The notes under the pieces: model-generated
What the model was told of the DNA's origin: nothing
What the model saw: only the letters and a program-made list of their open reading frames with translations
Databases searched by the model: none
Part shown: positions 1-64,000 of the stretch, in pieces
Position numbering within the stretch: the stretch's first letter is position 1
Layout of the letters: each line of letters starts with the position of its first letter
DNA from: Methylobacter luteus IMV-B-3098
GTDB lineage: Bacteria > Pseudomonadota > Gammaproteobacteria > Methylococcales > Methylomonadaceae
NCBI RefSeq assembly: GCF_000427625.1
Contig: NZ_KE386569.1
Location: 125,376-189,375, forward strand
DNA length: 64,000 nucleotides
Direction: 5' to 3'
Made by a program: the position numbers and the translations under genes

Positions 1-581
1 TGCACGATATCCCGCACAATGTCCGCCGCCCATTCGCTGCTTTCGCGTTCGTACACCTGCCAACCGACAATCTTGCGGCTGTAAACATCCATAAACAGAT
101 AAAGATACAGGAATACCCCTTTGACGGCCGTGGGCAGATAGGTAATATCCCAGCTGTACAGCTGATTGGGCGCCGTGGCCTTCAGGGCTTTCGGCTTGCG
201 GCAGTCGGTGGCCGCCCGACTGGCCTGGCGATGCTGAAGTTGCTTCGCCTCGCGCAAGATCCGGTAGAAGGTCGATTCCGAAGCCAGATACTGACCCCGC
301 TCGGCCAGAATCGGCACGATCTGGCTGGGCGCCAGCGCGGCAAATTCGGCCGAATTGGCTACCGACAACACGGACTGACGCTCCTGCTCACTGAGTTTGT
401 TCGCGGGAATCAGCTGGCGGCCGCGACGACCGTCTTCCGCGACTTCACCCGATTGCTGCCAGCGCTGCAACGTGCGCAAGGTGATCCCCAATAAGTCGCA
501 GGCTCGATGCCGACGGGCTCCGGCGGCGTGGGCTTCGTCTAGCCAAGACACAATTTGTTGGCGCTCTGACAGGGAAATCAT
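1..581 (-). CDS. IS3-family transposase OrfB, partial (DDE integrase core)
   Basis: The frame opens with ATG at 581 and runs off the left edge of the window with no stop, giving about 193 residues. An N-terminal HTH-like region and an HTH_21-like segment are followed by the rve integrase core: the motif SWDITYLPT carries the first catalytic Asp, and MDVYSRKIVGW lies downstream of it. The remaining acidic residues lie beyond the edge. The start overlaps the OrfA stop as ATGA and lies in the -1 frame relative to OrfA. Either translational coupling or the frameshifting usual in this family could therefore produce the transposase. Confidence 0.85.
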   Translation of the reverse strand, partial: MISLSERQQIVSWLDEAHAAGARRHRACDLLGITLRTLQRWQQSGEVAEDGRRGRQLIPANKLSEQERQSVLSVANSAEFAALAPSQIVPILAERGQYLASESTFYRILREAKQLQHRQASRAATDCRKPKALKATAPNQLYSWDITYLPTAVKGVFLYLYLFMDVYSRKIVGWQVYERESSEWAADIVRDIV

Positions 582-1078
582 GCGTCCTTTTCCTCCCAGA
601 GCGCCTGATACTTTTTTTGCAGAACCAGTAAGGCCGCCGCTTCCGCCAAGGCTTTTTCCTTGCGCTTCAGCTCCCGCTGTAACGCTTGATGGCTCACTTG
701 CAGTTCTCGCCAGTCAGCGCGACTGACGGCAGTCTCCGACGTGCCGGTTTCAAAGGCTTTACGCCAGGCGTGTAAATGATGCGGAAAAATCCCTTGTTCC
801 CGGCACCAGGCATGCAATGTTTCCCCTGCCTTGCCCTGACTATCCAGGATCAGTTGAAAACGTTCGCTCTGATTCCAGTCTTGAGGTCGTTTTGTCATCA
901 GGTCGGCTTGGCCCTCAACCACGTTTTTCGGTAATTTCATCCAGTTCTTCAACGTCCAGCTGTTTATGTTCAAGTCATCGGCAATCGCTTGAACGGTACG
1001 ATCGCCCCGGTTATAAACTTTCTCCAACGCCTGTTGGCGAAAAGCTTTCGTATAATAAGTCTTCTTTTTCAATTTCAT
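578..1078 (-). CDS. IS3-family transposase OrfA (helix-turn-helix protein)
   Basis: This 166-residue basic protein has an N-terminal helix-turn-helix (about residues 8-48; the segment NSWTLKNWMK is typical of IS3 OrfA proteins) that would bind the element's ends. A C-terminal Lys/Glu/Ala-rich stretch (about 125-160) is predicted by eye to form a coiled coil, as in OrfA multimerisation regions. It is longer than a typical OrfA of about 100 residues and seems to contain a second DNA-binding-like segment around residues 70-105. It ends in an ATGA overlap with OrfB. No disruption is visible in the part seen, so the element could be active. Confidence 0.85.
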   Translation of the reverse strand: MKLKKKTYYTKAFRQQALEKVYNRGDRTVQAIADDLNINSWTLKNWMKLPKNVVEGQADLMTKRPQDWNQSERFQLILDSQGKAGETLHAWCREQGIFPHHLHAWRKAFETGTSETAVSRADWRELQVSHQALQRELKRKEKALAEAAALLVLQKKYQALWEEKDA

Positions 1079-1130
1079 TACCTCTAATAGTCAATCAATG
1101 AAAATTAGAGGCGACAGTTATCCTGACACA

Positions 1131-1156
1131 GGGGGAGGTTGAGCGCTAGGTTAGAC
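1131..1156 (-). other. truncated integron attC site (R'' core plus start of L'')
   Basis: On the minus strand, in cassette orientation, the sequence GTCTAACCTAGCGCTCAAC begins at 1156. GTCTAAC fits the attC inverse core RYYYAAC exactly, and its TAA is the cassette gene's stop codon. The following GCGCTCAA is the kind of sequence expected at the L'' box. The rest of the attC hairpin and its R' core are missing because the IS3-family element starts about 26 bases in. The core pairs over 11 bases with the attI/cassette junction at 1779-1789 (TGTGGTCTAAC against GTTAGACCACA). Confidence 0.7.
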
Positions 1157-1771
1157 CACATTTGGCGCCGCCGCTCGGTATTTGGAGAGTTCTTCATCAG
1201 CCTGGCTTCGAGTGAAATCGTCAAGCCTCTCAGCCCAGCGCTCGAAATGCGTTTGATTTTCCATGGCCAAATCAAGAAGCAAAAGTTGCCTCCAGAACGG
1301 TTTCCCGCCAAAGCACCAAGGATCATCGGCGGCTAGTGCATCACGAGCGGCCTTGATTGTGGCGAAGCGTTCAAAAAATGGGTCTGCAATTCCATGGATG
1401 GCTGCAACTAATTCTGACGCTAAAGAATCAGGTGGAGCCGTTATATCGACGGACCACGTATAAGGGCCGCGATAGGTCAAGCCTTGCATGGATTCGCGAT
1501 TCAAAGAGTACTGCTGGATGTGATAGTAAAACTGGTGCTCGCCCAAAAGCTTTTCCACTCTCTTGGCATCTGAAAAATTACGTCCGAAGTAGAAGGACAA
1601 GGATATGTGTGGCGACCACTTGTTTGAACCTGAAAGAATAATGACGTTGTGCCCGTCTGGCGCTTCGGCACGAAGCTCCAGACGGGATTTAAAGAACTTG
1701 TATTTGCCACCCAATAGCGCGGCAACTTGTGCACCAAGTTGTTGCTGGAAGAGTTCTGCAGAAGAGGCCAT
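1151..1771 (-). CDS. integron cassette gene, protein of unknown function
   Basis: I do not recognise this 206-residue protein. It has no signal peptide or membrane segment, is mixed alpha/beta in appearance and rich in aromatic residues in the middle (about residues 50-110). Its C-terminal third (about 125-195) looks helical and charged. The ATG lies only 8 bases inside the cassette boundary, and the TAA stop is embedded in the attC core. Compact packing of one gene into a cassette is typical of integron cassettes, which often encode proteins without known relatives. Expression would depend on an attI or intI promoter. Confidence 0.75.
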   Translation of the reverse strand: MASSAELFQQQLGAQVAALLGGKYKFFKSRLELRAEAPDGHNVIILSGSNKWSPHISLSFYFGRNFSDAKRVEKLLGEHQFYYHIQQYSLNRESMQGLTYRGPYTWSVDITAPPDSLASELVAAIHGIADPFFERFATIKAARDALAADDPWCFGGKPFWRQLLLLDLAMENQTHFERWAERLDDFTRSQADEELSKYRAAAPNVV

Positions 1772-1782
1772 GTGAGTGTGTG

Positions 1783-1907
1783 GTCTAACTATAAGTAGAC
1801 ACCTTCTCAGGTGTATATAAAAATGAAATCACAGGTGTATAATGCCACTCTTGCAATCCGTTAGGTGTGATTCTATAGTAATCGCTATATTGATATCAAC
1901 CTTATTT
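1783..1907. other. attI-like recombination and promoter region
   Basis: The minus strand carries GTTAGAC (1789-1783), an exact GTTRRRY core with crossover expected after its G, where the cassette begins. Two direct copies of CAGGTGTATA (1808-1817 and 1832-1841) lie 24 bases apart in the same interval; paired direct repeats next to the core recall the extra IntI-binding sites of attI, but this assignment is inference. A further GTTAGGT on the plus strand (1860-1866) also fits GTTRRRY. A TATAAT at 1838-1843 could be the -10 box for intI. I saw no CTGT-N8-ACAG LexA box. Confidence 0.6.
1872..1899 (-). promoter_or_regulatory. candidate cassette promoter (Pc-like)
   Basis: Read on the minus strand, TTGATA (1899-1894) and TATAGA (1877-1872) are separated by 16 bases and point at the cassette gene about 95 bases downstream. 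Position and orientation match the Pc promoter that integrons use to express their first cassette. The match is by eye only, and the region is AT-rich, so a chance hit is possible. Confidence 0.35.
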
Positions 1908-2879
1908 ATGCAAACTCAAAACACACCTCCAAAACTCCTTGATCAGGTCCGCGAGCGTATCCGTGTCAAGCACTATAGCATTCGTACCGAAAGGCAATAT
2001 GTACAGTGGATTAAGCGTTTCATTCTGTTTCACGGGAAACGTCATCCACAAGAGATGGGAATGGCCGAGGTGGAAGCTTTTTTAACGCATCTGGCAGTGG
2101 AAGGAAAAGTGTCGGCCTCAACGCAAAATCAGGCGTTATCCGGTTTGCTGTTTTTGTATAAAGAGGTGCTGTTAATCGATTTGCCGTGGCTGAATAATGT
2201 CGTGCGCGCCAAGCAGCCGCAACGTTTGCCGAATGTGTTGACGCGCACCGAGGTGAGGGCTGTATTGGTGCGGATGAGCGGAATCCATGGCTTGATGGCC
2301 AATCTCCTGTACGGCACGGGCATGCGCTTGATGGAGTGCGTGCGCCTCCGGGTGAAGGATGTGGATTTTGAACGCGGCGAGATTTTGATCCGCGACGGCA
2401 AGGGCGCCAAGGATCGGGTAACGATGTTGCCGGAGTCGTTGAAGGTTTCTCTGCAAGCGCATTTGCAACAGCGTCGCGCCTTGTTCGATGATGATAGCCG
2501 ACTGGGCAAGGCATCGGTTTATCTGCCGGATGCGCTGGAACGCAAATATCCTAATGCGTCGACTGAATGGGCCTGGCAATATATTTTCCCTTCCGGCAGC
2601 TTCTCACTTGATCCGCGCAGCGGCATCGAGCGTCGGCATCATATTGATGAAAAATTATTGCAGCGGGCGATGAAAAAGGCGGTGCAGGCCAGCGGTATAA
2701 CAAAGCTGGCCACGCCGCATACGCTACGCCACTCGTTTGCGACGCATTTACTCGATTCCGGCTATGACATTCGCACGGTCCAGGAACTGCTTGGTCATAA
2801 GGATGTACAGACGACGATGATTTATACCCATGTCTTGAACAAGGGCGGGCGTGGGGTAAGAAGTCCGCTGGATATGTAG
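1908..2879 (+). CDS. intI: integron integrase IntI (tyrosine recombinase)
   Basis: IntI recombines attI and attC sites to capture or excise cassettes. The protein from ATG 1908 has 323 residues, the usual IntI size. An upstream in-frame ATG at 1842 overlaps a TATAAT box and is less likely. An N-terminal SAM-like core-binding domain (about 10-95) precedes the catalytic domain, with the Arg of GTGMRLME and the boxes [12 protein letters not shown] and [14 protein letters not shown] holding the active-site His-Arg-His and Tyr. The segment [20 protein letters not shown] is the extra patch found in IntI and absent from XerC/XerD, which makes the call firm. The frame is intact, so the enzyme may be functional. 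Confidence 0.93.
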
Positions 2880-3009
2880 AGGATTGAGCTTTGCAGCGAA
2901 GCTTCTGCCTGCCAAAGCAGGCAATGGCAGGGTAGCGATTTCATTCATCGCCTGTATTCGTTCCATGGGTGAGGCGAATACAAGCCTAAAAATTTCAGCA
3001 TCTGTGCGG

Positions 3010-3037
3010 CTTGAAAAATTGCCAGGTCGCCTCATAT
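3010..3037 (+). promoter_or_regulatory. sigma32-type heat-shock promoter for hsp20
   Basis: CTTGAAA at 3010-3016 is an exact sigma32 -35 element. CCTCATAT at 3030-3037, 13 bases further on, matches the CCCCATNT -10 consensus except at its third position. It lies about 70 bases before the start codon of a small heat-shock protein, the expected kind of target. Confidence 0.65.
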
Positions 3038-3108
3038 CATCAGCGAATGCCGAATTGAAACGGTTTTTCGATTTATTACTGGTAATTTGACTCTATCTGG
3101 AGATGATT

Positions 3109-3549
3109 ATGGCTATTACTCGTTATGAACCCTGGAGTTTACTGAATCAATTGCAAAAAGAGCTGGAACGGGCGTATGAAGGCACGGCCGGCGGCGAGGG
3201 CTCAATCGCAACGGCGGAATGGGCGCCTGCGGTCGATATCAAGGAGGAAAGCGATAAATATGTGTTGCTGGCCGACTTGCCCGGCGTGAAACCGGAAGAT
3301 ATCGATCTGAGCATGGAAGAGGGCGTATTGACTATCAGGGGTGAAAAGAAAACCGAAGCGAAGACCGAGCGCGAAAACTATAAGCGTGTCGAGCGGACTT
3401 ATGGTTCTTTTTACCGCCGGTTCAGTTTGCCTGATACGGCCAACGCCGAGGGCATCAGTGCCAGATCAAGACACGGGGTGCTTGAAATCGTAATCCCAAA
3501 GCGTGAAGCGGTCCAACCGAAAAAGATTAACGTCGCATCGGAAGATTAA
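3109..3549 (+). CDS. small heat-shock protein, Hsp20/alpha-crystallin family
   Basis: This ATP-independent holdase chaperone would bind unfolding proteins in the cytoplasm. The product is 146 residues. An N-terminal arm (1-38) is followed by the alpha-crystallin domain (about 39-135), with the hallmark RHGVLEIVIPK at its end, and by a C-terminal I-N-V motif, a variant of the I-x-I/V tail that links dimers into oligomers. Two in-frame ATGs occur (3103 and 3109); GGAG at 3099-3102 is well spaced only for 3109. A sigma32-like promoter lies upstream and a strong terminator directly downstream, so it is a single-gene heat-shock unit. Confidence 0.92.
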   Translation: MAITRYEPWSLLNQLQKELERAYEGTAGGEGSIATAEWAPAVDIKEESDKYVLLADLPGVKPEDIDLSMEEGVLTIRGEKKTEAKTERENYKRVERTYGSFYRRFSLPDTANAEGISARSRHGVLEIVIPKREAVQPKKINVASED

Positions 3550-3555
3550 TTAAGA

Positions 3556-3581
3556 ACGGAGCCTTCGGGCTCCGTTTTTTT
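3556..3581 (+). terminator. Rho-independent terminator of hsp20
   Basis: An 8-bp stem (ACGGAGCC/GGCTCCGT) closes a TTCG tetraloop and is followed by seven T residues, six bases after the hsp20 stop. Confidence 0.92.
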
Positions 3582-3653
3582 GTCCTTGAAAAATTTGTCC
3601 TCAAGGTTTTACGCCTCTTTTTTCAGAGCCGACTTTCGGAAGGTGTTATGCAC

Positions 3654-3680
3654 AAAAAAGGGCGCCGAAGCGCCCTTTTC
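3654..3680 (-). terminator. terminator of the metalloprotease gene
   Basis: GGGCGC and GCGCCC form a stem around a four-base loop that reads TTCG on the minus strand, flanked by A6 on one side and TTTTCTTTT on the other. It lies about 40 bases past the minus-strand protease stop and could act in both directions. Confidence 0.85.
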
Positions 3681-3716
3681 TTTTAAAAGCAGTATGTACT
3701 TTTTTCTATTATGCCG

Positions 3717-5843
3717 TCACTTGACTGTAACTAAAACGCTGCTTCCTTTCATATTGCCCGCTTTATCATAGGCTGTCACTGTATAAGTAAAAGTACCCTT
3801 GGTGCCTGGTTTGTCAGTATATGTGTTACTGGTTGTGGTGGCTACGGTAGTGCCGTTACGTTTAACAACGTATTTGGAAATGCCAGAGCCCGAATCAGTT
3901 GACGCCGTCCAGGAAAGCGCCACCCAGGTTCTATAGAAGACATACGCTTTCAGGTTGCCCGGCGCAGTAGGCGCAATGCCGTCCACAGTGACTGTCGCTG
4001 ACTTTGTCACGCTGGTATGGCCTGTTGCCGAAGCAGTCGCCGATCTTGTATAAGGGCCGTTAGTGCTTGGCGCGGCGACAGACCAGACAGCGGAAGTGGA
4101 GGCCGCAGGGCTTAGGGCGTAAGATCCTATCGCAACACCGCCATTACCGGTTAATGCGAACGTGCTGATGCCGCAAGTCGATGTATCCTGATTCTTCAAG
4201 GCAATATTGAATTTTATAGTCGCTCCCGGTTTGCTGTATAAGGCGCTCGGCGCCATGGTCAATGCCGGCGTATTTTTGGTGCACGCCGAGGAACCCGTGG
4301 CCTTTGTGGTTGCGCTGCTGATACCGGAGTAGCTTGAATTGCCGTTGCTGTTATAGGCGCGGATACGGTACTGGTATGTTGTCGATGCAACAAGGCCCGT
4401 ATCGGTGAAGCCGGTTGTGTTGCCGCCGGTTGCTGCGATCTCGGTCCAGTTGCCGCCATTGGCGGATCTTTCCAGTCTGAAGCCGGTTTCATTACTGGAT
4501 GTGTCGGACCATGTTAAAGAGATTTCACTGTCGGAAAGCGCTGCAGCCGCCAAATTACCGGGCGCGCTGGGAACCGTGGAAACAGTGGTGACAGGGGCCG
4601 CGGACCTGAATGCCGCGACGATGGCTTTGGTGTTGTTCATCGATAGCGCGTTGTTTTCTGTCGAGCTGCCCGTCACCTGGCCGGACGGCAGTGATACATT
4701 CGGGCTGGAAAAATAGCTGACCCGGGAGCCGCCGGTGCAGCTATAGGACATGATCGTCCGGAATCCGCCGGTCTGACATAACCGATAGCCGTAAGAATAA
4801 TCGTAGGCGCCGGGATTGGATGAATTGGCCCTGTCATGTTGATCGCCCTGATTATGCCCTAATTCATGAGCGAGGGTATTATCGGAAAGGCAAGCATAGG
4901 TGGAGTCATCATGCACGACACTGAATGCATAGGGGGCAAACGAGCTGCTTGGGTTATTCATGACATAAGCGATGCCGCAAGCGTTGGTGTCGGCGGTGAC
5001 CAGCGCGACCTGATCGGCGCCGTACTGGTTGCGCAAGTTATGAACCGCGTCCATTTTGCCGTCGCTGGTGCCTTTCAGATCGGTCAGGGTGGTCGACATA
5101 TTGCCGGTCTCGGTATAACTGACTTCCCCCGTATAAACGACATTAAGCTGCATATCGATCTTGCTGTTGATGTATGCCTGGTTGGCTTTGGCTACCGCAT
5201 TGGCTATCTTGGCTTCAATGCCTGTCTGTCCGGAAGCATTGGCTTTGGCTTTCGGGGTATAGAGCACCATCAGGTCAATGACTGTGCCGGCAGTCGCGGC
5301 TTCGCTGGTAGCGGGTTCCGAGGGCGCTGATGCCGGATCAATCTCACCTTCGGAGATGGGGAGATCTTCAGGTTCCTGGGGATGGCTATGGGGCGGGTTT
5401 TTATCTGGATCGACTTGGGTGATGTCGTGCTGATTGTTGCCTTTGGATTCTATCTCGTAGGTCTTATCGCCTACCTGAACAGTACCTGACATGGTTTGAC
5501 CGCGAATGGTCAGAAAGACTTCGCTTTCAGGCTCGCCTTCAACGTGGCCGATCCAGGTGCTGCTGCCTTTGACCTTGTCGATCAGACGATCGCGAACGGC
5601 TGTTACCACAACATCATCAAAAAGATTGAGCGTCAATTTATCCGACCATAGCAGATCGGGATGAACCGTAACGGTACGGTTCCTGCCTTTGATGGCCTTT
5701 TTGGACAATATTTTGTTCTTTAATTGCTGAATACCGAAATCGTCAAATAAATCGGGAGCAGGGCCTTTTTCGGCATAGGCGGGCGTTAATGAAATAATTG
5801 ATGACGCAAGCAGTGATGTGGTGAAAATACTTTTGAACTTCAT
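3717..5843 (-). CDS. secreted reprolysin-like zinc metalloprotease with FN3 domains
   Basis: The 708-residue precursor starts with a Sec signal peptide (about 1-24, ending AYA) and a propeptide-like region to about residue 165, followed by an acidic Pro/Glu/Ser linker. The catalytic domain has HELGHNQGDQHD at 326-337, the HExxHxxGxxHD zinc site of metzincins of the M12B type, and a Met-turn at M365. Two fibronectin III-like domains follow (about 425-512 and 622-708), with a further beta-rich domain between them. It probably degrades extracellular or surface proteins. It is monocistronic, with its own terminator. A 9-bp inverted repeat lies in its upstream region. The substrate cannot be told from sequence. 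Confidence 0.9.
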   Translation of the reverse strand: MKFKSIFTTSLLASSIISLTPAYAEKGPAPDLFDDFGIQQLKNKILSKKAIKGRNRTVTVHPDLLWSDKLTLNLFDDVVVTAVRDRLIDKVKGSSTWIGHVEGEPESEVFLTIRGQTMSGTVQVGDKTYEIESKGNNQHDITQVDPDKNPPHSHPQEPEDLPISEGEIDPASAPSEPATSEAATAGTVIDLMVLYTPKAKANASGQTGIEAKIANAVAKANQAYINSKIDMQLNVVYTGEVSYTETGNMSTTLTDLKGTSDGKMDAVHNLRNQYGADQVALVTADTNACGIAYVMNNPSSSFAPYAFSVVHDDSTYACLSDNTLAHELGHNQGDQHDRANSSNPGAYDYSYGYRLCQTGGFRTIMSYSCTGGSRVSYFSSPNVSLPSGQVTGSSTENNALSMNNTKAIVAAFRSAAPVTTVSTVPSAPGNLAAAALSDSEISLTWSDTSSNETGFRLERSANGGNWTEIAATGGNTTGFTDTGLVASTTYQYRIRAYNSNGNSSYSGISSATTKATGSSACTKNTPALTMAPSALYSKPGATIKFNIALKNQDTSTCGISTFALTGNGGVAIGSYALSPAASTSAVWSVAAPSTNGPYTRSATASATGHTSVTKSATVTVDGIAPTAPGNLKAYVFYRTWVALSWTASTDSGSGISKYVVKRNGTTVATTTSNTYTDKPGTKGTFTYTVTAYDKAGNMKGSSVLVTVK

Positions 5844-5862
5844 AGTAGATAATCCGGTTGGG

Positions 5863-5894
5863 AGTTATATCCTGAAAAGCAAAGAGATATAACT
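5863..5894. repeat. 9-bp inverted repeat upstream of the protease gene
   Basis: AGTTATATC (5863-5871) and GATATAACT (5886-5894) are a perfect inverted repeat with a 14-base spacer, 20 bases before the protease ATG. It could be an operator or a hairpin in the mRNA leader; nothing else in the sequence decides between them. Confidence 0.5.
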
Positions 5895-6020
5895 ATCAAA
5901 AAGGATGGATATAAAAATGCGCAAAAAAATGAGATGCAAATAACATTTTTGGAGCGATTAGAAAGATAAAAATGTGATGTATTGCTCGTTTTTTAATAAT
6001 AATTGTTAATTAATTTCTCT

Positions 6021-6035
6021 AGGAGTCTGTCGGAC
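6021..6035 (+). repeat. left terminal inverted repeat of the IS1182-type element
   Basis: AGGAGTCTGTCGGAC is the exact reverse complement of 7559-7573. The outermost bases merge with the flanking CTAG (6019-6022), so the true element end is probably base 6023. Confidence 0.85.
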
Positions 6036-7571
6036 TTATCAGCATTTAAATCTCATCAGTTGTAAAATAGTGATGAGTTCAATCATTTTACCGCCATGAT
6101 TTCTGATGAGTCGCTTTATTCAGTTTGATCGTAACCAACAGTATTTGCTTCCGCCGTCCGTGGACGAATGGTTGCCGGAAGACCACCTGGCACGCTTTAT
6201 CGTCGAAGTGATCGATCAGCTCGATCTATCAAAACTGACAGGCCATTATTCTGGACGGGGTTCAGCGGCTTATCATCCGGCACTGCTGTTGGCCCTGCTG
6301 ATCTATGGTTATGCGACCGGCACGTTCTCCAGTCGCAAGATCGAGCGGGCAACCTACGATTCAGTGGCGTTTCGGTTCATTGCTGCCAATCATCATCCCG
6401 ATCATGACACCCTGGCTCATTTCCGCAAGACCTTTCTGGTGGAGTTGGAGGACTTGTTCGTACAAGTGCTGACACTGGCGCAGACGATGAAACTCGTCAA
6501 GCTGGGACAGATTTCGCTGGATGGTACCAAAATCAAGGCCAATGCCTCGAAGCACAAGGCCTTGTCCCATGGCCACATCGAAAAGCTGGAAGCGCAATTG
6601 CGTGAGGAAGTGCAGGCCCTGCTGAAAAAGGCAGCGGACGTTGATCAGGAAGAATTGGCCGACGGTATCGATTTGCCGGCGGAAGTCGCGCGTCGGGAAG
6701 ATCGCTTGAAAGCCTTGGCGGAAGCCAAGGCCAAGATTGCCGAACGGGTTAAAGAACGGGACGAACAAGCCCAAAAAGACCACCAGGAGAGACTGGCTGA
6801 CCGGGAGCGCCAGCGCCAGGCGGGCAAAAAACCCCGAGGCCAGGAGCCCAAGGCGCCCGAAACCGGCCCCCAAGCTAAGGACCAGATCAACCTGACCGAC
6901 GAAGCATCGCGGATCATGCCGAGCAAGGACGGCTTCGTGCAGGGCTACAATGCCCAGGCGGCCGTCGATGTTGACAGCCTGCTGGTGGTTGCCGCCACGC
7001 TCAGCCAGCATACCAACGACAAGCGGCAAGTCGAGCCGATGCTGAAAGCGCTGAACGCCTTGCCGGACAGCCTCGGCAAGCCGGAAATGCTGCTGGCCGA
7101 CAACGGCTACTTCAGCAAAGACAACATCCAGGCCTGTGTGGAGCAAAAAATTACACCCCTCATCGCGCTGGGCCGGGAAGCCCATCATCTGCCATTGGCG
7201 GAACGCCTGACGCCGGATGCACCGGAACCTGAAAGCGATGACCCGCTGGTCAAAATGGCCTGGAAACTCAAAACCCAGAGTGGCCGCACGCTTTATGGTA
7301 AACGCAAAAGCACGGTCGAGCCGGTATTTGGGATCATCAAACAGGTACTGGGCTTCCGCCAATTCTCGCTGAGAGGTCTTGATGCGGTAGCTGGTGAGTG
7401 GAAACTGGTGACTATGGCCTTCAATTTAAAGCGAATGCATGTGCTGGCGGCCGGATAACGGAAAAATAACCCGAAATAGCTCTTGGTTGGGCAGAACCGA
7501 AGACTCAATGCCGCCAATAATCCATATCGGTCAAATAAGAATCATAATACTGAACCCTGTCCGACAGACTC
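6023..7571 (+). mobile_element. complete IS1182-family insertion sequence in a CTAG target
   Basis: An intact transposase gene is bracketed by perfect inverted repeats. CTAG stands directly outside both ends (6019-6022 and 7572-7575), consistent with a 4-bp target duplication, although CTAG is its own reverse complement and could also be read as part of the repeats. It is inserted in an AT-rich intergenic region between the protease gene and the cytochrome gene. The intact frame and perfect repeats suggest recent arrival. Confidence 0.88.
6106..7458 (+). CDS. IS1182-family DDE transposase
   Basis: This 450-residue protein has the N-terminal DUF772-type domain common to IS1182/IS5-like transposases (about residues 15-120; the sequence YHPALLLALLIYGYATG is characteristic). 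A charged, coiled-coil-like middle follows (about 165-255, very rich in Lys, Glu, Arg and Gln), and then a DDE transposase domain to the C-terminus, in which LLADNGYFS and the final KSTVEPVFGIIKQVLGFR carry the usual Asp and Glu positions. Its GC content is higher than that of the flanks. The frame is complete. Confidence 0.92.
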   Translation: MSRFIQFDRNQQYLLPPSVDEWLPEDHLARFIVEVIDQLDLSKLTGHYSGRGSAAYHPALLLALLIYGYATGTFSSRKIERATYDSVAFRFIAANHHPDHDTLAHFRKTFLVELEDLFVQVLTLAQTMKLVKLGQISLDGTKIKANASKHKALSHGHIEKLEAQLREEVQALLKKAADVDQEELADGIDLPAEVARREDRLKALAEAKAKIAERVKERDEQAQKDHQERLADRERQRQAGKKPRGQEPKAPETGPQAKDQINLTDEASRIMPSKDGFVQGYNAQAAVDVDSLLVVAATLSQHTNDKRQVEPMLKALNALPDSLGKPEMLLADNGYFSKDNIQACVEQKITPLIALGREAHHLPLAERLTPDAPEPESDDPLVKMAWKLKTQSGRTLYGKRKSTVEPVFGIIKQVLGFRQFSLRGLDAVAGEWKLVTMAFNLKRMHVLAAG

Positions 7572-7573
7572 CT
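7559..7573 (-). repeat. right terminal inverted repeat of the IS1182-type element
   Basis: GTCCGACAGACTCCT is the exact reverse complement of the left repeat at 6021-6035. It is followed by the right copy of CTAG at 7572-7575. Confidence 0.85.
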
Positions 7574-7575
7574 AG

Positions 7576-7933
7576 GGAAAGACTGAGGAAATGGAAGAAT
7601 AAGTACTTTTACTTAAATAAAATTTAAATCGGCCACTTTTATGCTGAAATTTTGGAGTATTGAGTCAAGCCTGTGGGGGGGTTAAATATTATCTGTATGA
7701 TAATATTGATGTTTTTAAATATATTGAGGCAAATTCCGTCTGATATATTCATAAATCAGATTATGTGAATGGTCAGCTATTTAAAGCTATTAATGAAACG
7801 ATAGGTATGAAGGCTGTTTTCTGATATAAAACTGCGGTTGAACTTATGTTGAAGGGCTATTCTTTTGATCCGGATTCAAGAAGAGCAACAGTAATGCTGT
7901 GAAGTTTAAATGTATCCAGAATGGAGAGGTAAT
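7576..7933 (+). other. AT-rich intergenic region with a possible gene relic
   Basis: No intact gene is present. A plus-strand frame from 7744 to 7902 reads protein-like for 53 codons but has an internal TGA at 7822-7824 and no obvious start. The second part ends KGYSFDPDSRRATVML. It could be the degraded end of a gene cut off from its front by the IS1182-type insertion, or chance. The last bases hold the leader and Shine-Dalgarno sequence of the cytochrome gene. Confidence 0.35.
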
Positions 7934-8440
7934 ATGAAAAAAATGCGGAATCTTAAGTTGAGATTCTCTCTTACCGTGATGTTGTTGGCGCTATCGGCAA
8001 CGGCAGTAGCGGAAACCAAAACGGCGCCAGCGGCTGCCAAGCCGTCGCACGGGGAATATAAAGACTGGCGATTGCTGTCGGTTTCTCATCGGACCGAGAA
8101 AGAAACTTTGCGCGCCATTTTGGGCAACGATACGGCCATAGAAGCCGCGCGCAAGGATCAAACCAAGCCCTGGCCGGACGGTACGGTTTTAGCCAAAGTG
8201 GTATGGAAAGAACGCGCGCATCCCAATTGGCCGCAAGCGATCGTGCCCGGCGAATTTGCCGGAGCCGAAGCCATGATCAAGGACAGTAAAAAATATGCCG
8301 CTACCGGCGGTTGGGGATTTGCGCATTGGGACGGCAGCAAGCTGGTCATGCACGAGGAAGCCAAGGTCAAGGAATGCTTTGCATGTCACATGCCTATGAA
8401 GGACAACGATTACGTTTACACCTTTTCCGCATTGCAATAA
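7934..8440 (+). CDS. periplasmic cytochrome P460 / cytochrome c'-beta family protein
   Basis: The 168-residue precursor has a Sec signal peptide (about 1-27) and a single c-type heme site, CFACH, near the C-terminus, in the position seen in cytochrome P460 and c'-beta. These beta-sheet dimeric hemoproteins occur in methanotrophs and ammonia oxidisers. P460 oxidises hydroxylamine or binds NO, while c'-beta binds NO and CO. The distinction rests on a Lys crosslinked to the heme; Lys residues occur in the central GTVLAKVVWKER stretch, but by eye I cannot say which one would align. The start at 7934 has GGAGAGG at 7923-7929; the ATG at 7910 has no such site. Confidence 0.85.
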   Translation: MKKMRNLKLRFSLTVMLLALSATAVAETKTAPAAAKPSHGEYKDWRLLSVSHRTEKETLRAILGNDTAIEAARKDQTKPWPDGTVLAKVVWKERAHPNWPQAIVPGEFAGAEAMIKDSKKYAATGGWGFAHWDGSKLVMHEEAKVKECFACHMPMKDNDYVYTFSALQ

Positions 8441-8480
8441 GCCCATCGTTAACGGGAGGCCTTGAAAGCCTGCCGGTCCG

Positions 8481-8511
8481 GACGCGGGAAGGGCTATGTG
8501 CTTCCCGCGTC
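8481..8511. repeat. 11-bp perfect inverted repeat between convergent genes
   Basis: GACGCGGGAAG (8481-8491) and CTTCCCGCGTC (8501-8511) enclose a nine-base loop, between the cytochrome gene and hemF, which converge here. No T-run follows on either strand. It may act as a terminator or an RNA-stabilising hairpin for either gene. Confidence 0.6.
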
Positions 8512-8525
8512 CCATCTTCTGATCG

Positions 8526-9482
<957 letters not shown>

Positions 9483-9573
9483 CTATCAGTTTTTATAGGG
9501 AATCGGCAAATAAAAACCGAATCTGTGCCGTTCCTTTTTATGGGATAATCACTTCATCTTTTTTTACCCGATA

Positions 9574-10473
9574 ATGACAGCCATGACTTTTCCTACTATC
9601 GAATCCTTTGTCGGCAATACGCCGTTAGTCAGACTTCAACGTTTACCCGGTGACACCAGCAATACCATTCTGGTCAAGCTGGAAGGCAACAATCCGGCCG
9701 GCTCGGTAAAGGACCGGCCGGCAATCAGCATGATCAAGCATGCCGAGGCCAGAGGCGAAATCAAACCCGGCGACCGGCTGATTGAAGCGACCAGCGGCAA
9801 TACCGGCATCGCCCTGGCCATGGCCGCGGCCATCAAGGGCTACAGGATGACTTTGATCATGCCCGACAATATGAGCGAGGAACGCCGGGCATCGATGAAA
9901 GCCTACGGTGCCGAGATCATTCTGACGCCGGCGGCCGGCAGCATGGAGGCCGCGATCGATCTGGCCCGGGAAATGGAGGCAGCAGGTAAAGGCAAAATCC
10001 TCGACCAGTTTTCCAACCCCGACAATCCGCGTGCGCATTATGAAGGCACCGGCCCTGAAATCTGGCGTGACACGCAAGGTACAATCACGCATTTCGTCAG
10101 TTCCATGGGCACGACCGGCACGATCATGGGCACGGCCAAATACCTGAAGGAACAGAACTCGGCCATCCAGATCATCGGCGTGCAGCCGGAGGGCGAGTCC
10201 AAAATCCCCGGCATCCGGCGCTGGCCCAAGGAATATCTGCCGAAAATTTACCAGGCCGAGCGCGTCGACCGCATTATCGATGTCGATCAGACTTCGGCCG
10301 AGAATGTCACGCGCGCGCTGGCGGCCGAGGAGGGCATTTTTGCCGGCATCTCATCGGGCGGCGCCGTGTCCGTGGCACTGAGGCTGTCGGCCGAAGTCGA
10401 AAATGCCGTGATCGTGGTCATTATCTGCGATCGGGGCGACCGCTATTTGTCGACCGGCGTTTTTCCGGGCTGA
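9574..10473 (+). CDS. cysM: cysteine synthase B (PLP enzyme)
   Basis: CysM makes cysteine from O-acetylserine and sulfide; the B isozyme also uses thiosulfate. The 299-residue protein has the PLP lysine at K46 in NPAGSVKDRPA, the substrate loop TSGNTG (73-78) and the phosphate-binding glycine segment SSMGTTGTIMG. The length and the RRWPKEYLPKIY segment favour CysM over CysK. A second in-frame ATG three codons later is also possible. It starts a plus-strand run: the YdbH-like gene begins about 30 bases after its stop. No sulfide-supplying gene adjoins it. Confidence 0.95.
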   Translation: MTAMTFPTIESFVGNTPLVRLQRLPGDTSNTILVKLEGNNPAGSVKDRPAISMIKHAEARGEIKPGDRLIEATSGNTGIALAMAAAIKGYRMTLIMPDNMSEERRASMKAYGAEIILTPAAGSMEAAIDLAREMEAAGKGKILDQFSNPDNPRAHYEGTGPEIWRDTQGTITHFVSSMGTTGTIMGTAKYLKEQNSAIQIIGVQPEGESKIPGIRRWPKEYLPKIYQAERVDRIIDVDQTSAENVTRALAAEEGIFAGISSGGAVSVALRLSAEVENAVIVVIICDRGDRYLSTGVFPG

Positions 10474-10503
10474 TCCGGGTGGCCGGCTGCCTTTGCATTG
10501 CTG

Positions 10504-12543
10504 ATGATGAGGATTTTCCTGGCGATTGTCTGTTTTTTGATCGTGCCGTCCGCCAATGCCCTGGATGCCGTTTCGGTCAATATCGGAACCATTCAAGCCA
10601 GGGGCTGGCAATTGCAGGGTGTTCATGTCGCCTTGACGGAGCTGGCCAAAAGTCCGCAGCAACTGGACCTGACCATTGACAAGCTGGCCCTGCCCAAGCC
10701 TTTTAACGATCTGAATCTGGCCAATATCCGCTGCACGGCTTTTTCCTGGGAGAACAAGACCATGGCCTGCGCCAAGGGGCGGGCTGAAATCCGCTCGCAA
10801 CGCTGGCAGTCGCCGGCCGCCGATTTTTCTTTTCAGGTGACGGAAAACCGCAGCACCTTCACGTTCACCAATCTGCATTGGGCCGGCGGCCGGTTTGCGG
10901 TCGAGGGTGAGGAAATCGGCCATCAATGGCGGCTGAAAGTCCGCGCCCGCAGGGTCGATGCCAGGCTGATGCAGGAATTGATCAAGTTGCCATCGGCTGA
11001 ACTGAAAGGCGGCCGCATCAGTTTTTGGATCAACGCCTCGGGCTCGCATGACATCATCGATGCTATCAATGTGGCGGTCGATCTGAAAGATCTGTCGGGA
11101 CAGAGTCTTGATGCGCGTTTTGCCGCCGAAAATCTGAATCTGGCGACCCGGCTGGAAGCCTTCCGTGAAGGCGGAATATGGCAATGGCAAAATCATACGG
11201 AAGTCAGCAGTGGTGCGATTTATGCCGAGCCGCTCTATCTGACGGCGGGCGCGCAAACGATTGTGCTGGATGGGCAGGGCGACTGGAATGATAAAACCCG
11301 GCAAGCCGGGATCAAGTCGGCCAGCTATCATCATCCGGGCGCGGCGGCATTAAAGGGCGCTGCGGTGATTCGTTATGACCATGGCGTAAAAGTCGAAAAG
11401 GCCGATATGACGCTGACCAGCGAGGATCTGGCGGAGCTGTCGGCGGCCTATCTAAAGTCACTGTTTGAAGCGACGGCACTGGAAGGCGTGTCTCTGGCGG
11501 GACGGATGAAGGCCGACTTTTCCATCGCGCAGAATGCGTTGACCGGTCTGACCGCCGGTTTTAGCGACCTGGATGTGAACGATGAATCGGGGCGCCTGGC
11601 GATTCAGGGCGGCGCCGGCATCATCAACTGGTCCAGTAACGAAACCTTTAACAGACCCTCGGAATTGGTCTGGCAGCGACTACAGGTACGCGCCTTGCCT
11701 GCTGGTCCGGCCCGGCTTTCATTTCTGGCCAGGGCAGGAACTATCAGTCTGCTCGAGAAGACTAAGTTGCCTTTTTTGGACGGTATTATCGCCGTCAATG
11801 AGTTTAAATGGCAGAGCAGGCCGGAGGGGGAGCCTGAGGTTTACTTCGAAGGCAATGTCGACAAGGTGTCGCTGGAGCAATTATCAAACGCGCTGAACTG
11901 GACGCCGTTGTCCGGAACGATCAGCGGTCATATTCCCGGCGTCGATTACCGCGACAAAACGCTGAGCCTGGAAGGCGAGCTGAACATCAAGGTTTTTGGC
12001 GGAGAGGTCAAGGTCACGAACGTGGCATCGTCGGGACTGTTTACCGATTTCCCGAAGTTTCATGCCGAACTGGAAATCGACAACCTGGATCTGGATCAAT
12101 TGACGCGCCGGTTTGAGTTCGGCGGCATCACCGGGCGGTTGTCGGGCTATGTCCAGCAGTTGTATATGGAAAACTGGAAGCCGGTCAGTTTTTATGCCTG
12201 GTTCGGCACGCCCGATGACGATGATTCCAGACACCGGATCAGTCAGAAAGCGGTCAGGAATATCGCCAGCATCGGCGGCGGAGGTGCGGCAGATGTCCTG
12301 TCCAGAAGTTTTCTGCGTTTTTTTGAAACGTTCATGTACGACAAGATCGGCGTGGGCTGTTACCTGCACGAAGGCGTCTGCCAAATGATGGGCGTGGAAG
12401 CGGCGCAGCAGGGCTATTATCTTATTAAAGGCGGTGGTCTGCCGCGGATCGACGTGATCGGCTATAATCCGCGGGTTGACTGGAACGTGTTGATGGAGCG
12501 GTTGGCACGTATTTCAACTACCGATGAAGTACGCATAGAATAA
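10504..12543 (+). CDS. YdbH-like AsmA-family protein (intermembrane lipid transport)
   Basis: The roughly 679-residue protein has an N-terminal hydrophobic signal or anchor (about 1-19), then a long beta-rich body with repeating patterns typical of AsmA-like bridge proteins, and a C-terminal conserved region (GVGCYLHEGVCQMMG ... YYLIKGGGLPRIDVIGYN). It is shorter than E. coli YdbH (879 residues). It is followed 13 bases later by a YnbE/YdbL-like gene, as in the E. coli ydbH-ynbE-ydbL operon, whose products form a phospholipid bridge between the membranes. ATG 10504 and 10507 are both possible starts; an upstream TTG at 10498 is unlikely. Function is assigned from family and context only. Confidence 0.8.
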   Translation: MMRIFLAIVCFLIVPSANALDAVSVNIGTIQARGWQLQGVHVALTELAKSPQQLDLTIDKLALPKPFNDLNLANIRCTAFSWENKTMACAKGRAEIRSQRWQSPAADFSFQVTENRSTFTFTNLHWAGGRFAVEGEEIGHQWRLKVRARRVDARLMQELIKLPSAELKGGRISFWINASGSHDIIDAINVAVDLKDLSGQSLDARFAAENLNLATRLEAFREGGIWQWQNHTEVSSGAIYAEPLYLTAGAQTIVLDGQGDWNDKTRQAGIKSASYHHPGAAALKGAAVIRYDHGVKVEKADMTLTSEDLAELSAAYLKSLFEATALEGVSLAGRMKADFSIAQNALTGLTAGFSDLDVNDESGRLAIQGGAGIINWSSNETFNRPSELVWQRLQVRALPAGPARLSFLARAGTISLLEKTKLPFLDGIIAVNEFKWQSRPEGEPEVYFEGNVDKVSLEQLSNALNWTPLSGTISGHIPGVDYRDKTLSLEGELNIKVFGGEVKVTNVASSGLFTDFPKFHAELEIDNLDLDQLTRRFEFGGITGRLSGYVQQLYMENWKPVSFYAWFGTPDDDDSRHRISQKAVRNIASIGGGGAADVLSRSFLRFFETFMYDKIGVGCYLHEGVCQMMGVEAAQQGYYLIKGGGLPRIDVIGYNPRVDWNVLMERLARISTTDEVRIE

Positions 12544-12556
12544 TTGGGAGCAAATC

Positions 12557-13144
12557 ATGAAAAAAATAGCCGTATTCGGCGCATTATTGTTGACCGCCTG
12601 TGTGACGATCAATATTTATTTCCCGGCCGCGGCCGCGGAAAAGGCTGCCGATGAAATCATCAAAGGCATCCAGGAAGAGGAGACGCCGGAAAAAACCGAG
12701 CCCAGATCCAGTCTGTCCGATTGGCAGGTAGCTGTTTTCCGGTCGCTGGACAGCGTTATCAATGTAATGGTTTCGCCGGCGCAGGCCGAGGAGGCTAATT
12801 TATCCATTGACAGCCCGGAAATCAGGCAGGCGCGCGCCGTTATGCAAAGCCGTTTTCCATCGTTAAAGCGCTATTATGATGCCGGCTATATCGGCATACA
12901 GGCAGACGGGCTGTTAACAGTAAGAGATGCCGGCAAAGTGCCTCTGCAGGACAGAAACAAAGTCAACAAATTGGTTGCGGCCGAAAATGCCGACCGCGAG
13001 CATCTTTACCAGGCCATTGCCAAAGCCAATGGTCATCCCGAATGGGTCGCCCAAATCAAATCAACCTTTGCCACCCGCTGGATCAATAACGCTCAGCGCG
13101 GCTGGTGGTATCAATCATCTAACGGAAGTTGGAAGCAGAAGTAA
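12557..13144 (+). CDS. DUF1318 lipoprotein resembling a YnbE-YdbL fusion
   Basis: The 195-residue protein starts with a lipoprotein signal peptide ending in the lipobox LTAC (Cys at about residue 15), so it is probably acylated. Immediately after it, VTINIYFPAAAAEKAAD resembles the ITIN-containing segment of the small E. coli lipoprotein YnbE. A variable acidic linker (about 35-85) leads to a C-terminal DUF1318/YdbL-like domain (about 90-195), ending in GWWYQSSNGSWKQK. In E. coli YnbE and YdbL are separate proteins of the same operon. One gene here appears to carry both parts. Confidence 0.8.
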   Translation: MKKIAVFGALLLTACVTINIYFPAAAAEKAADEIIKGIQEEETPEKTEPRSSLSDWQVAVFRSLDSVINVMVSPAQAEEANLSIDSPEIRQARAVMQSRFPSLKRYYDAGYIGIQADGLLTVRDAGKVPLQDRNKVNKLVAAENADREHLYQAIAKANGHPEWVAQIKSTFATRWINNAQRGWWYQSSNGSWKQK

Positions 13145-13146
13145 GC

Positions 13147-14484
13147 ATGTCACGTAACAGATCGAGAAAAAAGCAGCTGCCGGAAACACCGGTCAGGGTC
13201 ACCATAGAATCGCTGGCGCATGACGGGCGCGGCGTCACGCATGTGGAAGGCAAGGTCGTCTTTATAGATGAGTCGTTGCCGGGCGAGGATGTCGAGTTTG
13301 TCTATACCGAAATCCGCCGGGATTATGCCGAAGGCAAGGTGGTCAATCTATTGAGCCGCGCCAATGACCGTGTTGATGCCGAGTGCGCGCACTATGGCAT
13401 CTGCGGCGGTTGCAGCTTTCAGCATGTCGACTCAAGCGCGCAAATCCGCATCAAGCAGGATCTGCTGATCGAGCAGTTCAGGCGCATCGGTAAAGTGGAG
13501 ATTCCGCAATTGTGGGAGCCGCTGGAAGGGCCGCATTGGGGCTATCGGCGCAAGGCGCGCATGGGCGTCAAATACGTCGCCAAGAAAAATCGCGTGCTGG
13601 TGGGCTTCAGGGAAAGACGCCATCCGTATCTGGCCGAGATCGACAGTTGCATCGTCATGCATCCGATCGTGGGCAAGCGGCTGACCGCGTTGGGCGAGAT
13701 GATCGCCGATTTGACGATCAGAGATAAAATTCCGCAGATCGAAGTGGCGATCGGCGATGACGACTGCGTGCTGGCTATCCGCGTGCTGGAGCCGCCGACC
13801 GATGCCGACAGGGAGCGCATGCGCGCGTTCGGACGAGAGCACCGCATGAGCATCTGCCTGCAGCCGAAAGGCCCTGACACCATCGAGCCACTGGACGGCG
13901 AGCCGGAAGTCATACCGACTTATGCGTTGCCGGATCAGTCCGTGGAATTCAAATTCAGACCGGCCATGTTCACGCAGGTCAATTACGAGATCAATCGGCA
14001 GATGATCAACCGCGTGCTGGATACGCTGGATCTCAATGAAAACGATACGGTTCTGGACCTGTTTTGCGGCCTCGGCAATTTCACGCTGCCGATGGCAAGA
14101 TTTGCCGGCCGCGTCGTCGGCGTCGAAGGCGATCTGCCGCTGGTCAGGCACGCCAGGGAAAACGCGCGCCATAACGGCATAGAGAACGTGGAATTTTATG
14201 CCGCCGATTTAAGCAAGGACATCAGCGATCAGCCCTGGGCCAACCGCAAGTACAACAAGATCATGCTTGACCCGTCCAGAGCCGGCGCCTCGGAAGTGCT
14301 GCCTCATTTCAAAAAATGGAGTCCCGAGCAGATCGTTTATGTATCCTGCAATCCGTCAACACTGGCTCGCGATGCCGGCATACTGGTCAATGAGTTAGGC
14401 TACAAGCTGATCAAAGCCGGCGTCATGGATATGTTCCCACAGACCGGGCATGTGGAATCGATCGCTTTATTCGAAAAGAAATAG
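13147..14484 (+). CDS. rlmD: 23S rRNA (uracil-1939-C5)-methyltransferase
   Basis: RlmD methylates U1939 of 23S rRNA using S-adenosylmethionine. The 445-residue protein has an N-terminal TRAM domain (about 12-70) and a 4Fe-4S site with C80, C86 and C89 plus a fourth Cys in DSCIVMH. A Rossmann methyltransferase domain follows, with DLFCGLGNF beginning at D304 and the catalytic Cys at C401 in YVSCNPSTLARD. ATG 13147 comes directly after the previous gene's TAA (two bases between), so the genes are co-transcribed. An upstream in-frame ATG at 13129 would lie inside the previous gene. Confidence 0.96.
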   Translation: MSRNRSRKKQLPETPVRVTIESLAHDGRGVTHVEGKVVFIDESLPGEDVEFVYTEIRRDYAEGKVVNLLSRANDRVDAECAHYGICGGCSFQHVDSSAQIRIKQDLLIEQFRRIGKVEIPQLWEPLEGPHWGYRRKARMGVKYVAKKNRVLVGFRERRHPYLAEIDSCIVMHPIVGKRLTALGEMIADLTIRDKIPQIEVAIGDDDCVLAIRVLEPPTDADRERMRAFGREHRMSICLQPKGPDTIEPLDGEPEVIPTYALPDQSVEFKFRPAMFTQVNYEINRQMINRVLDTLDLNENDTVLDLFCGLGNFTLPMARFAGRVVGVEGDLPLVRHARENARHNGIENVEFYAADLSKDISDQPWANRKYNKIMLDPSRAGASEVLPHFKKWSPEQIVYVSCNPSTLARDAGILVNELGYKLIKAGVMDMFPQTGHVESIALFEKK

Positions 14485-14620
14485 TGTTTAGATTGTTTAT
14501 AGCCCAGGGATGGGCGTATAAAGCAGTGCCGCCTATAGAATTCAGTTATGTATCCAATTTCGGTAACGCTCATGGTTTTTTTGCGCCTGTAATTTCTGCA
14601 TACAACAGTTAGAATAAGCC

Positions 14621-15919
14621 ATGACAACCCAAAACACGACGCCTTCCATTGCCCATATAGCCTTTGCCAGCTTTATCGGCACAGCCATTGAATTCTATGA
14701 TTTTTATATCTATGCGACGGCTTCGGCTTTGGTGATCGGGCGCGTGTTTTTTCCGCAGAGCGACCCGGCGGTTCAGGCGATGAGCGCTTTTCTGACGTTT
14801 GGCATTGCTTTTATCGCGCGGCCATTGGGAGCGGTGCTGTTCGGTCATTTCGGCGACCGGATCGGGCGCAAGGCGACTTTGGCGGCTTCACTGTTGGTCA
14901 TGGGTTTGTCTACGCTCCTGATCGGCTGCCTGCCCGGCTATGACACGCTAGGCACATGGGCGCCGGTTGCGCTTTGCCTGTTGCGCTTCGGGCAGGGTCT
15001 GGGTCTGGGCGGCGAGTGGGGCGGGGCGGTGCTGCTGGCCACGGAATATGCGCCAGCCGGCCGCCGGGCCTGGTACGGCATGTTTCCGCAACTGGGACCG
15101 TCCGTGGGTTTTTTGCTGGCGACGCTGAGTTTCTGGCTGCTTGCGGTCAGCTTGAACGATGCGGACTTTCAGGCTTGGGGCTGGCGTCTGCCTTTTCTGG
15201 CCAGTGGCGTACTGGTCGCGGTGGGTTTGTATGTGCGCATGAAGCTAGCCGAAACGCCCGAGTTTTCAGCACTTCTGCAGCAACAGCCACCTTTGAAAAT
15301 GCCGCTGACGGTTTTGCTGAGGCAGCACCTGCGTGCCGTGTTGCTGGGCGCTCTGGCGATGGTGGTCTGTTACACGTTGTTTTATACCGCGACGGTATTC
15401 TGCCTGAGTTACGGGACCAATACATTATCGATTCCCCGGCAGCAATTTTTAGGCATGCTGTGTGTGGCTATCTTATTCATGGCACTCGCAACGCCGTTAT
15501 CGGCCTGGGCCAGTGACAGGTTCGGCCGCAGCCCCGTGCTGTTGATCAGCGGTTTTGTCGCCGTTCTGGCGGGTTTTGCGCTCGCTCCGATGCTGAGCAG
15601 CGGATCAGTGTTGCAAATCACGCTATTTTTGTCGCTGTCGCTTTTCTTGATGGGTGCAACCTTTGCGCCGATGGGCGCTTTGCTGCCCGAGTTGTTTCCG
15701 GTGGCGGTGCGCTACACGGGGGCGGGTGCCGCCTATAACCTCGGTGGCATTCTAGGCGCGTCGTGTGCGCCGTATATTTCGCAATTGCTGGTTAATCAGG
15801 GCGGACTGGCCTGGGTGGGCGGTTATGTTTCGGCGGCCGCTTTAATTAGTTTTTTAGCGGTTTGGCGTATCGGTGAAACCGGGAAGCGGTCAATGACCGA
15901 ATGCTACGACTTAAGGTAA
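14621..15919 (+). CDS. MFS transporter, metabolite:H+ symporter type
   Basis: This 432-residue inner-membrane protein has about 12 hydrophobic segments. GHFGDRIGRK, the loop 2-3 signature of the major facilitator superfamily, and the N-terminal DFYIYATASALVIGRVFFP are typical of the metabolite:H+ symporter group (ProP, ShiA, KgtP relatives). GQGLGLGGEWGGAVL is also characteristic of that group. The substrate cannot be predicted; candidates are small organic acids or zwitterions. It stands alone after a 136-base gap and is followed 16 bases later by the L,D-transpeptidase gene. Confidence 0.88.
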   Translation: MTTQNTTPSIAHIAFASFIGTAIEFYDFYIYATASALVIGRVFFPQSDPAVQAMSAFLTFGIAFIARPLGAVLFGHFGDRIGRKATLAASLLVMGLSTLLIGCLPGYDTLGTWAPVALCLLRFGQGLGLGGEWGGAVLLATEYAPAGRRAWYGMFPQLGPSVGFLLATLSFWLLAVSLNDADFQAWGWRLPFLASGVLVAVGLYVRMKLAETPEFSALLQQQPPLKMPLTVLLRQHLRAVLLGALAMVVCYTLFYTATVFCLSYGTNTLSIPRQQFLGMLCVAILFMALATPLSAWASDRFGRSPVLLISGFVAVLAGFALAPMLSSGSVLQITLFLSLSLFLMGATFAPMGALLPELFPVAVRYTGAGAAYNLGGILGASCAPYISQLLVNQGGLAWVGGYVSAAALISFLAVWRIGETGKRSMTECYDLR

Positions 15920-15935
15920 AAATCCAATTGGGCCT

Positions 15936-16421
15936 ATGAAAACCGATTTATTTCTGGATATTTCAATCAGCCATCAACAGCTGAGTATTATAGACAACGG
16001 CCAAATCCTGCAAAGTTATGCCGTGTCCACAGCCAGAAACGGCGCTGGCGAGCGCCGAGGCAGCGAATGTACGCCGACAGGTTGGCACAAGGTCAGGGCG
16101 AAAATCGGCGCCGGTCAGCCGCTGCATGCGGTTTTTGTCGGCAGGCGGCCGACCGGCGAAATTTACAGCGCCGAATTGGGCGGGCAGTATCCGCAGCGGG
16201 ACTGGATATTAACGCGGATTCTGTGGCTGGGTGGACTGGAGCCGGGAAAGAATCGCTACGGCGAAGTCGATACAGCCTGGCGGTACATTTACATCCATGG
16301 CTGTCCCGATGAGTTAATGAACGGCAAGCCTGAGTCGCACGGTTGTATCCGTATGAAAAATGCCGATGTGCTGGATTTGTTTGATCGCGTGCAAGCCGGG
16401 ATGCCGGTTTATATCCATTAA
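15936..16421 (+). CDS. L,D-transpeptidase (YkuD) family protein
   Basis: The 161-residue protein is a YkuD-domain protein with IHGCPDE and the active-site motif SHGCIRM, whose catalytic Cys is C137 with H135 just before it. Family members make 3-3 crosslinks in peptidoglycan or attach lipoproteins to it. The protein begins directly with the beta-rich YkuD fold and shows no signal peptide or membrane anchor. Either export uses another route, the start is further upstream than I can see, or the protein acts in the cytoplasm, for instance in muropeptide turnover. It follows the transporter gene at 16 bases. Confidence 0.9.
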   Translation: MKTDLFLDISISHQQLSIIDNGQILQSYAVSTARNGAGERRGSECTPTGWHKVRAKIGAGQPLHAVFVGRRPTGEIYSAELGGQYPQRDWILTRILWLGGLEPGKNRYGEVDTAWRYIYIHGCPDELMNGKPESHGCIRMKNADVLDLFDRVQAGMPVYIH

Positions 16422-16486
16422 TGGTAATGAGAGTATAGTTTAATGTTGTGTTATGGCGGCGGGCCGATTGCCCGCAAGGGTCTGAA

Positions 16487-17290
16487 ATGATGCGTATCGT
16501 TTTAGGCGTGGAGTATGATGGCAGCGGCTTTTCAGGATGGCAGTGGCAGCCCGATAAGCGCAGTATTCAGCAAACGCTCGAGCAGGCCCTGTCGAAAGTC
16601 GCGGATCAGCCCGTTACCGTGATGTGTGCCGGCAGGACCGATGCCGGCGTGCATGCTTTTGAACAAGTTGTGCATTTTGATGTCGATGTAAAAAGGGAAT
16701 TGCATGCCTGGATGTTAGGCGGCAACAGCAATTTGCCCGATGATGTTAAAATCACCTGGATAAAAGCGGCGGTAGGCGATTTTCATGCCCGATACAGCGC
16801 CGTCGCGCGTTTTTATCGCTATATCATACTGAATCGTCCGGCTAAACCGGCCTTGCAGCATGGTCGGGTCACCTGGTGCTATAACCCGCTGGATGCCGAT
16901 AAGATGCATCAGGCGGCGCAGTATCTGATCGGCAATCATGATTTTTCCTCGTTCAGGGCGCAGGGCTGCCAGTCTAAAAGTCCCTGGCGCATCATGCATT
17001 TTATTGACGTCTATCGACAAGGCGATCAAGTGATCATGGATATTTCCGCCAATGCTTTTTTGCACCACATGGTCAGGAATATTGCTGGTGTATTGATGGC
17101 TATTGGCATGGGCAAACAGCCTGTAGATTGGACCCGGGAATTGCTTAGGGTGAAAAGCCGTAAGCTGGGCGGCATCACGGCGCCTCCCGAAGGGCTTTAT
17201 TTAGGTGCGGTTTATTATCCTGAACATTATTGTATTGCCAAACATGCGGTATTTGATAAATTGCCGGCCGATGCCAAACGGTTTGACTGA
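16487..17290 (+). CDS. truA: tRNA pseudouridine(38-40) synthase
   Basis: TruA converts U38, U39 and U40 in the anticodon stem of many tRNAs to pseudouridine. The protein is 267 residues from ATG 16487, where AAGGG at 16475-16479 gives a well spaced ribosome site; an upstream TTG-type frame extension is not needed. The catalytic Asp is D52 in AGRTDAGVHA. Other family blocks are YDGSGFSGWQWQ, YRYIILNRP, FSSFRAQGCQSKSPWR and FLHHMVRNIAGVL. It is normally followed by trpF in gammaproteobacteria; here a membrane protein gene lies between them. Confidence 0.97.
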   Translation: MMRIVLGVEYDGSGFSGWQWQPDKRSIQQTLEQALSKVADQPVTVMCAGRTDAGVHAFEQVVHFDVDVKRELHAWMLGGNSNLPDDVKITWIKAAVGDFHARYSAVARFYRYIILNRPAKPALQHGRVTWCYNPLDADKMHQAAQYLIGNHDFSSFRAQGCQSKSPWRIMHFIDVYRQGDQVIMDISANAFLHHMVRNIAGVLMAIGMGKQPVDWTRELLRVKSRKLGGITAPPEGLYLGAVYYPEHYCIAKHAVFDKLPADAKRFD

Positions 17291-17375
17291 TTTGATGGTC
17301 AGATTAAAGGTGTGTTGCCTGATTTGCAATTATCAATGTTTCGGGTTAGTTTCTTTTTTCTAATAAACGACAAGT

Positions 17376-18245
17376 ATGATTGATGTGAGTAACTTTTTAT
17401 CTTTCCAGGTTCATGGCGGTGGCGACCATGGCGGCGGCGTTGCGAATAGTGTGGCTGGCTTTCTCAGTTTTATCGAAGGGCTTTTAAGCAAAGAGCCGAC
17501 AGATATTTTTTCAGTCCTTATGCCTGGCTTGGCGGGCTTGCATAATATTCATCCGCTGTTGGTGCATTTTCCTATCGCATTTTTATCGGCATTTTTTGCT
17601 TTGGATTTAGTTGGCACGCTGGCAAAAAAAGCGCAATGGCGCACTGCCGCTAGTTGGCTTCTTTATTTTGGCACTGTCGCCACTGTGTTTGCAGTGATTT
17701 CCGGCTTTATGGCCGCTGATTCTGTAGCGCATGGGGAAAATGTGCATGATATTATGGAGCGTCTTGAACAGATTGGCATTGCTGCGCTGGTCATTGCTGT
17801 TCTGCTTTCGATTTGGCGCATTGCAAGCAGAGGTTTGATTCAGGGCGTGGCAAATGGTCTTTTTCTGACTTTGACTGCATTGCTTTGTAGCTTGATAGTA
17901 TTGGGCTCCGATCTGGGCGGACTGATGGTTTATAAGTACGGCGTGGGCGTTGAAGCTGTCACACAGCCGAAAGATGGTCACATGCATGGTCAGCAGGATG
18001 CTGAGGATGATCATGATCATGGCCATAAGCATGGTCAGGGGGATTCGGAAGATAGCCCAGCGCCCGCTTCTGAGCATACGGGAAGCAGTCATGCGCTCGA
18101 TCATGAGTATGCGGCAGATACCCCTGTGCATCATCACGAAGAGGCAGTGGCCGGCCATACGCACGATCAAGAGCATGCGACAGACAACCATGCGCACGAT
18201 CATAAGCATGCATCCGATGGCCATACCCACACTCACACGCATTGA
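17376..18245 (+). CDS. DUF2231-type membrane protein with His-rich C-terminal tail
   Basis: The 289-residue protein has a Gly/His patch near the N-terminus and about four hydrophobic segments between residues 60 and 190. The first follows [15 protein letters not shown], a stretch typical of DUF2231 membrane proteins, whose conserved His residues may bind a metal or heme. The last 93 residues or so form a hydrophilic tail with about 23 histidines, many as HxH with Asp and Glu between, which looks like a divalent-metal-binding extension. The tail follows the last hydrophobic segment. It lies alone between truA and trpF and ends in a good terminator. Function is unknown; zinc, nickel or cobalt handling is a guess. 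Confidence 0.75.
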
Positions 18246-18268
18246 TCCTATTCTGCGTCATCAAACAT

Positions 18269-18294
18269 AAGGCTGGCTTATGTCAGCCTTTTTT
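18269..18294 (+). terminator. Rho-independent terminator after the DUF2231 gene
   Basis: GGCTGGC and GTCAGCC (one G-T pair) form a stem with a TTAT loop, followed by six T residues. It separates the membrane protein gene from trpF. Confidence 0.85.
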
Positions 18295-18406
18295 ATTGGA
18301 CTCGCGATTGTTTAATAACGAATTTTTTATATATTGCAGGCGCCACCAGCTCGGTTTTATGTTATTCTAGTCGGCTGGTTTTTTGAACAAATTCTCATAT
18401 CACTTT

Positions 18407-19033
18407 ATGCGAACTCGCGTTAAAATTTGCGGCTTTACCCGTGTTGAAGATGCCGTTTGTGCCGCTCAATTGAGCGTGGACGCGATTGGCCTGGTTTTCT
18501 ATCCACCCAGTCCAAGAAATGTTGATATCGAGCAGGCTGTTAAAATCGTCAATGCCTTGCCGGCATTCGTCTCCGTTGTGGCTTTGTTTGTCGATGAACA
18601 GGAAGCGAGGATACGTGAGGTTCTGGAACGGGTGCCGGTCGATTGCCTCCAGTTTCATGGCGATGAGCCAGCCGAGGCTTGTCGGATTTATGGTAAACGC
18701 TATATGAAAGCGGTCAGCATGCAGCAAGGCGTCAATATCCCGGCTCTGACGCAGCACTATCACGATGCGGCGGGATTGCTTCTGGATGCCTGGCATCCGG
18801 ATGCCAAAGGCGGAACGGGCAGTCGGTTTGACTGGGATTTGATTCCGCGGCAGTGCGCCTTGCCGATCGTGCTGGCAGGCGGACTGGCTGCGGAAAATGC
18901 AAAGCAGGCTGTACAGGCGGTAAGGCCGTATGCGCTCGATGTCAGCAGTGGCGTGGAGGCGGAGAAAGGGATTAAGGATGCGCTGAAAATGGCGGCATTT
19001 TTAAGAGCAGTTAATGAGGGTGACAAAAGTTAA
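18407..19033 (+). CDS. trpF: phosphoribosylanthranilate isomerase
   Basis: TrpF converts phosphoribosylanthranilate to carboxyphenylaminodeoxyribulose phosphate in tryptophan synthesis. From ATG 18407 the protein has 208 residues, the usual size; the TTG at 18383 adds eight residues before the conserved [10 protein letters not shown] and is unlikely. The (beta/alpha)8 signatures [39 protein letters not shown] and LDVSSGVE are present. It is monofunctional, not fused to trpC. It is followed by trpB after four bases, so trpF-trpB-trpA form one unit. Confidence 0.96.
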
Positions 19034-19037
19034 TAAC

Positions 19038-20240
19038 ATGACAAAAAAATATAATATGCCCGATGAGCGGGGACATTTCGGCCCCTACGGCGGAATGTTT
19101 GTAGCAGAAACATTAATACCACCTATTCAGGAATTAAATGCAGCCTATCAGCAGTATTTAACAGACCCGGATTTCATTGCCGAGCTGGATGCCGATTTAA
19201 AATATTATGTCGGCCGTCCTTCGCCTTTGTATCATGCAGAACGCTGGAGCCGCGAGCTGGGCGGCGCGCAAATCTATTTGAAGCGCGAAGACCTCAATCA
19301 TACCGGTGCGCATAAGGTCAACAATACAATCGGTCAGGCATTGCTGGCCAAACGCATGGGCAAGACGCGCATCATCGCCGAGACCGGTGCCGGCCAGCAT
19401 GGTGTTGCGACAGCAACGGTCGCGGCACGGCTGGGGCTCGAGTGCGTGGTCTACATGGGCGCTGTCGACGTGGCGCGTCAGGCATTGAACGTTTACCGCA
19501 TGAAGCTCCTGGGCGCTAAAGTCGTCGCGGTCGAGTCCGGTTCAAAAACCCTCAAGGATGCACTGAACGAAGCCCTCCGGGATTGGGTTACCAACGTCGA
19601 CAATACTTTTTACATTATCGGCACCGTAGCAGGTCCGCATCCTTATCCGGCCATGGTCAGGGATTTCCAGGCCATTATCGGCCGCGAAGCCAAGCAGCAA
19701 TGCCAGGAAATGACCGGACGCCTGCCCGATGCGCTGGTCGCCTGCGTCGGTGGCGGCTCCAATGCCATCGGTCTGTTCTACCCGTTTATCGATGATGCTT
19801 CGGTCAAAATGTACGGTGTTGAAGCGGCCGGTGACGGCATCGAAACAGGCCGCCATTCCGCACCGTTATGCGCGGGACGTCCGGGCGTTTTACATGGCAA
19901 CCGCACGTATCTGATGGAAGATGACGACGGCGAAATCATCGAAACGCATTCGATTTCGGCGGGTCTGGATTATCCGGGCGTAGGTCCGGAGCATGCATGG
20001 CTCAAGGATACCGGCCGGGCGCAGTACGTCAATATTACCGATAATGAGGCTTTGGAAGGGTTTCATGCCCTGACACGCATGGAAGGCATTATTCCGGCAC
20101 TGGAGTCCAGCCATGCCATGGCCTATACCATGAAACTGGCCCCGACCATGAAAAAGGACGAAATCATCATTGTGAATCTGTCCGGTCGCGGTGATAAAGA
20201 CATGCATACGATGGCACAACGCGAGGGCATAGCACTGTGA
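19038..20240 (+). CDS. trpB: tryptophan synthase beta chain
   Basis: TrpB condenses indole with serine to make tryptophan, using PLP. The 400-residue protein has the PLP lysine at K93 in HTGAHKVNN, the glutamate motif [11 protein letters not shown], the phosphate loop GGGSNAIG and the C-terminal LSGRGDKD. The start is ATG 19038, four bases after trpF; an ATG-like upstream extension would overlap trpF. The stop overlaps the GTG start of trpA by four bases, implying coupled translation of the two subunits. Confidence 0.98.
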
Positions 20241-21040
20241 GCCGATTAGCCGCTAAATTTGAAGAACTCTCTAAAGCCGGCCGCAAGGCTTTGATTCCGT
20301 TTATCACGGCCGGCGACCCGCATCCTGACTTTACTGTGCCTATGATGCACGCGATGGTTAAGGCCGGCGCCGATGTTATCGAGCTGGGCGTTCCATTTTC
20401 TGATCCGATGGCCGATGGGCCTGTTATCCAGCGGGCCAGCGAGCGCGCGCTGGTGCAGAAAATGAGCCTGCGCAAGACTTTAGCCCTGGCTGAGGAATTC
20501 AGAAAAACCGATACACACACACCTTTGGTATTGATGGGTTATTTAAATCCTATTGAAGCCATGGGTTATGAGGCTTTCGCCAATGCCGCGCAACAGGCCC
20601 AGATTGACGGCGTATTGACGGTCGATCTGCCGCCCGAGGAAGGCGAGGAATGCATGGGCCTGCTCAAGGCGCGCGGCATCGATCCGATTTTCCTGCTGGC
20701 GCCGAACAGCAGCGATGAGCGCATCAGAAAAATGGACGCCCTGGGCAGCGGATATCTTTACTATGTTTCCCTGAAAGGCGTCACCGGCGCAGGCCATCTG
20801 AATACGGCCGATGTTGAAAACAAGCTGAAGCAGATAAGGGCGAATACCCGTTTGCCGGTCGGTATCGGTTTCGGCGTCAAGGATGCTGAAACAGCCAAGA
20901 CTATCGCGGGGATAGGTGACGGCGTGGTCATCGGCAGTACGTTGATCAGTAAAATTGAAGCGAATCTACATGAACCCGAACGGGCTAAACATGAAATTGT
21001 TGAATTATTGTCAGCCATGCGTCAGGCAATGGACAGTTGA
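20237..21040 (+). CDS. trpA: tryptophan synthase alpha chain
   Basis: TrpA cleaves indole-glycerol phosphate and passes the indole to TrpB. The 267-residue protein has the catalytic residues E49 and D60 in [16 protein letters not shown], the phosphate-binding FGVKD and GSTLI segments, and [11 protein letters not shown]. It starts at GTG 20237 inside the trpB stop (GTGA overlap). After the stop lies a 13-bp hairpin without a T-run, then accD. Confidence 0.97.
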
Positions 21041-21058
21041 GGCATAGTATAGAACGCA

Positions 21059-21090
21059 ATTACATCCGGTTGCTTATAACCGGATGTAAT
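21059..21090. repeat. 13-bp perfect hairpin between trpA and accD
   Basis: ATTACATCCGGTT and AACCGGATGTAAT form a perfect 13-bp stem around GCTTAT, 18 bases after trpA. It lacks a T-run, so it is not a textbook terminator. It may attenuate, terminate with Rho, or protect the trp mRNA 3' end. Confidence 0.65.
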
Positions 21091-21152
21091 GGTTTACCAC
21101 GAGCCGGTTTACCGTTGTAAGCATATGATGAAGCGCTACGGAGCGTATAGTA

Positions 21153-22133
21153 ATGAGTTGGTTTAAGAAATTAGTTCCTTCGACAATCAGAATAAACGGG
21201 TCGAACAAAAGAAATTCCGTGCCGGAAGGCTTGTGGAACAAGTGCCCCAGTTGTAATGCGATTCTTTACAATATTGAGCTGGAGAGAAACTTCAGTGTCT
21301 GTCCGAAATGCGAACATCATTTGCGCATTTCGGCCAGAGCGCGCCTGAATATGTTTCTGGATGAGGAAGGGCGTGAAGAAATCGGCAAGAATGTGAAGCC
21401 TACCGATCCTCTAAAGTTCAAAGACAGCAAGAAATACAAGGACCGGATTGCGCAAGCGCAAAAACAAACCAAGGAAAGCGACGCGATGGTGGTCATGAAA
21501 GGCAAGCTGAAGGGCAAGGACATTGTTGTTGCGGCCTTCGACTTCAATTTCATGGGCGGCTCGATGGGCTCTGTTGTCGGCGAGCGATTTGTCCGCGGCA
21601 TCAATACGAGTCTTGCGCTGGGTGCGCCTTTTGTAGTCTTTACAGCCAGCGGCGGGGCGCGCATGCAGGAATCATTATTTTCATTATTCCAGATGGCAAA
21701 AACCAGCGCCGCATTAACGAAATTGTCCGAAGCCGGCATTCCTTACATTTCCTTTATGACCGATCCCACTATGGGCGGTGTGTCGGCCAGTCTAGCCATG
21801 CTGGGCGATATTAACGTGGCCGAACCCAAGGCGCTGATCGGTTTCGCGGGGCCTCGCGTCATAGAGCAGACCGTCCGCGAGAAATTGCCCGAAGGTTTTC
21901 AGCGCAGTGAGTTTTTACAGGAACATGGCGCTATCGACATGATCATAGACAGACGTGAGATGCGCGATAAAATAGCCAGCATTTTATCCATGCTGATGGC
22001 AGGCAGGGTAGAGACAGAAACAGAAGCACTGATCGAGTCAGTAGTAGACGTATTTGCCCCGATTGAATCGGTAGCAGCCATTGCCGAAACCGAAGAATTT
22101 GCCGATAGCCCCCAATCCGAGCTGGACGCGTAA
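21153..22133 (+). CDS. accD: acetyl-CoA carboxylase carboxyltransferase subunit beta
   Basis: AccD is the beta half of the carboxyltransferase that makes malonyl-CoA for fatty acid synthesis; it pairs with AccA, which is not in this window. The 326-residue protein has the N-terminal zinc ribbon C31, C34, C50 and C53, followed by the crotonase-like carboxyltransferase fold with [25 protein letters not shown] and [15 protein letters not shown]. The C-terminal 30 residues are acidic and variable. Its place between trpA and folC is the standard gammaproteobacterial order. Confidence 0.97.
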
Positions 22134-22171
22134 TTCCCTTATGCCTATCAGTATTCAGGCATTATCAGTTA

Positions 22172-23443
22172 ATGATGCATTTTGATTCGTTACAAGGCTG
22201 GCTGACCTGGCAAGAAAGCTTACATCCGCTGACAATAGACTTGGGATTGGAACGGGCAGCACGGGTTTTTCATGCCCTTAATCCCGATGGAGTTAAACCT
22301 CCGACCATTACAGTTGCTGGCACTAACGGCAAAGGCTCGTGTATCGCTTATCTTGAAGCCATCTACAGAGCCCAGGGCTATCGCGTCGGTGCGTATACTT
22401 CTCCGCACATTCTGAAGTATAACGAAAGAATCAAGATAGACGGTAAACCGATATCGGATGAGTTGATTTGTGAGGCTTTTTCCAGGATCGAATCGGTTCG
22501 CGGCGATATCTCGTTAAGTTATTTTGAATTTGGCACCCTGGCGGCGCTGGATATATTCCGGCGTTCGGAGTTGGATATCCAATTGCTCGAAGTCGGCCTG
22601 GGCGGACGTCTGGATGCAGTCAATATTATCAATCCCAACGTGGCTCTGATAACGAGTATCTGTATTGATCATGTCGATTGGCTCGGCGAAACCCGCGAAG
22701 CTATCGGCAGGGAAAAAGCCGGCATTTTCCGGGTCGCTACGCCCGCTATAGTCGGTGACCCCGAGCCGCCGGCATCCTTGGTGCAGGTCGCTGCCGACGA
22801 GCAGGCGCGGCTCTATTGCCTGGGCAAGGATTTTGGCTATAAAAAACAGGCAACGGGGTGGGACTGGTTTGCAGGCGACCGGCAACTGACCCAATTACCC
22901 GAACCGGGCTTAAAAGGCGAGCATCAGTTTCGTAATGCGTCATCGGTTATCTTGGCAGTAGCCGAAATGGCTGAAATTTTACCTGTCAGTGAAGCATCAA
23001 TTCGGCACGGGCTGGAGAAAGTCCAATTAGCCGGCCGGTTCCAATTGATCGATGACCAAATTCCAGTGCTGCTGGATGTGGGTCACAACCCTCAGGCGGT
23101 AAGAACGCTGGCTGATTATGTGGCCGCGACGTTTCCCGGCAGGCGCATACATGCCGTTTTTTCAATGATGAAAGATAAAGACATCGCCGGTGTGATTGAA
23201 ATCATGCATCCGGTGGTCTTTGACTGGTTTTTTGCGCCTTTAGCCAATCCCCGTGCGGCTACGGAAACGCTTATGCGTGAGATTTTCGCGCAAAGTTCAG
23301 TGTCTAATGTATTTTTCGGTTTTAACGGTTTTTCCGACGCATTCGCTGCTGCAAAAAACCAGTCCCAGGAAGGCGATCTGCTGCTGGTTTTTGGATCGTT
23401 TTTTCTGGTATCTGATTGCCTGGCTGAATTTGAAAAAAGGTGA
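22172..23443 (+). CDS. folC: bifunctional folylpolyglutamate / dihydrofolate synthase
   Basis: FolC adds glutamate to dihydropteroate and then to folates, using ATP. The 423-residue protein is a Mur-ligase-family enzyme: the P-loop TVAGTNGKGS, the folate-binding region YTSPHILKYNERI, LEVGLGGRLDAVN and DHVDWLGETREAIGREKAG are all present. The C-terminal domain begins near LLDVGHNPQA. ATG 22172 and 22175 are adjacent candidates, both with a poor ribosome site. It is followed by dedD after nine bases. Confidence 0.96.
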   Translation: MMHFDSLQGWLTWQESLHPLTIDLGLERAARVFHALNPDGVKPPTITVAGTNGKGSCIAYLEAIYRAQGYRVGAYTSPHILKYNERIKIDGKPISDELICEAFSRIESVRGDISLSYFEFGTLAALDIFRRSELDIQLLEVGLGGRLDAVNIINPNVALITSICIDHVDWLGETREAIGREKAGIFRVATPAIVGDPEPPASLVQVAADEQARLYCLGKDFGYKKQATGWDWFAGDRQLTQLPEPGLKGEHQFRNASSVILAVAEMAEILPVSEASIRHGLEKVQLAGRFQLIDDQIPVLLDVGHNPQAVRTLADYVAATFPGRRIHAVFSMMKDKDIAGVIEIMHPVVFDWFFAPLANPRAATETLMREIFAQSSVSNVFFGFNGFSDAFAAAKNQSQEGDLLLVFGSFFLVSDCLAEFEKR

Positions 23444-23452
23444 GTTGATAAA

Positions 23453-24274
23453 ATGGATCAAGAGTTAAAACAACGATTAATCGGTGCGGTAGTTGTAACG
23501 GCGCTGGCTGCCATTTTTATTCCTATGCTGTTTGATGATCCTGTCGATAATAGCGGTCAAGTCGTCAGCGAATTGATTATTCCCGAGGCGCCGATTGTCG
23601 AAGAAAATGCGGATAGATTGCCCGCTAATGCCGAGCAGGTTCTGAATCCAGCGAAGGATGAATCTTCAAGCGCTGAGAATGCTGCTTATCCTGACAGACC
23701 TCTCAATGAAACAGAAATTGCCCAGGCTGAATTGAGTCAGGAAGAACTGAATTATCCTGGCCCTGCGGATGCTGAAGGCGCGCAGGAGTTTGGAATCGTA
23801 GAAGAGGCCGCGCAAGTGGTCGAGGAACCGATAGAAGCCGGTCCCCAAGTCATGCCGGAGAAAACGCATCACGAGAAACCAGTCGATGCTAAAGCGCCGG
23901 TTGTGGCTAAGAAGCCTGTGAGAGAGTCAAAAACGGTTGCCGCAAAATCAATGCATGGAGAGACAGTCCATGAAAAACCGATAGAAACAAATAAACCCGC
24001 TGAACCGCAAAAAGCCGCGCCTGCGAAATCAGGTGTTGGTCTGACGCGCTGGTACATACGTGCGGGAAGTTTCAGTCGCGAAGAAAACGCCACGACACTG
24101 TGGACTGAATTACGTAAACAAGGTTTTCCCGTGTCACTGGAAACTGCTCAGGTTAACGGAAAAACTTTATACCGCCTCAAAGTCGGTCCCGAGCTGGATC
24201 AAAAACGCGCTATAGCCATGCAGGAAAAATTGAATAAGCAAAATAAGATCAAGTCCATTCTGGTCTCAGAGTGA
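23453..24274 (+). CDS. dedD: SPOR-domain cell division protein DedD-like
   Basis: The 273-residue bitopic inner-membrane protein has one membrane segment (about residues 10-27), a long periplasmic linker rich in Ala, Glu, Pro and Lys (about 30-195), and a C-terminal SPOR domain (about 196-273; WYIRAGSFSREENA and YRLKVGPELD). SPOR domains bind denuded glycan strands at the septum, so the protein is expected at the division site. Gene order folC-dedD-cvpA-purF is conserved in gammaproteobacteria. The linker is low-complexity and longer than in E. coli DedD. Confidence 0.92.
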   Translation: MDQELKQRLIGAVVVTALAAIFIPMLFDDPVDNSGQVVSELIIPEAPIVEENADRLPANAEQVLNPAKDESSSAENAAYPDRPLNETEIAQAELSQEELNYPGPADAEGAQEFGIVEEAAQVVEEPIEAGPQVMPEKTHHEKPVDAKAPVVAKKPVRESKTVAAKSMHGETVHEKPIETNKPAEPQKAAPAKSGVGLTRWYIRAGSFSREENATTLWTELRKQGFPVSLETAQVNGKTLYRLKVGPELDQKRAIAMQEKLNKQNKIKSILVSE

Positions 24275-24308
24275 GACTGACTGAAACGCAGATAAAGCGG
24301 GCAGGCGT

Positions 24309-24803
24309 ATGATCTGGGTGGACTTTGTCATTATTGGCCTCGTTTTTATTTATCTGGTCATAGGCTTGATACGCGGTTTTGGCAAGGAAGCGTTTTCATT
24401 AGTGTTCTGGGTTTTGGCAGTCTGGGTGGGCTTGAATTTCAGTCGTGAGTTTTCGCGTTTTCTGGGGCCGGCTATCAGCTACCCGTTAGCCAGAATCGCC
24501 GTATCGTTTGTATGCCTGTTGGTGATCACGCTGATTCTCGGTGCCCTGATCAGCTTTTTATTGGGAGAAGAATCAGTTAATAATAACGGATTAACCGTTA
24601 GCGATCGATTTCTCGGCATGATTTTTGGCTTTGTCCGAGGGTTGGTTGTTGTCGCGGTCATGATCATGCTGGCAGGGCTGACATCGTTGCCGGAAGATTC
24701 CTGGTGGAAAGAATCTCAATTTATTCCACCTTTTCAATCGCTCGCGCTTTGGCTGCGGGATCATAACCCGTCAGGTGTGGCAGGTTATATTAATTATCAT
24801 TAA
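24309..24803 (+). CDS. cvpA: CvpA family inner-membrane protein
   Basis: This 164-residue protein has four hydrophobic segments (about 3-22, 28-48, 62-86 and 98-122) and the family stretch GLIRGFGKEAFSLVFWVLAVW. CvpA is named for its requirement in colicin V production and is linked to envelope homeostasis; its mechanism is not settled. It lies directly before purF, as in E. coli, with which it is usually co-transcribed (27 bases between the genes). Confidence 0.93.
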   Translation: MIWVDFVIIGLVFIYLVIGLIRGFGKEAFSLVFWVLAVWVGLNFSREFSRFLGPAISYPLARIAVSFVCLLVITLILGALISFLLGEESVNNNGLTVSDRFLGMIFGFVRGLVVVAVMIMLAGLTSLPEDSWWKESQFIPPFQSLALWLRDHNPSGVAGYINYH

Positions 24804-24830
24804 TATTTGTAAGGATCAGGTTAAAAAAGA

Positions 24831-26339
24831 ATGTGTGGTATTGCTGCTATCGTTTCACATCAAGCTGTTAATCAGGAATTATATGATGCCTTAACAGTTT
24901 TGCAACATCGAGGCCAGGATGCCGCAGGAATCGTCACTTGTGAGAAAGGGCGACTGCATTTGCGCAAAGAGAACGGGCTGGCGCGGGATGTTTTTAACAA
25001 TGACCAGATGATGAGACTAAGGGGCAATATGGGCATTGCCCATGTACGTTATCCTACGGCCGGCTGTACCAGTTCCGCCGAAGCTCAGCCTTTCTACGTG
25101 AACTCTCCTTTCGGTTTGACGCTGGCGCATAATGGCAATCTGACTAACACCGAAGAGTTGAAAAAAGCCTTGTTTGTCGAAGACCAGCGCCATATTAATA
25201 CCGACTCCGATTCCGAGGTTCTGCTAAATGTTTTTGCCCATGAGTTACAAACATTGGGTAAATTGCAATTAAGCGTGGATGATGTGTTTGCGGCCGTATC
25301 GGGCGTACACCGGCGCTGCCGAGGCGCTTATGCGGTTGTAATTATGATTGCCGGGTTTGGGGTTCTGGGCTTCAGGGACCCGCATGGTATCCGGCCTGTG
25401 GTGTTTGGTGAAAGGAAGTCTGACCAGGGGTCGGAATTCATGATTGCTTCGGAAAGTGTGGCATTGGATGTACTCGGCTTTGAACTGATCAGAGACCTTG
25501 AGCCCGGCGAAGCCGTATTTATCGAGGAGTCAGGCGTATTGCACACTAAACAGTGTGCCGATACGGTCGATCACTGTCCTTGTATTTTTGAGTATGTGTA
25601 TTTCGCCCGTCCTGATTCCATCATTGATGATATCTCCGTCTATAAGGCCCGTTTGCGTATGGGCGAGAAACTGGCTGCAAAAGTGCTGCGCGAATGGCCG
25701 GATCATGATATTGATGTCGTCATCCCGATTCCCGATACCAGTCGCACGGCCGCTTTGCAGATGGCCAATGTGCTCGGCGTCAAGTTCCGCGAAGGCTTCA
25801 TGAAAAACCGCTATATCGGCCGGACTTTTATCATGCCCGGTCAGAAGATGCGGCAAAAATCGGTCAGGCAAAAGTTAAACGCCATAGGTCTGGAGTTCGA
25901 AGGCAAGAATGTATTGCTGGTTGACGATTCGGTCGTCAGGGGCACGACTTCCGAGCAGATTATCCAGATGGCCCGGGATGCCGGCGCCAGAAAAGTTTAT
26001 TTTGCGTCCGCGGCGCCGCCTGTTCGCTATCCGAATGTTTACGGCATCGATATGCCGGCCGCTCACGAACTGATCGCGCATAATCGTTCCGAGGAAGAGG
26101 TATGCGCAGCGATCGGGGCCGACCGCATGATTTATCAGGATTTAGGCGATTTGATCGATGCCGTCCGCAAAGGAAATCCGAACATCAAGCATTTCGACAC
26201 TTCATGTTTCAGCAATGAATACATTACCGGCGATATCGATGAGGCCTATCTGGAGCGCATTGAAGCTCAGCGTAACGATAGTGCGCAGGCAGAACGCAAT
26301 TCGCAGAATTTTATTATCGAAATGCAGAATTGCGGTTGA
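24831..26339 (+). CDS. purF: amidophosphoribosyltransferase
   Basis: PurF starts purine synthesis by making phosphoribosylamine from PRPP and glutamine. The 502-residue protein has the N-terminal nucleophile glutaminase, in which C2 becomes the catalytic residue after Met removal ([11 protein letters not shown]), with no propeptide. The C-terminal phosphoribosyltransferase domain has the PRPP motif [13 protein letters not shown]. In E. coli its operon is controlled by PurR; I did not identify an operator here. Confidence 0.97.
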
Positions 26340-26406
26340 GGCACAACAAGGTGCGGAACGCTCATTGATCGAGATCTCTTTTTTCTTCTTAATAAATTAA
26401 AAAACG

Positions 26407-27594
26407 ATGAAAGACATTAACTGGAACGAATATTCTCTGGAAACTCAGGCCATAAGAGCAGGGCACAGGCGGACTCATGAAGATGAGCACAGCATGCCGA
26501 TTTTCGCCACGTCCAGTTATGTCTTCGACAGCGCCGAAGAAGCGGCTTTGCGCTTTACCGGCCAAAAGGCCGGCAATATCTATTCGCGTTTCACGAATCC
26601 GACCGTCAATGCCTTTCAGGAACGGCTTGCGCTGATGGAGAAAGGCGAGCGTTGTCTGGCTTTTGCGTCGGGTATGGCGGCCATCATGGCGGTCGGCATG
26701 GGCTTGTTGAAAGCCGGCGATCATGTCGTCTGTTCGCGTAGCGTCTTCGGCAATACCGTGCTGATGTTCCAGAATTATTTCGGCAAGTTTGGCGTCGAGA
26801 CCGATTTCGTGGAACTGACCGATCTGGCGGCTTGGGAATCGGCCATCAAACCAAATACACGCTTTCTATTCCTGGAAACGCCATCCAATCCGCTGATCGA
26901 AATCGCCGATATCGAACGCATCGCCGCAATCGCGCATAACCACGGCTGTTTGCTGGTTGTCGACAATGTTTTCTGTACGCCGGTGCTGCAAAAACCTCTG
27001 GCATTGGGCGCCGATATTGTTGTGCATTCGGCAACCAAATACATAGACGGACAGGGGCGCTGCGTCGGCGGCGCCGTCGTGGCCAGCGAGGAACTGATCG
27101 AGAAGCATATCTATCCCTATCTGCGCACGGGCGGCTCGACCATGAGCCCGTTCAACGCCTGGGTATTTTTATCGGGCCTGGAAACGCTGGCTGTCAGAAT
27201 GAAAGCGCACTGCGACAGCGCTTTCGAACTGGCCAAATGGCTGGAGCAGCAGCCGGGCGTCGCCAAAGTTCACTATCCCGGCCTGACATCCCATGCTCAG
27301 CATGAATTGGCCAGGCGCCAGCAGGCGCACTTCGGCGCTGTAGTCAGTTTTGAACTGAACGGCGGCAAGGAGCAGGCCTGGCGGTTGATCGATTCCACCA
27401 AAATGCTGTCGATTACCGCCAATCTGGGCGATGTCAAGACCACCATCACGCATCCGGCCTCGACCACTCATGGCCGGTTGGCGCCGGAAGTTCGCGCCGC
27501 GGCCGGTATTAAGGATGGACTGGTTCGGGTTTCCGTAGGCCTCGAAAATATTGATGATATTAAAAACGACCTGTTAAGAGGTCTGGAAAGCTAG
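26407..27594 (+). CDS. metZ: O-succinylhomoserine sulfhydrylase
   Basis: MetZ makes homocysteine directly from O-succinylhomoserine and sulfide in methionine synthesis, bypassing cystathionine. The 395-residue PLP enzyme of the Cys/Met metabolism family has its Schiff-base lysine at K211 in HSATKYIDGQGR; YSRFTNPTVNAFQERL, ASGMAAIMAV and SLGDVKTTITHPASTTH-like blocks are present (here with NLGDVKT). The DGQGR after the lysine and its place after purF, as in Pseudomonas, favour MetZ over MetB. It converges on a thioesterase gene, with a hairpin between. Confidence 0.93.
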   Translation: MKDINWNEYSLETQAIRAGHRRTHEDEHSMPIFATSSYVFDSAEEAALRFTGQKAGNIYSRFTNPTVNAFQERLALMEKGERCLAFASGMAAIMAVGMGLLKAGDHVVCSRSVFGNTVLMFQNYFGKFGVETDFVELTDLAAWESAIKPNTRFLFLETPSNPLIEIADIERIAAIAHNHGCLLVVDNVFCTPVLQKPLALGADIVVHSATKYIDGQGRCVGGAVVASEELIEKHIYPYLRTGGSTMSPFNAWVFLSGLETLAVRMKAHCDSAFELAKWLEQQPGVAKVHYPGLTSHAQHELARRQQAHFGAVVSFELNGGKEQAWRLIDSTKMLSITANLGDVKTTITHPASTTHGRLAPEVRAAAGIKDGLVRVSVGLENIDDIKNDLLRGLES

Positions 27595-27632
27595 GCAAGA
27601 AAGGCCGTATTCAGATACGAGGCCGAATAAGT

Positions 27633-27666
27633 CCTGATCCGTTGCATGAACCTGTAACGGATCAGG
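27633..27666. repeat. 11-bp perfect inverted repeat between convergent genes
   Basis: CCTGATCCGTT and AACGGATCAGG enclose a 12-base loop, 38 bases after metZ and touching the stop codon of the minus-strand thioesterase gene. No T-run follows on either strand. It may serve both convergent genes as a terminator. Confidence 0.6.
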
Positions 27667-28063
27667 GGATGATAGTCCCTTGTTGAAGATCTTGCAGGTC
27701 AGCATCGTTCTCATTGATCGGCTTTTTATTGCCGGTCTTGTCAATGCTGACGAATGTGATATTGGTTTCAAAAACCTGGGCAATGCTGCCGGTATCGCGG
27801 TCTTCGCACGACACTTTGACATTGTAAGTTGCGGATGTCTTGCCAAGCCTGGTCAGGTTAGTGTCAAACTTCAGGATGGAACCGAGCTTGATGCTCTGTT
27901 TAAACACCACATTATCAAGTCCAATCGTGACAAACTCATGGCCAGGAAACTGAAGATTGGCTGCGATATAGCCAATTTCATCAATCCAATGCAGCAGATT
28001 GCCGCCGAATAAATAGCCGTAATGATTCAGATGTTCGGGTAAAACCAGTTTGTAGTGATCCAT
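27662..28063 (-). CDS. hotdog-fold acyl-CoA thioesterase
   Basis: The 133-residue protein belongs to the YciA/acyl-CoA hydrolase group: LNHYGYLFGGNLLHWIDEIGYIAA is spread over the N-terminal third (about 12-35; the Asp of WIDE is the expected catalytic acid), and TNITFVSID closes the domain. These cytoplasmic oligomers hydrolyse acyl-CoAs. The protein is slightly short, ending soon after the domain. The substrate chain length cannot be predicted. It is the last gene of a small minus-strand group with grxC and the aldolase-like gene, although the gaps of 102 and 50 bases do not prove one transcript. Confidence 0.88.
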   Translation of the reverse strand: MDHYKLVLPEHLNHYGYLFGGNLLHWIDEIGYIAANLQFPGHEFVTIGLDNVVFKQSIKLGSILKFDTNLTRLGKTSATYNVKVSCEDRDTGSIAQVFETNITFVSIDKTGNKKPINENDADLQDLQQGTIIP

Positions 28064-28165
28064 CGTACGCCTCGTGTTTGTAGGAATGTCTGAAAAAAAT
28101 GGCTTTTTTCGTTGCTGAACGAATATTTTACAAATGACAGCATTTAACGCGAGAAAATGTTGTTC

Positions 28166-28426
28166 TTAAGATGCGTCTGACAGTAAGGCATCCAGTTTCT
28201 TTTGCTGCTCCAGCGTGTAAAGATCATCAAACCCGCCGACATGATAATCGCCGATATAAATTTGAGGCACGGTCCGCCGCTGGGTTTTGCGCATCATTTC
28301 TTCTCTCAGTCCAGGCTGCTTATCGACATTGAGCTCAGTATAGTGGGCGCCTTTTTTGTCGAGCAGCCGCTTGGCCATAACGCAGTAAGGGCAAAGAGTG
28401 GATGTGTAAATCAGTATTTCAGGCAT
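28166..28426 (-). CDS. grxC: glutaredoxin 3
   Basis: This 86-residue glutathione-dependent thiol-disulfide oxidoreductase has the dithiol active site C12-P-Y-C15, the cis-proline motif TVPQIYIG and the glutathione-binding GGFDDLYTL near the C-terminus. Length and sequence match GrxC. It reduces protein disulfides and glutathione mixed disulfides in the cytoplasm. Confidence 0.96.
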   Translation of the reverse strand: MPEILIYTSTLCPYCVMAKRLLDKKGAHYTELNVDKQPGLREEMMRKTQRRTVPQIYIGDYHVGGFDDLYTLEQQKKLDALLSDAS

Positions 28427-28476
28427 ATCTTTATTAATAATGGCTAATATAGAATGCTATTCTATTCATTATTGGA

Positions 28477-29112
28477 TTACTGTTCAATGCCGAGTGCCAA
28501 TGATAAATGGTTAATCAGTTCCTGCGCCGCTGACTGTAAGGTGCCGCCGAACGTCACCACGCCGTCTTCATGGCCGAGCATGGTAAATAGCGAAATCTGC
28601 CGCAAGTTACCTGATTGGAATAATTGCTCGACAGCCAACGCCATTTCAACCGTGCCGTAAGGAATGTCGGCCAAGGTATGAGGCAGATTGAGTGCTTCGG
28701 TGTGGCGCCAGATTTCAGGGCTGTGTACGTGTATGACAGCTTGTATGGCAGGGCTTTGAGCATAGACGCTGGCATGTGTCAGCGATTCGGAAGAAGGTTG
28801 GCATAGCCCGAGCGACTGTATCCGGTTTTTTTCAGGTTCCGCTTCAGTGATGAGACAATAATGCTCAGGCTTTAAGTGCTCGATATGTCCGGTCTGGGTG
28901 CCGCTGATAATGAATTGACTGCTGCCGGGTTTCAGGCGCTGGCTGATATTGCCGAATCCGAGGTTGTCATATTTATCGGCGCGTTGCCCGATAAGGCCGA
29001 GCCGGAAAAGCACTGTGCGCCAGGCATTGATCTCGGTTAATGACAACGCAGGCGTGATCGGTTGTTGCGTGTGGCTAAGCCGGTACTTGATGACGCCTTC
29101 CTGTTCTTTCAT
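28477..29112 (-). CDS. class II aldolase/adducin-domain protein
   Basis: The 211-residue protein has the class II aldolase fold with the likely metal ligands H128, H130 (IHVHSPEIW) and H181 (LGHEDG), and the usual upstream Glu near residue 109 (PSSES). NLGFGNISQRL is the phosphate/substrate loop. Relatives include fuculose- and ribulose-phosphate aldolases or epimerases and methylthioribulose dehydratase MtnB; the sequence is not close enough to any of these to choose by eye. No sugar-kinase or methionine-salvage genes adjoin it. Confidence 0.82.
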   Translation of the reverse strand: MKEQEGVIKYRLSHTQQPITPALSLTEINAWRTVLFRLGLIGQRADKYDNLGFGNISQRLKPGSSQFIISGTQTGHIEHLKPEHYCLITEAEPEKNRIQSLGLCQPSSESLTHASVYAQSPAIQAVIHVHSPEIWRHTEALNLPHTLADIPYGTVEMALAVEQLFQSGNLRQISLFTMLGHEDGVVTFGGTLQSAAQELINHLSLALGIEQ

Positions 29113-29292
29113 CTTAGCGGAGTCGTGATTGTTGTTTGAGACATGGCACTATATACACCCGCGATCATTATTTAAAGCAGGATGGCTGGTATATCAGAAA
29201 ATAAAATACGGAGACAGGGCATTGTGTTATAAAATTGGCAATTTTGAATTTGAAGGCTGGATTTCCGGCGCACAAAAATAGTGGCTTAAGTT

Positions 29293-29745
29293 ATGCGATG
29301 TCCGTTCTGCGGGGCACAAGATACGCGCGTTATTGATTCCCGGTTGGCGAATGAAGGCGATCAGGTTCGTCGTCGACGCGAATGTATCGCCTGTAAGGAA
29401 AGATTCACGACCTATGAGGCGGCCGAATTAACGCTGCCCCGCATTGTGAAGCGCAATGGCATTCGCGAGCCGTTCGAGGAAAACAAGTTGCGGTCGGGCA
29501 TGTTGCGGGCACTGGAAAAACGCCCAGTCGGCAGCGATGATATCGAGGCGGCCATCAATCGCATAAAAAGAGAGCTGATGGCCAAGGGCGAGCGGGAAAT
29601 ATCGGCGCAGGAGCTGGGCGAGAAAGTCATGAAAGAACTGAGCGTGCTCGATCATGTCGCTTTTGTGCGTTTTGCCTCGGTTTATCGCAGTTTTCAGGAT
29701 GTCAGTGAATTCACCGACATGATTGAGCATCTACAGAAAAAATAA
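29293..29745 (+). CDS. nrdR: transcriptional repressor NrdR
   Basis: NrdR binds ATP/dATP and represses ribonucleotide reductase genes at NrdR boxes. The 150-residue protein has the N-terminal zinc ribbon C3, C6, C31 and C34, with the basic stretch RRRREC, followed by the ATP-cone domain (about 49-139; [18 protein letters not shown] begins it). ribD starts in the base after its stop codon, so it leads the riboflavin-nusB operon as in E. coli. Confidence 0.97.
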
Positions 29746-30837
29746 ATGGTACGGTCAACACAGCAGGACGCCATTTATATGGCGAGAGCTATCAGTCTGG
29801 CTAAAAGAGGGCTTTATACGACCGATCCGAATCCGCGCGTCGGCTGCGTTTTAGTCAAAGATAATGTTGTCATAGGCGAAGGCTGGCATGTTAAAGCCGG
29901 CCAGGGGCATGCAGAAGTCGAAGCCTTAAAAACCGTGGCCGATGCCAGAGGCGCAACCGCTTATGTGACATTGGAACCCTGTAGCCATCACGGCAAAACG
30001 CCGCCTTGCTGCGACGCGCTGATAAAGGCCGGCGTCAGTCGGGTTGTGGCAGCCATGCAGGATCCAAATCCTCTCGTAGCAGGCCAAGGACTCGAGATGC
30101 TGAAAGCTGCCGGCATCGAAGTCTGTTGCGGCGTATTGGAGCAGGATGCGCGGGCATTGAACCGTGGTTTTATCAAAAGAATGACCGAGAATCGCCCTTT
30201 TGTGCGCAGCAAGCTGGCGATGAGTCTGGATGGCCGGACCGCCATGGCGTCGGGCGAAAGCAAGTGGATTACTTCCGCCGAGGCCAGGGCCGATGTGCAT
30301 AAGTTAAGGGCGCAGAGTTCGGCGATCCTGACCGGAATCAATACCGTTCTGGCTGATGATCCTGCGCTGAACGCGCGCATGGACGATGAAGTCGTGCAGC
30401 CTGTCAGAGTCGTGCTGGACTCACAGTTGAAGATGTCGGTGACGGCGCAGATGACGAACCTGTCGGGGCGCAGTTTGATTTTAACCTGCTCGCAGGACGA
30501 ACAACGGTGGCAGCAGTTGCAGCAAGCCGGTTTCGAAGTTTACGGTTTGCCCGGTCACCAGGGGCGGCTTGATCTGCAGGCGGTCCTGAATTTTCTGGCT
30601 GGGCAGCAGGTCAATGAGGTATTGGTAGAAGCGGGCGCCATTTTGAATGGGGCTTTGCTGGCCGAAAACCTGGTCGACGAATGGATCGTTTATATGGCGC
30701 CCTGTGTTCTGGGCGATCAAGGCCGAGGGTTATTTACAGTGCCAGGCATGCGGCAGATGAGCGACAAGAAGAGTTTTCATTTGCGCGATGTCAGACACGT
30801 AGGCCCGGATTTAAAATTAACACTTACATCGCAGTAA
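29746..30837 (+). CDS. ribD: bifunctional pyrimidine deaminase / reductase
   Basis: RibD deaminates and then reduces the pyrimidine intermediate of riboflavin synthesis. The 363-residue protein has an N-terminal zinc deaminase domain with H55-A-E57 and the cysteines C79 and C88 (PCSHHGKTPPC), and a C-terminal NADPH-dependent reductase domain starting near RPFVRSKLAMSLDGRTA. The ATG follows the nrdR stop with no gap. The riboflavin synthase gene follows after 14 bases. Confidence 0.97.
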   Translation: MVRSTQQDAIYMARAISLAKRGLYTTDPNPRVGCVLVKDNVVIGEGWHVKAGQGHAEVEALKTVADARGATAYVTLEPCSHHGKTPPCCDALIKAGVSRVVAAMQDPNPLVAGQGLEMLKAAGIEVCCGVLEQDARALNRGFIKRMTENRPFVRSKLAMSLDGRTAMASGESKWITSAEARADVHKLRAQSSAILTGINTVLADDPALNARMDDEVVQPVRVVLDSQLKMSVTAQMTNLSGRSLILTCSQDEQRWQQLQQAGFEVYGLPGHQGRLDLQAVLNFLAGQQVNEVLVEAGAILNGALLAENLVDEWIVYMAPCVLGDQGRGLFTVPGMRQMSDKKSFHLRDVRHVGPDLKLTLTSQ

Positions 30838-30851
30838 TCAGGGGTATTTCC

Positions 30852-31508
30852 ATGTTTACAGGCATCATACTGGCCATCGGAAAAATAGCGGCCATCGAAC
30901 ATCGGGCCGGCGATTGCCGGTTCAAGATCAGCACCGGTAAATTGCCGCTTGACGACGTCGCGCTGGGCGACAGCATCGCCGTTAACGGTGTCTGTTTGAC
31001 GGCTGTCGAGCTGGGCAAGGATTATTTTTGTGCCGATGTGTCCAACGAAACGTTATCCAGGACCTTGTTAGGCGATGCCGCTGTCGGCACCTCGGTGAAT
31101 CTGGAGCTGGCCCTGACGCCTTCTACGCGCATGGGCGGGCATATCGTCAGCGGACACGTCGATGGTATCGGTACAGTCATGGAAAAAAAACCGGACGGAC
31201 GCTCTTTCCGGTTTAAATTCAAAGCGCCCGATAACCTGGCCAAATATATTGCCGAGAAAGGCTCTATCTGTATCAACGGTATCAGCCTGACCGTCAACGA
31301 CGTGGACGGCGCCACGTTCAGCGTCAATATCGTGCCGCACACGCTGAAGGAGACGACGCTGGGTGAGGCGGTGGCCGGAACCCGGGTCAATCTGGAAGTC
31401 GATTTGCTGGCGCGCTATATGGAGCGCTTGATGAAAGGTGATGCGGCGTCTAGTGCCCAGGGTGGCGTAACAGAGGCTTTATTGCAACAAGCAGGCTTTT
31501 TGGGCTAG
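30852..31508 (+). CDS. ribE: riboflavin synthase
   Basis: Riboflavin synthase dismutates two lumazine molecules to riboflavin. The 218-residue protein has the two tandem lumazine-binding barrels, the first starting MFTGIILAIG and the second near GHIVSGHVDGIG, and GSICINGISLTVN in the second. The frame continues upstream, but ATG 30852 begins the conserved FTGI motif, so this start is firm. It is the gene called ribC in E. coli. The RibB-type gene follows after eight bases. Confidence 0.96.
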   Translation: MFTGIILAIGKIAAIEHRAGDCRFKISTGKLPLDDVALGDSIAVNGVCLTAVELGKDYFCADVSNETLSRTLLGDAAVGTSVNLELALTPSTRMGGHIVSGHVDGIGTVMEKKPDGRSFRFKFKAPDNLAKYIAEKGSICINGISLTVNDVDGATFSVNIVPHTLKETTLGEAVAGTRVNLEVDLLARYMERLMKGDAASSAQGGVTEALLQQAGFLG

Positions 31509-31516
31509 GGGCATCA

Positions 31517-32671
31517 GTGAATACGATTGAAGAAATCATAGAAGACCTGCGTCAGGGCAAGATGGTCGTCATCATGGACGATGAGGATCGCGAGAATGAA
31601 GGCGATCTGCTCATGGCGGCGGCATTTACGCGTCCCGAAGACATCAATTTCATGGCCCGCTATGGGCGTGGCCTGATTTGCCTGACTTTGACCAGTGAAC
31701 GCTGCCAGCAGTTACGCCTGCCGCTGATGGTCAATGAAAATAAAACCGCGCACTCGACCAATTTCACGGTCTCTATCGAAGCGGCAACGGGCGTGACAAC
31801 GGGCATTTCGGCAGCTGACCGGGCGCGTACCGTGCAAGCCGCCGTTGCCGCCGATGCGAAAGCCGAAGATCTGGTGCAGCCCGGCCATATTTTTCCGTTA
31901 ATGGCCAAGCCCGGCGGTGTATTGAATCGGGCCGGGCATACCGAAGCGGGCTGTGATCTGGCGCGCCTGGCCGGTGTGGAGCCTGCGGCCGTTATCGTCG
32001 AGATTCTTAATGAAGACGGCTCGATGGCCAGGCGGCCGGATCTGGAAGTCTTTGCGCAGCAGCACAACCTGAAGATCGGCACCATTGCGGATTTGATCCA
32101 TTATCGTATCCAGCACGAAAATACCCTGGAGCGCATCAGCGAGTGCGCCCTGCCAACGGAATTCGGCGATTTCAGGCTTTACGCTTATCAGGATCGCAAT
32201 GACAACAATCTGCATCTGGCGCTGGTGATGGGACAGATCTCAGGCGATGAGCCGGTTTTGGTCCGAGTTCATGCGCGCAATTTGCTCGATGATTTATTTG
32301 CCTCCAAGCGTAGCGGCGGCAGCGTTTCAATCCGTGAAGCCTTGCAAAAAATAGCCGAGGAAGGTCGCGGCGTTCTGGTGGTCATCAGGCAGAGCGAAGA
32401 CAATAAATCCCTGGTGGAGTTGATTCATCATTATCAATTGGAAGATCACGGCATTTCCAACTCCGCGCAGGTTGTAGAAGCAATGGACTGGCGGACAACG
32501 GGCACCGGTTCGCGGATATTGGCGGACCTCGGTGTGCGCAAATTGAAAGTGTTAGGGACTCAAAAAAGATATGTCGGGTTGTCCGGATTTGATCTGGAAG
32601 TGGCCGAGCATGTCGGTGTCGATACCGGTGAGGGTATCGTTTCAGAAAACAATATTAGCAATTTAAATTGA
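31517..32671 (+). CDS. ribB: DHBP synthase with degenerate GTP-cyclohydrolase-II-like half (RibBX type)
   Basis: The N-terminal domain (1 to about 203) is 3,4-dihydroxy-2-butanone-4-phosphate synthase, with [11 protein letters not shown] at 21-31 carrying the metal and catalytic acidic residues, and [10 protein letters not shown]. The C-terminal half (about 205-384) resembles GTP cyclohydrolase II, but around 249-268 ([20 protein letters not shown]) none of the three zinc cysteines is present, and after VVIRQ (287-291) the usual GRG segment is replaced by SEDNKS. It is therefore unlikely to open GTP. This matches the RibBX proteins described in proteobacteria. The start is GTG. A separate ribA should exist elsewhere. 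Confidence 0.93.
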
Positions 32672-32679
32672 GAAGAAAA

Positions 32680-33156
32680 ATGTCGGCAATAAAGACTTAT
32701 GAAGGAAATTTATCGGCCCAGGACGGCAAATTCTGTATCGTGGCATCCCGTTTTAACAGTTTTATCGTCGAGCAGCTGGAAGCCGGTGCTATTGATGCGC
32801 TGGTGCGCCATGGTGCGGCTAAGGCCGATATTGATCTGGTCAAGGCGCCCGGCGCGTTTGAACTGCCTATGGTTGTTCAGCGTGTAGCGGCAGCCAAGAA
32901 ATACGATGCGATTATTGCCATAGGCGCAGTGATCCGGGGCGGTACGCCGCATTTTGAATATGTAGCCGGCGAGTGCGTCAAGGGGCTGGCCAATGTCTCG
33001 CTGCAATACGATGTGCCGGTCAGCTTTGGCGTGCTGACTGTCGATACGATAGAGCAGGCGATAGAGCGTGCGGGTACGAAAGCCGGCAATAAAGGCGCGG
33101 AAGCCGCCATGTCGGCAATCGAGATGGTAAGCCTGTTCAAGAATCTGGAAGTCTGA
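32680..33156 (+). CDS. ribH: 6,7-dimethyl-8-ribityllumazine synthase
   Basis: RibH joins DHBP to the pyrimidine to give lumazine and forms large icosahedral or pentameric assemblies. The 158-residue protein has [13 protein letters not shown], the phosphate-binding and catalytic segment [16 protein letters not shown] (with the catalytic His) and [15 protein letters not shown] 32680 follows the ribB stop by eight bases. Its TGA overlaps the nusB ATG by one base. Confidence 0.97.
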
Positions 33157-33599
33157 TGAGTCAAGCGCGTACCAATGCCCGTAGAAGTGCTGTTCAGGCA
33201 TTGTATCAATGGCAGATGACGGGGCAGAATCTCAGCGAAATCGAGCGTCAGTTCCTGGAGGAAGATCGGCTGAAAAATGCCCAAAAAAGCTATTTCACCG
33301 AGCTGTTTTACGGCATTCCCAAAAATCTGGCCGCCATTGATCAGGCTTTGTCCGAATTTGTCGACCGTCCGGTCGATAAGATCGATCCGGTCGAAAGAGC
33401 CATCTTGCGCATCGGCGTTTACGAACTGATGCATCGACTGGATATGCCATATCGGGTCGTTTTGAATGAAGGTATTAATCTCGCTAAGGATTTTGGCGCC
33501 GATGGCAGCCATAGATACGTTAACGGCATCCTCGATAAAGTGGCTCAGAAGCAAAGAGCGCTTGAAATTAAAACCAGATCGGAAGGTAAACAGCCGTAA
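33156..33599 (+). CDS. nusB: transcription antitermination factor NusB
   Basis: NusB with NusE (S10) binds boxA RNA in the antitermination complex of rRNA operons. The 147-residue all-helical protein has the family start RRSAVQALYQWQ and the C-terminal VDRPVDKIDPVERAILRIG and VLNEGINLAKDFG. It overlaps ribH (TGATG) and thiL (TAATG) by one base each, so the three are translationally linked. Confidence 0.96.
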   Translation: MSQARTNARRSAVQALYQWQMTGQNLSEIERQFLEEDRLKNAQKSYFTELFYGIPKNLAAIDQALSEFVDRPVDKIDPVERAILRIGVYELMHRLDMPYRVVLNEGINLAKDFGADGSHRYVNGILDKVAQKQRALEIKTRSEGKQP

Positions 33600-34534
33600 T
33601 GCCGGTTTCGGAATTTGCCCTGATTCGGCGGTTCTTTACTAGCCAGCTTGTACAAAATCCGACTACGCGTTTGGGAGTTGGCGATGATTGCGCATTGCTG
33701 GCCATTCCTGAAGGTTATGAGTTGGCCGTAACGACCGACACAATGGTCGAAAATGTGCATTTCTTTGCCGGAACCGATCCCGAACAGCTCGGACATAAAT
33801 TGCTGGCTGTTAATTTGAGTGATCTGGCCAGCATGGGGGCCAAACCTGTCTCCGTGATGCTGGCGCTGACCCTGCCGAGAGTTGATGAGGATTGGCTGGC
33901 GGCTTTTGCCACGGGTTTTTTGGCACTGGCTGAGCGCTATTCAGTGGATCTGATCGGTGGCGATACGACGTCCGGCCCATTGACGCTGACCGTGCAGGCC
34001 ATGGGACTGGTGCCGCGCGGGCAGGCTTTAACGCGTTCAATGGCCAGGCCGGGCGATTTCATCTATATGACCGGTTGCCTGGGTGATGCTGGGCTGGGGT
34101 TGAAAATAAGGCAGGGCTATAACTGCGCAAATCCCGATGCGGCTTTAAAGCGGTTCAATAAGCCCGATCCTGCTTGTGTAGCCGGCCAGTCCTTAATTGG
34201 CATAGCCAATGCCTGCATTGACTTATCGGATGGTTTGGCCGGGGATTTGGGGCATATTCTGGAGCAAAGCAATGTGGGTGCCTGCCTGAATTGGGACGAC
34301 TTGCCACTGTCGTCAGCCGTACTGGACTACATAAGCGATACCGGTGACTGGCAGATGCCTCTTTGTGCCGGGGATGACTATGAATTGTGCTTTTCCGTAT
34401 CACCCGATAAAGCAGGGCTGCTGCCTATCGATTGCAGGAAAATTGGCGTGATTGAGTCTCAGCCCGGGTTGCGACTTAACAAATCGGGTAACATTCAATC
34501 ATTACAGGTAAAAGGTTTTGAGCATTTTTCTTAA
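33599..34534 (+). CDS. thiL: thiamine-monophosphate kinase
   Basis: ThiL phosphorylates thiamine phosphate to the active cofactor thiamine diphosphate. The 311-residue PurM-like ATP-binding protein has GVGDDCAL, VTTDTMVENVHFF, NLSDLASMGAKP and IDLSDGLAGDLGHI, all conserved metal- and ATP-binding segments. The ATG overlaps the nusB stop. pgpA begins 17 bases before its end. Confidence 0.96.
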   Translation: MPVSEFALIRRFFTSQLVQNPTTRLGVGDDCALLAIPEGYELAVTTDTMVENVHFFAGTDPEQLGHKLLAVNLSDLASMGAKPVSVMLALTLPRVDEDWLAAFATGFLALAERYSVDLIGGDTTSGPLTLTVQAMGLVPRGQALTRSMARPGDFIYMTGCLGDAGLGLKIRQGYNCANPDAALKRFNKPDPACVAGQSLIGIANACIDLSDGLAGDLGHILEQSNVGACLNWDDLPLSSAVLDYISDTGDWQMPLCAGDDYELCFSVSPDKAGLLPIDCRKIGVIESQPGLRLNKSGNIQSLQVKGFEHFS

Positions 34535-35030
34535 TACGCAACTCGGTAAAAACAAACTGACGCCGAAACAGATCCTGTCGGATCCGGTTTTATTTCTAGC
34601 TTTCGGTTTTGGTTCAGGTCTGTCGAAAAAAGCCCCCGGTACCTTGGGTACCCTGGCGGCCGTACCTGTATATTGGCTGTTTGCGCAGGCCGATATCGTT
34701 GTTTATAGCTTGTTGACGCTAATTGTGATTATTTCCGGTATAAGCATATGCGGCCGGGCGGCGGAAAAACTGGGTGAACATGACTTCGGCGGCATAGTCT
34801 GGGATGAAGTTGCAGGTTATTTGATCACGATGTGGCTGGCTCCATCGACATGGCAAGCGCTGGTGCTGGGTTTTGTATTGTTCAGAATATTCGACATACT
34901 CAAGCCATGGCCTATTAGATGGATAGACCAAAGTGTAAAGGGCGGGTTGGGCATCATGTTGGACGATGTTTTGGCAGGCATATTTGCGGCTATCGTGTTA
35001 TTGGTGGCTGTTGACTGGGGTTGGATTTAG
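34518..35030 (+). CDS. pgpA: phosphatidylglycerophosphatase A
   Basis: PgpA removes the phosphate from phosphatidylglycerophosphate to give phosphatidylglycerol in the inner membrane. The 170-residue protein has about four hydrophobic segments and the conserved stretches GLSKKAPGTLGTLAAVP, HDFGGIVWDEVAGYLITM and FRIFDILKPWPI. The start is a TTG inside thiL (17-base overlap); no later ATG precedes the conserved region closely. PgsA, which makes its substrate, is encoded further along at 46.4 kb. Confidence 0.94.
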   Translation: MSIFLNTQLGKNKLTPKQILSDPVLFLAFGFGSGLSKKAPGTLGTLAAVPVYWLFAQADIVVYSLLTLIVIISGISICGRAAEKLGEHDFGGIVWDEVAGYLITMWLAPSTWQALVLGFVLFRIFDILKPWPIRWIDQSVKGGLGIMLDDVLAGIFAAIVLLVAVDWGWI

Positions 35031-35081
35031 GCAATGCGAAACGGCAGATTGCTCTATAGCACTGTAAAATACAAAAATAGG

Positions 35082-35109
35082 TTGCCAAATCCGAAAAAGT
35101 CTTTATAAT
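35082..35109 (+). promoter_or_regulatory. sigma70 promoter for the initiator tRNA operon
   Basis: TTGCCA (35082-35087) and TATAAT (35104-35109) are separated by 16 bases, 12 bases before the mature tRNA 5' end, which leaves a very short leader. The next genes (rimP-nusA-infB) may be reached by readthrough. Confidence 0.75.
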
Positions 35110-35121
35110 ACAATTATCAAT

Positions 35122-35198
<77 letters not shown>

Positions 35199-35207
35199 CT
35201 TTTTAGG

Positions 35208-35230
35208 AACCCCATTTATGGGGTTTTTTA
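35208..35230 (+). terminator. terminator after the initiator tRNA
   Basis: AACCCCA and TGGGGTT pair around a TTTA loop, followed by a T-run, ten bases after the tRNA. Partial readthrough is likely needed if rimP-nusA use the same promoter. Confidence 0.85.
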
Positions 35231-35277
35231 TTTTCTGGACTTTGGTAATTTGGAAGTCCTCTATTGATTGTTTATGG

Positions 35278-35299
35278 AAGAGCCTCTGGCTCTTTTTTT
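35278..35299 (+). terminator. second terminator/attenuator upstream of rimP
   Basis: AAGAGCC and GGCTCTT form a 7-bp stem around TCT, followed by a further run of T, ending about 26 bases before the rimP ATG. With the first terminator it gives a tandem block between the tRNA and rimP, which suggests controlled readthrough, perhaps by NusA itself. Confidence 0.75.
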
Positions 35300-35324
35300 A
35301 TGTGCGAAAATAAGCGAGGAAAAA

Positions 35325-35810
35325 ATGAAACAGGCTCCTGAGCATTTGGTTAATCTAATCGAGCCAATTGTTGAAGGTTTAGGTTATGAATGTGTAGGCA
35401 TTGAATATAATCCACACCCTAAACATGGTCTGTTAAGAATTTATATTGACAGTGAGAACGGTATTCTGCTTGACGACTGCACGCGTGTCAGTCATCAAAT
35501 CAGCGGCGTCCTGGATGTCGAAGATCCCATACAAGGCAACTATCAGTTAGAAATTTCTTCGCCGGGCGAGGACAGACCGTTTTTTAAAATAAGTCAGTTC
35601 GAACGATATATCGGCAGCACGGTATTGGTGAATTTATTTAAATCCTTGGCTGGGCGTAGAAAAATTACAGGTCGGATTGAAAAAGTCACAGACGATATTG
35701 TTACGCTTCAGGAAGGTGATGAGGTTTTTGAGGTGCCATTCAGCGCAATGAGCAAAGCGCGGTTGGTTCCTGACTATTTAATTGAAAAAGGAGGACGCAG
35801 TGGCAAATAA
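35325..35810 (+). CDS. rimP: ribosome maturation factor RimP
   Basis: RimP helps assemble the 30S subunit. The 161-residue protein has the N-terminal domain (about 10-85, with [10 protein letters not shown] and [11 protein letters not shown]) and a C-terminal Sm-like domain ([21 protein letters not shown] onward, given here by start and end of the stretch). ATG 35325 has GAGG eight bases upstream; the in-frame ATG at 35268 lies before the second terminator hairpin and is unlikely. nusA starts 11 bases before its stop. Confidence 0.95.
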
Positions 35811-37317
35811 AGAAATTTTGTTGGTAGTAGATGTTTTTTCTAATGAAAGGGATATTGAAAAAGAAATTGTTTTTCAAGCGATAGAATCAGCATTAGAAGC
35901 GGCCACTATCAAGCGTCATGCAAATCAGATTAAAGCCCGTGTCGTGATTGACCGGAAAACCGGTGATTATGTCACGTACCGGTGCTGGGAAGTCGTCGAT
36001 GCCAACCCTAATATCGACGGAGATGTGGAGTTTCCGGAAACACAAATTCTTCTGGAAGTAGCCCAGCTGGACAACCCGAATGTGCAGGTAGGCGATATCG
36101 TTGAAGAGGAAATTGAGTCGGTTGATTTCGGGCGCATTGCCGCGCAGACAGCCAAGCAGGTCATCATTCATAAGGTCAGAGAAGCCGAACGTCGGAAAAT
36201 TGTCGAAGCCTATAAAAGTCGCGTCGGTGAACTGATTACCGGTATCGTAAAACGCATTGAAAAAGGCAGCGTTTATCTGGATCTGGGCGGGCACATAGAG
36301 GCCTATATTGCCAAGGAAGACATGATTCCACGCGAGCCCGTACGCATCGGTGATAGAATCAGAGGATATCTGAAAGACGTACGTTCAGAGCCTCGGGGAC
36401 CTCAATTATTCGTCAGTCGAACCGCTCCGGAATTGCTTATCGCACTATTTCGTCTTGAAGTGCCCGAAGCCGGTGAAGGTCTGATTGAAATTCTGGCGGC
36501 GGCGCGCGATCCAGGCTCCAGGGCTAAGGTGGCGGTAAGGAGCAATGACCCGCGCCTGGATCCGGTCGGCGCGTGCGTAGGCATGAGAGGCTCCAGAGTA
36601 CAAGCGGTCTCCAATGAGCTGGCCGGGGAACGCGTTGATATTATCCTTTGGAATCAAAGTGATGCTCAATACGTTATTAATGCCATGTCACCTGCTGAAA
36701 TTCAGTCCATCGTCATTGATGAAGACAAGCACAGCATGGATCTGGCTGTCAGTTCGGATAACTTGTCCCAGGCTATCGGTCGAGGCGGGCAAAATGTCCG
36801 GCTGGCGACCCAGTTGACCGGATGGGAGTTAAACGTTATCGACGCATCTAAAGCCGAAGAAAAAAGCGAAGCTGAAGAAGGCGAAATAAAACGCCTATTT
36901 ATTGAACAGCTGGATATCGATGAAGAGATCGCGGCCATTCTGGTCGAGGAAGGCTTTAATACGATTGAAGAGGTGGCCTATGTTCCGGTCAGTGAAATGC
37001 TGGAAATTGAAGGGTTCGATGAAGAACTCGTTAACGAGCTCAGAAGCAGGGCTAAGGATGCCTTATTGATTAGCGCCATTGCCTCGGAAGAAAAACTGGA
37101 AACAGCTGAGCCAGCGCAGGACTTGCTGGAGATGGAAGGCATGAACAGAGATCTGGCCTACGAGATGGCCAGTCAGGGCATTATTACGATGGATGACTTG
37201 GCGGAGCAGTCGGTGGACGATTTGCTGAGGCTTTCCGGAATAGATGAAGATCGGGCGGCAAAATTGATTATGAAGGCACGTGAGCCTTGGTTTGCCGAGG
37301 AAAAGGCGAGTAAGTAA
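35800..37317 (+). CDS. nusA: transcription termination/antitermination protein NusA
   Basis: NusA binds RNA polymerase, enhances pausing and hairpin termination and takes part in antitermination. The 505-residue protein begins with GTG 35800, with AAGGAGG at 35788-35794 fixing the start. Domains in order are the N-terminal polymerase-binding domain (1 to about 125), S1 (about 135-200), two KH domains (about 200-345; [17 protein letters not shown] and [11 protein letters not shown]) and two acidic C-terminal repeats (about 365-425 and 440-500), as in E. coli. It overlaps rimP by 11 bases. Confidence 0.97.
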
Positions 37318-37327
37318 GGGGTAGGAA

Positions 37328-40015
37328 ATGAGCGAAAAAACAGTACGGCATTTAGCTGAGGTAGTAAAAATACCTTTGGAACGATTATTAGAGCAGCTGA
37401 AAGAAGCAGGATTATCCGCTAGCGCCCCTGATGATGTAATTAGTGATGATGAGAAAATGCAGTTGCTGGCGCATTTGCGTAAGCGGCATGGTAAATCCGA
37501 GGGCTCCGATGAAGGTACGCCTAAACGCGTGACTTTGAAACGCAGAAAAGTCAGCGAGCTTAAACAGGCAAGTGTGCCGGGCAGTACGACGAAGACAATC
37601 AGCGTTGAAGTACGTAAAAAGAAGACGTATATCAAGCGGACTGAAGTCAGCGAATCTGACGAACAAAAAGAGTTGGAACTTGCCAGACAGGCGCAGGAAG
37701 AGCAGCAAAGACAGCTTGAGCGCGAGGAAGAGGCCCGCCGGAAGCAGGAAGAAGAGCGCCTGAAGCAAGAGGAAGTGCTAAAGCAAGGCGAAGAGTCTCA
37801 ACAGCCTGAGAAACAGGCAAAAGCGGCCGAGGCGAGTCAAGAAGTCAAAGTTGAAGAGGTTGAGTCTGAAGTCCAACCTGAGATTGCAGCTGCGCCTGAA
37901 ATCGAGGCCGAGCCTGAAGCAGAATTCGAGATTGAGTATGAAACCTTAAAAATCAAGGAAGAAAAGAAAGTCAAGCACGACAAGCCCGGTAAAACCAAAG
38001 AAGCCGAAGATGTCAGGAAAAAACAGGAAGAAAAGGAGCGTCGCCTCGAAGAGTCCATTAAACGAAATGCTGAAAAAGTAAGGCAGCAAGCCGCAGCGAA
38101 ACAGGAAATGCTGCAAAAGAAGAAAATACAGGAAGAAGGCGCACGCGCTGGCGGTAAAGAAGGCAAACGCGCCAAGAAAAAAGGCGGCAAGCAATTTGAG
38201 CGTGCGGCTATACAGCCTGAAAGCAGGCATCAGTTTGAGATGCCGGTTGCGCCTATCGTGAAAGACGTCACGATACCTGAATCGATTATCGTTTCGGATC
38301 TTGCCCAGAAAATGAGCGTGAAGGCGGCTGAAGTAATCAAGCATTTGATGAAACTGGGCATGATGGCGACGATCAACCAGAGCATAGACCAGGAAACAGC
38401 GGCTATTCTGGTTGAAGAAATGGGTCATAAAGCCATTATGCAGAGCGAGGATGATCTTGAGCAGGAAATGCTGGCCGAAGCCAAAGCCGAGGATAACCGT
38501 GTTGCCTTGCCACGGGCGCCCATCGTAACGATTATGGGGCATGTCGATCACGGCAAGACATCTCTCTTGGATTATATCCGCAAGACACGCGTGGCTGCTG
38601 GCGAGGCAGGCGGCATTACACAGCATATCGGCGCGTATCAGGTGAAAACCGATCACGGCTCGGTAACGTTTTTAGATACGCCGGGTCACGCCGCATTTAC
38701 GGCCATGCGTGCGCGTGGAGCTGATGTGACTGACGTTGTCATTGTCGTCGTAGCTGCCGATGACGGTGTGATGCCACAGACAAAAGAAGCCGTAGAGCAC
38801 GCCAGAGCGGCCAACGTGCCGATTATCGTTGCGATCAATAAAATCGATAAGCCCGACGCCAACCCCGATAAGGTCATGCAGGAGTTGTCCGCTATCAATG
38901 TCATGCCAGAAGAATGGGGCGGCGATGTACAGTTCCTGAAAATTTCGGCTAAGACTGGTGAAGGGATCGACGAGTTGATCGAAGCCTTGATCCTGCAGGC
39001 TGAAATTCTGGAATTGACTGCGCCGGTTGAGGGTGCCGCATCCGGTATTGTCATTGAATCGAGGCTGGATAAGGGCCGCGGCGCCGTGGCAACGGTGCTG
39101 GTGCAGAAAGGCACGCTGGAAAAAGGCCAGATAGTTTTGTGCGGCCATGAATTCGGCCGTGTCAGAGCCATGTTTAATGAGAACGGCAAAGCCATTAAGG
39201 AAGCGATTCCGAGTACACCGGTGGAAATTCTCGGTTTATCCGGCACACCGAACGCCGGGGATGAATTTTTAGTGGTGCAAAGTGAACGAATCGCCAGAGA
39301 ATTGGCCGAACACCGTGAAGACAGAAGCAAAACCAGTCGTCATGCCGCACAGCAGGCATCGAAACTGGATGAGGTCTTCTTGAAAATGACCAGCGGTGAA
39401 ACCGCGAGTTTGAATCTGGTCATCAAGACCGATGTTCAAGGCAGTCTGGAGGCATTGCGCGAATCCTTAGTCAGTCTTTCTACGGATGAGGTCGAGGTGA
39501 AGGTCGTTTATGGCGGTGTCGGCGGCATTAATGAAGGCGACGCCAACCTGGCACTGGCTTCGGGCGCAATCCTGATGGGCTTTAATGTTCGCGCTGATGC
39601 CACGGCTCGGAAATTGATCGAAGAGAAAGGCATTGACCTGCATTATTACAGCGTCATCTATGATGCGATTGATGAAGTCAAAAAATCCATCAGCGGTATG
39701 CTGGCACCTGAAATTAAAGAGCAGATCGTCGGTCTTGCTGAAGTTCGCGATGTTTTCCGGTCGCCTAAATTCGGAGCTATCGCCGGCTGTATGGTCATTG
39801 ATGGATATGTTAAGAGAAATCTGCCGATACGTGTACTGCGCAACAATGTGGTTATCTATGAAGGCCAGTTGGAATCGTTGCGCCGCTTCAAGGAAGACGC
39901 CACTGAAGTCAAGATGGGCATGGAGTGTGGCATTGGTGTGAAAAATTACAACGATGTCAGGGTCGGCGATCAGATCGAGGTGTTTGAACGTATAGAAGTT
40001 AAACGGGAACTGTAA
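37328..40015 (+). CDS. infB: translation initiation factor IF-2
   Basis: IF-2 brings fMet-tRNA to the 30S subunit and promotes subunit joining with GTP. The 895-residue protein has an N-terminal IF2-associated domain (about 1-50), a long charged linker very rich in Glu, Lys, Gln and Arg (about 100-300), a second IF2_N domain (about 315-370), and the G domain with G1 GHVDHGKT at 404-411, DTPGHAAF (G3) and NKID (G4), then domains II-IV to the C-terminus. E. coli IF-2 is made in forms with internal starts; I did not assign any here. It sits ten bases after nusA. Confidence 0.97.
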
Positions 40016-40020
40016 CCTTT

Positions 40021-40383
40021 ATGGCAAAAGAATTCGGTCGTAGCGCACGTGTTTCATCACAGATGCAGAAAGAGCTTTCCTTGATTCTGCAGCGGGATAT
40101 TACTGACTCCAGATTGGGCTTTATTACCATCAACGAGGTCGAAGTCAGCAAGGATCTCGCTGTGGCAAAAGTTTACGTTACGGTCCTGAATGCCGATGAA
40201 CAGGGTAAACGGAACAATGTCAAATGGCTGAATGAATTGGCGCCTGTTATCCGTCATGAGCTAGCTAAAAGGATGCGCTTAAGGCATATATCCGAATTGC
40301 GTTTCTACTACGATGATTCGTTTGATACCGGCATGCGGGTTGCCGAACTTTTAAGTGATCTGGATAAAAAAGACAGGAATTAG
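40021..40383 (+). CDS. rbfA: ribosome-binding factor A
   Basis: RbfA is a KH-fold factor for late 30S maturation and cold adaptation. The 120-residue protein has GRSARVSSQMQKELSLIL at its N-terminus, DSRLGFITINEVEVSKDLA, and the C-terminal LRFYYDDSFDTGMRVAELL. It starts five bases after infB and precedes truB by six bases. Confidence 0.97.
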   Translation: MAKEFGRSARVSSQMQKELSLILQRDITDSRLGFITINEVEVSKDLAVAKVYVTVLNADEQGKRNNVKWLNELAPVIRHELAKRMRLRHISELRFYYDDSFDTGMRVAELLSDLDKKDRN

Positions 40384-40389
40384 CCGGGC

Positions 40390-41301
40390 ATGAGTAAGCG
40401 CAAATCCGGGCGCAATGTCCACGGCATTCTGCTGCTGGACAAACGCCTGGGAGTTTCTTCAAACAAGGCCCTGCAGGAAGTGAGGCGTTTGTTTGACGCC
40501 AATAAAGCCGGGCATACCGGCAGTCTGGATCCATTGGCAACAGGCCTGTTGCCGCTGTGTTTTGGCGAGGCGACCAAAGTTTCGGCATTGATGCTCGATG
40601 ATGATAAGCGCTACGAGGTGCTGATTCAGCTTGGAGTCATGACGGATACGGGCGACGCGGAGGGGCGGATTCTTGAGACCAGGCCGGTGCCTGAGTTGTC
40701 CCTTGATGATATCAAGGCCTGTCTGAAAAAGTTTACCGGTGAAATCGATCAGGTGCCTCCGATGTATTCGGCTTTAAAGCATCACGGCAAAAAACTTTAT
40801 GAATTGGCCCGGGCCGGTGAAACCGTAGAGCGAAAAGCCAGGCGTATCGCGATATACGACTTGCAATTGTTAAGCTTTTCCAAAGACCAGCTGGCGCTGG
40901 ATGTACGCTGTTCGAAAGGGACCTATATCCGTTCGCTGGCGGAAGATATCGGCCATGAACTCGGTTGCGGCGGAACGGTAAAACAATTGCGTCGACTGGA
41001 AGCCGGTCAATTCGTTATCGAAAATGCCAGGACACTGGAACAGTTGTCCGAAATGGATGAGCAGGAACTGCAGCAATGCCTGATTGATGTCGATAAGCCC
41101 TTGGAGTCCCTGCCCGCCGTGCAACTGTCCGAGAGCGAAGCAATCCGTATAAAGCAAGGGCAAGCGCTCCAGATCAAAGAAGCCTTGCCGGGTATGGTAC
41201 GCATGTATCATGCCAGGGTTTTTTTGGGCTTGGGAGAAATGCTATTGGATGGTAAACTAGCGCCGAAAAAATTGTTCAATCTGAACGACGAGCCTGCCTG
41301 A
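40390..41301 (+). CDS. truB: tRNA pseudouridine(55) synthase
   Basis: TruB makes pseudouridine 55 in the T-loop of tRNAs. The 303-residue protein has the catalytic Asp D47 in GHTGSLDPLATG, the KRYEVLIQLGVMTDTGDAEG segment (given from its first to last residue) and VRCSKGTYIRSLAEDIG. A C-terminal PUA-like domain (about 245-303) follows. It is the last gene of this cluster before the rpsO leader. Confidence 0.97.
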   Translation: MSKRKSGRNVHGILLLDKRLGVSSNKALQEVRRLFDANKAGHTGSLDPLATGLLPLCFGEATKVSALMLDDDKRYEVLIQLGVMTDTGDAEGRILETRPVPELSLDDIKACLKKFTGEIDQVPPMYSALKHHGKKLYELARAGETVERKARRIAIYDLQLLSFSKDQLALDVRCSKGTYIRSLAEDIGHELGCGGTVKQLRRLEAGQFVIENARTLEQLSEMDEQELQQCLIDVDKPLESLPAVQLSESEAIRIKQGQALQIKEALPGMVRMYHARVFLGLGEMLLDGKLAPKKLFNLNDEPA

Positions 41302-41371
41302 ACTAAATAGTTCTCGGGCTAAAAAATTACAACTGTTTCTACCCCCTATCGTGGAAACAGTGTATTCAATA

Positions 41372-41402
41372 GTCGTCATAGACGGCTTTATTTTTAATTT
41401 TT
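41372..41402 (+). terminator. probable terminator between truB and rpsO
   Basis: GTCGTC and GACGGC (one G-T pair) form a stem over ATA, followed by a T-rich tail. A further 8-bp inverted repeat (ACTGTTTC/GAAACAGT, 41332-41361) lies upstream. Part of this leader may instead be the structured mRNA that S15 binds in other bacteria. Confidence 0.5.
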
Positions 41403-41423
41403 TAATCTTAATAGGGATTATAA

Positions 41424-41693
41424 ATGCCATTCACTGCAGAACAGAAAAAAGCAGTCGTAGAAGCCTATCGACTGTCAGAAACTGATACCGGTTCACCCGA
41501 AGTACAAATTGCTTTATTGACCGCGCACATTACCCATTTAACGCCACACTTTGCAACACACAAAAAAGACAACCATTCACGTCGCGGCTTGTTGCGCATG
41601 GTTAATCAGCGTCGCAAGTTGTTGGATTATCTAAAAAATAAAGACGGTAATCGTTATCGTTCATTAATTGAGCGTCTAGGCTTACGCAAATAA
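41424..41693 (+). CDS. rpsO: 30S ribosomal protein S15
   Basis: S15 binds the central domain of 16S rRNA early in assembly. The 89-residue protein is the full family length, with [39 protein letters not shown] and [17 protein letters not shown]-type ribosome site precedes the ATG. A strong hairpin separates it from pnp, as in E. coli, where the rpsO-pnp region is processed by RNase III. Confidence 0.98.
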
Positions 41694-41704
41694 AAAAGCA
41701 CAAA

Positions 41705-41732
41705 AGAAACGGCACATACTGGTGCCGTTTCT
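41705..41732 (+). terminator. rpsO-pnp intergenic hairpin
   Basis: AGAAACGGCAC and GTGCCGTTTCT form an 11-bp stem around six bases, directly after rpsO. A weak T-rich tail follows, so it probably terminates part of the transcripts and lets the rest reach pnp. Confidence 0.7.
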
Positions 41733-41793
41733 GCTTTAGCAAGTCATGGATTGAATAAATCTTCAAATAACCTTTACACAAAGGAACCTTATA

Positions 41794-43872
41794 GTGAATC
41801 CTATTAGGAAAGAATTTCAGTACGGCGATCGGCTCGTTACGTTAGAAACCGGTGAAATAGCACGTCAAGCGGACGGTGCTGTTATGATCGATGTCGATGG
41901 CACTTCACTGCTGGTCACAGTTGTTGGTAAAAAAGAAGCTAATGGCGGCGATTTTTTTCCATTGACTGTTAATTATCAGGAAAAAACTTACGCCGCCGGC
42001 AAAATTCCCGGCGGTTTTTTCAAGAGAGAAGGGCGTCCCAGCGAAAAAGAGACTTTAACGTCTCGTTTAATTGATAGACCGATCCGCCCTCTTTTTCCAG
42101 AGGGTTACACGAACGAAGTTCAGATTATCGCCACCGTCGTATCATTGAATCCGGAAGTTGATCCTGACATTCCAGCCTTACTGGGTGCCTCTGCCGCGCT
42201 GGCCGTTTCAGGATTGCCTTTTAACGGTCCGGTAGGCGCTGCCTGCGTTGGTTATAAGGACGGTGACTATTTATTAAACCCGTCCCCGGCAGCGTTGAAA
42301 GACTCCCAGTTGGAATTGGTCGTTGCAGGCACTGCGCACGCCGTCTTAATGGTTGAATCAGAAGCGCACGGTTTATCTGAAGAAGTCATGCTGGGGGCGG
42401 TTTTGTTCGGTCACGAGCAAATGCAGACAGCCATCAATGCCATTAATGAATTTGCCCAACAAGCCGGCGCCGGAATCGTTGAGTGGGTAGCGCCTGAAGT
42501 GAATGCCGAACTGGAAAGATTGGTAACGGCGGAAGTTGAGGCGGGCATTAAAGCCGCTTATCAAGTGGCTGAAAAACTGATCAGACAAGAACAGTTGAAA
42601 GGCATCAGAAATGCGGCCGTTGAAAAACTGACAGCCGAAGGACAATACGCGGAACAGGATATTCGCGCCATTATCGAATATCTGGAAAAAAAGATAGTCC
42701 GCAATTCTATTCTGAATGAAGGCAAACGTATCGACGGACGTACTCTGGATTCAATCAGACCGATCACGATCAGGACCGGCGTACTGCCCAGAACCCATGG
42801 TTCCGCCCTATTTACGCGTGGCGAAACGCAGGCCTTAGTAGTCGCGACTCTCGGTACTCAACGCGATGCGCAAATTATCGATGCGCTGTCCGGCGAATAT
42901 AAAGAGCCTTTCATGTTGCATTACAACTTTCCTCCGTTCAGCGTCGGCGAAACCGGTTTCGTCGGTTCGCCAAAGCGTCGTGAAATCGGCCATGGCCGAT
43001 TGGCGAAGCGCGGTGTTCAGGCGGTTTTACCTAATATGGATGAATTTCCATATGTGATTCGTGTCGTGTCCGAAATCACCGAGTCAAACGGTTCAAGTTC
43101 CATGGCTTCCGTCTGTGGCAGCAGTCTGGCGTTAATGGATGCGGGCGTGCCTATCACTACGCCGGTAGCCGGCATTGCCATGGGCCTGATTAAGGAAGGC
43201 GACAGCTTTGCAGTATTGTCCGATATCATGGGTGATGAAGATCACCTGGGTGATATGGATTTCAAAGTGGCCGGTTCCGAGAACGGCATTACGGCGCTGC
43301 AAATGGACATCAAAATCGACGGTATTACCGCCGAAATCATGAAGACGGCTCTGGAACAGGCAAAACGTGGTCGTTTGCATATTCTGGGCGAAATGAATAA
43401 AGCGCTGTCTACAACGCGCGAGCACATGTCCGATTATGCGCCGCGTATCATCACGTTCAAAATCGATCCGAGCAAGATCCGTGAAGTTATCGGTAAAGGC
43501 GGGGCGACGATTCGCGGTATTACCGAACAAACCGGTGCGAGTATCGATTTGACCGATGACGGTCTCGTTAAAATTGCCTCAGTCGATAAAGCGGCCGGAG
43601 AAGAAGCTCGCCATCTGATCGAGGAAATTACGGCAGAAGTGGAAGTGGGCAGAGTCTATGAAGGTAAAGTCGCCCGCTTGATGGATTTCGGCGCTTTCGT
43701 AACGATACTGCCTGGTAAGGACGGTTTGGTGCACATCTCGCAAATTTCGGATGAGCATGTCGATAAAGTCAGCGACAAATTGTCCGAAGGCGATGTGGTT
43801 AGAGTGAAAGTTCTAGAAATCGACCGCCAAGGCAGAGTCAGACTCAGTATGAAAGAAGCAGACAAAGAATAA
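41794..43872 (+). CDS. pnp: polyribonucleotide nucleotidyltransferase (PNPase)
   Basis: PNPase degrades RNA from the 3' end with phosphate as a trimer and is part of the degradosome. The 692-residue protein has two RNase PH domains (about 10-140 and 310-450) flanking a helical linker, then KH (about 550-615; [16 protein letters not shown]) and S1 (about 618-690; [24 protein letters not shown] is its span). The start is GTG 41794, with AAGGA eight bases upstream. In E. coli its own mRNA leader is autoregulated. Confidence 0.97.
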
Positions 43873-43894
43873 TATATTTGCTGCTAGAGAGAGA

Positions 43895-43917
43895 AAGGGC
43901 CGTTAAGGCCCTTTTTT
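43895..43917 (+). terminator. Rho-independent terminator of pnp
   Basis: AAGGGCC and GGCCCTT form a stem over GTTAA, followed by a T6 run, 22 bases after the pnp stop. It ends just before the next gene's start. Confidence 0.88.
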
Positions 43918-43923
43918 GTGAGC

Positions 43924-44568
43924 ATGAATTTAACAAAAATATTCGATCAAGAGTGCCGGCAGTGCAAAAGGCTGGATGAATTTCTATTGGAAGTTAAACA
44001 GAGCCATCCCGGCTATCACGCTCGTCCGGTGGCGCCGTTTGGCGATCCCCATGCGCGGTTGCTGGTTGTCGGCTTAGCGCCGGGTATGCATGGGGCCAAT
44101 GCTACCGGTCGGCCATTTACAGGCGATTATGCGGGGCTGCTGTTATATGAAGCGCTGTATGAATTCGGTTACAGCAATCAACCGACTTCCGAATCGTTGG
44201 CCGATGGATTGGAGTTAAAAAATTGTCGCATAACCAATGCCGTAAAATGCCTGCCTCCGCAAAACAAGCCGACCGGGGCGGAAATCGCCTTGTGCAACAA
44301 TTTTCTGGCTGCCGAGTTAAAAGCATTGCCGCTAGGCGCAGTCATACTGGCACTGGGGACTATTGCCCATCAGGCGGTACTAAAAGCCTATGGATTGAAA
44401 CTGAGTTGCGCCAAATTTGGTCATAATATATTGCATGAATTGCCGGGTGGGCGAATGATGATTGATTCCTACCATACCAGTCGCTACAACGTGCAGACCA
44501 ACAGGCTGACAAAAGAGATGTTCGCCGATGTTTTTCGTACTATTGGGACATTATTGGATAAAGAGTGA
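43924..44568 (+). CDS. uracil-DNA glycosylase, family 5 (UDGb) type
   Basis: The 214-residue protein has the uracil-DNA glycosylase superfamily fold with motif A around GLAPGMHGANATGRPFTGDY and motif 3 as HTSRYN. The HGANATGRPFTGD segment is typical of family 5, enzymes that remove uracil and other deaminated bases and have no acidic catalytic residue in motif A. Early cysteines (C13, C16 in ECRQCKRL and a later one) suggest a 4Fe-4S cluster, as in family 4/5 enzymes. GTG 43918 lies next to the pnp terminator, so ATG 43924 is preferred. It overlaps uvrC, a second repair gene. Confidence 0.88.
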   Translation: MNLTKIFDQECRQCKRLDEFLLEVKQSHPGYHARPVAPFGDPHARLLVVGLAPGMHGANATGRPFTGDYAGLLLYEALYEFGYSNQPTSESLADGLELKNCRITNAVKCLPPQNKPTGAEIALCNNFLAAELKALPLGAVILALGTIAHQAVLKAYGLKLSCAKFGHNILHELPGGRMMIDSYHTSRYNVQTNRLTKEMFADVFRTIGTLLDKE

Positions 44569-46406
44569 ATGTCGAGATTTCAGAAAACGCTTTTGATGTA
44601 AAAGCGTTTTTAAAAAGCCTGACCACGCGTCCGGGCATTTACAAAATGCTCAACGATGAAGGCGAGATTATTTATATCGGTAAGGCTAAAAACCTGAAAA
44701 ACCGTGTTTCCAGTTACTTTAAACCGCAAACGGCCTCGCCTAAGCAACAGGCCATGGTTGCCAAGGTGGCTGCGATCGAAGTGACTGTCACGCATACCGA
44801 AGGCGAGGCTTTATTGCTGGAATGCCAGCAGATCAAACGTTATAAGCCCCGCTATAATATCTGCCTAAGGGATGACAAGTCCTATCCCTATATTTTTCTG
44901 TCCACTGAGCAGGATTTTCCGCGCATCACCATGCATCGCGGTGCAAAGAGCAAACGCGGCCGATATTTTGGTCCTTATCCCAGTGCCGGTGCCGTCAAGG
45001 AAACATTGAAACTGCTGCAAAAGATATTTCCGGTCCGGCAGTGTGAGGACTCGGTCTATAACAACCGTACGCGGCCTTGTCTGCAATATCAGATAGAACG
45101 CTGTACCGGGCCATGCGTAGGGTTGATTGACAAACCCGGCTATGCCCAGGATGTGGATAGTACGATCCTGTTTCTGGAAGGCAAAGGCAGTCTGCTGATC
45201 GATCAATTGGTCGTTAAGATGGAGATGGCGGCGGCCGATCTTGACTATGAACGGGCGGCCATCTATAGAGACCAGATTTTGAAATTGCGTACTGTGCTGG
45301 AAAAGAACTTCGTCCACGGCGAGCGCGGCGATGTTGATATCATAGCCTGCGCCGCCAAGGCCGGCGTGGCTTGTATTCAGGTATTCTTTATCCGCAATGG
45401 GCAGCATCTGGGCAATAAGCTGTTTTTCCCTAAAATAACCGATGAACATGAGCCGGTCAGCATTCTGCAAGCGTTTATTCCGCAATATTATCTGGATAGG
45501 CAAGCGCCTTATGAACTGATCGTCAGCCATGAGATGGAGGAAACAGAACTGTTAACGGAAGTGTTGGCCGGTCAGGCCAAGCATACCGTTAATATTTCTC
45601 CCAGAGTCAGAGGAGAGCGTTTAAAATGGTTGCAAATGGCCTGCACGAATGCAGAAAACGCATTGCTGAGCAAATTATCGGATAAACAGGGGCTTTATGC
45701 CCGGTTTCTCAGTCTGCAGGAAGAACTGGGCTGCAAGGAGTTGCCCAAACGCCTGGAATGCTTTGATATTAGTCATACCCAGGGCGACCAGGCGGTTGCA
45801 TCTTGCGTTGTTTTTGATAGGGAAGGTCCGGTAAAATCAGCGTATCGCCGTTTCAATATCGAAGGCATAACCGGGGGCGATGACTATGCCGCCATTCATC
45901 AGGCTGTGTTCAGACGCTTTAAACGGCTGAAGCAAGGAGAGCATGCTGCGCCCGATATATTATTTATCGATGGTGGCAAAGGACAGGTATATGCGGCCCA
46001 AAAGGCATTAGCGGAATTAGACATAAACAATGTTATGATAGTGGGTGTTTCGAAAGGGCCGGATAGAAAACCCGGTATGGAAAAATTGATTCTGGTTGAG
46101 CAGGATCAACCTATTGATATAACACCCGGCGCTAGTGGTTTATTGTTGATTCAGCATATCCGTGATGAAGCCCACCGGTTCGCGATAACGGGGCACAGGC
46201 AGCGTCGCGGTAAAGCAAAAAAACAGTCCTTATTGGAATCTATTCCAGGGTTGGGGCCTAAGCGACGTCAGGTTTTATTGAAACAGTTTGGGGGGCTGCA
46301 GGGTATTTCACGGGCTGGCGTGGATGCACTTTGCAGTATAGACGGCATAAGCCAGCAATTAGCGCAACGAATTTACGATATATTCCATCATCAAGATGAC
46401 ATTTAA
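44565..46406 (+). CDS. uvrC: excinuclease ABC subunit C
   Basis: UvrC makes both incisions in nucleotide excision repair. The 613-residue protein has an N-terminal GIY-YIG nuclease (about 18-95; RPGIYKMLN and IIYIGKAKNLKNRV), a Cys-rich region (about 155-190), a UVR motif (about 205-240), an RNase H-like C-terminal nuclease (CFDISHTQGDQAVAS, DILFIDGGKGQ) and a helix-hairpin-helix tail (about 555-613). The start is GTG, overlapping the glycosylase stop (GTGA). pgsA starts 11 bases before its end, the usual uvrC-pgsA order. Confidence 0.97.
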   Translation: MNVEISENAFDVKAFLKSLTTRPGIYKMLNDEGEIIYIGKAKNLKNRVSSYFKPQTASPKQQAMVAKVAAIEVTVTHTEGEALLLECQQIKRYKPRYNICLRDDKSYPYIFLSTEQDFPRITMHRGAKSKRGRYFGPYPSAGAVKETLKLLQKIFPVRQCEDSVYNNRTRPCLQYQIERCTGPCVGLIDKPGYAQDVDSTILFLEGKGSLLIDQLVVKMEMAAADLDYERAAIYRDQILKLRTVLEKNFVHGERGDVDIIACAAKAGVACIQVFFIRNGQHLGNKLFFPKITDEHEPVSILQAFIPQYYLDRQAPYELIVSHEMEETELLTEVLAGQAKHTVNISPRVRGERLKWLQMACTNAENALLSKLSDKQGLYARFLSLQEELGCKELPKRLECFDISHTQGDQAVASCVVFDREGPVKSAYRRFNIEGITGGDDYAAIHQAVFRRFKRLKQGEHAAPDILFIDGGKGQVYAAQKALAELDINNVMIVGVSKGPDRKPGMEKLILVEQDQPIDITPGASGLLLIQHIRDEAHRFAITGHRQRRGKAKKQSLLESIPGLGPKRRQVLLKQFGGLQGISRAGVDALCSIDGISQQLAQRIYDIFHHQDDI

Positions 46407-46953
46407 CTTACCGACAACGCTTACCCTGTTAAGAATTATATTAATTCCTTTATTAACGGTTATTTTTTATCTGCCCTGGCAATACTCCAACCTGGCCTGT
46501 ACGCTGATTTTTATTATCGCAGGCATTACGGACTGGCTGGATGGCTATCTGGCCCGAAAAATGGCGCAGGAAACGCCGTTCGGCGCTTTTCTGGATCCGG
46601 TGGCCGATAAATTGATGGTGGCGATTGTCCTGGTGCTGATTGTTCAGCAGCAGCCAAATGCTTATATGGCTATTGCCGCCGCCGTTATTATCGGCAGGGA
46701 AATAACGATTGCTTCACTAAGAGAATGGATGGCGGAAATCGGTAAGCGAGCAAAAGTCAAGGTTTCCCAATTAGGCAAATGGAAAACGACTGCCCAAATG
46801 TTGGCCATTACGCTATTGTTATATCATGAGGATCTGGCTGGCATTCCGGTAAACATTGTGGGTTATGTTCTTCTGTATATTGCCGTCTTATTAACACTGT
46901 GGTCTATGGTTAATTACTTAAGGGCTGCGTTGACAGCTATCACGGAGCAGTAA
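46396..46953 (+). CDS. pgsA: CDP-diacylglycerol-glycerol-3-phosphate 3-phosphatidyltransferase
   Basis: PgsA makes phosphatidylglycerophosphate, the precursor of phosphatidylglycerol and cardiolipin. The 185-residue membrane protein has the CDP-alcohol phosphotransferase motif D46-x2-D49-G50-x2-A53-R54-x8-G63-x3-D67-x3-D71, complete, and about five hydrophobic segments. It overlaps the uvrC end by 11 bases. A probable terminator follows. Confidence 0.96.
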   Translation: MTFNLPTTLTLLRIILIPLLTVIFYLPWQYSNLACTLIFIIAGITDWLDGYLARKMAQETPFGAFLDPVADKLMVAIVLVLIVQQQPNAYMAIAAAVIIGREITIASLREWMAEIGKRAKVKVSQLGKWKTTAQMLAITLLLYHEDLAGIPVNIVGYVLLYIAVLLTLWSMVNYLRAALTAITEQ

Positions 46954-46963
46954 TGATGCTGCG

Positions 46964-46990
46964 AATCCGGGTAAATCCTTGGATTTTTTA
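46964..46990 (+). terminator. probable terminator of the uvrC-pgsA unit
   Basis: AATCCGGG pairs with CCTTGGATT (two G-T pairs) over a short loop and is followed by a T6 run, ten bases after pgsA. Confidence 0.5.
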
Positions 46991-47033
46991 ACACATGAGA
47001 TACAGCATATTGAATTAGCTGTGAAAGAAGAAA

Positions 47034-47633
47034 ATGGATAAGGAAAAAGAAAACATACAGATAAAGTCTGAAACGCAGGATGAGATACTACTGGCGGCTT
47101 TAAAGCTATTTGCCGAAAAAGGTTATTTCAATACTTCGTTAACAGACATCAAAGATGCAGCAGGTATAAAAACCACGAGTGGTATTTATCAGCATTTCAA
47201 AAACAAACAGATGATTGCCTCGGCGTTATATGCCAATATTTTCGACAGTTTGAACATATCCATCGATGATATTCGGCGCAGAAATAAAAAATCATCGGAG
47301 CAATTGCACGAAATCGTCGATTTGCTGTTCAGGTTGACTAGCGAAGCGCCCGATGTGATGCAATTTTTGCTGGTTCTGAAAATACATGAGTTTTTGCCGG
47401 AAGAAAAACCCTTGCTGGAAACAGCGCCTTTCGCAAAAATTATAAAAATTATTCAGGCCGGTATTAAGGCCGGGGAAATTCGTAACATAGATCCGGTCCT
47501 CGGGTATGCGTGTTTTTTCGGTATCATCAATCAGATCTTGTGTCTGCTCCTGACGGGGGCCTTGGACAAGAAGCCTGAAGTTTATCAATCACAGGCATGG
47601 CTGGCGGCCTGGAACGCGATCGCCAAGAAGTGA
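47034..47633 (+). CDS. TetR/AcrR-family transcriptional regulator
   Basis: The 199-residue protein has an N-terminal TetR helix-turn-helix (about residues 13-60; ALKLFAEKGYFNTSLTDI and GIYQHFKNKQMIASALY), with a variable ligand-binding C-terminal part of mostly helices. The target is unknown: no efflux pump or divergent gene adjoins it, and the downstream small gene starts 28 bases on. The ligand cannot be inferred. Confidence 0.9.
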   Translation: MDKEKENIQIKSETQDEILLAALKLFAEKGYFNTSLTDIKDAAGIKTTSGIYQHFKNKQMIASALYANIFDSLNISIDDIRRRNKKSSEQLHEIVDLLFRLTSEAPDVMQFLLVLKIHEFLPEEKPLLETAPFAKIIKIIQAGIKAGEIRNIDPVLGYACFFGIINQILCLLLTGALDKKPEVYQSQAWLAAWNAIAKK

Positions 47634-47661
47634 GCCAGATTTTTATTTTATCAGCATAAAA

Positions 47662-47847
47662 ATGGGTGATGTTGTTCAGTTTAAACGGCCGAAAGTATCG
47701 CTACTACATAAAGGCAATACTTTATGTCGCAGCGGCTTTCATAAGTGGGAAGTCATCAAGGAAAAACAATTCGATGTCAAACAGGGAAAGCTGATCACTG
47801 TTTATCGATGTCGGCGCTGCTCAAAAATCAAATCCGAAGCGCTTTAA
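47662..47847 (+). CDS. small conserved zinc-ribbon-like protein
   Basis: I do not recognise a function for this 61-residue basic protein. It has MGDVVQFKRPK at its N-terminus, Cys-Arg-Ser-Gly-Phe-His-Lys-Trp in the middle and CRRCSK near the end; the first Cys, the His and the CxxC pair could bind zinc. Strongly biased coding composition and a full frame with an ATG support it as real. It lies between the TetR gene and zapE, 24 bases before the latter, and may be co-transcribed with either. Confidence 0.65.
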   Translation: MGDVVQFKRPKVSLLHKGNTLCRSGFHKWEVIKEKQFDVKQGKLITVYRCRRCSKIKSEAL

Positions 47848-47871
47848 GCTCTTCGGCAACCAACCTTTTTC

Positions 47872-49032
47872 ATGTTCAAACCTTTTTTACGACAACATGA
47901 CTATCTAGTATCCAATCAAGCGGCCTTAGAAAATGGGGTTTTGGAGAAGCATTACCGGGAGCTAGTCGTCAAACGTCATATCCAGAATGATGACGCTCAA
48001 GTGGAAGTTTTAGGCCATTTGCAGCAGTTGCTGGACACCATTTCAGAAAAAGCCGATTACGATAGCAAGCTGACGCTGGGCAAACTGCTTTCAGCCAAAC
48101 CAGAACAAGGTAGAAGTCTTTATATATTCGGCGACGTTGGCAGGGGTAAATCCATGCTGATGGATTTCTTTTTTCAAGCCTGTCCAATCAAGCATAAACG
48201 ACGTATTCACTTTCACGTCTTTATGCAGGAAATTCATCACTTTATCCACCAATGGCGGCAATCCAACAGCGGCGATCCGATTCCCGCATTGGCAAGACAC
48301 ATTCGAAAATCTACACTACTGTTATGTTTCGATGAGTTTAATGTCAGCGATATCGCCGACGCCATGATACTGGCGCGTTTATTTCAACAGCTGTTTGAAA
48401 AAGGCGTCATTATGGTTGCCACGTCCAATTATCATCCCGATGCGCTTTATAAAGATGGCCTGCAGCGGGAATTGTTTCTGCCGTTTATTGCGCTGCTGAA
48501 GCAGTCCGCTGAAATTCTGGAACTGGTAGCCAAAGCAGATTACCGCTTGACTCATCTCAAGGCATTATCCACGACTTTCCATGCCTCGCTTGGAGAGGCC
48601 GGAGACGAGTTTCTGCGGCAAAGCTACAAGAATCTGACCAATGGCGTCGCGACGGAATCCGTAGTTTTGCAAGTGCAGGGCAGGCACGTCCATTTTGAGG
48701 CGGCGCATGACGATATCCTGTTCACCTCGTTTAAAGAGCTTTGCAGCAGGGCATTAGGTGCGGCCGATTATTTGACCATTGCCCGCGAATTTAATACCTT
48801 ACTGCTCGCCGATATTCCCAAATTCTCCTTGGAAAACAAGGATGAAGCGCAACGCTTTGTGGTCCTGATCGATGTGCTTTACGAGCATAACGTGAAACTG
48901 ATCTGCACGGCTGCAGCACCTGCTGATCAGCTTTATACGGATGAAGAGCCTTTTGAATTTAAGCGAACCCAGTCAAGACTGGTTGAGATGCAATCGGAAA
49001 GATATCTGAGTAAAGGGCAGGTATCTGCTTAA
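47872..49032 (+). CDS. zapE: AFG1-like cell division ATPase ZapE
   Basis: ZapE associates with the Z-ring under stress in E. coli and belongs to the AFG1/LACE1 family of AAA+ ATPases. The 386-residue protein has Walker A GDVGRGKS at 87-94, Walker B LLCFDEFNVSDIADAMIL and ATSNYHPDALYKDGLQRELF. C-terminal RFVVLIDVLYEHNVKLICTA is the sensor region. It is followed by a convergent cysJ gene, with only an imperfect inverted repeat between them. Confidence 0.93.
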   Translation: MFKPFLRQHDYLVSNQAALENGVLEKHYRELVVKRHIQNDDAQVEVLGHLQQLLDTISEKADYDSKLTLGKLLSAKPEQGRSLYIFGDVGRGKSMLMDFFFQACPIKHKRRIHFHVFMQEIHHFIHQWRQSNSGDPIPALARHIRKSTLLLCFDEFNVSDIADAMILARLFQQLFEKGVIMVATSNYHPDALYKDGLQRELFLPFIALLKQSAEILELVAKADYRLTHLKALSTTFHASLGEAGDEFLRQSYKNLTNGVATESVVLQVQGRHVHFEAAHDDILFTSFKELCSRALGAADYLTIAREFNTLLLADIPKFSLENKDEAQRFVVLIDVLYEHNVKLICTAAAPADQLYTDEEPFEFKRTQSRLVEMQSERYLSKGQVSA

Positions 49033-49103
49033 GTCTGGCTGATTGAAGGATTTATCATCTGTCAGGAGTGACAGGTCAGCCACTCCCGGATTATCAGATA
49101 AGA

Positions 49104-50846
49104 TTAATAAACGTCCCTGACGTAACGTTTGTCTTTTTTCAGTTGATTAACATAATCAATGGCTTGCTGTTCTGACAATTTGCCGTGTTCGGCAATCACG
49201 TCATGCAACGCTTTGTCGACATCCTTTGCCATGTGGTAGGCATCGCCGCAGACGAAGAAGTAACCGCCCTGTTCCAGCCAGGCAAACAGTTCTGCACCGT
49301 TTGCACGCATGCGGTCCTGCACATAAATCTTTTCCTCCTGATCCCTGGAGAATGCCAGATCCAGACGATTGAGCAGTCCTCTTTGCTGCATGGCTTCCAG
49401 TTCTTCGCGATAGATAAAATCGGTAGCGGCGTTACGGTCGCCAAAGAACAGCCAGTTTTTGCCGGACGCGTTTCTGTATTCGCGTTCTTGCAGGAAGGCT
49501 CGGAACGGCGCGATACCGGTTCCGGGGCCGACCATGATCATAGGCAGGCTGTTGTCGTCAGGCACCCTAAAGACTTTGTTGGGCGTAAAGAAGACACGCA
49601 CTTCGGTTTCGTCATCAACAAGATCAGCCAGGAAGGTCGAACAAACGCCTTTATGCTGGCGGCTATGGCTCTCATAGCGCACGCTGGCCACAGTTAAATG
49701 AACGGTGTCCGGATACGTTTTGCCACTGGAGGAGATCGAGTAGGCGCGATGTTGTAACGGCTTCAGCAGGCTTATGAATTCGGCGGCCGAAAATTCTATT
49801 TGCGGGAATTGCAGCAGCAAATCCAGTATGTCGCAACCCCATAAATAATCGGCCAGCTTATCCTTGTCACCCGATTCCAGAATGCCGTTGAGTTCCTGAT
49901 CACCCGAACGGCTGGCAATCTCTTCGACCAATTCCTTGCTGGGGAGCTTGATCTCGAATTGCGTACGCAAGGCTTCATGTAAAGCAATGGATTCGCCGTT
50001 GACCGGTTCGTCCTCATCGCCCTTGCAGCCGATAGCTTTCAGGATATCTGCGACCAGCTTGGGGCAGTTGGTTGGCACCACGCATAGGGCATCGCCGGCT
50101 TCGTAGCTTAACCCGGAACCGGTAATGGAAATCTCATAATGCCGTGTTTCTTTTGACGACACCTCGGCTGTCAGAAGTCGGTTGACGAGCATTTTAGCCG
50201 GGAACGGGTTTTTCCGGTTGTATTGGGATTTTTCGGCAGGACTTGCTTCGACATCAACGATAACCGTGGTTGATGCGCCATCAGCCATATGCGGAATAAC
50301 GGCGCTGATCCAGTTTGCTGCAGATTCTTCAAAATCGACGTCGCAGTCAGTACGGTCATAGATGCGCGTCGCTCCCAGTTCAGCCAGCCTTCTGTCCCAC
50401 TCCATGCCCGCTTGGCAGAATAAGTCGTAGCTGGTGTCGCCTAACGCCAACACAGAGAATTTCATGTTGTTAAGGGCCGGCGCCGAATCGGCGGAAACGG
50501 CTTCCCACAGCATTTGGGCATTGTCAGGCATTTCGCCTTCGCCGTAGGTGCTGGTGACGATCAGCAAGTATTCCATGGCGGCAAGATGATTGATTTCAAC
50601 CTCATCCATGCTTTTTACCAGTGGTTTCAAACCATGTGTTTTTGCGATATTGGCGGCATCATGGGCGATGGATTCGGCGTTGCCGGTCTGGCTGCCGTAC
50701 AGAATGTTGATGACGCGGGCATCTGCTTGATTGACAGAGCCGGCGCTTTGCAGCATATGCGTATGCATGCCGGCAAAAAAGCCGCTAAGCCATGCGCGCT
50801 GACTATCGCTATAGGGAGCGTCGAGTGGGATATGAGGTGTTTTCAT
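49104..50846 (-). CDS. cysJ: diflavin NADPH reductase, CysJ type
   Basis: The 580-residue protein has an N-terminal FMN flavodoxin domain (about 45-190; NILYGSQTGNAE, TSTYGEGEMPDNA), a connecting domain, and an FAD/NADPH ferredoxin-reductase domain (HRAYSISSS, GVCSTFLADL, GPGTGIAPFRAFLQ), ending RYVRDVY as in CysJ. CysJ passes NADPH electrons to the sulfite reductase hemoprotein CysI, but no cysI is present. Instead it lies 79 bases downstream of, and on the same strand as, a large glutamate-synthase-like gene. It is annotated as sulfite reductase flavoprotein; its true partner may be different. Confidence 0.88.
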   Translation of the reverse strand: MKTPHIPLDAPYSDSQRAWLSGFFAGMHTHMLQSAGSVNQADARVINILYGSQTGNAESIAHDAANIAKTHGLKPLVKSMDEVEINHLAAMEYLLIVTSTYGEGEMPDNAQMLWEAVSADSAPALNNMKFSVLALGDTSYDLFCQAGMEWDRRLAELGATRIYDRTDCDVDFEESAANWISAVIPHMADGASTTVIVDVEASPAEKSQYNRKNPFPAKMLVNRLLTAEVSSKETRHYEISITGSGLSYEAGDALCVVPTNCPKLVADILKAIGCKGDEDEPVNGESIALHEALRTQFEIKLPSKELVEEIASRSGDQELNGILESGDKDKLADYLWGCDILDLLLQFPQIEFSAAEFISLLKPLQHRAYSISSSGKTYPDTVHLTVASVRYESHSRQHKGVCSTFLADLVDDETEVRVFFTPNKVFRVPDDNSLPMIMVGPGTGIAPFRAFLQEREYRNASGKNWLFFGDRNAATDFIYREELEAMQQRGLLNRLDLAFSRDQEEKIYVQDRMRANGAELFAWLEQGGYFFVCGDAYHMAKDVDKALHDVIAEHGKLSEQQAIDYVNQLKKDKRYVRDVY

Positions 50847-50925
50847 TTAAGTTACTAACAAATCACTGTCTGTAGATCGGCCTTCCTATTGTAGAGGAGA
50901 GGCCGATGTGTTGAAAAGAATGGAT

Positions 50926-53900
50926 TTAAGCCGGTTGGGCGCTCATCATGTCCTGAACAATGCCCAAGCCGACGAGTCCGGCCAGATATTCCTCGATAGA
51001 AGGAATGTCGGCCAATGCCTCCCTATTGATTTTTTCCTGCTCAATAATCCAGGCTGTAGAGCCTATCGAGTAGATACTTTGTACATCACGCCTGATTAAT
51101 GCTTTCTTGTAATCATTGAGACGTTTGGCCGCCAGCAGACAGGCAAGTTGATCATCACTGTAATTGCTGTAAGCTTCGCGCGTATTTTTAACCAGCGCTT
51201 CCTGCAGTTTGCGCGGACGCTCCATGATCAGCTTGCGCGCAGCCTGTTCTATCTGGCTTTGAGTTTGCAACGCTTCAGGCAGATGTTTCAGCATGTCACG
51301 TGCAGAAGATTGAGCTTTTTCAAACACTGAAAAGCTGTTGACCAGCTTGAACATCAATGCCGTATCGGTCGTGCCATAAGCCGGAATCGCGCCGCCGAAC
51401 AACGGTTGTGTTGTCTGGTAAGCGTTTCTGACTTGCTCAATTTGCGCGGCCGCCAGTTCCAGCGACAATTCCTCGATCATTTCCTTGCGATCCAGTGATT
51501 GCTGCAAATATTTGGCCGTCTGGGTTTTATAGAGCCATAGGGGCTGCGTAAATTTGAAATGCTCACGTTCGGTAGGCCAGTGATCGAGCAGCCATCTGGC
51601 TCTGCTTGAGTTGGCATAGTCGGCATGCTGCTCGAGCATATACAGAATGAACTGCTCATGGGCGCGGGCCGTGTCGGTGTCCTCGGTCAGGCGATGCAGT
51701 TCCACGGACGACTTGTCGTACAGATTTTCAAGCTGATCTTCCGGGTCATACTGATAGGCATTGCCGCCGGACATGCCATTGCAGAAGCCTTTGCCAAACC
51801 GGCCGATATTCAACACGGCGCCGTTAATCATGTATTCGCAGGCGAAATCGCCGACACCTTCAACGACCGCCATGGCACCTGAGTTTCTGACCGCAAAACG
51901 GTCGCCGGCTTCACCATTGATAAAGGCCTTGCCGCCGCTGGCGCCAAACAGGGCAAAGTTGCCGATCAGCACGTTGTTGCCTGGCGTTTTAATGCCGCCG
52001 CCCGGCGATTCGACGATCAGTGTGCCGCCGCAAGCCGACTTGCCGACGCCGTCATTACAGGTGCCGGTATGTTCCATGCGCATGCCGTCATTCATGAAGG
52101 CGGCATAACTTTGCCCGGCCGAGCCATGCGTGCGGATGATCACACTGTCCGGCGCCAGATAACGGCGGCCGTGCTGGTTGGTGTAAATGATCTTGGAACG
52201 GGACACCTGCTCATCGTTGAGCGCATAGGCCAGTGTGCGCTCAATATCGATTGCAGCCTGTCCGCCCACCGTTTTGTTACGGTTGTTCAGCTTGAAATCG
52301 GCGCCTTCGATGATGAGCTGCTGTTTATTGCCGTCAATGATATCGGCTTTAAACCGTTTGATAATGGCGTCATCAATGCTGAAGTCGGCTTCCAGGTAGA
52401 TCGGTTTTTCAACTTTTACCTCGCTCACTTGCGCAAGCAAGCGGGTCAGATCCAGTTGACCGATCATGGCTTCGTGATTGATCAGGTGCAGTAAATCGGT
52501 TTTACCGCGTATTTCGAGCAGATTCCGATAGCCTAATACGGCCAGTATTTCCCTGACTTCATGAGCCAGATTCATGAAATATTGGGCCAGAACGCGCGCA
52601 TCGCCTTTAAACTCTTCATGCTCCGTGGTCAGGCCGGCCGGGCATTTGATGTTACAGTTCTTGGCCATGACGCAGCGCAGCATCATTAAGGCTGTGGTGC
52701 CGAATTCGAAGGAATCGGCACCTAAAATAGCTGATTTAACGACATCGAGCCCGCTTTGATGCGCGGCACTGCAGCGCAATATGACTTTGTCGCGCAGGCC
52801 GTTGACGGCTAATGCCTGGTGCACTTCGGCGATACCGATTTCAGGCGACCGGCCGGTGTTTTTCAGGCTGGTCACGGCGGCCGCGCCGGTGCCGCCGGTA
52901 TTGCCGGCCACGTTGATTACGTCGGCGCCGGCTTTGGCGACACCGACAGCAATCGTGCCGATACCTTCCGACGACACCAGCTTAACGCCGACTTTTACGC
53001 GCGCGGCCTTGGCATCATGAATCAATTGCCCCAAATCCTCGATAGAGTAGGTGTCGTGATGCGGTGGGGGGCTGATCAGCTCAACTTTGGGCGTGCCGCC
53101 GCGCAAGGCGGCGATTTCGACCGAGACTTTGGGCGCTGGCAATTGGCCGCCTTCGCCCGGTTTAGCGCCTTGGGCGATTTTGATTTCGATCTCCTGGATA
53201 TTGAGATCGGCCAGATAGCCGGCCCAGACTCCGAAACGCCCTGACGCGAATTGTTTAATTTTGCTCGAGCGCAGCGAGTTGAAACGGCTGGAATGTTCAC
53301 CACCTTCGCCGGAGTTGCTGAGTGCGCCGACGATGTTCGTGCCCTGGGCGACCGCTTCGTGCGCTTCCGCCAGAAGAGCTCCGTGACTCATTGCACCGGA
53401 AGCCAACGTTGCTGTGATTTCATGAGCCGGTTGTACTTCAGCCAAGGCAATCGGATCGCGTGCGCTTTGAATGGATGATAAATAGTTAGCCAGCAGGCTA
53501 TCCGTGTCGGCCGTTTTGATGTTTAACGCATTGCCTGTGATGGCCGCGCTGAACTCGGTCTTGGAGAAACGTTTTTTTAGATGCTGTGCCAGTTGCTCTA
53601 AACGTGCTTCAGATGAGTTTTCAGTAAAGCCGATGCTGAAAGAAGCGTTATCGGCTTGAGTGACCTTCAGGCCGCGAATCAGATAGTTGATGTTACCGTG
53701 CAGATTCTGTCTGCCGAGAATGCGGTCGAAATCGGCGGCTGTTTCGGCAGTGCTGATGTCGACCGGGAAATCCATGATGTCGCGCAAGGCGGCTGGTCTG
53801 GAATCTCGCTCAAGGTACAGATTTTTGGTAAAACTGCGATAAGCCGGCGTGATGCCGAAGGCATCGATTTGTTCCGGCGTGCGTTTTTCATAACCGAAAT

Positions 53901-56409
53901 CGACGTAGGCAGTGTCGCTGGCTACGGGCGATTTATCCTGAGGGATGTACAGAATCTCCTCATCGGTCATATTGATATATTCCCGAACCGCGGTATTTCC
54001 GAAGGTATGTCCGGCGCCATCCTGACGTTCCTTGAACAGTCCCAGGAACGGAATGTCTTTCTCCTCGCGCACGGACAGTGCTTTTTGGTGCCATTCTGTT
54101 GCGCTGGCTGCGATATCGGCATAACGCGCGCCGCCGACCGAAGCATGGATATTTGGAAAGTAAGGGCTTAGTTTAGGTTCGTCGGTATCCAGATAATTGG
54201 ATTCGAAGAATTCCCCGCCAATATAGCTTTCCACGGTACATAGGCCGAATTTGCCCATGGTTTTCATGAGCGATTTTTCAGCCGCTTTCTGGAAATTGTA
54301 CAGCGCTTTTTGCTGTTCACCAGTTGCATAATGGCTGATCACCCGGTTGTGCACGCTGATCGGGCAGACCGCCGAAGCGCCGAAGCCTAAAATCGTGGCG
54401 ATATCATGCGAACTTGCCGCCTGCCCGGTCTCCGCGATTAACGATGAGTTAAAACGCAGGCCCTGTTTGACCAGATGCTGGTTGGCGGCCGCAATCATCA
54501 GCAGTGCCGGAATGGCGGCTCTGTCTTTGCCGATGTTGGTATCGCTCAGGATAATAATGCCGGTGTTTTTGCGCGCAGCGTTCTCAACCTGCTCGCAAAC
54601 AGCCAACAATGCTACCTCCAGCGCGTCCTCGTTACGTTTCGGATCATTAAAGTCGGGCGTATATAGCATGTCCAGCGTGACAACGCTGACGGCCGATTGT
54701 TTACGGATTTGCCCCAGTTGGGTGCGTTGCAGAATCGGTGAGTCTATAACGAGCTGTTTGCTGTACTCATCGGAAAAAGTCGGTTTGGCTCCCAAGGCCA
54801 CGCGCAAGGTCATGCCGTCGCTTTCCCGCAGTGAGTCGAGTGGCGGATTGGTCACCTGCGCAAAGCGCTGGCTGAAATAGCGTGACATGCCGCCTTCCGT
54901 GCCGGACAGCGCATTAGGCGCAATGCCGTAGCCCATGGCCGATACTTTTTCCATGCCGGTGGTTAGCATGGGGTCGAGCAAAAATCTGAAGCTTTCCTGA
55001 TTGAGAGAATAAGCGGTGTGTTGCTGATCTATCGTAAAGGAATGCTCGTTATCGATTTCGGACAGTTCAACCTTCGGCAGTTCCGACATATGGATACAGC
55101 TTTTCGCCAGCAACGCCTGGTAGTCTTTTTCCTGGGCCAGGCGCTCCATGACTTGATGGGTGTTGTAAGCTTCGCCGGTGCTGTGGTCGAAGTAGATCAT
55201 GCCGCCGGCTTCGATGCGCCCGCGCTTTAAGACGTCTTTGGGGGGGAAATCGATTTGCCCGGCTTCGGACATGACGGCCAGATAATCTTCAGTTTCAACC
55301 GAGCGTAAAGGACGCAGGCCGAGGCGGTCCAGGCGTGCACCGACGCGTATGCCGTCGCTGAAAATCAGCGCGGCCGGGCCGTCGTTCTTTTCTTCATACA
55401 GGCTGAAATATTCCAGCATGGCGCGCACTTGTGGCGACAGTGTCGTGTCGTTTTCCCAGGCTGGCGGCATCATCGCCAGCACGGCCGTGACGATATTGAG
55501 ATTGTCTTCGTTGATACGGCGCGTCAGGGTTTGGTCCAGACGACCTGAGTCTGACTGGCCGCATGGGAACACGATGTGTTTGTTGTGCTGGCGAGCGATA
55601 GCGTTTTCGCTCAAGCGGTTTTTCTTGTCGGTGTTTAATTCGCCGTTATGAGCCATGTAACGGAATGGTTGCGCCATCAGCGCAGCCGGAGCTGTGTTGG
55701 TTGAAAACCGGGTATGGAAAAACAGCGTGCTGATTTCGTGATTTTTATCGTACAGATCTATGAAGTACGGAATGACTTCAAAAGAGTTGAGCCGGCCCTT
55801 GTAGACTTGCGTACGCGAGCTCATGGACAAGGGATAAAAACCGTTCAGTTCTGGGCGCGAGAAGCCTTCGACTTCAATAGCCAGCAAGGTGGTCTGAATA
55901 TGCTTTTCAAACTGATCGTGCGTGGCGGCCTTTAAGTGCTCCGGACGTCCGAAAACCACTTGCTTGATGGGCAGTTGCGCCTTGATTGAGGCAGGATTGA
56001 GCACGGTTTTGTCGACCGGCACGTCACGCCACTGAATAATAGGCAAATTAAATGCTTTGAAGTGGCGATCAATAAGTTCCCTAGCTGCGGAATCGTAGTG
56101 ATCATGATCTTCCGGAAAAAAGAAATTGGCTACGCCAAATTGGCCGAGTTCCAGACTGTCGATACCGGTGATCTTGCGAAAGAACTTTAGGGATAAATCA
56201 ATGTTAACGCCGGCTCCGTCGCCAATTCCTTCCGCATTCATGCCACCACGGTGCGGAATGGTACAAAGCGCTTCATGGGATTTAACCAATAAATCATGGG
56301 TTTGTAAGCTCTTTTTGTGGGTGATAAAACCCACGCCGCAGCTATCCTGCGACAATTCGGCGTTATACAGCATTTGTTCTTTATTACCTAATCGGGAATT
56401 TTTAATCAT
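50926..56409 (-). CDS. very long glutamate synthase large-subunit homologue (GltB-like)
   Basis: This 1827-residue protein has the GltB domain order: class II glutaminase with its nucleophile at C24 (SQDSCGVGFI) after a 23-residue propeptide, a central domain, the FMN-binding synthase domain (about 1020-1390; GAKPGEGGQLPAPKVS, ISPPPHHDTYSIEDL) and the GXGXG beta-helix (about 1450-1600). The 3Fe-4S cysteines C1246, C1252 and C1256 are spaced x5 and x3, whereas E. coli GltB has x5 and x4. About 230 extra helical residues follow GXGXG, beyond the usual 1480-1530. It should make glutamate from glutamine and 2-oxoglutarate. No gltD adjoins it; the next gene encodes a CysJ-type reductase. Confidence 0.9.
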   Translation of the reverse strand: MIKNSRLGNKEQMLYNAELSQDSCGVGFITHKKSLQTHDLLVKSHEALCTIPHRGGMNAEGIGDGAGVNIDLSLKFFRKITGIDSLELGQFGVANFFFPEDHDHYDSAARELIDRHFKAFNLPIIQWRDVPVDKTVLNPASIKAQLPIKQVVFGRPEHLKAATHDQFEKHIQTTLLAIEVEGFSRPELNGFYPLSMSSRTQVYKGRLNSFEVIPYFIDLYDKNHEISTLFFHTRFSTNTAPAALMAQPFRYMAHNGELNTDKKNRLSENAIARQHNKHIVFPCGQSDSGRLDQTLTRRINEDNLNIVTAVLAMMPPAWENDTTLSPQVRAMLEYFSLYEEKNDGPAALIFSDGIRVGARLDRLGLRPLRSVETEDYLAVMSEAGQIDFPPKDVLKRGRIEAGGMIYFDHSTGEAYNTHQVMERLAQEKDYQALLAKSCIHMSELPKVELSEIDNEHSFTIDQQHTAYSLNQESFRFLLDPMLTTGMEKVSAMGYGIAPNALSGTEGGMSRYFSQRFAQVTNPPLDSLRESDGMTLRVALGAKPTFSDEYSKQLVIDSPILQRTQLGQIRKQSAVSVVTLDMLYTPDFNDPKRNEDALEVALLAVCEQVENAARKNTGIIILSDTNIGKDRAAIPALLMIAAANQHLVKQGLRFNSSLIAETGQAASSHDIATILGFGASAVCPISVHNRVISHYATGEQQKALYNFQKAAEKSLMKTMGKFGLCTVESYIGGEFFESNYLDTDEPKLSPYFPNIHASVGGARYADIAASATEWHQKALSVREEKDIPFLGLFKERQDGAGHTFGNTAVREYINMTDEEILYIPQDKSPVASDTAYVDFGYEKRTPEQIDAFGITPAYRSFTKNLYLERDSRPAALRDIMDFPVDISTAETAADFDRILGRQNLHGNINYLIRGLKVTQADNASFSIGFTENSSEARLEQLAQHLKKRFSKTEFSAAITGNALNIKTADTDSLLANYLSSIQSARDPIALAEVQPAHEITATLASGAMSHGALLAEAHEAVAQGTNIVGALSNSGEGGEHSSRFNSLRSSKIKQFASGRFGVWAGYLADLNIQEIEIKIAQGAKPGEGGQLPAPKVSVEIAALRGGTPKVELISPPPHHDTYSIEDLGQLIHDAKAARVKVGVKLVSSEGIGTIAVGVAKAGADVINVAGNTGGTGAAAVTSLKNTGRSPEIGIAEVHQALAVNGLRDKVILRCSAAHQSGLDVVKSAILGADSFEFGTTALMMLRCVMAKNCNIKCPAGLTTEHEEFKGDARVLAQYFMNLAHEVREILAVLGYRNLLEIRGKTDLLHLINHEAMIGQLDLTRLLAQVSEVKVEKPIYLEADFSIDDAIIKRFKADIIDGNKQQLIIEGADFKLNNRNKTVGGQAAIDIERTLAYALNDEQVSRSKIIYTNQHGRRYLAPDSVIIRTHGSAGQSYAAFMNDGMRMEHTGTCNDGVGKSACGGTLIVESPGGGIKTPGNNVLIGNFALFGASGGKAFINGEAGDRFAVRNSGAMAVVEGVGDFACEYMINGAVLNIGRFGKGFCNGMSGGNAYQYDPEDQLENLYDKSSVELHRLTEDTDTARAHEQFILYMLEQHADYANSSRARWLLDHWPTEREHFKFTQPLWLYKTQTAKYLQQSLDRKEMIEELSLELAAAQIEQVRNAYQTTQPLFGGAIPAYGTTDTALMFKLVNSFSVFEKAQSSARDMLKHLPEALQTQSQIEQAARKLIMERPRKLQEALVKNTREAYSNYSDDQLACLLAAKRLNDYKKALIRRDVQSIYSIGSTAWIIEQEKINREALADIPSIEEYLAGLVGLGIVQDMMSAQPA

Positions 56410-56661
56410 TTTTCCAGCCCGCTCTAATCATGCCGCCAAGAGACAGCGTTTATAGTTCGTTTTTTGTTTCAATGCGTGTTAGAGTCAAATAATTAAATAT
56501 TAATTCAGGCAGGCGCATTGAAGTTACTACGAAATCTTTCAGATAAATTTCATCTGGTGAAACTTTTTAATGATAACACGATAAAGATTACCTGTCATTT
56601 ATGCGCTAGTGTTTTGTTTTATCGGATTGTAGAAATTCAGGTTGTCTTATAGTTGATTGAT

Positions 56662-57888
56662 ATGAAAGAGAATTTTGATGTTGTAATCGTGGGTGGCGGT
56701 ATGGTGGGTGCGGCTGTAGCTTGCAGCCTGGGCGGCAGCTTATTGAAGGTGGCCGTAATAGAAAGTTCGTTGCCGCAAGATTTTTCTGTCGATCAGCCGC
56801 ATGATTTGAGGGTTTCGGCGCTCAGTATCGCATCGAAAAACATTCTCGAAGCCGTCGGTGCCTGGCAGGGTGTTGTCAGCCGCAGACTTTGTCCGTTCCG
56901 GCGCATGCGTGTTTGGGAGACGGCCGGTGATACGGAATTTTGCAGCGATGATATTGGTCATGAGGAGCTGGGTTATATCGTTGAAAATCGGGTGACGCAA
57001 CTGGCTTTATTGGACCGCTTGCGCGATTTCAGTAATATCGAGCTGATCTGCCCTGCCACGATTAACAGAATCAGTTATTCGGTTGAAAGTCAAAATGATC
57101 ATTCCGAGCTGGAATTGGGCGATGGCCGTCTGTTGTCGGCAAAAGTGCTGGTTGCCGCAGACGGTGGACAATCCAGGGTCAGGCAGGCTGTGGGCTTGGG
57201 CGTAACGAGTTGGGATTATAAACAGCATGCCTTGGTCATTTATATTGAAACCGATTACGGGCAGCAGGATATTACCTGGCAGCGTTTTGTTCCTAGCGGG
57301 CCGCAGGCATTTTTGCCGTTAACGGGACATTATGGCTCCATAGTCTGGTATAACTCGCCGGATGAAGTGGCTCGATTAAAAGCATTATACCATGCGGAAC
57401 TGATGGTCGAGTTGGTGGAAGCGTTTCCTGATTGTCTCGGCAGGGTCAAGGGTGTTCTCGGCACGGCCAGTTTTCCTCTAAAGCGGCAACATGCGCAGGA
57501 CTATGTTAAGCCCGGCGTCGTTCTGGTCGGCGATGCGGCGCACATGATCAATCCGTTGGCTGGGCAGGGGGTGAACATCGGCTTGCTGGATGCGGCTACG
57601 CTGGGCGAAGTTTTAATTGAAGCGCGGAAACAGGAGCAGGCTATTGATAGCATGGCTGTTTTAAAGCGTTACGAGAAATTGCGGCGCAACGAAAATCTGA
57701 AAATGATGACGATTATGGATGTTTTTTACCGCGTGTTCAGCAATGAGATACTGCCGGTCAAATTCTTACGGAATTTGGGCTTGGGGTTAGCCGAACGTCT
57801 TTCGCCGGCAAAAAACAAAGTCATGCGCATGGCGATGGGGTTGGAAGGCAATCTGCCCAAGCTCGCCAAAGGGAAGTCAATCGTCTGA
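56662..57888 (+). CDS. ubiF: UbiF/UbiH-family FAD-dependent ubiquinone hydroxylase
   Basis: The 408-residue flavoprotein has the dinucleotide motif VIVGGGMVGAAVA, RMRVWE, YIVENRVTQLALL and GDAAHMINPLAGQGVNIG. Similarity to E. coli UbiF is notable in TWQRFVPSGPQAFLPL, VWYNSPDE and the C-terminal MDVFYRVFSNEILPVKFLRN region, so a role in the late C6 hydroxylation of demethoxyubiquinol is likely; UbiH and UbiI are close relatives and cannot be fully excluded. The in-frame TTG at 56653 precedes ATG 56662, which is preferred. It diverges from the gltB-like gene and stands alone. Confidence 0.78.
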   Translation: MKENFDVVIVGGGMVGAAVACSLGGSLLKVAVIESSLPQDFSVDQPHDLRVSALSIASKNILEAVGAWQGVVSRRLCPFRRMRVWETAGDTEFCSDDIGHEELGYIVENRVTQLALLDRLRDFSNIELICPATINRISYSVESQNDHSELELGDGRLLSAKVLVAADGGQSRVRQAVGLGVTSWDYKQHALVIYIETDYGQQDITWQRFVPSGPQAFLPLTGHYGSIVWYNSPDEVARLKALYHAELMVELVEAFPDCLGRVKGVLGTASFPLKRQHAQDYVKPGVVLVGDAAHMINPLAGQGVNIGLLDAATLGEVLIEARKQEQAIDSMAVLKRYEKLRRNENLKMMTIMDVFYRVFSNEILPVKFLRNLGLGLAERLSPAKNKVMRMAMGLEGNLPKLAKGKSIV

Positions 57889-58112
57889 GCGCTTGGGCTT
57901 TATCGCTAATGATCAGTTTAATGGCCTGGCGAGTGGTGGGCTTTTGGGTAAATCAGTTTGACGCAAGGCATTACATTAATTCCAAAATTAATGTGATGCG
58001 GTTCATATTTTGGATAAAAAAATTAATTAAGCGCCCGATTCATCTGGTCCCCGCATTGTTTTAAGCTAGAATTTCTCACAATCAATTTGTTGAGAATCTG
58101 AGAATAAAAGCA

Positions 58113-58505
58113 ATGCGTAAAAAACTTTATCCAAAAATTTCAAAGCAACTTTCAGCAGTTGTTGCCAATGAGGATGGCGTGCAGTTAAACGTTTTGGCAT
58201 TAGATACTAGCAGTGCGGAAATCTGTATTCAATGCGATATCAAGCAGCGCAATTTCATGACGCCGGGCGGCAGTTATGTGCGTGGCGGCAGGCCTGTGGA
58301 GTTATCCATTAGTTTGGAGTTGCCCGATGAAAACGGGCGGGTATCGCCTATAGCGGCGCGTTGTCATATTGCTTACTCGCGGAGAATTTCCAAGGATCTC
58401 TGTAAGATCGGCATGCGCTATATCGATATGGGAAAGAACGACTATAACCGGCTGATTCAATTTATCGAAAAAACGCTGGCTTCTAATAATGGCTTTGCCT
58501 ATTGA
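58113..58505 (+). CDS. PilZ-domain-like protein
   Basis: The 130-residue protein looks like a single PilZ-type beta-barrel, with a basic N-terminus and segments such as LDTSSAEICIQC, PVELSISLELPDENGRVSPIAARCHIAYSRR (given from first to last part) and a C-terminal helix. The RxxxR c-di-GMP motif is not clear at the N-terminus, so binding of c-di-GMP is uncertain. It lies between the hydroxylase gene and the convergent glnD. Confidence 0.65.
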   Translation: MRKKLYPKISKQLSAVVANEDGVQLNVLALDTSSAEICIQCDIKQRNFMTPGGSYVRGGRPVELSISLELPDENGRVSPIAARCHIAYSRRISKDLCKIGMRYIDMGKNDYNRLIQFIEKTLASNNGFAY

Positions 58506-58522
58506 TCGGTATGGACTGTTTT

Positions 58523-61162
58523 TTAATCGCTGCCCGTCTCCAGCATTTTAAGAATTTCCCTGCGTATTTGTTCTTGCTTGGTCGTGTCAGTGATAGGTTG
58601 TAATTGCTGATTGGTAATATAAAACATGTCTTCGGCGCGGCTGCCGATCGTGGTTATTTTTGCGCTATACAGATGGATGTTCTGCCGTATAAAGGCTCGG
58701 CCTATTTTGGATAAGAGGCCGGCACGGTCGGTTGTAATCAATTCTATGATCGTGTACCTGTTTAAAGGGTCTGCATGGAACCGAATGGTGGTCGGGATAG
58801 GGAAATGCTTGGCCTGTCTTGATTGGCGATGGATATTTTTGTGTTTTTTGACTTCCCGATGCAGCAGGTTGTGGCGCAGTGTCGTGCAGATATGGACTTC
58901 CCTGAACGGTTCGTTAATGGGTTCCCCTGATTGTTCCAGTACCTGAAAGCTGTTAAGCACATAATTATCCAGTGTGGTCATGATTCTGGCATCCAGAATC
59001 GTAAGCCCCAATTGGTCTAATGTTGCCGTGCTTATTGAAAAAATGGCCTCTTCATTTTTTGTATAAATGAAGACTTCAGCGCTGCCTCTCTGGGTTTGCG
59101 GGCGCAGCAGCACCAAAGGCAGTTCGTCCTCGCTGGAGGAGGCGATGGCAATGGTATGCCAGGCTATCTCATCCGCTGAGTATCTCAGGAAATAATCATC
59201 GCTGGCATGCTTCCATGACTGAGAAATGACGGGTTCGGATATACCAAGCTTGACCAGTTCGTCTTTGGCTTCTTTTTTATTTTCGAGTAAACGGTCTTCC
59301 AATGCTACCGGATTTTCCAGTCCTCTTTGCAGAGCGTTGTGCGTTACCGAATAAAGCTCCTGAAGCAATGCGTCTTTCCATGAATTCCACAGTTCCGGGT
59401 TAGTGGCGCGAATATCGGCCACGGTCAGTAGATACAAGTAATTCAGATATTCGATGCTGCCCACTTGCTGGGCGAATTCGTGGATGATATCGGGGTCGCT
59501 GATGTCTTTGCGTTGGGCCGTCATTGACATAATCAAGTGATTGCGGACCAGCCAAGTGATCAGCTTGGTATCATGTGATGAAAGATCGTGCTGAATGCAG
59601 AATTGCCTGGCAATTTCTTCGCCTATCACGGAATGGTCGCCATTTCGGCCTTTGGCGATATCATGAAACAGCGCGGCAATGTATAAAATTTCTGGCTTGG
59701 CAATCAGCAGAAAGATATCGTTGCAGAAGGGTAGTTCGTCAATGTGTTTTTCCAGCGCAAACCGGCGCAAGTTACCGATCACGAAAATCGTGTGCTCGTC
59801 CACTGTGTAAATATGAAATAAATCATACTGCATGCGTGCAACAATATTGGCAAAGCCGGGCAGATAGGCGCCTAAAACTCCATAACGGTTCATACGCCTT
59901 AATTGATGGGTAATGCCGCGCGGCTGGCGAAATATTTCCATGAAGAGGCGGTTGGCTGTCTTGTTCTTGCGAAACGCATCGTCGATCAGGTGTAGATTCT
60001 TGCGGATCAGGCGGATGGTCGTGGCTCTGATGCCTTTGAGCGACGGGTTTTGCTGCAGGATTAGAAAGATTTCCAGCAGAGTAGTTGGTTCCTGCTCGAA
60101 AATGTCGTCTTCAGTCGCTTCAAGATAACCATTGATAACAGAAAATTTAGCATTAAAAGGTAATGGTCTATAGACGGCTTCTCCACAGACGAAGCGCTCG
60201 TTAAACAATTGCAGCAACATTTCATTCAGTCTCTCGAGCCCGAGTACCGTTTTGAAGTAAAACTGCATAAACTGCTCGACATCCTGATTGTAGGTCTGAT
60301 TTTCCGTGCTAAAGCCAAATTGCTGGGCAAGATCGCGTTGATAATCAAAAATCAGACGGTCTTCGCCACGATTGGTCAATAGGTGCAATGCATAGCGGAT
60401 GCGCCAGAGCATATCCAGGGCAGCAACCAGCTCCGAATACTCGGATTCCGGCAGAAAGCCGTATTTGACCAGTTCCTTAAGGGTGGCGGAATTGTAATGA
60501 CGCTTAAATACCCAAGCGATAATTTGCATATCGCGCAATCCGCCCGGGCCTTCTTTAATATTCGGTTCGAGGTTGTAGGCTGTGCAGTGGAATTTGGCAT
60601 AACGCTGCCGCTGTTCTTCCATCTTGGCAATAAAAAACTGATCCGAGGGCCAGATTTTATCGGGCGCAGTGGCCTGTCTGAGTGTTTCATAAAGAGCAAT
60701 ATTGCCGGCAATCAGGCGCATTTCCATCAGGCTGGTCATAATTGTCTGATCATCCTGTGCGGCTTTAATGCATTCCTCGATAGTGCGCACGCTTTGTCCG
60801 GGTTTTAAGCCAATGTCCCACAGGAAAGTAGAGAAACTTGCCAATGATTCCTGATAAGGCGAGGTGTCATCCGAATCAAGCAAAACAACAATATCGATAT
60901 CCGAATAAGGAAATAATTCCCGGCGGCCATAACCTCCCACGGCGATCAGGCTCAGCGATTGGGCATAATCGCCGAGGTAATGCTGCCAGCAGAGGCTCAG
61001 GATTTTGTCGATGAAAATAGATTTTTCTTCAAGCAATCCGGAAACCGAACTGTGCGGGTCAAATTTTTGCCGCAGGTCGGCGTCTTTCTGCTTCAGCAGT
61101 TGTTTGAATTGTGACAAGCTGTCTTTTTCTGCAAACAACGCGGAGTTATTCAGATCATTCAC
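58523..61162 (-). CDS. glnD: bifunctional [protein-PII] uridylyltransferase / uridylyl-removing enzyme
   Basis: GlnD senses glutamine and adds or removes UMP on PII proteins, setting nitrogen assimilation. The 879-residue protein has a nucleotidyltransferase domain with GGYGRRELFPYSDID (76-90, D88 and D90 metal ligands), a PII-uridylyltransferase middle, the HD domain (ALFHDIAKGRNGDHS) and two C-terminal ACT domains (about 700-780 and 805-879) for glutamine. It overlaps map by four bases (ATGA), so the two are co-transcribed as in E. coli. No glnB is in the window. Confidence 0.97.
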   Translation of the reverse strand: MNDLNNSALFAEKDSLSQFKQLLKQKDADLRQKFDPHSSVSGLLEEKSIFIDKILSLCWQHYLGDYAQSLSLIAVGGYGRRELFPYSDIDIVVLLDSDDTSPYQESLASFSTFLWDIGLKPGQSVRTIEECIKAAQDDQTIMTSLMEMRLIAGNIALYETLRQATAPDKIWPSDQFFIAKMEEQRQRYAKFHCTAYNLEPNIKEGPGGLRDMQIIAWVFKRHYNSATLKELVKYGFLPESEYSELVAALDMLWRIRYALHLLTNRGEDRLIFDYQRDLAQQFGFSTENQTYNQDVEQFMQFYFKTVLGLERLNEMLLQLFNERFVCGEAVYRPLPFNAKFSVINGYLEATEDDIFEQEPTTLLEIFLILQQNPSLKGIRATTIRLIRKNLHLIDDAFRKNKTANRLFMEIFRQPRGITHQLRRMNRYGVLGAYLPGFANIVARMQYDLFHIYTVDEHTIFVIGNLRRFALEKHIDELPFCNDIFLLIAKPEILYIAALFHDIAKGRNGDHSVIGEEIARQFCIQHDLSSHDTKLITWLVRNHLIMSMTAQRKDISDPDIIHEFAQQVGSIEYLNYLYLLTVADIRATNPELWNSWKDALLQELYSVTHNALQRGLENPVALEDRLLENKKEAKDELVKLGISEPVISQSWKHASDDYFLRYSADEIAWHTIAIASSSEDELPLVLLRPQTQRGSAEVFIYTKNEEAIFSISTATLDQLGLTILDARIMTTLDNYVLNSFQVLEQSGEPINEPFREVHICTTLRHNLLHREVKKHKNIHRQSRQAKHFPIPTTIRFHADPLNRYTIIELITTDRAGLLSKIGRAFIRQNIHLYSAKITTIGSRAEDMFYITNQQLQPITDTTKQEQIRREILKMLETGSD

Positions 61163-61923
61163 ATTTCTTCCTGGCGCAGAGTTAGGATTTCATAACCGTC
61201 GGCCGTGACAAGGATGGTGTGCTCCCATTGAGCGGACAGGCTCCGGTCTTTAGTGACCGCGGTCCAGCCGTCAGCCAATACTTTGACATGGCGTTTGCCG
61301 AGGTTCAGCATGGGCTCAACGGTTAAAATCATGCCGGCTTCCAGCACTTCGCCGGTACCGGCCTTGCCGTAATGCAGGATCTGTGGGTCTTCATGGAAAT
61401 TTTTGCCGATACCGTGGCCGCAAAATTCCCTGACTACGGAATAACGATTGGCTTCGGCGTGTTTCTGTATGGCATGGCCTATGTCGCCTAAAGTGGCGCC
61501 CGGTTTGATTTGTTCAATGCCCCGAAACATGGCCTCGCGAGTCACATTGACCAGCCTTTTGGCATGCTGGCTCACTTCTCCTACACAGAACATTTTGCTG
61601 GTATCGCCGTGGTAATCATCTTTAATGACCGTAATATCAATATTGACGATATCGCCCGATTTAAGTTTCTTTTCACTGGGAATGCCGTGGCAGACCTGAT
61701 GATTGATAGAGGTGCAGATGGATTTCGGGAAACCGTGATAATTAAGCGGTGCCGGTATGGCTTTTTGCACGTCGACAATATAATCATGACAGATTTTATC
61801 GAGTTGCTCGGTAGTAACTCCTGGGACAACGTAGGGCGCAATCATTTCTAAAACTTCGGCGGCCAGTCTTCCGGCGATACGCATTTTTTCAATTTCACTT
61901 TCGGTTTTAATGATTATGCTCAT
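61159..61923 (-). CDS. map: methionine aminopeptidase type I
   Basis: Map removes the initiator Met from nascent proteins. The 254-residue protein is of the ordinary single-domain type. The metal ligands are in NIDITVIKDDYHGDTSKMF (two Asp), EFCGHGIG (His), TVEPML (Glu) and SAQWEHT (Glu), and the substrate His is in YHGFPKSICTSINHQVCHG. The gene diverges from rpsB, the arrangement found in E. coli. Confidence 0.97.
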   Translation of the reverse strand: MSIIIKTESEIEKMRIAGRLAAEVLEMIAPYVVPGVTTEQLDKICHDYIVDVQKAIPAPLNYHGFPKSICTSINHQVCHGIPSEKKLKSGDIVNIDITVIKDDYHGDTSKMFCVGEVSQHAKRLVNVTREAMFRGIEQIKPGATLGDIGHAIQKHAEANRYSVVREFCGHGIGKNFHEDPQILHYGKAGTGEVLEAGMILTVEPMLNLGKRHVKVLADGWTAVTKDRSLSAQWEHTILVTADGYEILTLRQEEM

Positions 61924-62046
61924 GGAGATGTTTGTTTGTGTTTGCTAAGGTTGTTTGGTGCTGGATATAACTGACGAGGCAGGATAAAGGTCTGGCTCTG
62001 AAGGTTGGTCAAGTTGTGACATGTGAAGAGTTTAACAGAGATTGGC

Positions 62047-62220
62047 TTGTTGTAAAAAGCTAATTATGATATAAAGTTAAGTTCATTTTTGTATTAATAC
62101 TCACACTTATCGTCACGTTTGGCAGGGTGCCGGTTCAATTTATTGAGGCTGGTTGCCAGGCGGGGTAAGTGGAGGCGTAACCCACTCGGACAAGCGTCCG
62201 ATTTTTAATCTTAGGAGAAA
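62047..62220 (+). promoter_or_regulatory. rpsB promoter candidate and structured mRNA leader
   Basis: TTGTTG (62047-62052) and TATAAA (62070-62075) at 17-base spacing form a possible promoter. The leader from about 62082 is unusually rich in paired segments, such as CGGAC/GTCCG around AAGC (62187-62200) followed by ATTTTT, just before the AGGAGA ribosome site. In E. coli, S2 represses rpsB-tsf through its leader; this could be the same control, but I have not verified the fold. Confidence 0.5.
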
Positions 62221-62223
62221 TTA

Positions 62224-62967
62224 ATGGCAGCAGTATCCATGCGTCAAATGCTTGAAGCGGGTGTTCATTTTGGACATCAAACTCGTTACTGGAACCCGAA
62301 AATGGCTAACTACCTGTTCGGCGCACGTAACAAAATCCATATCATCAACTTGGAAAAAACGCTTCCGCTGTTTAACGACGCCATGAATTATCTGGGTCAA
62401 ATGACCGCAAACAAAGGCACCATCCTGTTTGTCGGCACTAAAAAAGCAGCGCGCAAAGTTGTTGCGGAAGAAGCAAAACGTTGCGGCATGCCTTATGTCA
62501 ACCATCGCTGGTTAGGCGGCATGCTGACCAATTTCAAAACCATCAAGAAATCAATCAATCGTCTGAAAGAACTGGAAGCGATGAAAGCTGACGGCACGCT
62601 TTACCAACGGTTCAGCAAGAAAGAAGCGCTGGGCATGGAGCGTGAACTTGAAAAGCTCGAGCGTAGTCTGGGTGGTATCAAAGACATGAAAGGCATCCCT
62701 GATGTGATTTTCGTACTGGATGTAGGGTATGAGAAAAATGCAATCAGCGAAGCGAAGAAATTAGGCATTCCGGTGGTCGGTATTGTTGACTCCAATAACT
62801 CACCGGAAAGAATCGATTACGTCATTCCCGGTAATGACGATTCAATTCGAGCAGTTTCACTATACTGTCAAAGTGTTTCTGCGGCTGTAATGGAAGCTAA
62901 ATCGGCAAGTCTGGATCTGTCGGCAAAAGCCGATGACTTCGTTGAAGAAGCCACAGCAACAGAATAA
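62224..62967 (+). CDS. rpsB: 30S ribosomal protein S2
   Basis: S2 is a late-binding protein of the small subunit. The 247-residue protein has the family blocks [62 protein letters not shown] and [26 protein letters not shown] precedes the ATG at optimal spacing. tsf follows after 111 bases, with a terminator-like hairpin between. Confidence 0.98.
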
Positions 62968-63029
62968 TTCACTCCCTCATTTTTAACAGGCAATGTCCTG
63001 TATGAGTGAGGGTTCAGATCAAGAAAAAA

Positions 63030-63053
63030 ACGCCTCCTCACGGGGGCGTTTTT
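63030..63053 (+). terminator. terminator/attenuator between rpsB and tsf
   Basis: ACGCCTCC and GGGGGCGT (one T-G pair) form an 8-bp stem around TCAC, followed by a run of T. It probably reduces tsf expression relative to rpsB, as the partial terminator does in E. coli. Confidence 0.78.
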
Positions 63054-63078
63054 ATAGTACGAACAGTGAGGAAAAATA

Positions 63079-63960
63079 ATGAGTATTACTGCAGCAATGG
63101 TTAAGGAACTGCGTGAGAGAACCGGTTCCGGCATGATGGAATGTAAAAAAGCGCTAGTCGAAACCAATGGCGATCTGGAACTGGCCATTGAAAACATGCG
63201 CAAAGCCGGTTTAGCCAAAGCCGATAAAAAATCAGGCCGTACTGCCGCTGAAGGTATTATCGGCGTGAAGGTCAGCGATGATGCGAAAACAGCGGTTATG
63301 GTGGATGTTAACTGCGAAACCGATTTTGTTGCCAAAGGTGATGATTTCGTCAATTTTGTTAACAATGTAACGGTTGCTTTACTGGCTTCCGATGTTGAAA
63401 CAGACGAGCAATTGCTGTCCATGAAATTGGCCGATGGCAGCATCGTTGATGAAGTGCGTCGCAGCTTGATTGCAAAACTGGGCGAGAATATCACCATCAG
63501 ACGTTTTGCAAAATACCATACGGCTCAAGGCGGTACCGCATGTTATCTGCATGGTAGCAAAATCGGCGTCATCGTCGAATTAGCCAAAGCGGATAGCGAA
63601 TTAGGCAAGGACATCGCGATGCATATCGCCGCAAGCAAACCTGAATGTGTTTCTGAAGATCAGGTGTCGGCGGAACTGATTGAGAAAGAGAAGGAAATTT
63701 TCTCGGCTCAAGCTGCGGAAAGCGGAAAGCCTGTGGAAATTATTGAAAAAATGATCGCCGGACGCATCAGTAAATTTCTGGCCGAAATCACCTTGTTAGG
63801 CCAGCCTTTTGTTAAAGACGACAAAATTAGCGTCGGTAAACTGGTCGCCTCAAAAGGTAACAACGTTATTCGCTTCACACGCTTTGAAGTAGGCGAAGGC
63901 ATTGAAAAGAAAGAAGAAAACTTCGCCGAAGAGGTTATGGCTCAAGTTAGAGGCAGTTAA
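63079..63960 (+). CDS. tsf: elongation factor Ts
   Basis: EF-Ts exchanges GDP for GTP on EF-Tu. The 293-residue protein has the N-terminal UBA-like domain (ERTGSGMMECKKALVE), the core with VDVNCETDFVAKGDDF, and the C-terminal LLGQPFVKDDKISVGKLV. It ends in a helical tail. The gene is complete and followed by a GC-rich hairpin. Confidence 0.98.
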   Translation: MSITAAMVKELRERTGSGMMECKKALVETNGDLELAIENMRKAGLAKADKKSGRTAAEGIIGVKVSDDAKTAVMVDVNCETDFVAKGDDFVNFVNNVTVALLASDVETDEQLLSMKLADGSIVDEVRRSLIAKLGENITIRRFAKYHTAQGGTACYLHGSKIGVIVELAKADSELGKDIAMHIAASKPECVSEDQVSAELIEKEKEIFSAQAAESGKPVEIIEKMIAGRISKFLAEITLLGQPFVKDDKISVGKLVASKGNNVIRFTRFEVGEGIEKKEENFAEEVMAQVRGS

Positions 63961-63966
63961 GAGAAC

Positions 63967-63987
63967 TCCCCGGCTACAGGCCGGGGA
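63967..63987 (+). terminator. GC-rich hairpin after tsf
   Basis: TCCCCGGC and GCCGGGGA form an 8-bp stem over TACAG, six bases after the tsf stop, followed by a weak T-rich stretch (ACTTTGTG). It is a likely terminator, although the T-run is poor. Confidence 0.6.
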
Positions 63988-64000
63988 ACTTTGTGCTAAT

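Follow-up and report, generated by a model that had tools for sequence, protein, structure and literature searches.

Two chromosomal integrons in Methylobacter luteus, one of them with a mosaic integrase gene very probably formed by overwriting with DNA of the other's type

Results

The window, by which we mean the whole 64,000-nucleotide stretch analysed, corresponds to C1:125376-189375, C1 being a contig of 4.54 Mb in a genome of 5.03 Mb and four contigs. Its left end carries an integron integrase gene (intI, here copy 1), the adjacent recombination site attI and a first cassette whose own site, attC1, is cut by an insertion sequence (IS). The features are as follows.

1..1135, minus strand: right part of a 1660-bp insertion sequence with an IS3-like two-ORF transposase, lying inside attC1 (from its flanks, its copies in the genome and transposase families).
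1136..1156, minus strand: first part of attC1, including R'' (GTCTAAC, 1150-1156); the IS cuts the site here, and its remainder, L008:16782-16851, lies outside the window.
1151..1771, minus strand: ORF of cassette 1, 206 aa, without detectable relative in profile and sequence searches.
1783..1789, minus strand: attI/cassette core GTTAGAC, from the sequence; it pairs with R'' of cassette 1, and the crossover is expected between 1789 and 1788.
1783..1841, minus strand: attI, made up of the simple site GTTAGAC / AGGTGTCTAC (1783-1804) and two direct repeats TATACACCTG (1808-1817 and 1832-1841), a layout legible upstream of many related intI genes.
1790..2435, plus strand: tract common to both integrons of the genome at about 97% identity, covering attI, the promoter region and codons 1 to about 172 of intI; beyond about 2417-2435 the two are about 65% identical.
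1908..2879, plus strand: intI (copy 1), intact integron integrase of 323 aa (TIGR02249; Pfam Phage_integrase and Phage_int_SAM_4).

The reading frame of intI is open from 1842 to 2879 on the plus strand, with the ATG at 1908 as its likely start. In profile searches the product scored 494.3 bits against the integron integrase model TIGR02249 (cut-off, 265) and failed the models of XerC (155.7 bits; cut-off, 335.15) and XerD (146.1 bits; cut-off, 329.6), while the PRK15417 equivalog stayed just out of reach (421.6 against 435). An additional-domain patch specific to IntI can be read in the protein. The original prediction of an intact IntI-type integrase with this extra patch is upheld; the scores, far above the one cut-off and far below the other two, are not those of a Xer-like protein. 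The R, K, H-R, H and Y residues are legible as well, presumably in their familiar roles. LexA control of intI was considered and rejected: positions 1781-1930 contain no CTG-N10-CAG, and the top match to CTGT-N8-ACAG is off at 3 of 8 letters.

Cassette 1 begins at the attI core, the GTTRRRY motif anticipated on the opposite strand, which is found as GTTAGAC at 1789-1783; the ORF starts 12 bases from it. The tightly packed gene expected to end in an RYYYAAC attC core is this 206-aa ORF: R'' of attC1, GTCTAAC at 1156-1150, contains its stop codon and can pair with the start of the cassette to which it belongs. The protein had no match in Pfam or NCBIfam and no relative in plasmids, viral contigs or PDB sequences. 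Only its own genome matched among 101 genomes (100 relatives plus its own) and again in a 369-genome sample of the class, and the top match among 80 named intI loci reached only an E value of 0.031 and was discounted. A single-sequence AlphaFold2 model was unusable (pLDDT, 45.3; pTM, 0.34).

The complete IS measures 1660 bp (L008:16852-18511), has its right end at window position 1135 and is one of eight full-length copies in the genome. The 4-bp repeat AGGT stands on both sides of it within attC1, and the second half of that site sits 1.66 kb further left, where covariance model R1 (see below) gives an E value of 0.13. The IS predicted beside the array is thus present, and it splits attC1 rather than merely adjoining the array; with attC1 split in this way, cassette 1 is probably locked in place. 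The transposase of this IS copy (L008:16890-17957) has X residues in the record, which means that bases of this copy are ambiguous or masked.

Array 1 extends to the left past the IS, with 17 further attC candidates and, including the one in the window, 18 cassettes over 12.2 kb in all, ending near purL. A strict attC scan (uninterrupted L box, unsuitable spacers) returned no sites; loosened scans supplied sites for R1, which was trained on 25 sites from both arrays. In array 1 this model found 17 attC sites, 16 of them at E values of at most 5e-8 and one at 0.0032; 15 of the 17 had been in the training set, and the two untrained sites scored 1.6e-10 and 0.0032. Within the 64-kb window, with filters off, R1 returned nothing credible (lowest E value, 1.5). 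It also found 86 attC sites, all outside the training set, in 16 of 17 further loci that were our choice out of 80 named and 3 other loci. Genome-wide, with scores computed for 150 of 2103 first-look candidates, 39 sites passed an E value of 0.1; 16 of these belong to array 1, 16 to array 2 (described below), and 7 lie elsewhere. The prediction of a chromosomal integron whose array continues left beyond the IS was thereby substantiated.

In the 25 aligned sites, 97.3% of the cells in the L''/L' helix are paired, double-sided changes occur in four of its six pairs, and one column is constant and unpaired. A constant unpaired base between the L''/L' pairs is the extrahelical base expected of attC. 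The R''/R' helix is paired in 77.4% of cells, and its three outer pairs fail in 10 to 15 of 24 rows, as one would expect of an array, in which R' carries the end of the next cassette. None of 500 shuffles reached the observed values for cells paired, double-change cells or covariation score, while 133 of 500 did so for the count of pairs showing double changes and 41 of 500 for that of pair types. The start of a cassette pairs with its own R'' throughout the three variable positions in 16 of 18 cases in array 1 and 15 of 18 in array 2, against 5 of 18 and 1 of 18, respectively, for the start of the next cassette; the count includes array-2 units holding insertion sequences, and R'' of the split attC1 was entered by hand. 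L-box covariation and cassette-end complementarity together show, on sequence grounds, that the cassettes are real. By these signatures the window is confirmed to hold a genuine sedentary chromosomal integron of the ordinary kind. As the family is understood, its IntI would capture and excise cassettes by recombination between a folded bottom-strand attC and attI.

A Pfam scan took in 17 of the 18 array-1 cassettes (the one with a 70-aa ORF was left out); 10 of the 17 matched a family at an E value of 1e-3, and 8 passed a curated cut-off. The families are SnoaL/NTF2-like, DUF4145, WapI-like immunity, GFA (glutathione-dependent formaldehyde-activating enzyme), cupin (twice), dual-specificity-phosphatase-like and transpeptidase-fold. 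Against the class D beta-lactamase equivalog the transpeptidase-fold protein scores 295.9 bits, above the cut-off of 250, and among the 25 matches listed for it no OXA-family cut-off was passed. The cupin cassette is present twice, the copies being 99.0% identical over 595 bp. The suggestion that the array may hold undescribed cassettes stands for cassette 1, whose protein has no relative in the collections searched, and not for the array as a whole, which is little novel, with 8 of 17 proteins over a Pfam cut-off. GFA, a plausible cargo for a C1-using host, recurs in GFA-like cassettes at L008:12383-12802, L009:18270-18683 and L009:738-1151, two recognized by Pfam and the third by eye.

Five lone attC-like sites lie far from both integrons, at C1:374050, 891181, 1150227, 2841871 and 3830913 (L153-L157), with E values of 1e-6 to 0.005. 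Insertion of cassettes at secondary sites may account for them. The one at C1:374050 follows a small ORF, and the same stretch encodes another GFA-like protein.

A second intI gene (copy 2) is located at C1:1865160-1866134, beside prfC and 1.74 Mb from copy 1; its frame is open and non-degenerate. Array 2 comprises 18 attC candidates in 18.4 kb, 16 of them at E values of at most 3e-5 and two weak (0.029 and 0.44). One cassette is common to both arrays, at 99.4% identity over 468 bp. A cassette of array 2 (L009:10203-10315 and 13208) contains a 450-aa transposase ORF, the protein of which is identical to that of the ORF at window 6106-7458. A small tyrosine recombinase gene (L009:1989-4164; L138:7205-8256) abuts an attC R'' in the congener G001 and an attC-like end remnant in array 2; in L009 it is followed by a second ORF that by eye resembles an IS91-type transposase. 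The L009 and L138 elements are 84.5% alike, and this element may prefer attC sites.

Alignment of the two integrons showed an abrupt step. Identity between copies 1 and 2 is 45 to 50 of 50 positions per bin over window positions 1816-2415 and then 26 to 38 of 50; the C-terminal half of copy 2 is 65% identical to the window copy and 86% to the gene of the congener G002, which is of pure lineage B and stands at the same locus. Informative sites place the switch point of copy 2 at about nt 510-528 of intI (window 2417-2435): in nt 1-480, 164 sites are copy-1-like, 2 are G002-like and 14 are private to copy 2, and in nt 541-960 the numbers are 18, 108 and 43.

We then compared 107 genes (112 distinct intI stretches less five with stop codons) in all 5671 pairs. 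The pair of copies 1 and 2 has the largest difference between N-terminal and C-terminal identity (96.8 against 64.7%), and copy 2 with G002 has the most negative one (62.6 against 86.1%). The 12 highest pairs listed all involve copy 2, and among the 12 lowest listed, pairs without copy 2 reach no lower than -9.6. Copy 2 is the one clear outlier among the 107 intI genes. In trees of the half-genes, built from 27 rows of our choice, copy 2 groups with copy 1, G001 and G003 in the N-terminal half (support, 99/95) and with lineage-B genes in the C-terminal half (100/99); the other placement was rejected in both trees (AU test P values, 7.7e-5 and 2.5e-57), for clades picked after the identities were known.

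The same step was seen in none of 16 other related genomes with at least two IntI-type matches, 13 of them comparable over both halves. In this within-genome screen one intI half was missing in G030, G054 and G126, G150 was left out as two pieces of one broken gene, and in G118 the two copies are alike throughout (94 to 99%). A search for other intI mosaics with a free breakpoint gave candidates that we rejected: when copy 2 is set aside, the top 16 pairs score 18 to 21 points and break at columns 265 to 280, near the conserved 3' end. A metagenome-assembled genome labelled Nitrosomonas (L015, JAHBZZ010000019.1) encodes an IntI that shares 89% identity with the one in the window (92% in the C half), owing either to horizontal transfer between classes or to a mis-binned contig.

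The congeners indicate which type is native at which place. In G001 and G003, which belong to the same genus, the copy-1 place is occupied by lineage A, with the Hsp20-side flank in both and the purL-side flank in G003. In G002 the copy-2 place is occupied by a pure lineage-B gene, and the downstream flank matches over about 10 kb. Judging from these placements, the native integron beside prfC is of lineage B and had its attI and N-terminal half replaced. The attI boxes speak of the same two types. The lineage-B boxes TATACGAC...GTCGTATA were found by pattern in 4 of 107 upstream regions, all of lineage B; L129, a fifth lineage-B gene, keeps one repeat only. Copy 2 carries the lineage-A type, TATACACC...AGGTGTCTA, which is not confined to lineage A: its pattern occurs in 56 of the 107 regions, and another 47 fit neither type. 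In the common tract dS between copies 1 and 2 is 0.10, compared with 0.27 between copy 1 and G001, so that the overwriting probably took place after the species had separated. The corresponding dN between the two copies is 0.013, the mark of a half-gene that stayed under constraint.

Discussion

Window-type DNA has very probably overwritten part of copy 2 and so given rise to a chimeric integrase. The segment replaced beside prfC would run from attI through the promoter region of intI into its N-terminal half, and the likeliest route is gene conversion, with copy 1 as partner in an ectopic homologous recombination. The product would combine a lineage-A N-terminal half with a lineage-B C-terminal half behind a lineage-A attI. 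Both integrases would then face the same attI type, and the two arrays could draw on a common cassette pool. The sequences themselves show the anatomy, the array, the mosaic and the loci, while we infer gene conversion as the mechanism, a donor in the same cell, activity of the product and the pooling of cassettes. The position of the breakpoint counts against this explanation: it lies 50 to 120 nt beyond intI nt 405-461, where the two lineages resemble each other most.

Did the overwriting DNA come from copy 1 itself? The donor might instead have been a lineage-A integron acquired by horizontal transfer from another strain. Lineage A is widespread and the tract differs from copy 1 by 3.2%, both of which would suit an outside donor, but the tract in copy 2 resembles copy 1 (96.8%, the nearest of the 107 genes) more closely than it does the congeners G003 (93.3%) and G001 (92.9%), and none of the 107 genes is a lineage-A intI nearer to it than copy 1. 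We regard an outside donor as rather unlikely, though it deserves to be kept in mind.

Copy 2 could also have begun as a duplicate of copy 1 whose C-terminal half was replaced instead; the outcome would again be of A type in the N half and of B type in the C half. We find this improbable, as copy 2 and the lineage-B integron of G002 share synteny over about 10 kb on the downstream side, and a copy-1 duplicate would need to have arrived at precisely that spot. Still less probable is an artefact of assembly, in which reads of two similar integrons were misjoined. The genome does hold two similar loci, and there are ambiguous bases (X residues) in the IS beside copy 1; however, the copies differ by 3.2% across the tract, and these differences are mostly synonymous and spread, which argues that copy 2 was not made of copy-1 reads. 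Moreover, the copies are 1.74 Mb apart with their own flanks, and G002 has the same flank beside a pure lineage-B gene. As for the window itself, the reading of a Xer-type or phage-type recombinase beside chance motifs, with no integron, could point to the weak match of IntI to the Xer models and has a negligible chance of being right, with TIGR02249 far over its cut-off, the Xer models far under theirs, 17 attC sites in tandem left of the window, and cassette ends that complement their own R'' in 16 of 18 cases against 5 of 18 for the neighbour's end.

Overwriting of copy 2 by window-type DNA remains the best explanation, and it raises the question of function. Non-cognate attI/IntI pairs generally recombine poorly (review, PMC8946536), and the N-terminal domain was regarded as having a part in recognising attI and attC (PMC2426708). 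For this reason the co-transfer of attI and the N-terminal half looks meaningful; it is no proof, as one contiguous tract carries both anyway. We tentatively consider, as a possible but doubtful extension, that the swap is functional: attI recognition would lie mainly in the N-terminal half of IntI, so that both had to move, the chimera would be active and join the two arrays into one pool, and conversion between resident integrons would be a one-step change of attI specificity. The single cassette common to both arrays hints only faintly at traffic between them and need not postdate the conversion.

The integron as such is of a known kind, known in Methylococcales too: integrons have been reported in Methylococcus Mc7 and M. 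geothermalis IM1 (PMC8527097), and an attC covariance model has been built for the order (PMC8352920). The window integron resembles these sedentary chromosomal integrons in having intI, attI and a divergent array of attC-tagged cassettes on the chromosome. Unlike the Methylococcales integrons in the available text of these reports, it is one of two full integrons on a chromosome, the other having an apparently chimeric integrase and an attI of foreign type. Genomes with more than one intI were treated by Nemergut et al. (2008; PMC2426708), the available text of which describes no actual chimera, whereas here the donor type, the recipient type and the breakpoint can be named. No natural chimeric intI was described in the literature searched, most subscription journals being outside its coverage. 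In contrast to the co-evolved attI/IntI partners set out in the available text of the review (PMC8946536), attI appears here to have moved with the N-terminal half of the enzyme while the C-terminal half stayed.

The pair of integrons matters more than the window integron, which is a further example of a known system. A natural domain swap could be used to test, with natural proteins, where attI specificity lies, and the pure parental type of each half is available in congeners. If our explanation is true, resident integrons can converge on one attI via gene conversion and need not stay separate.
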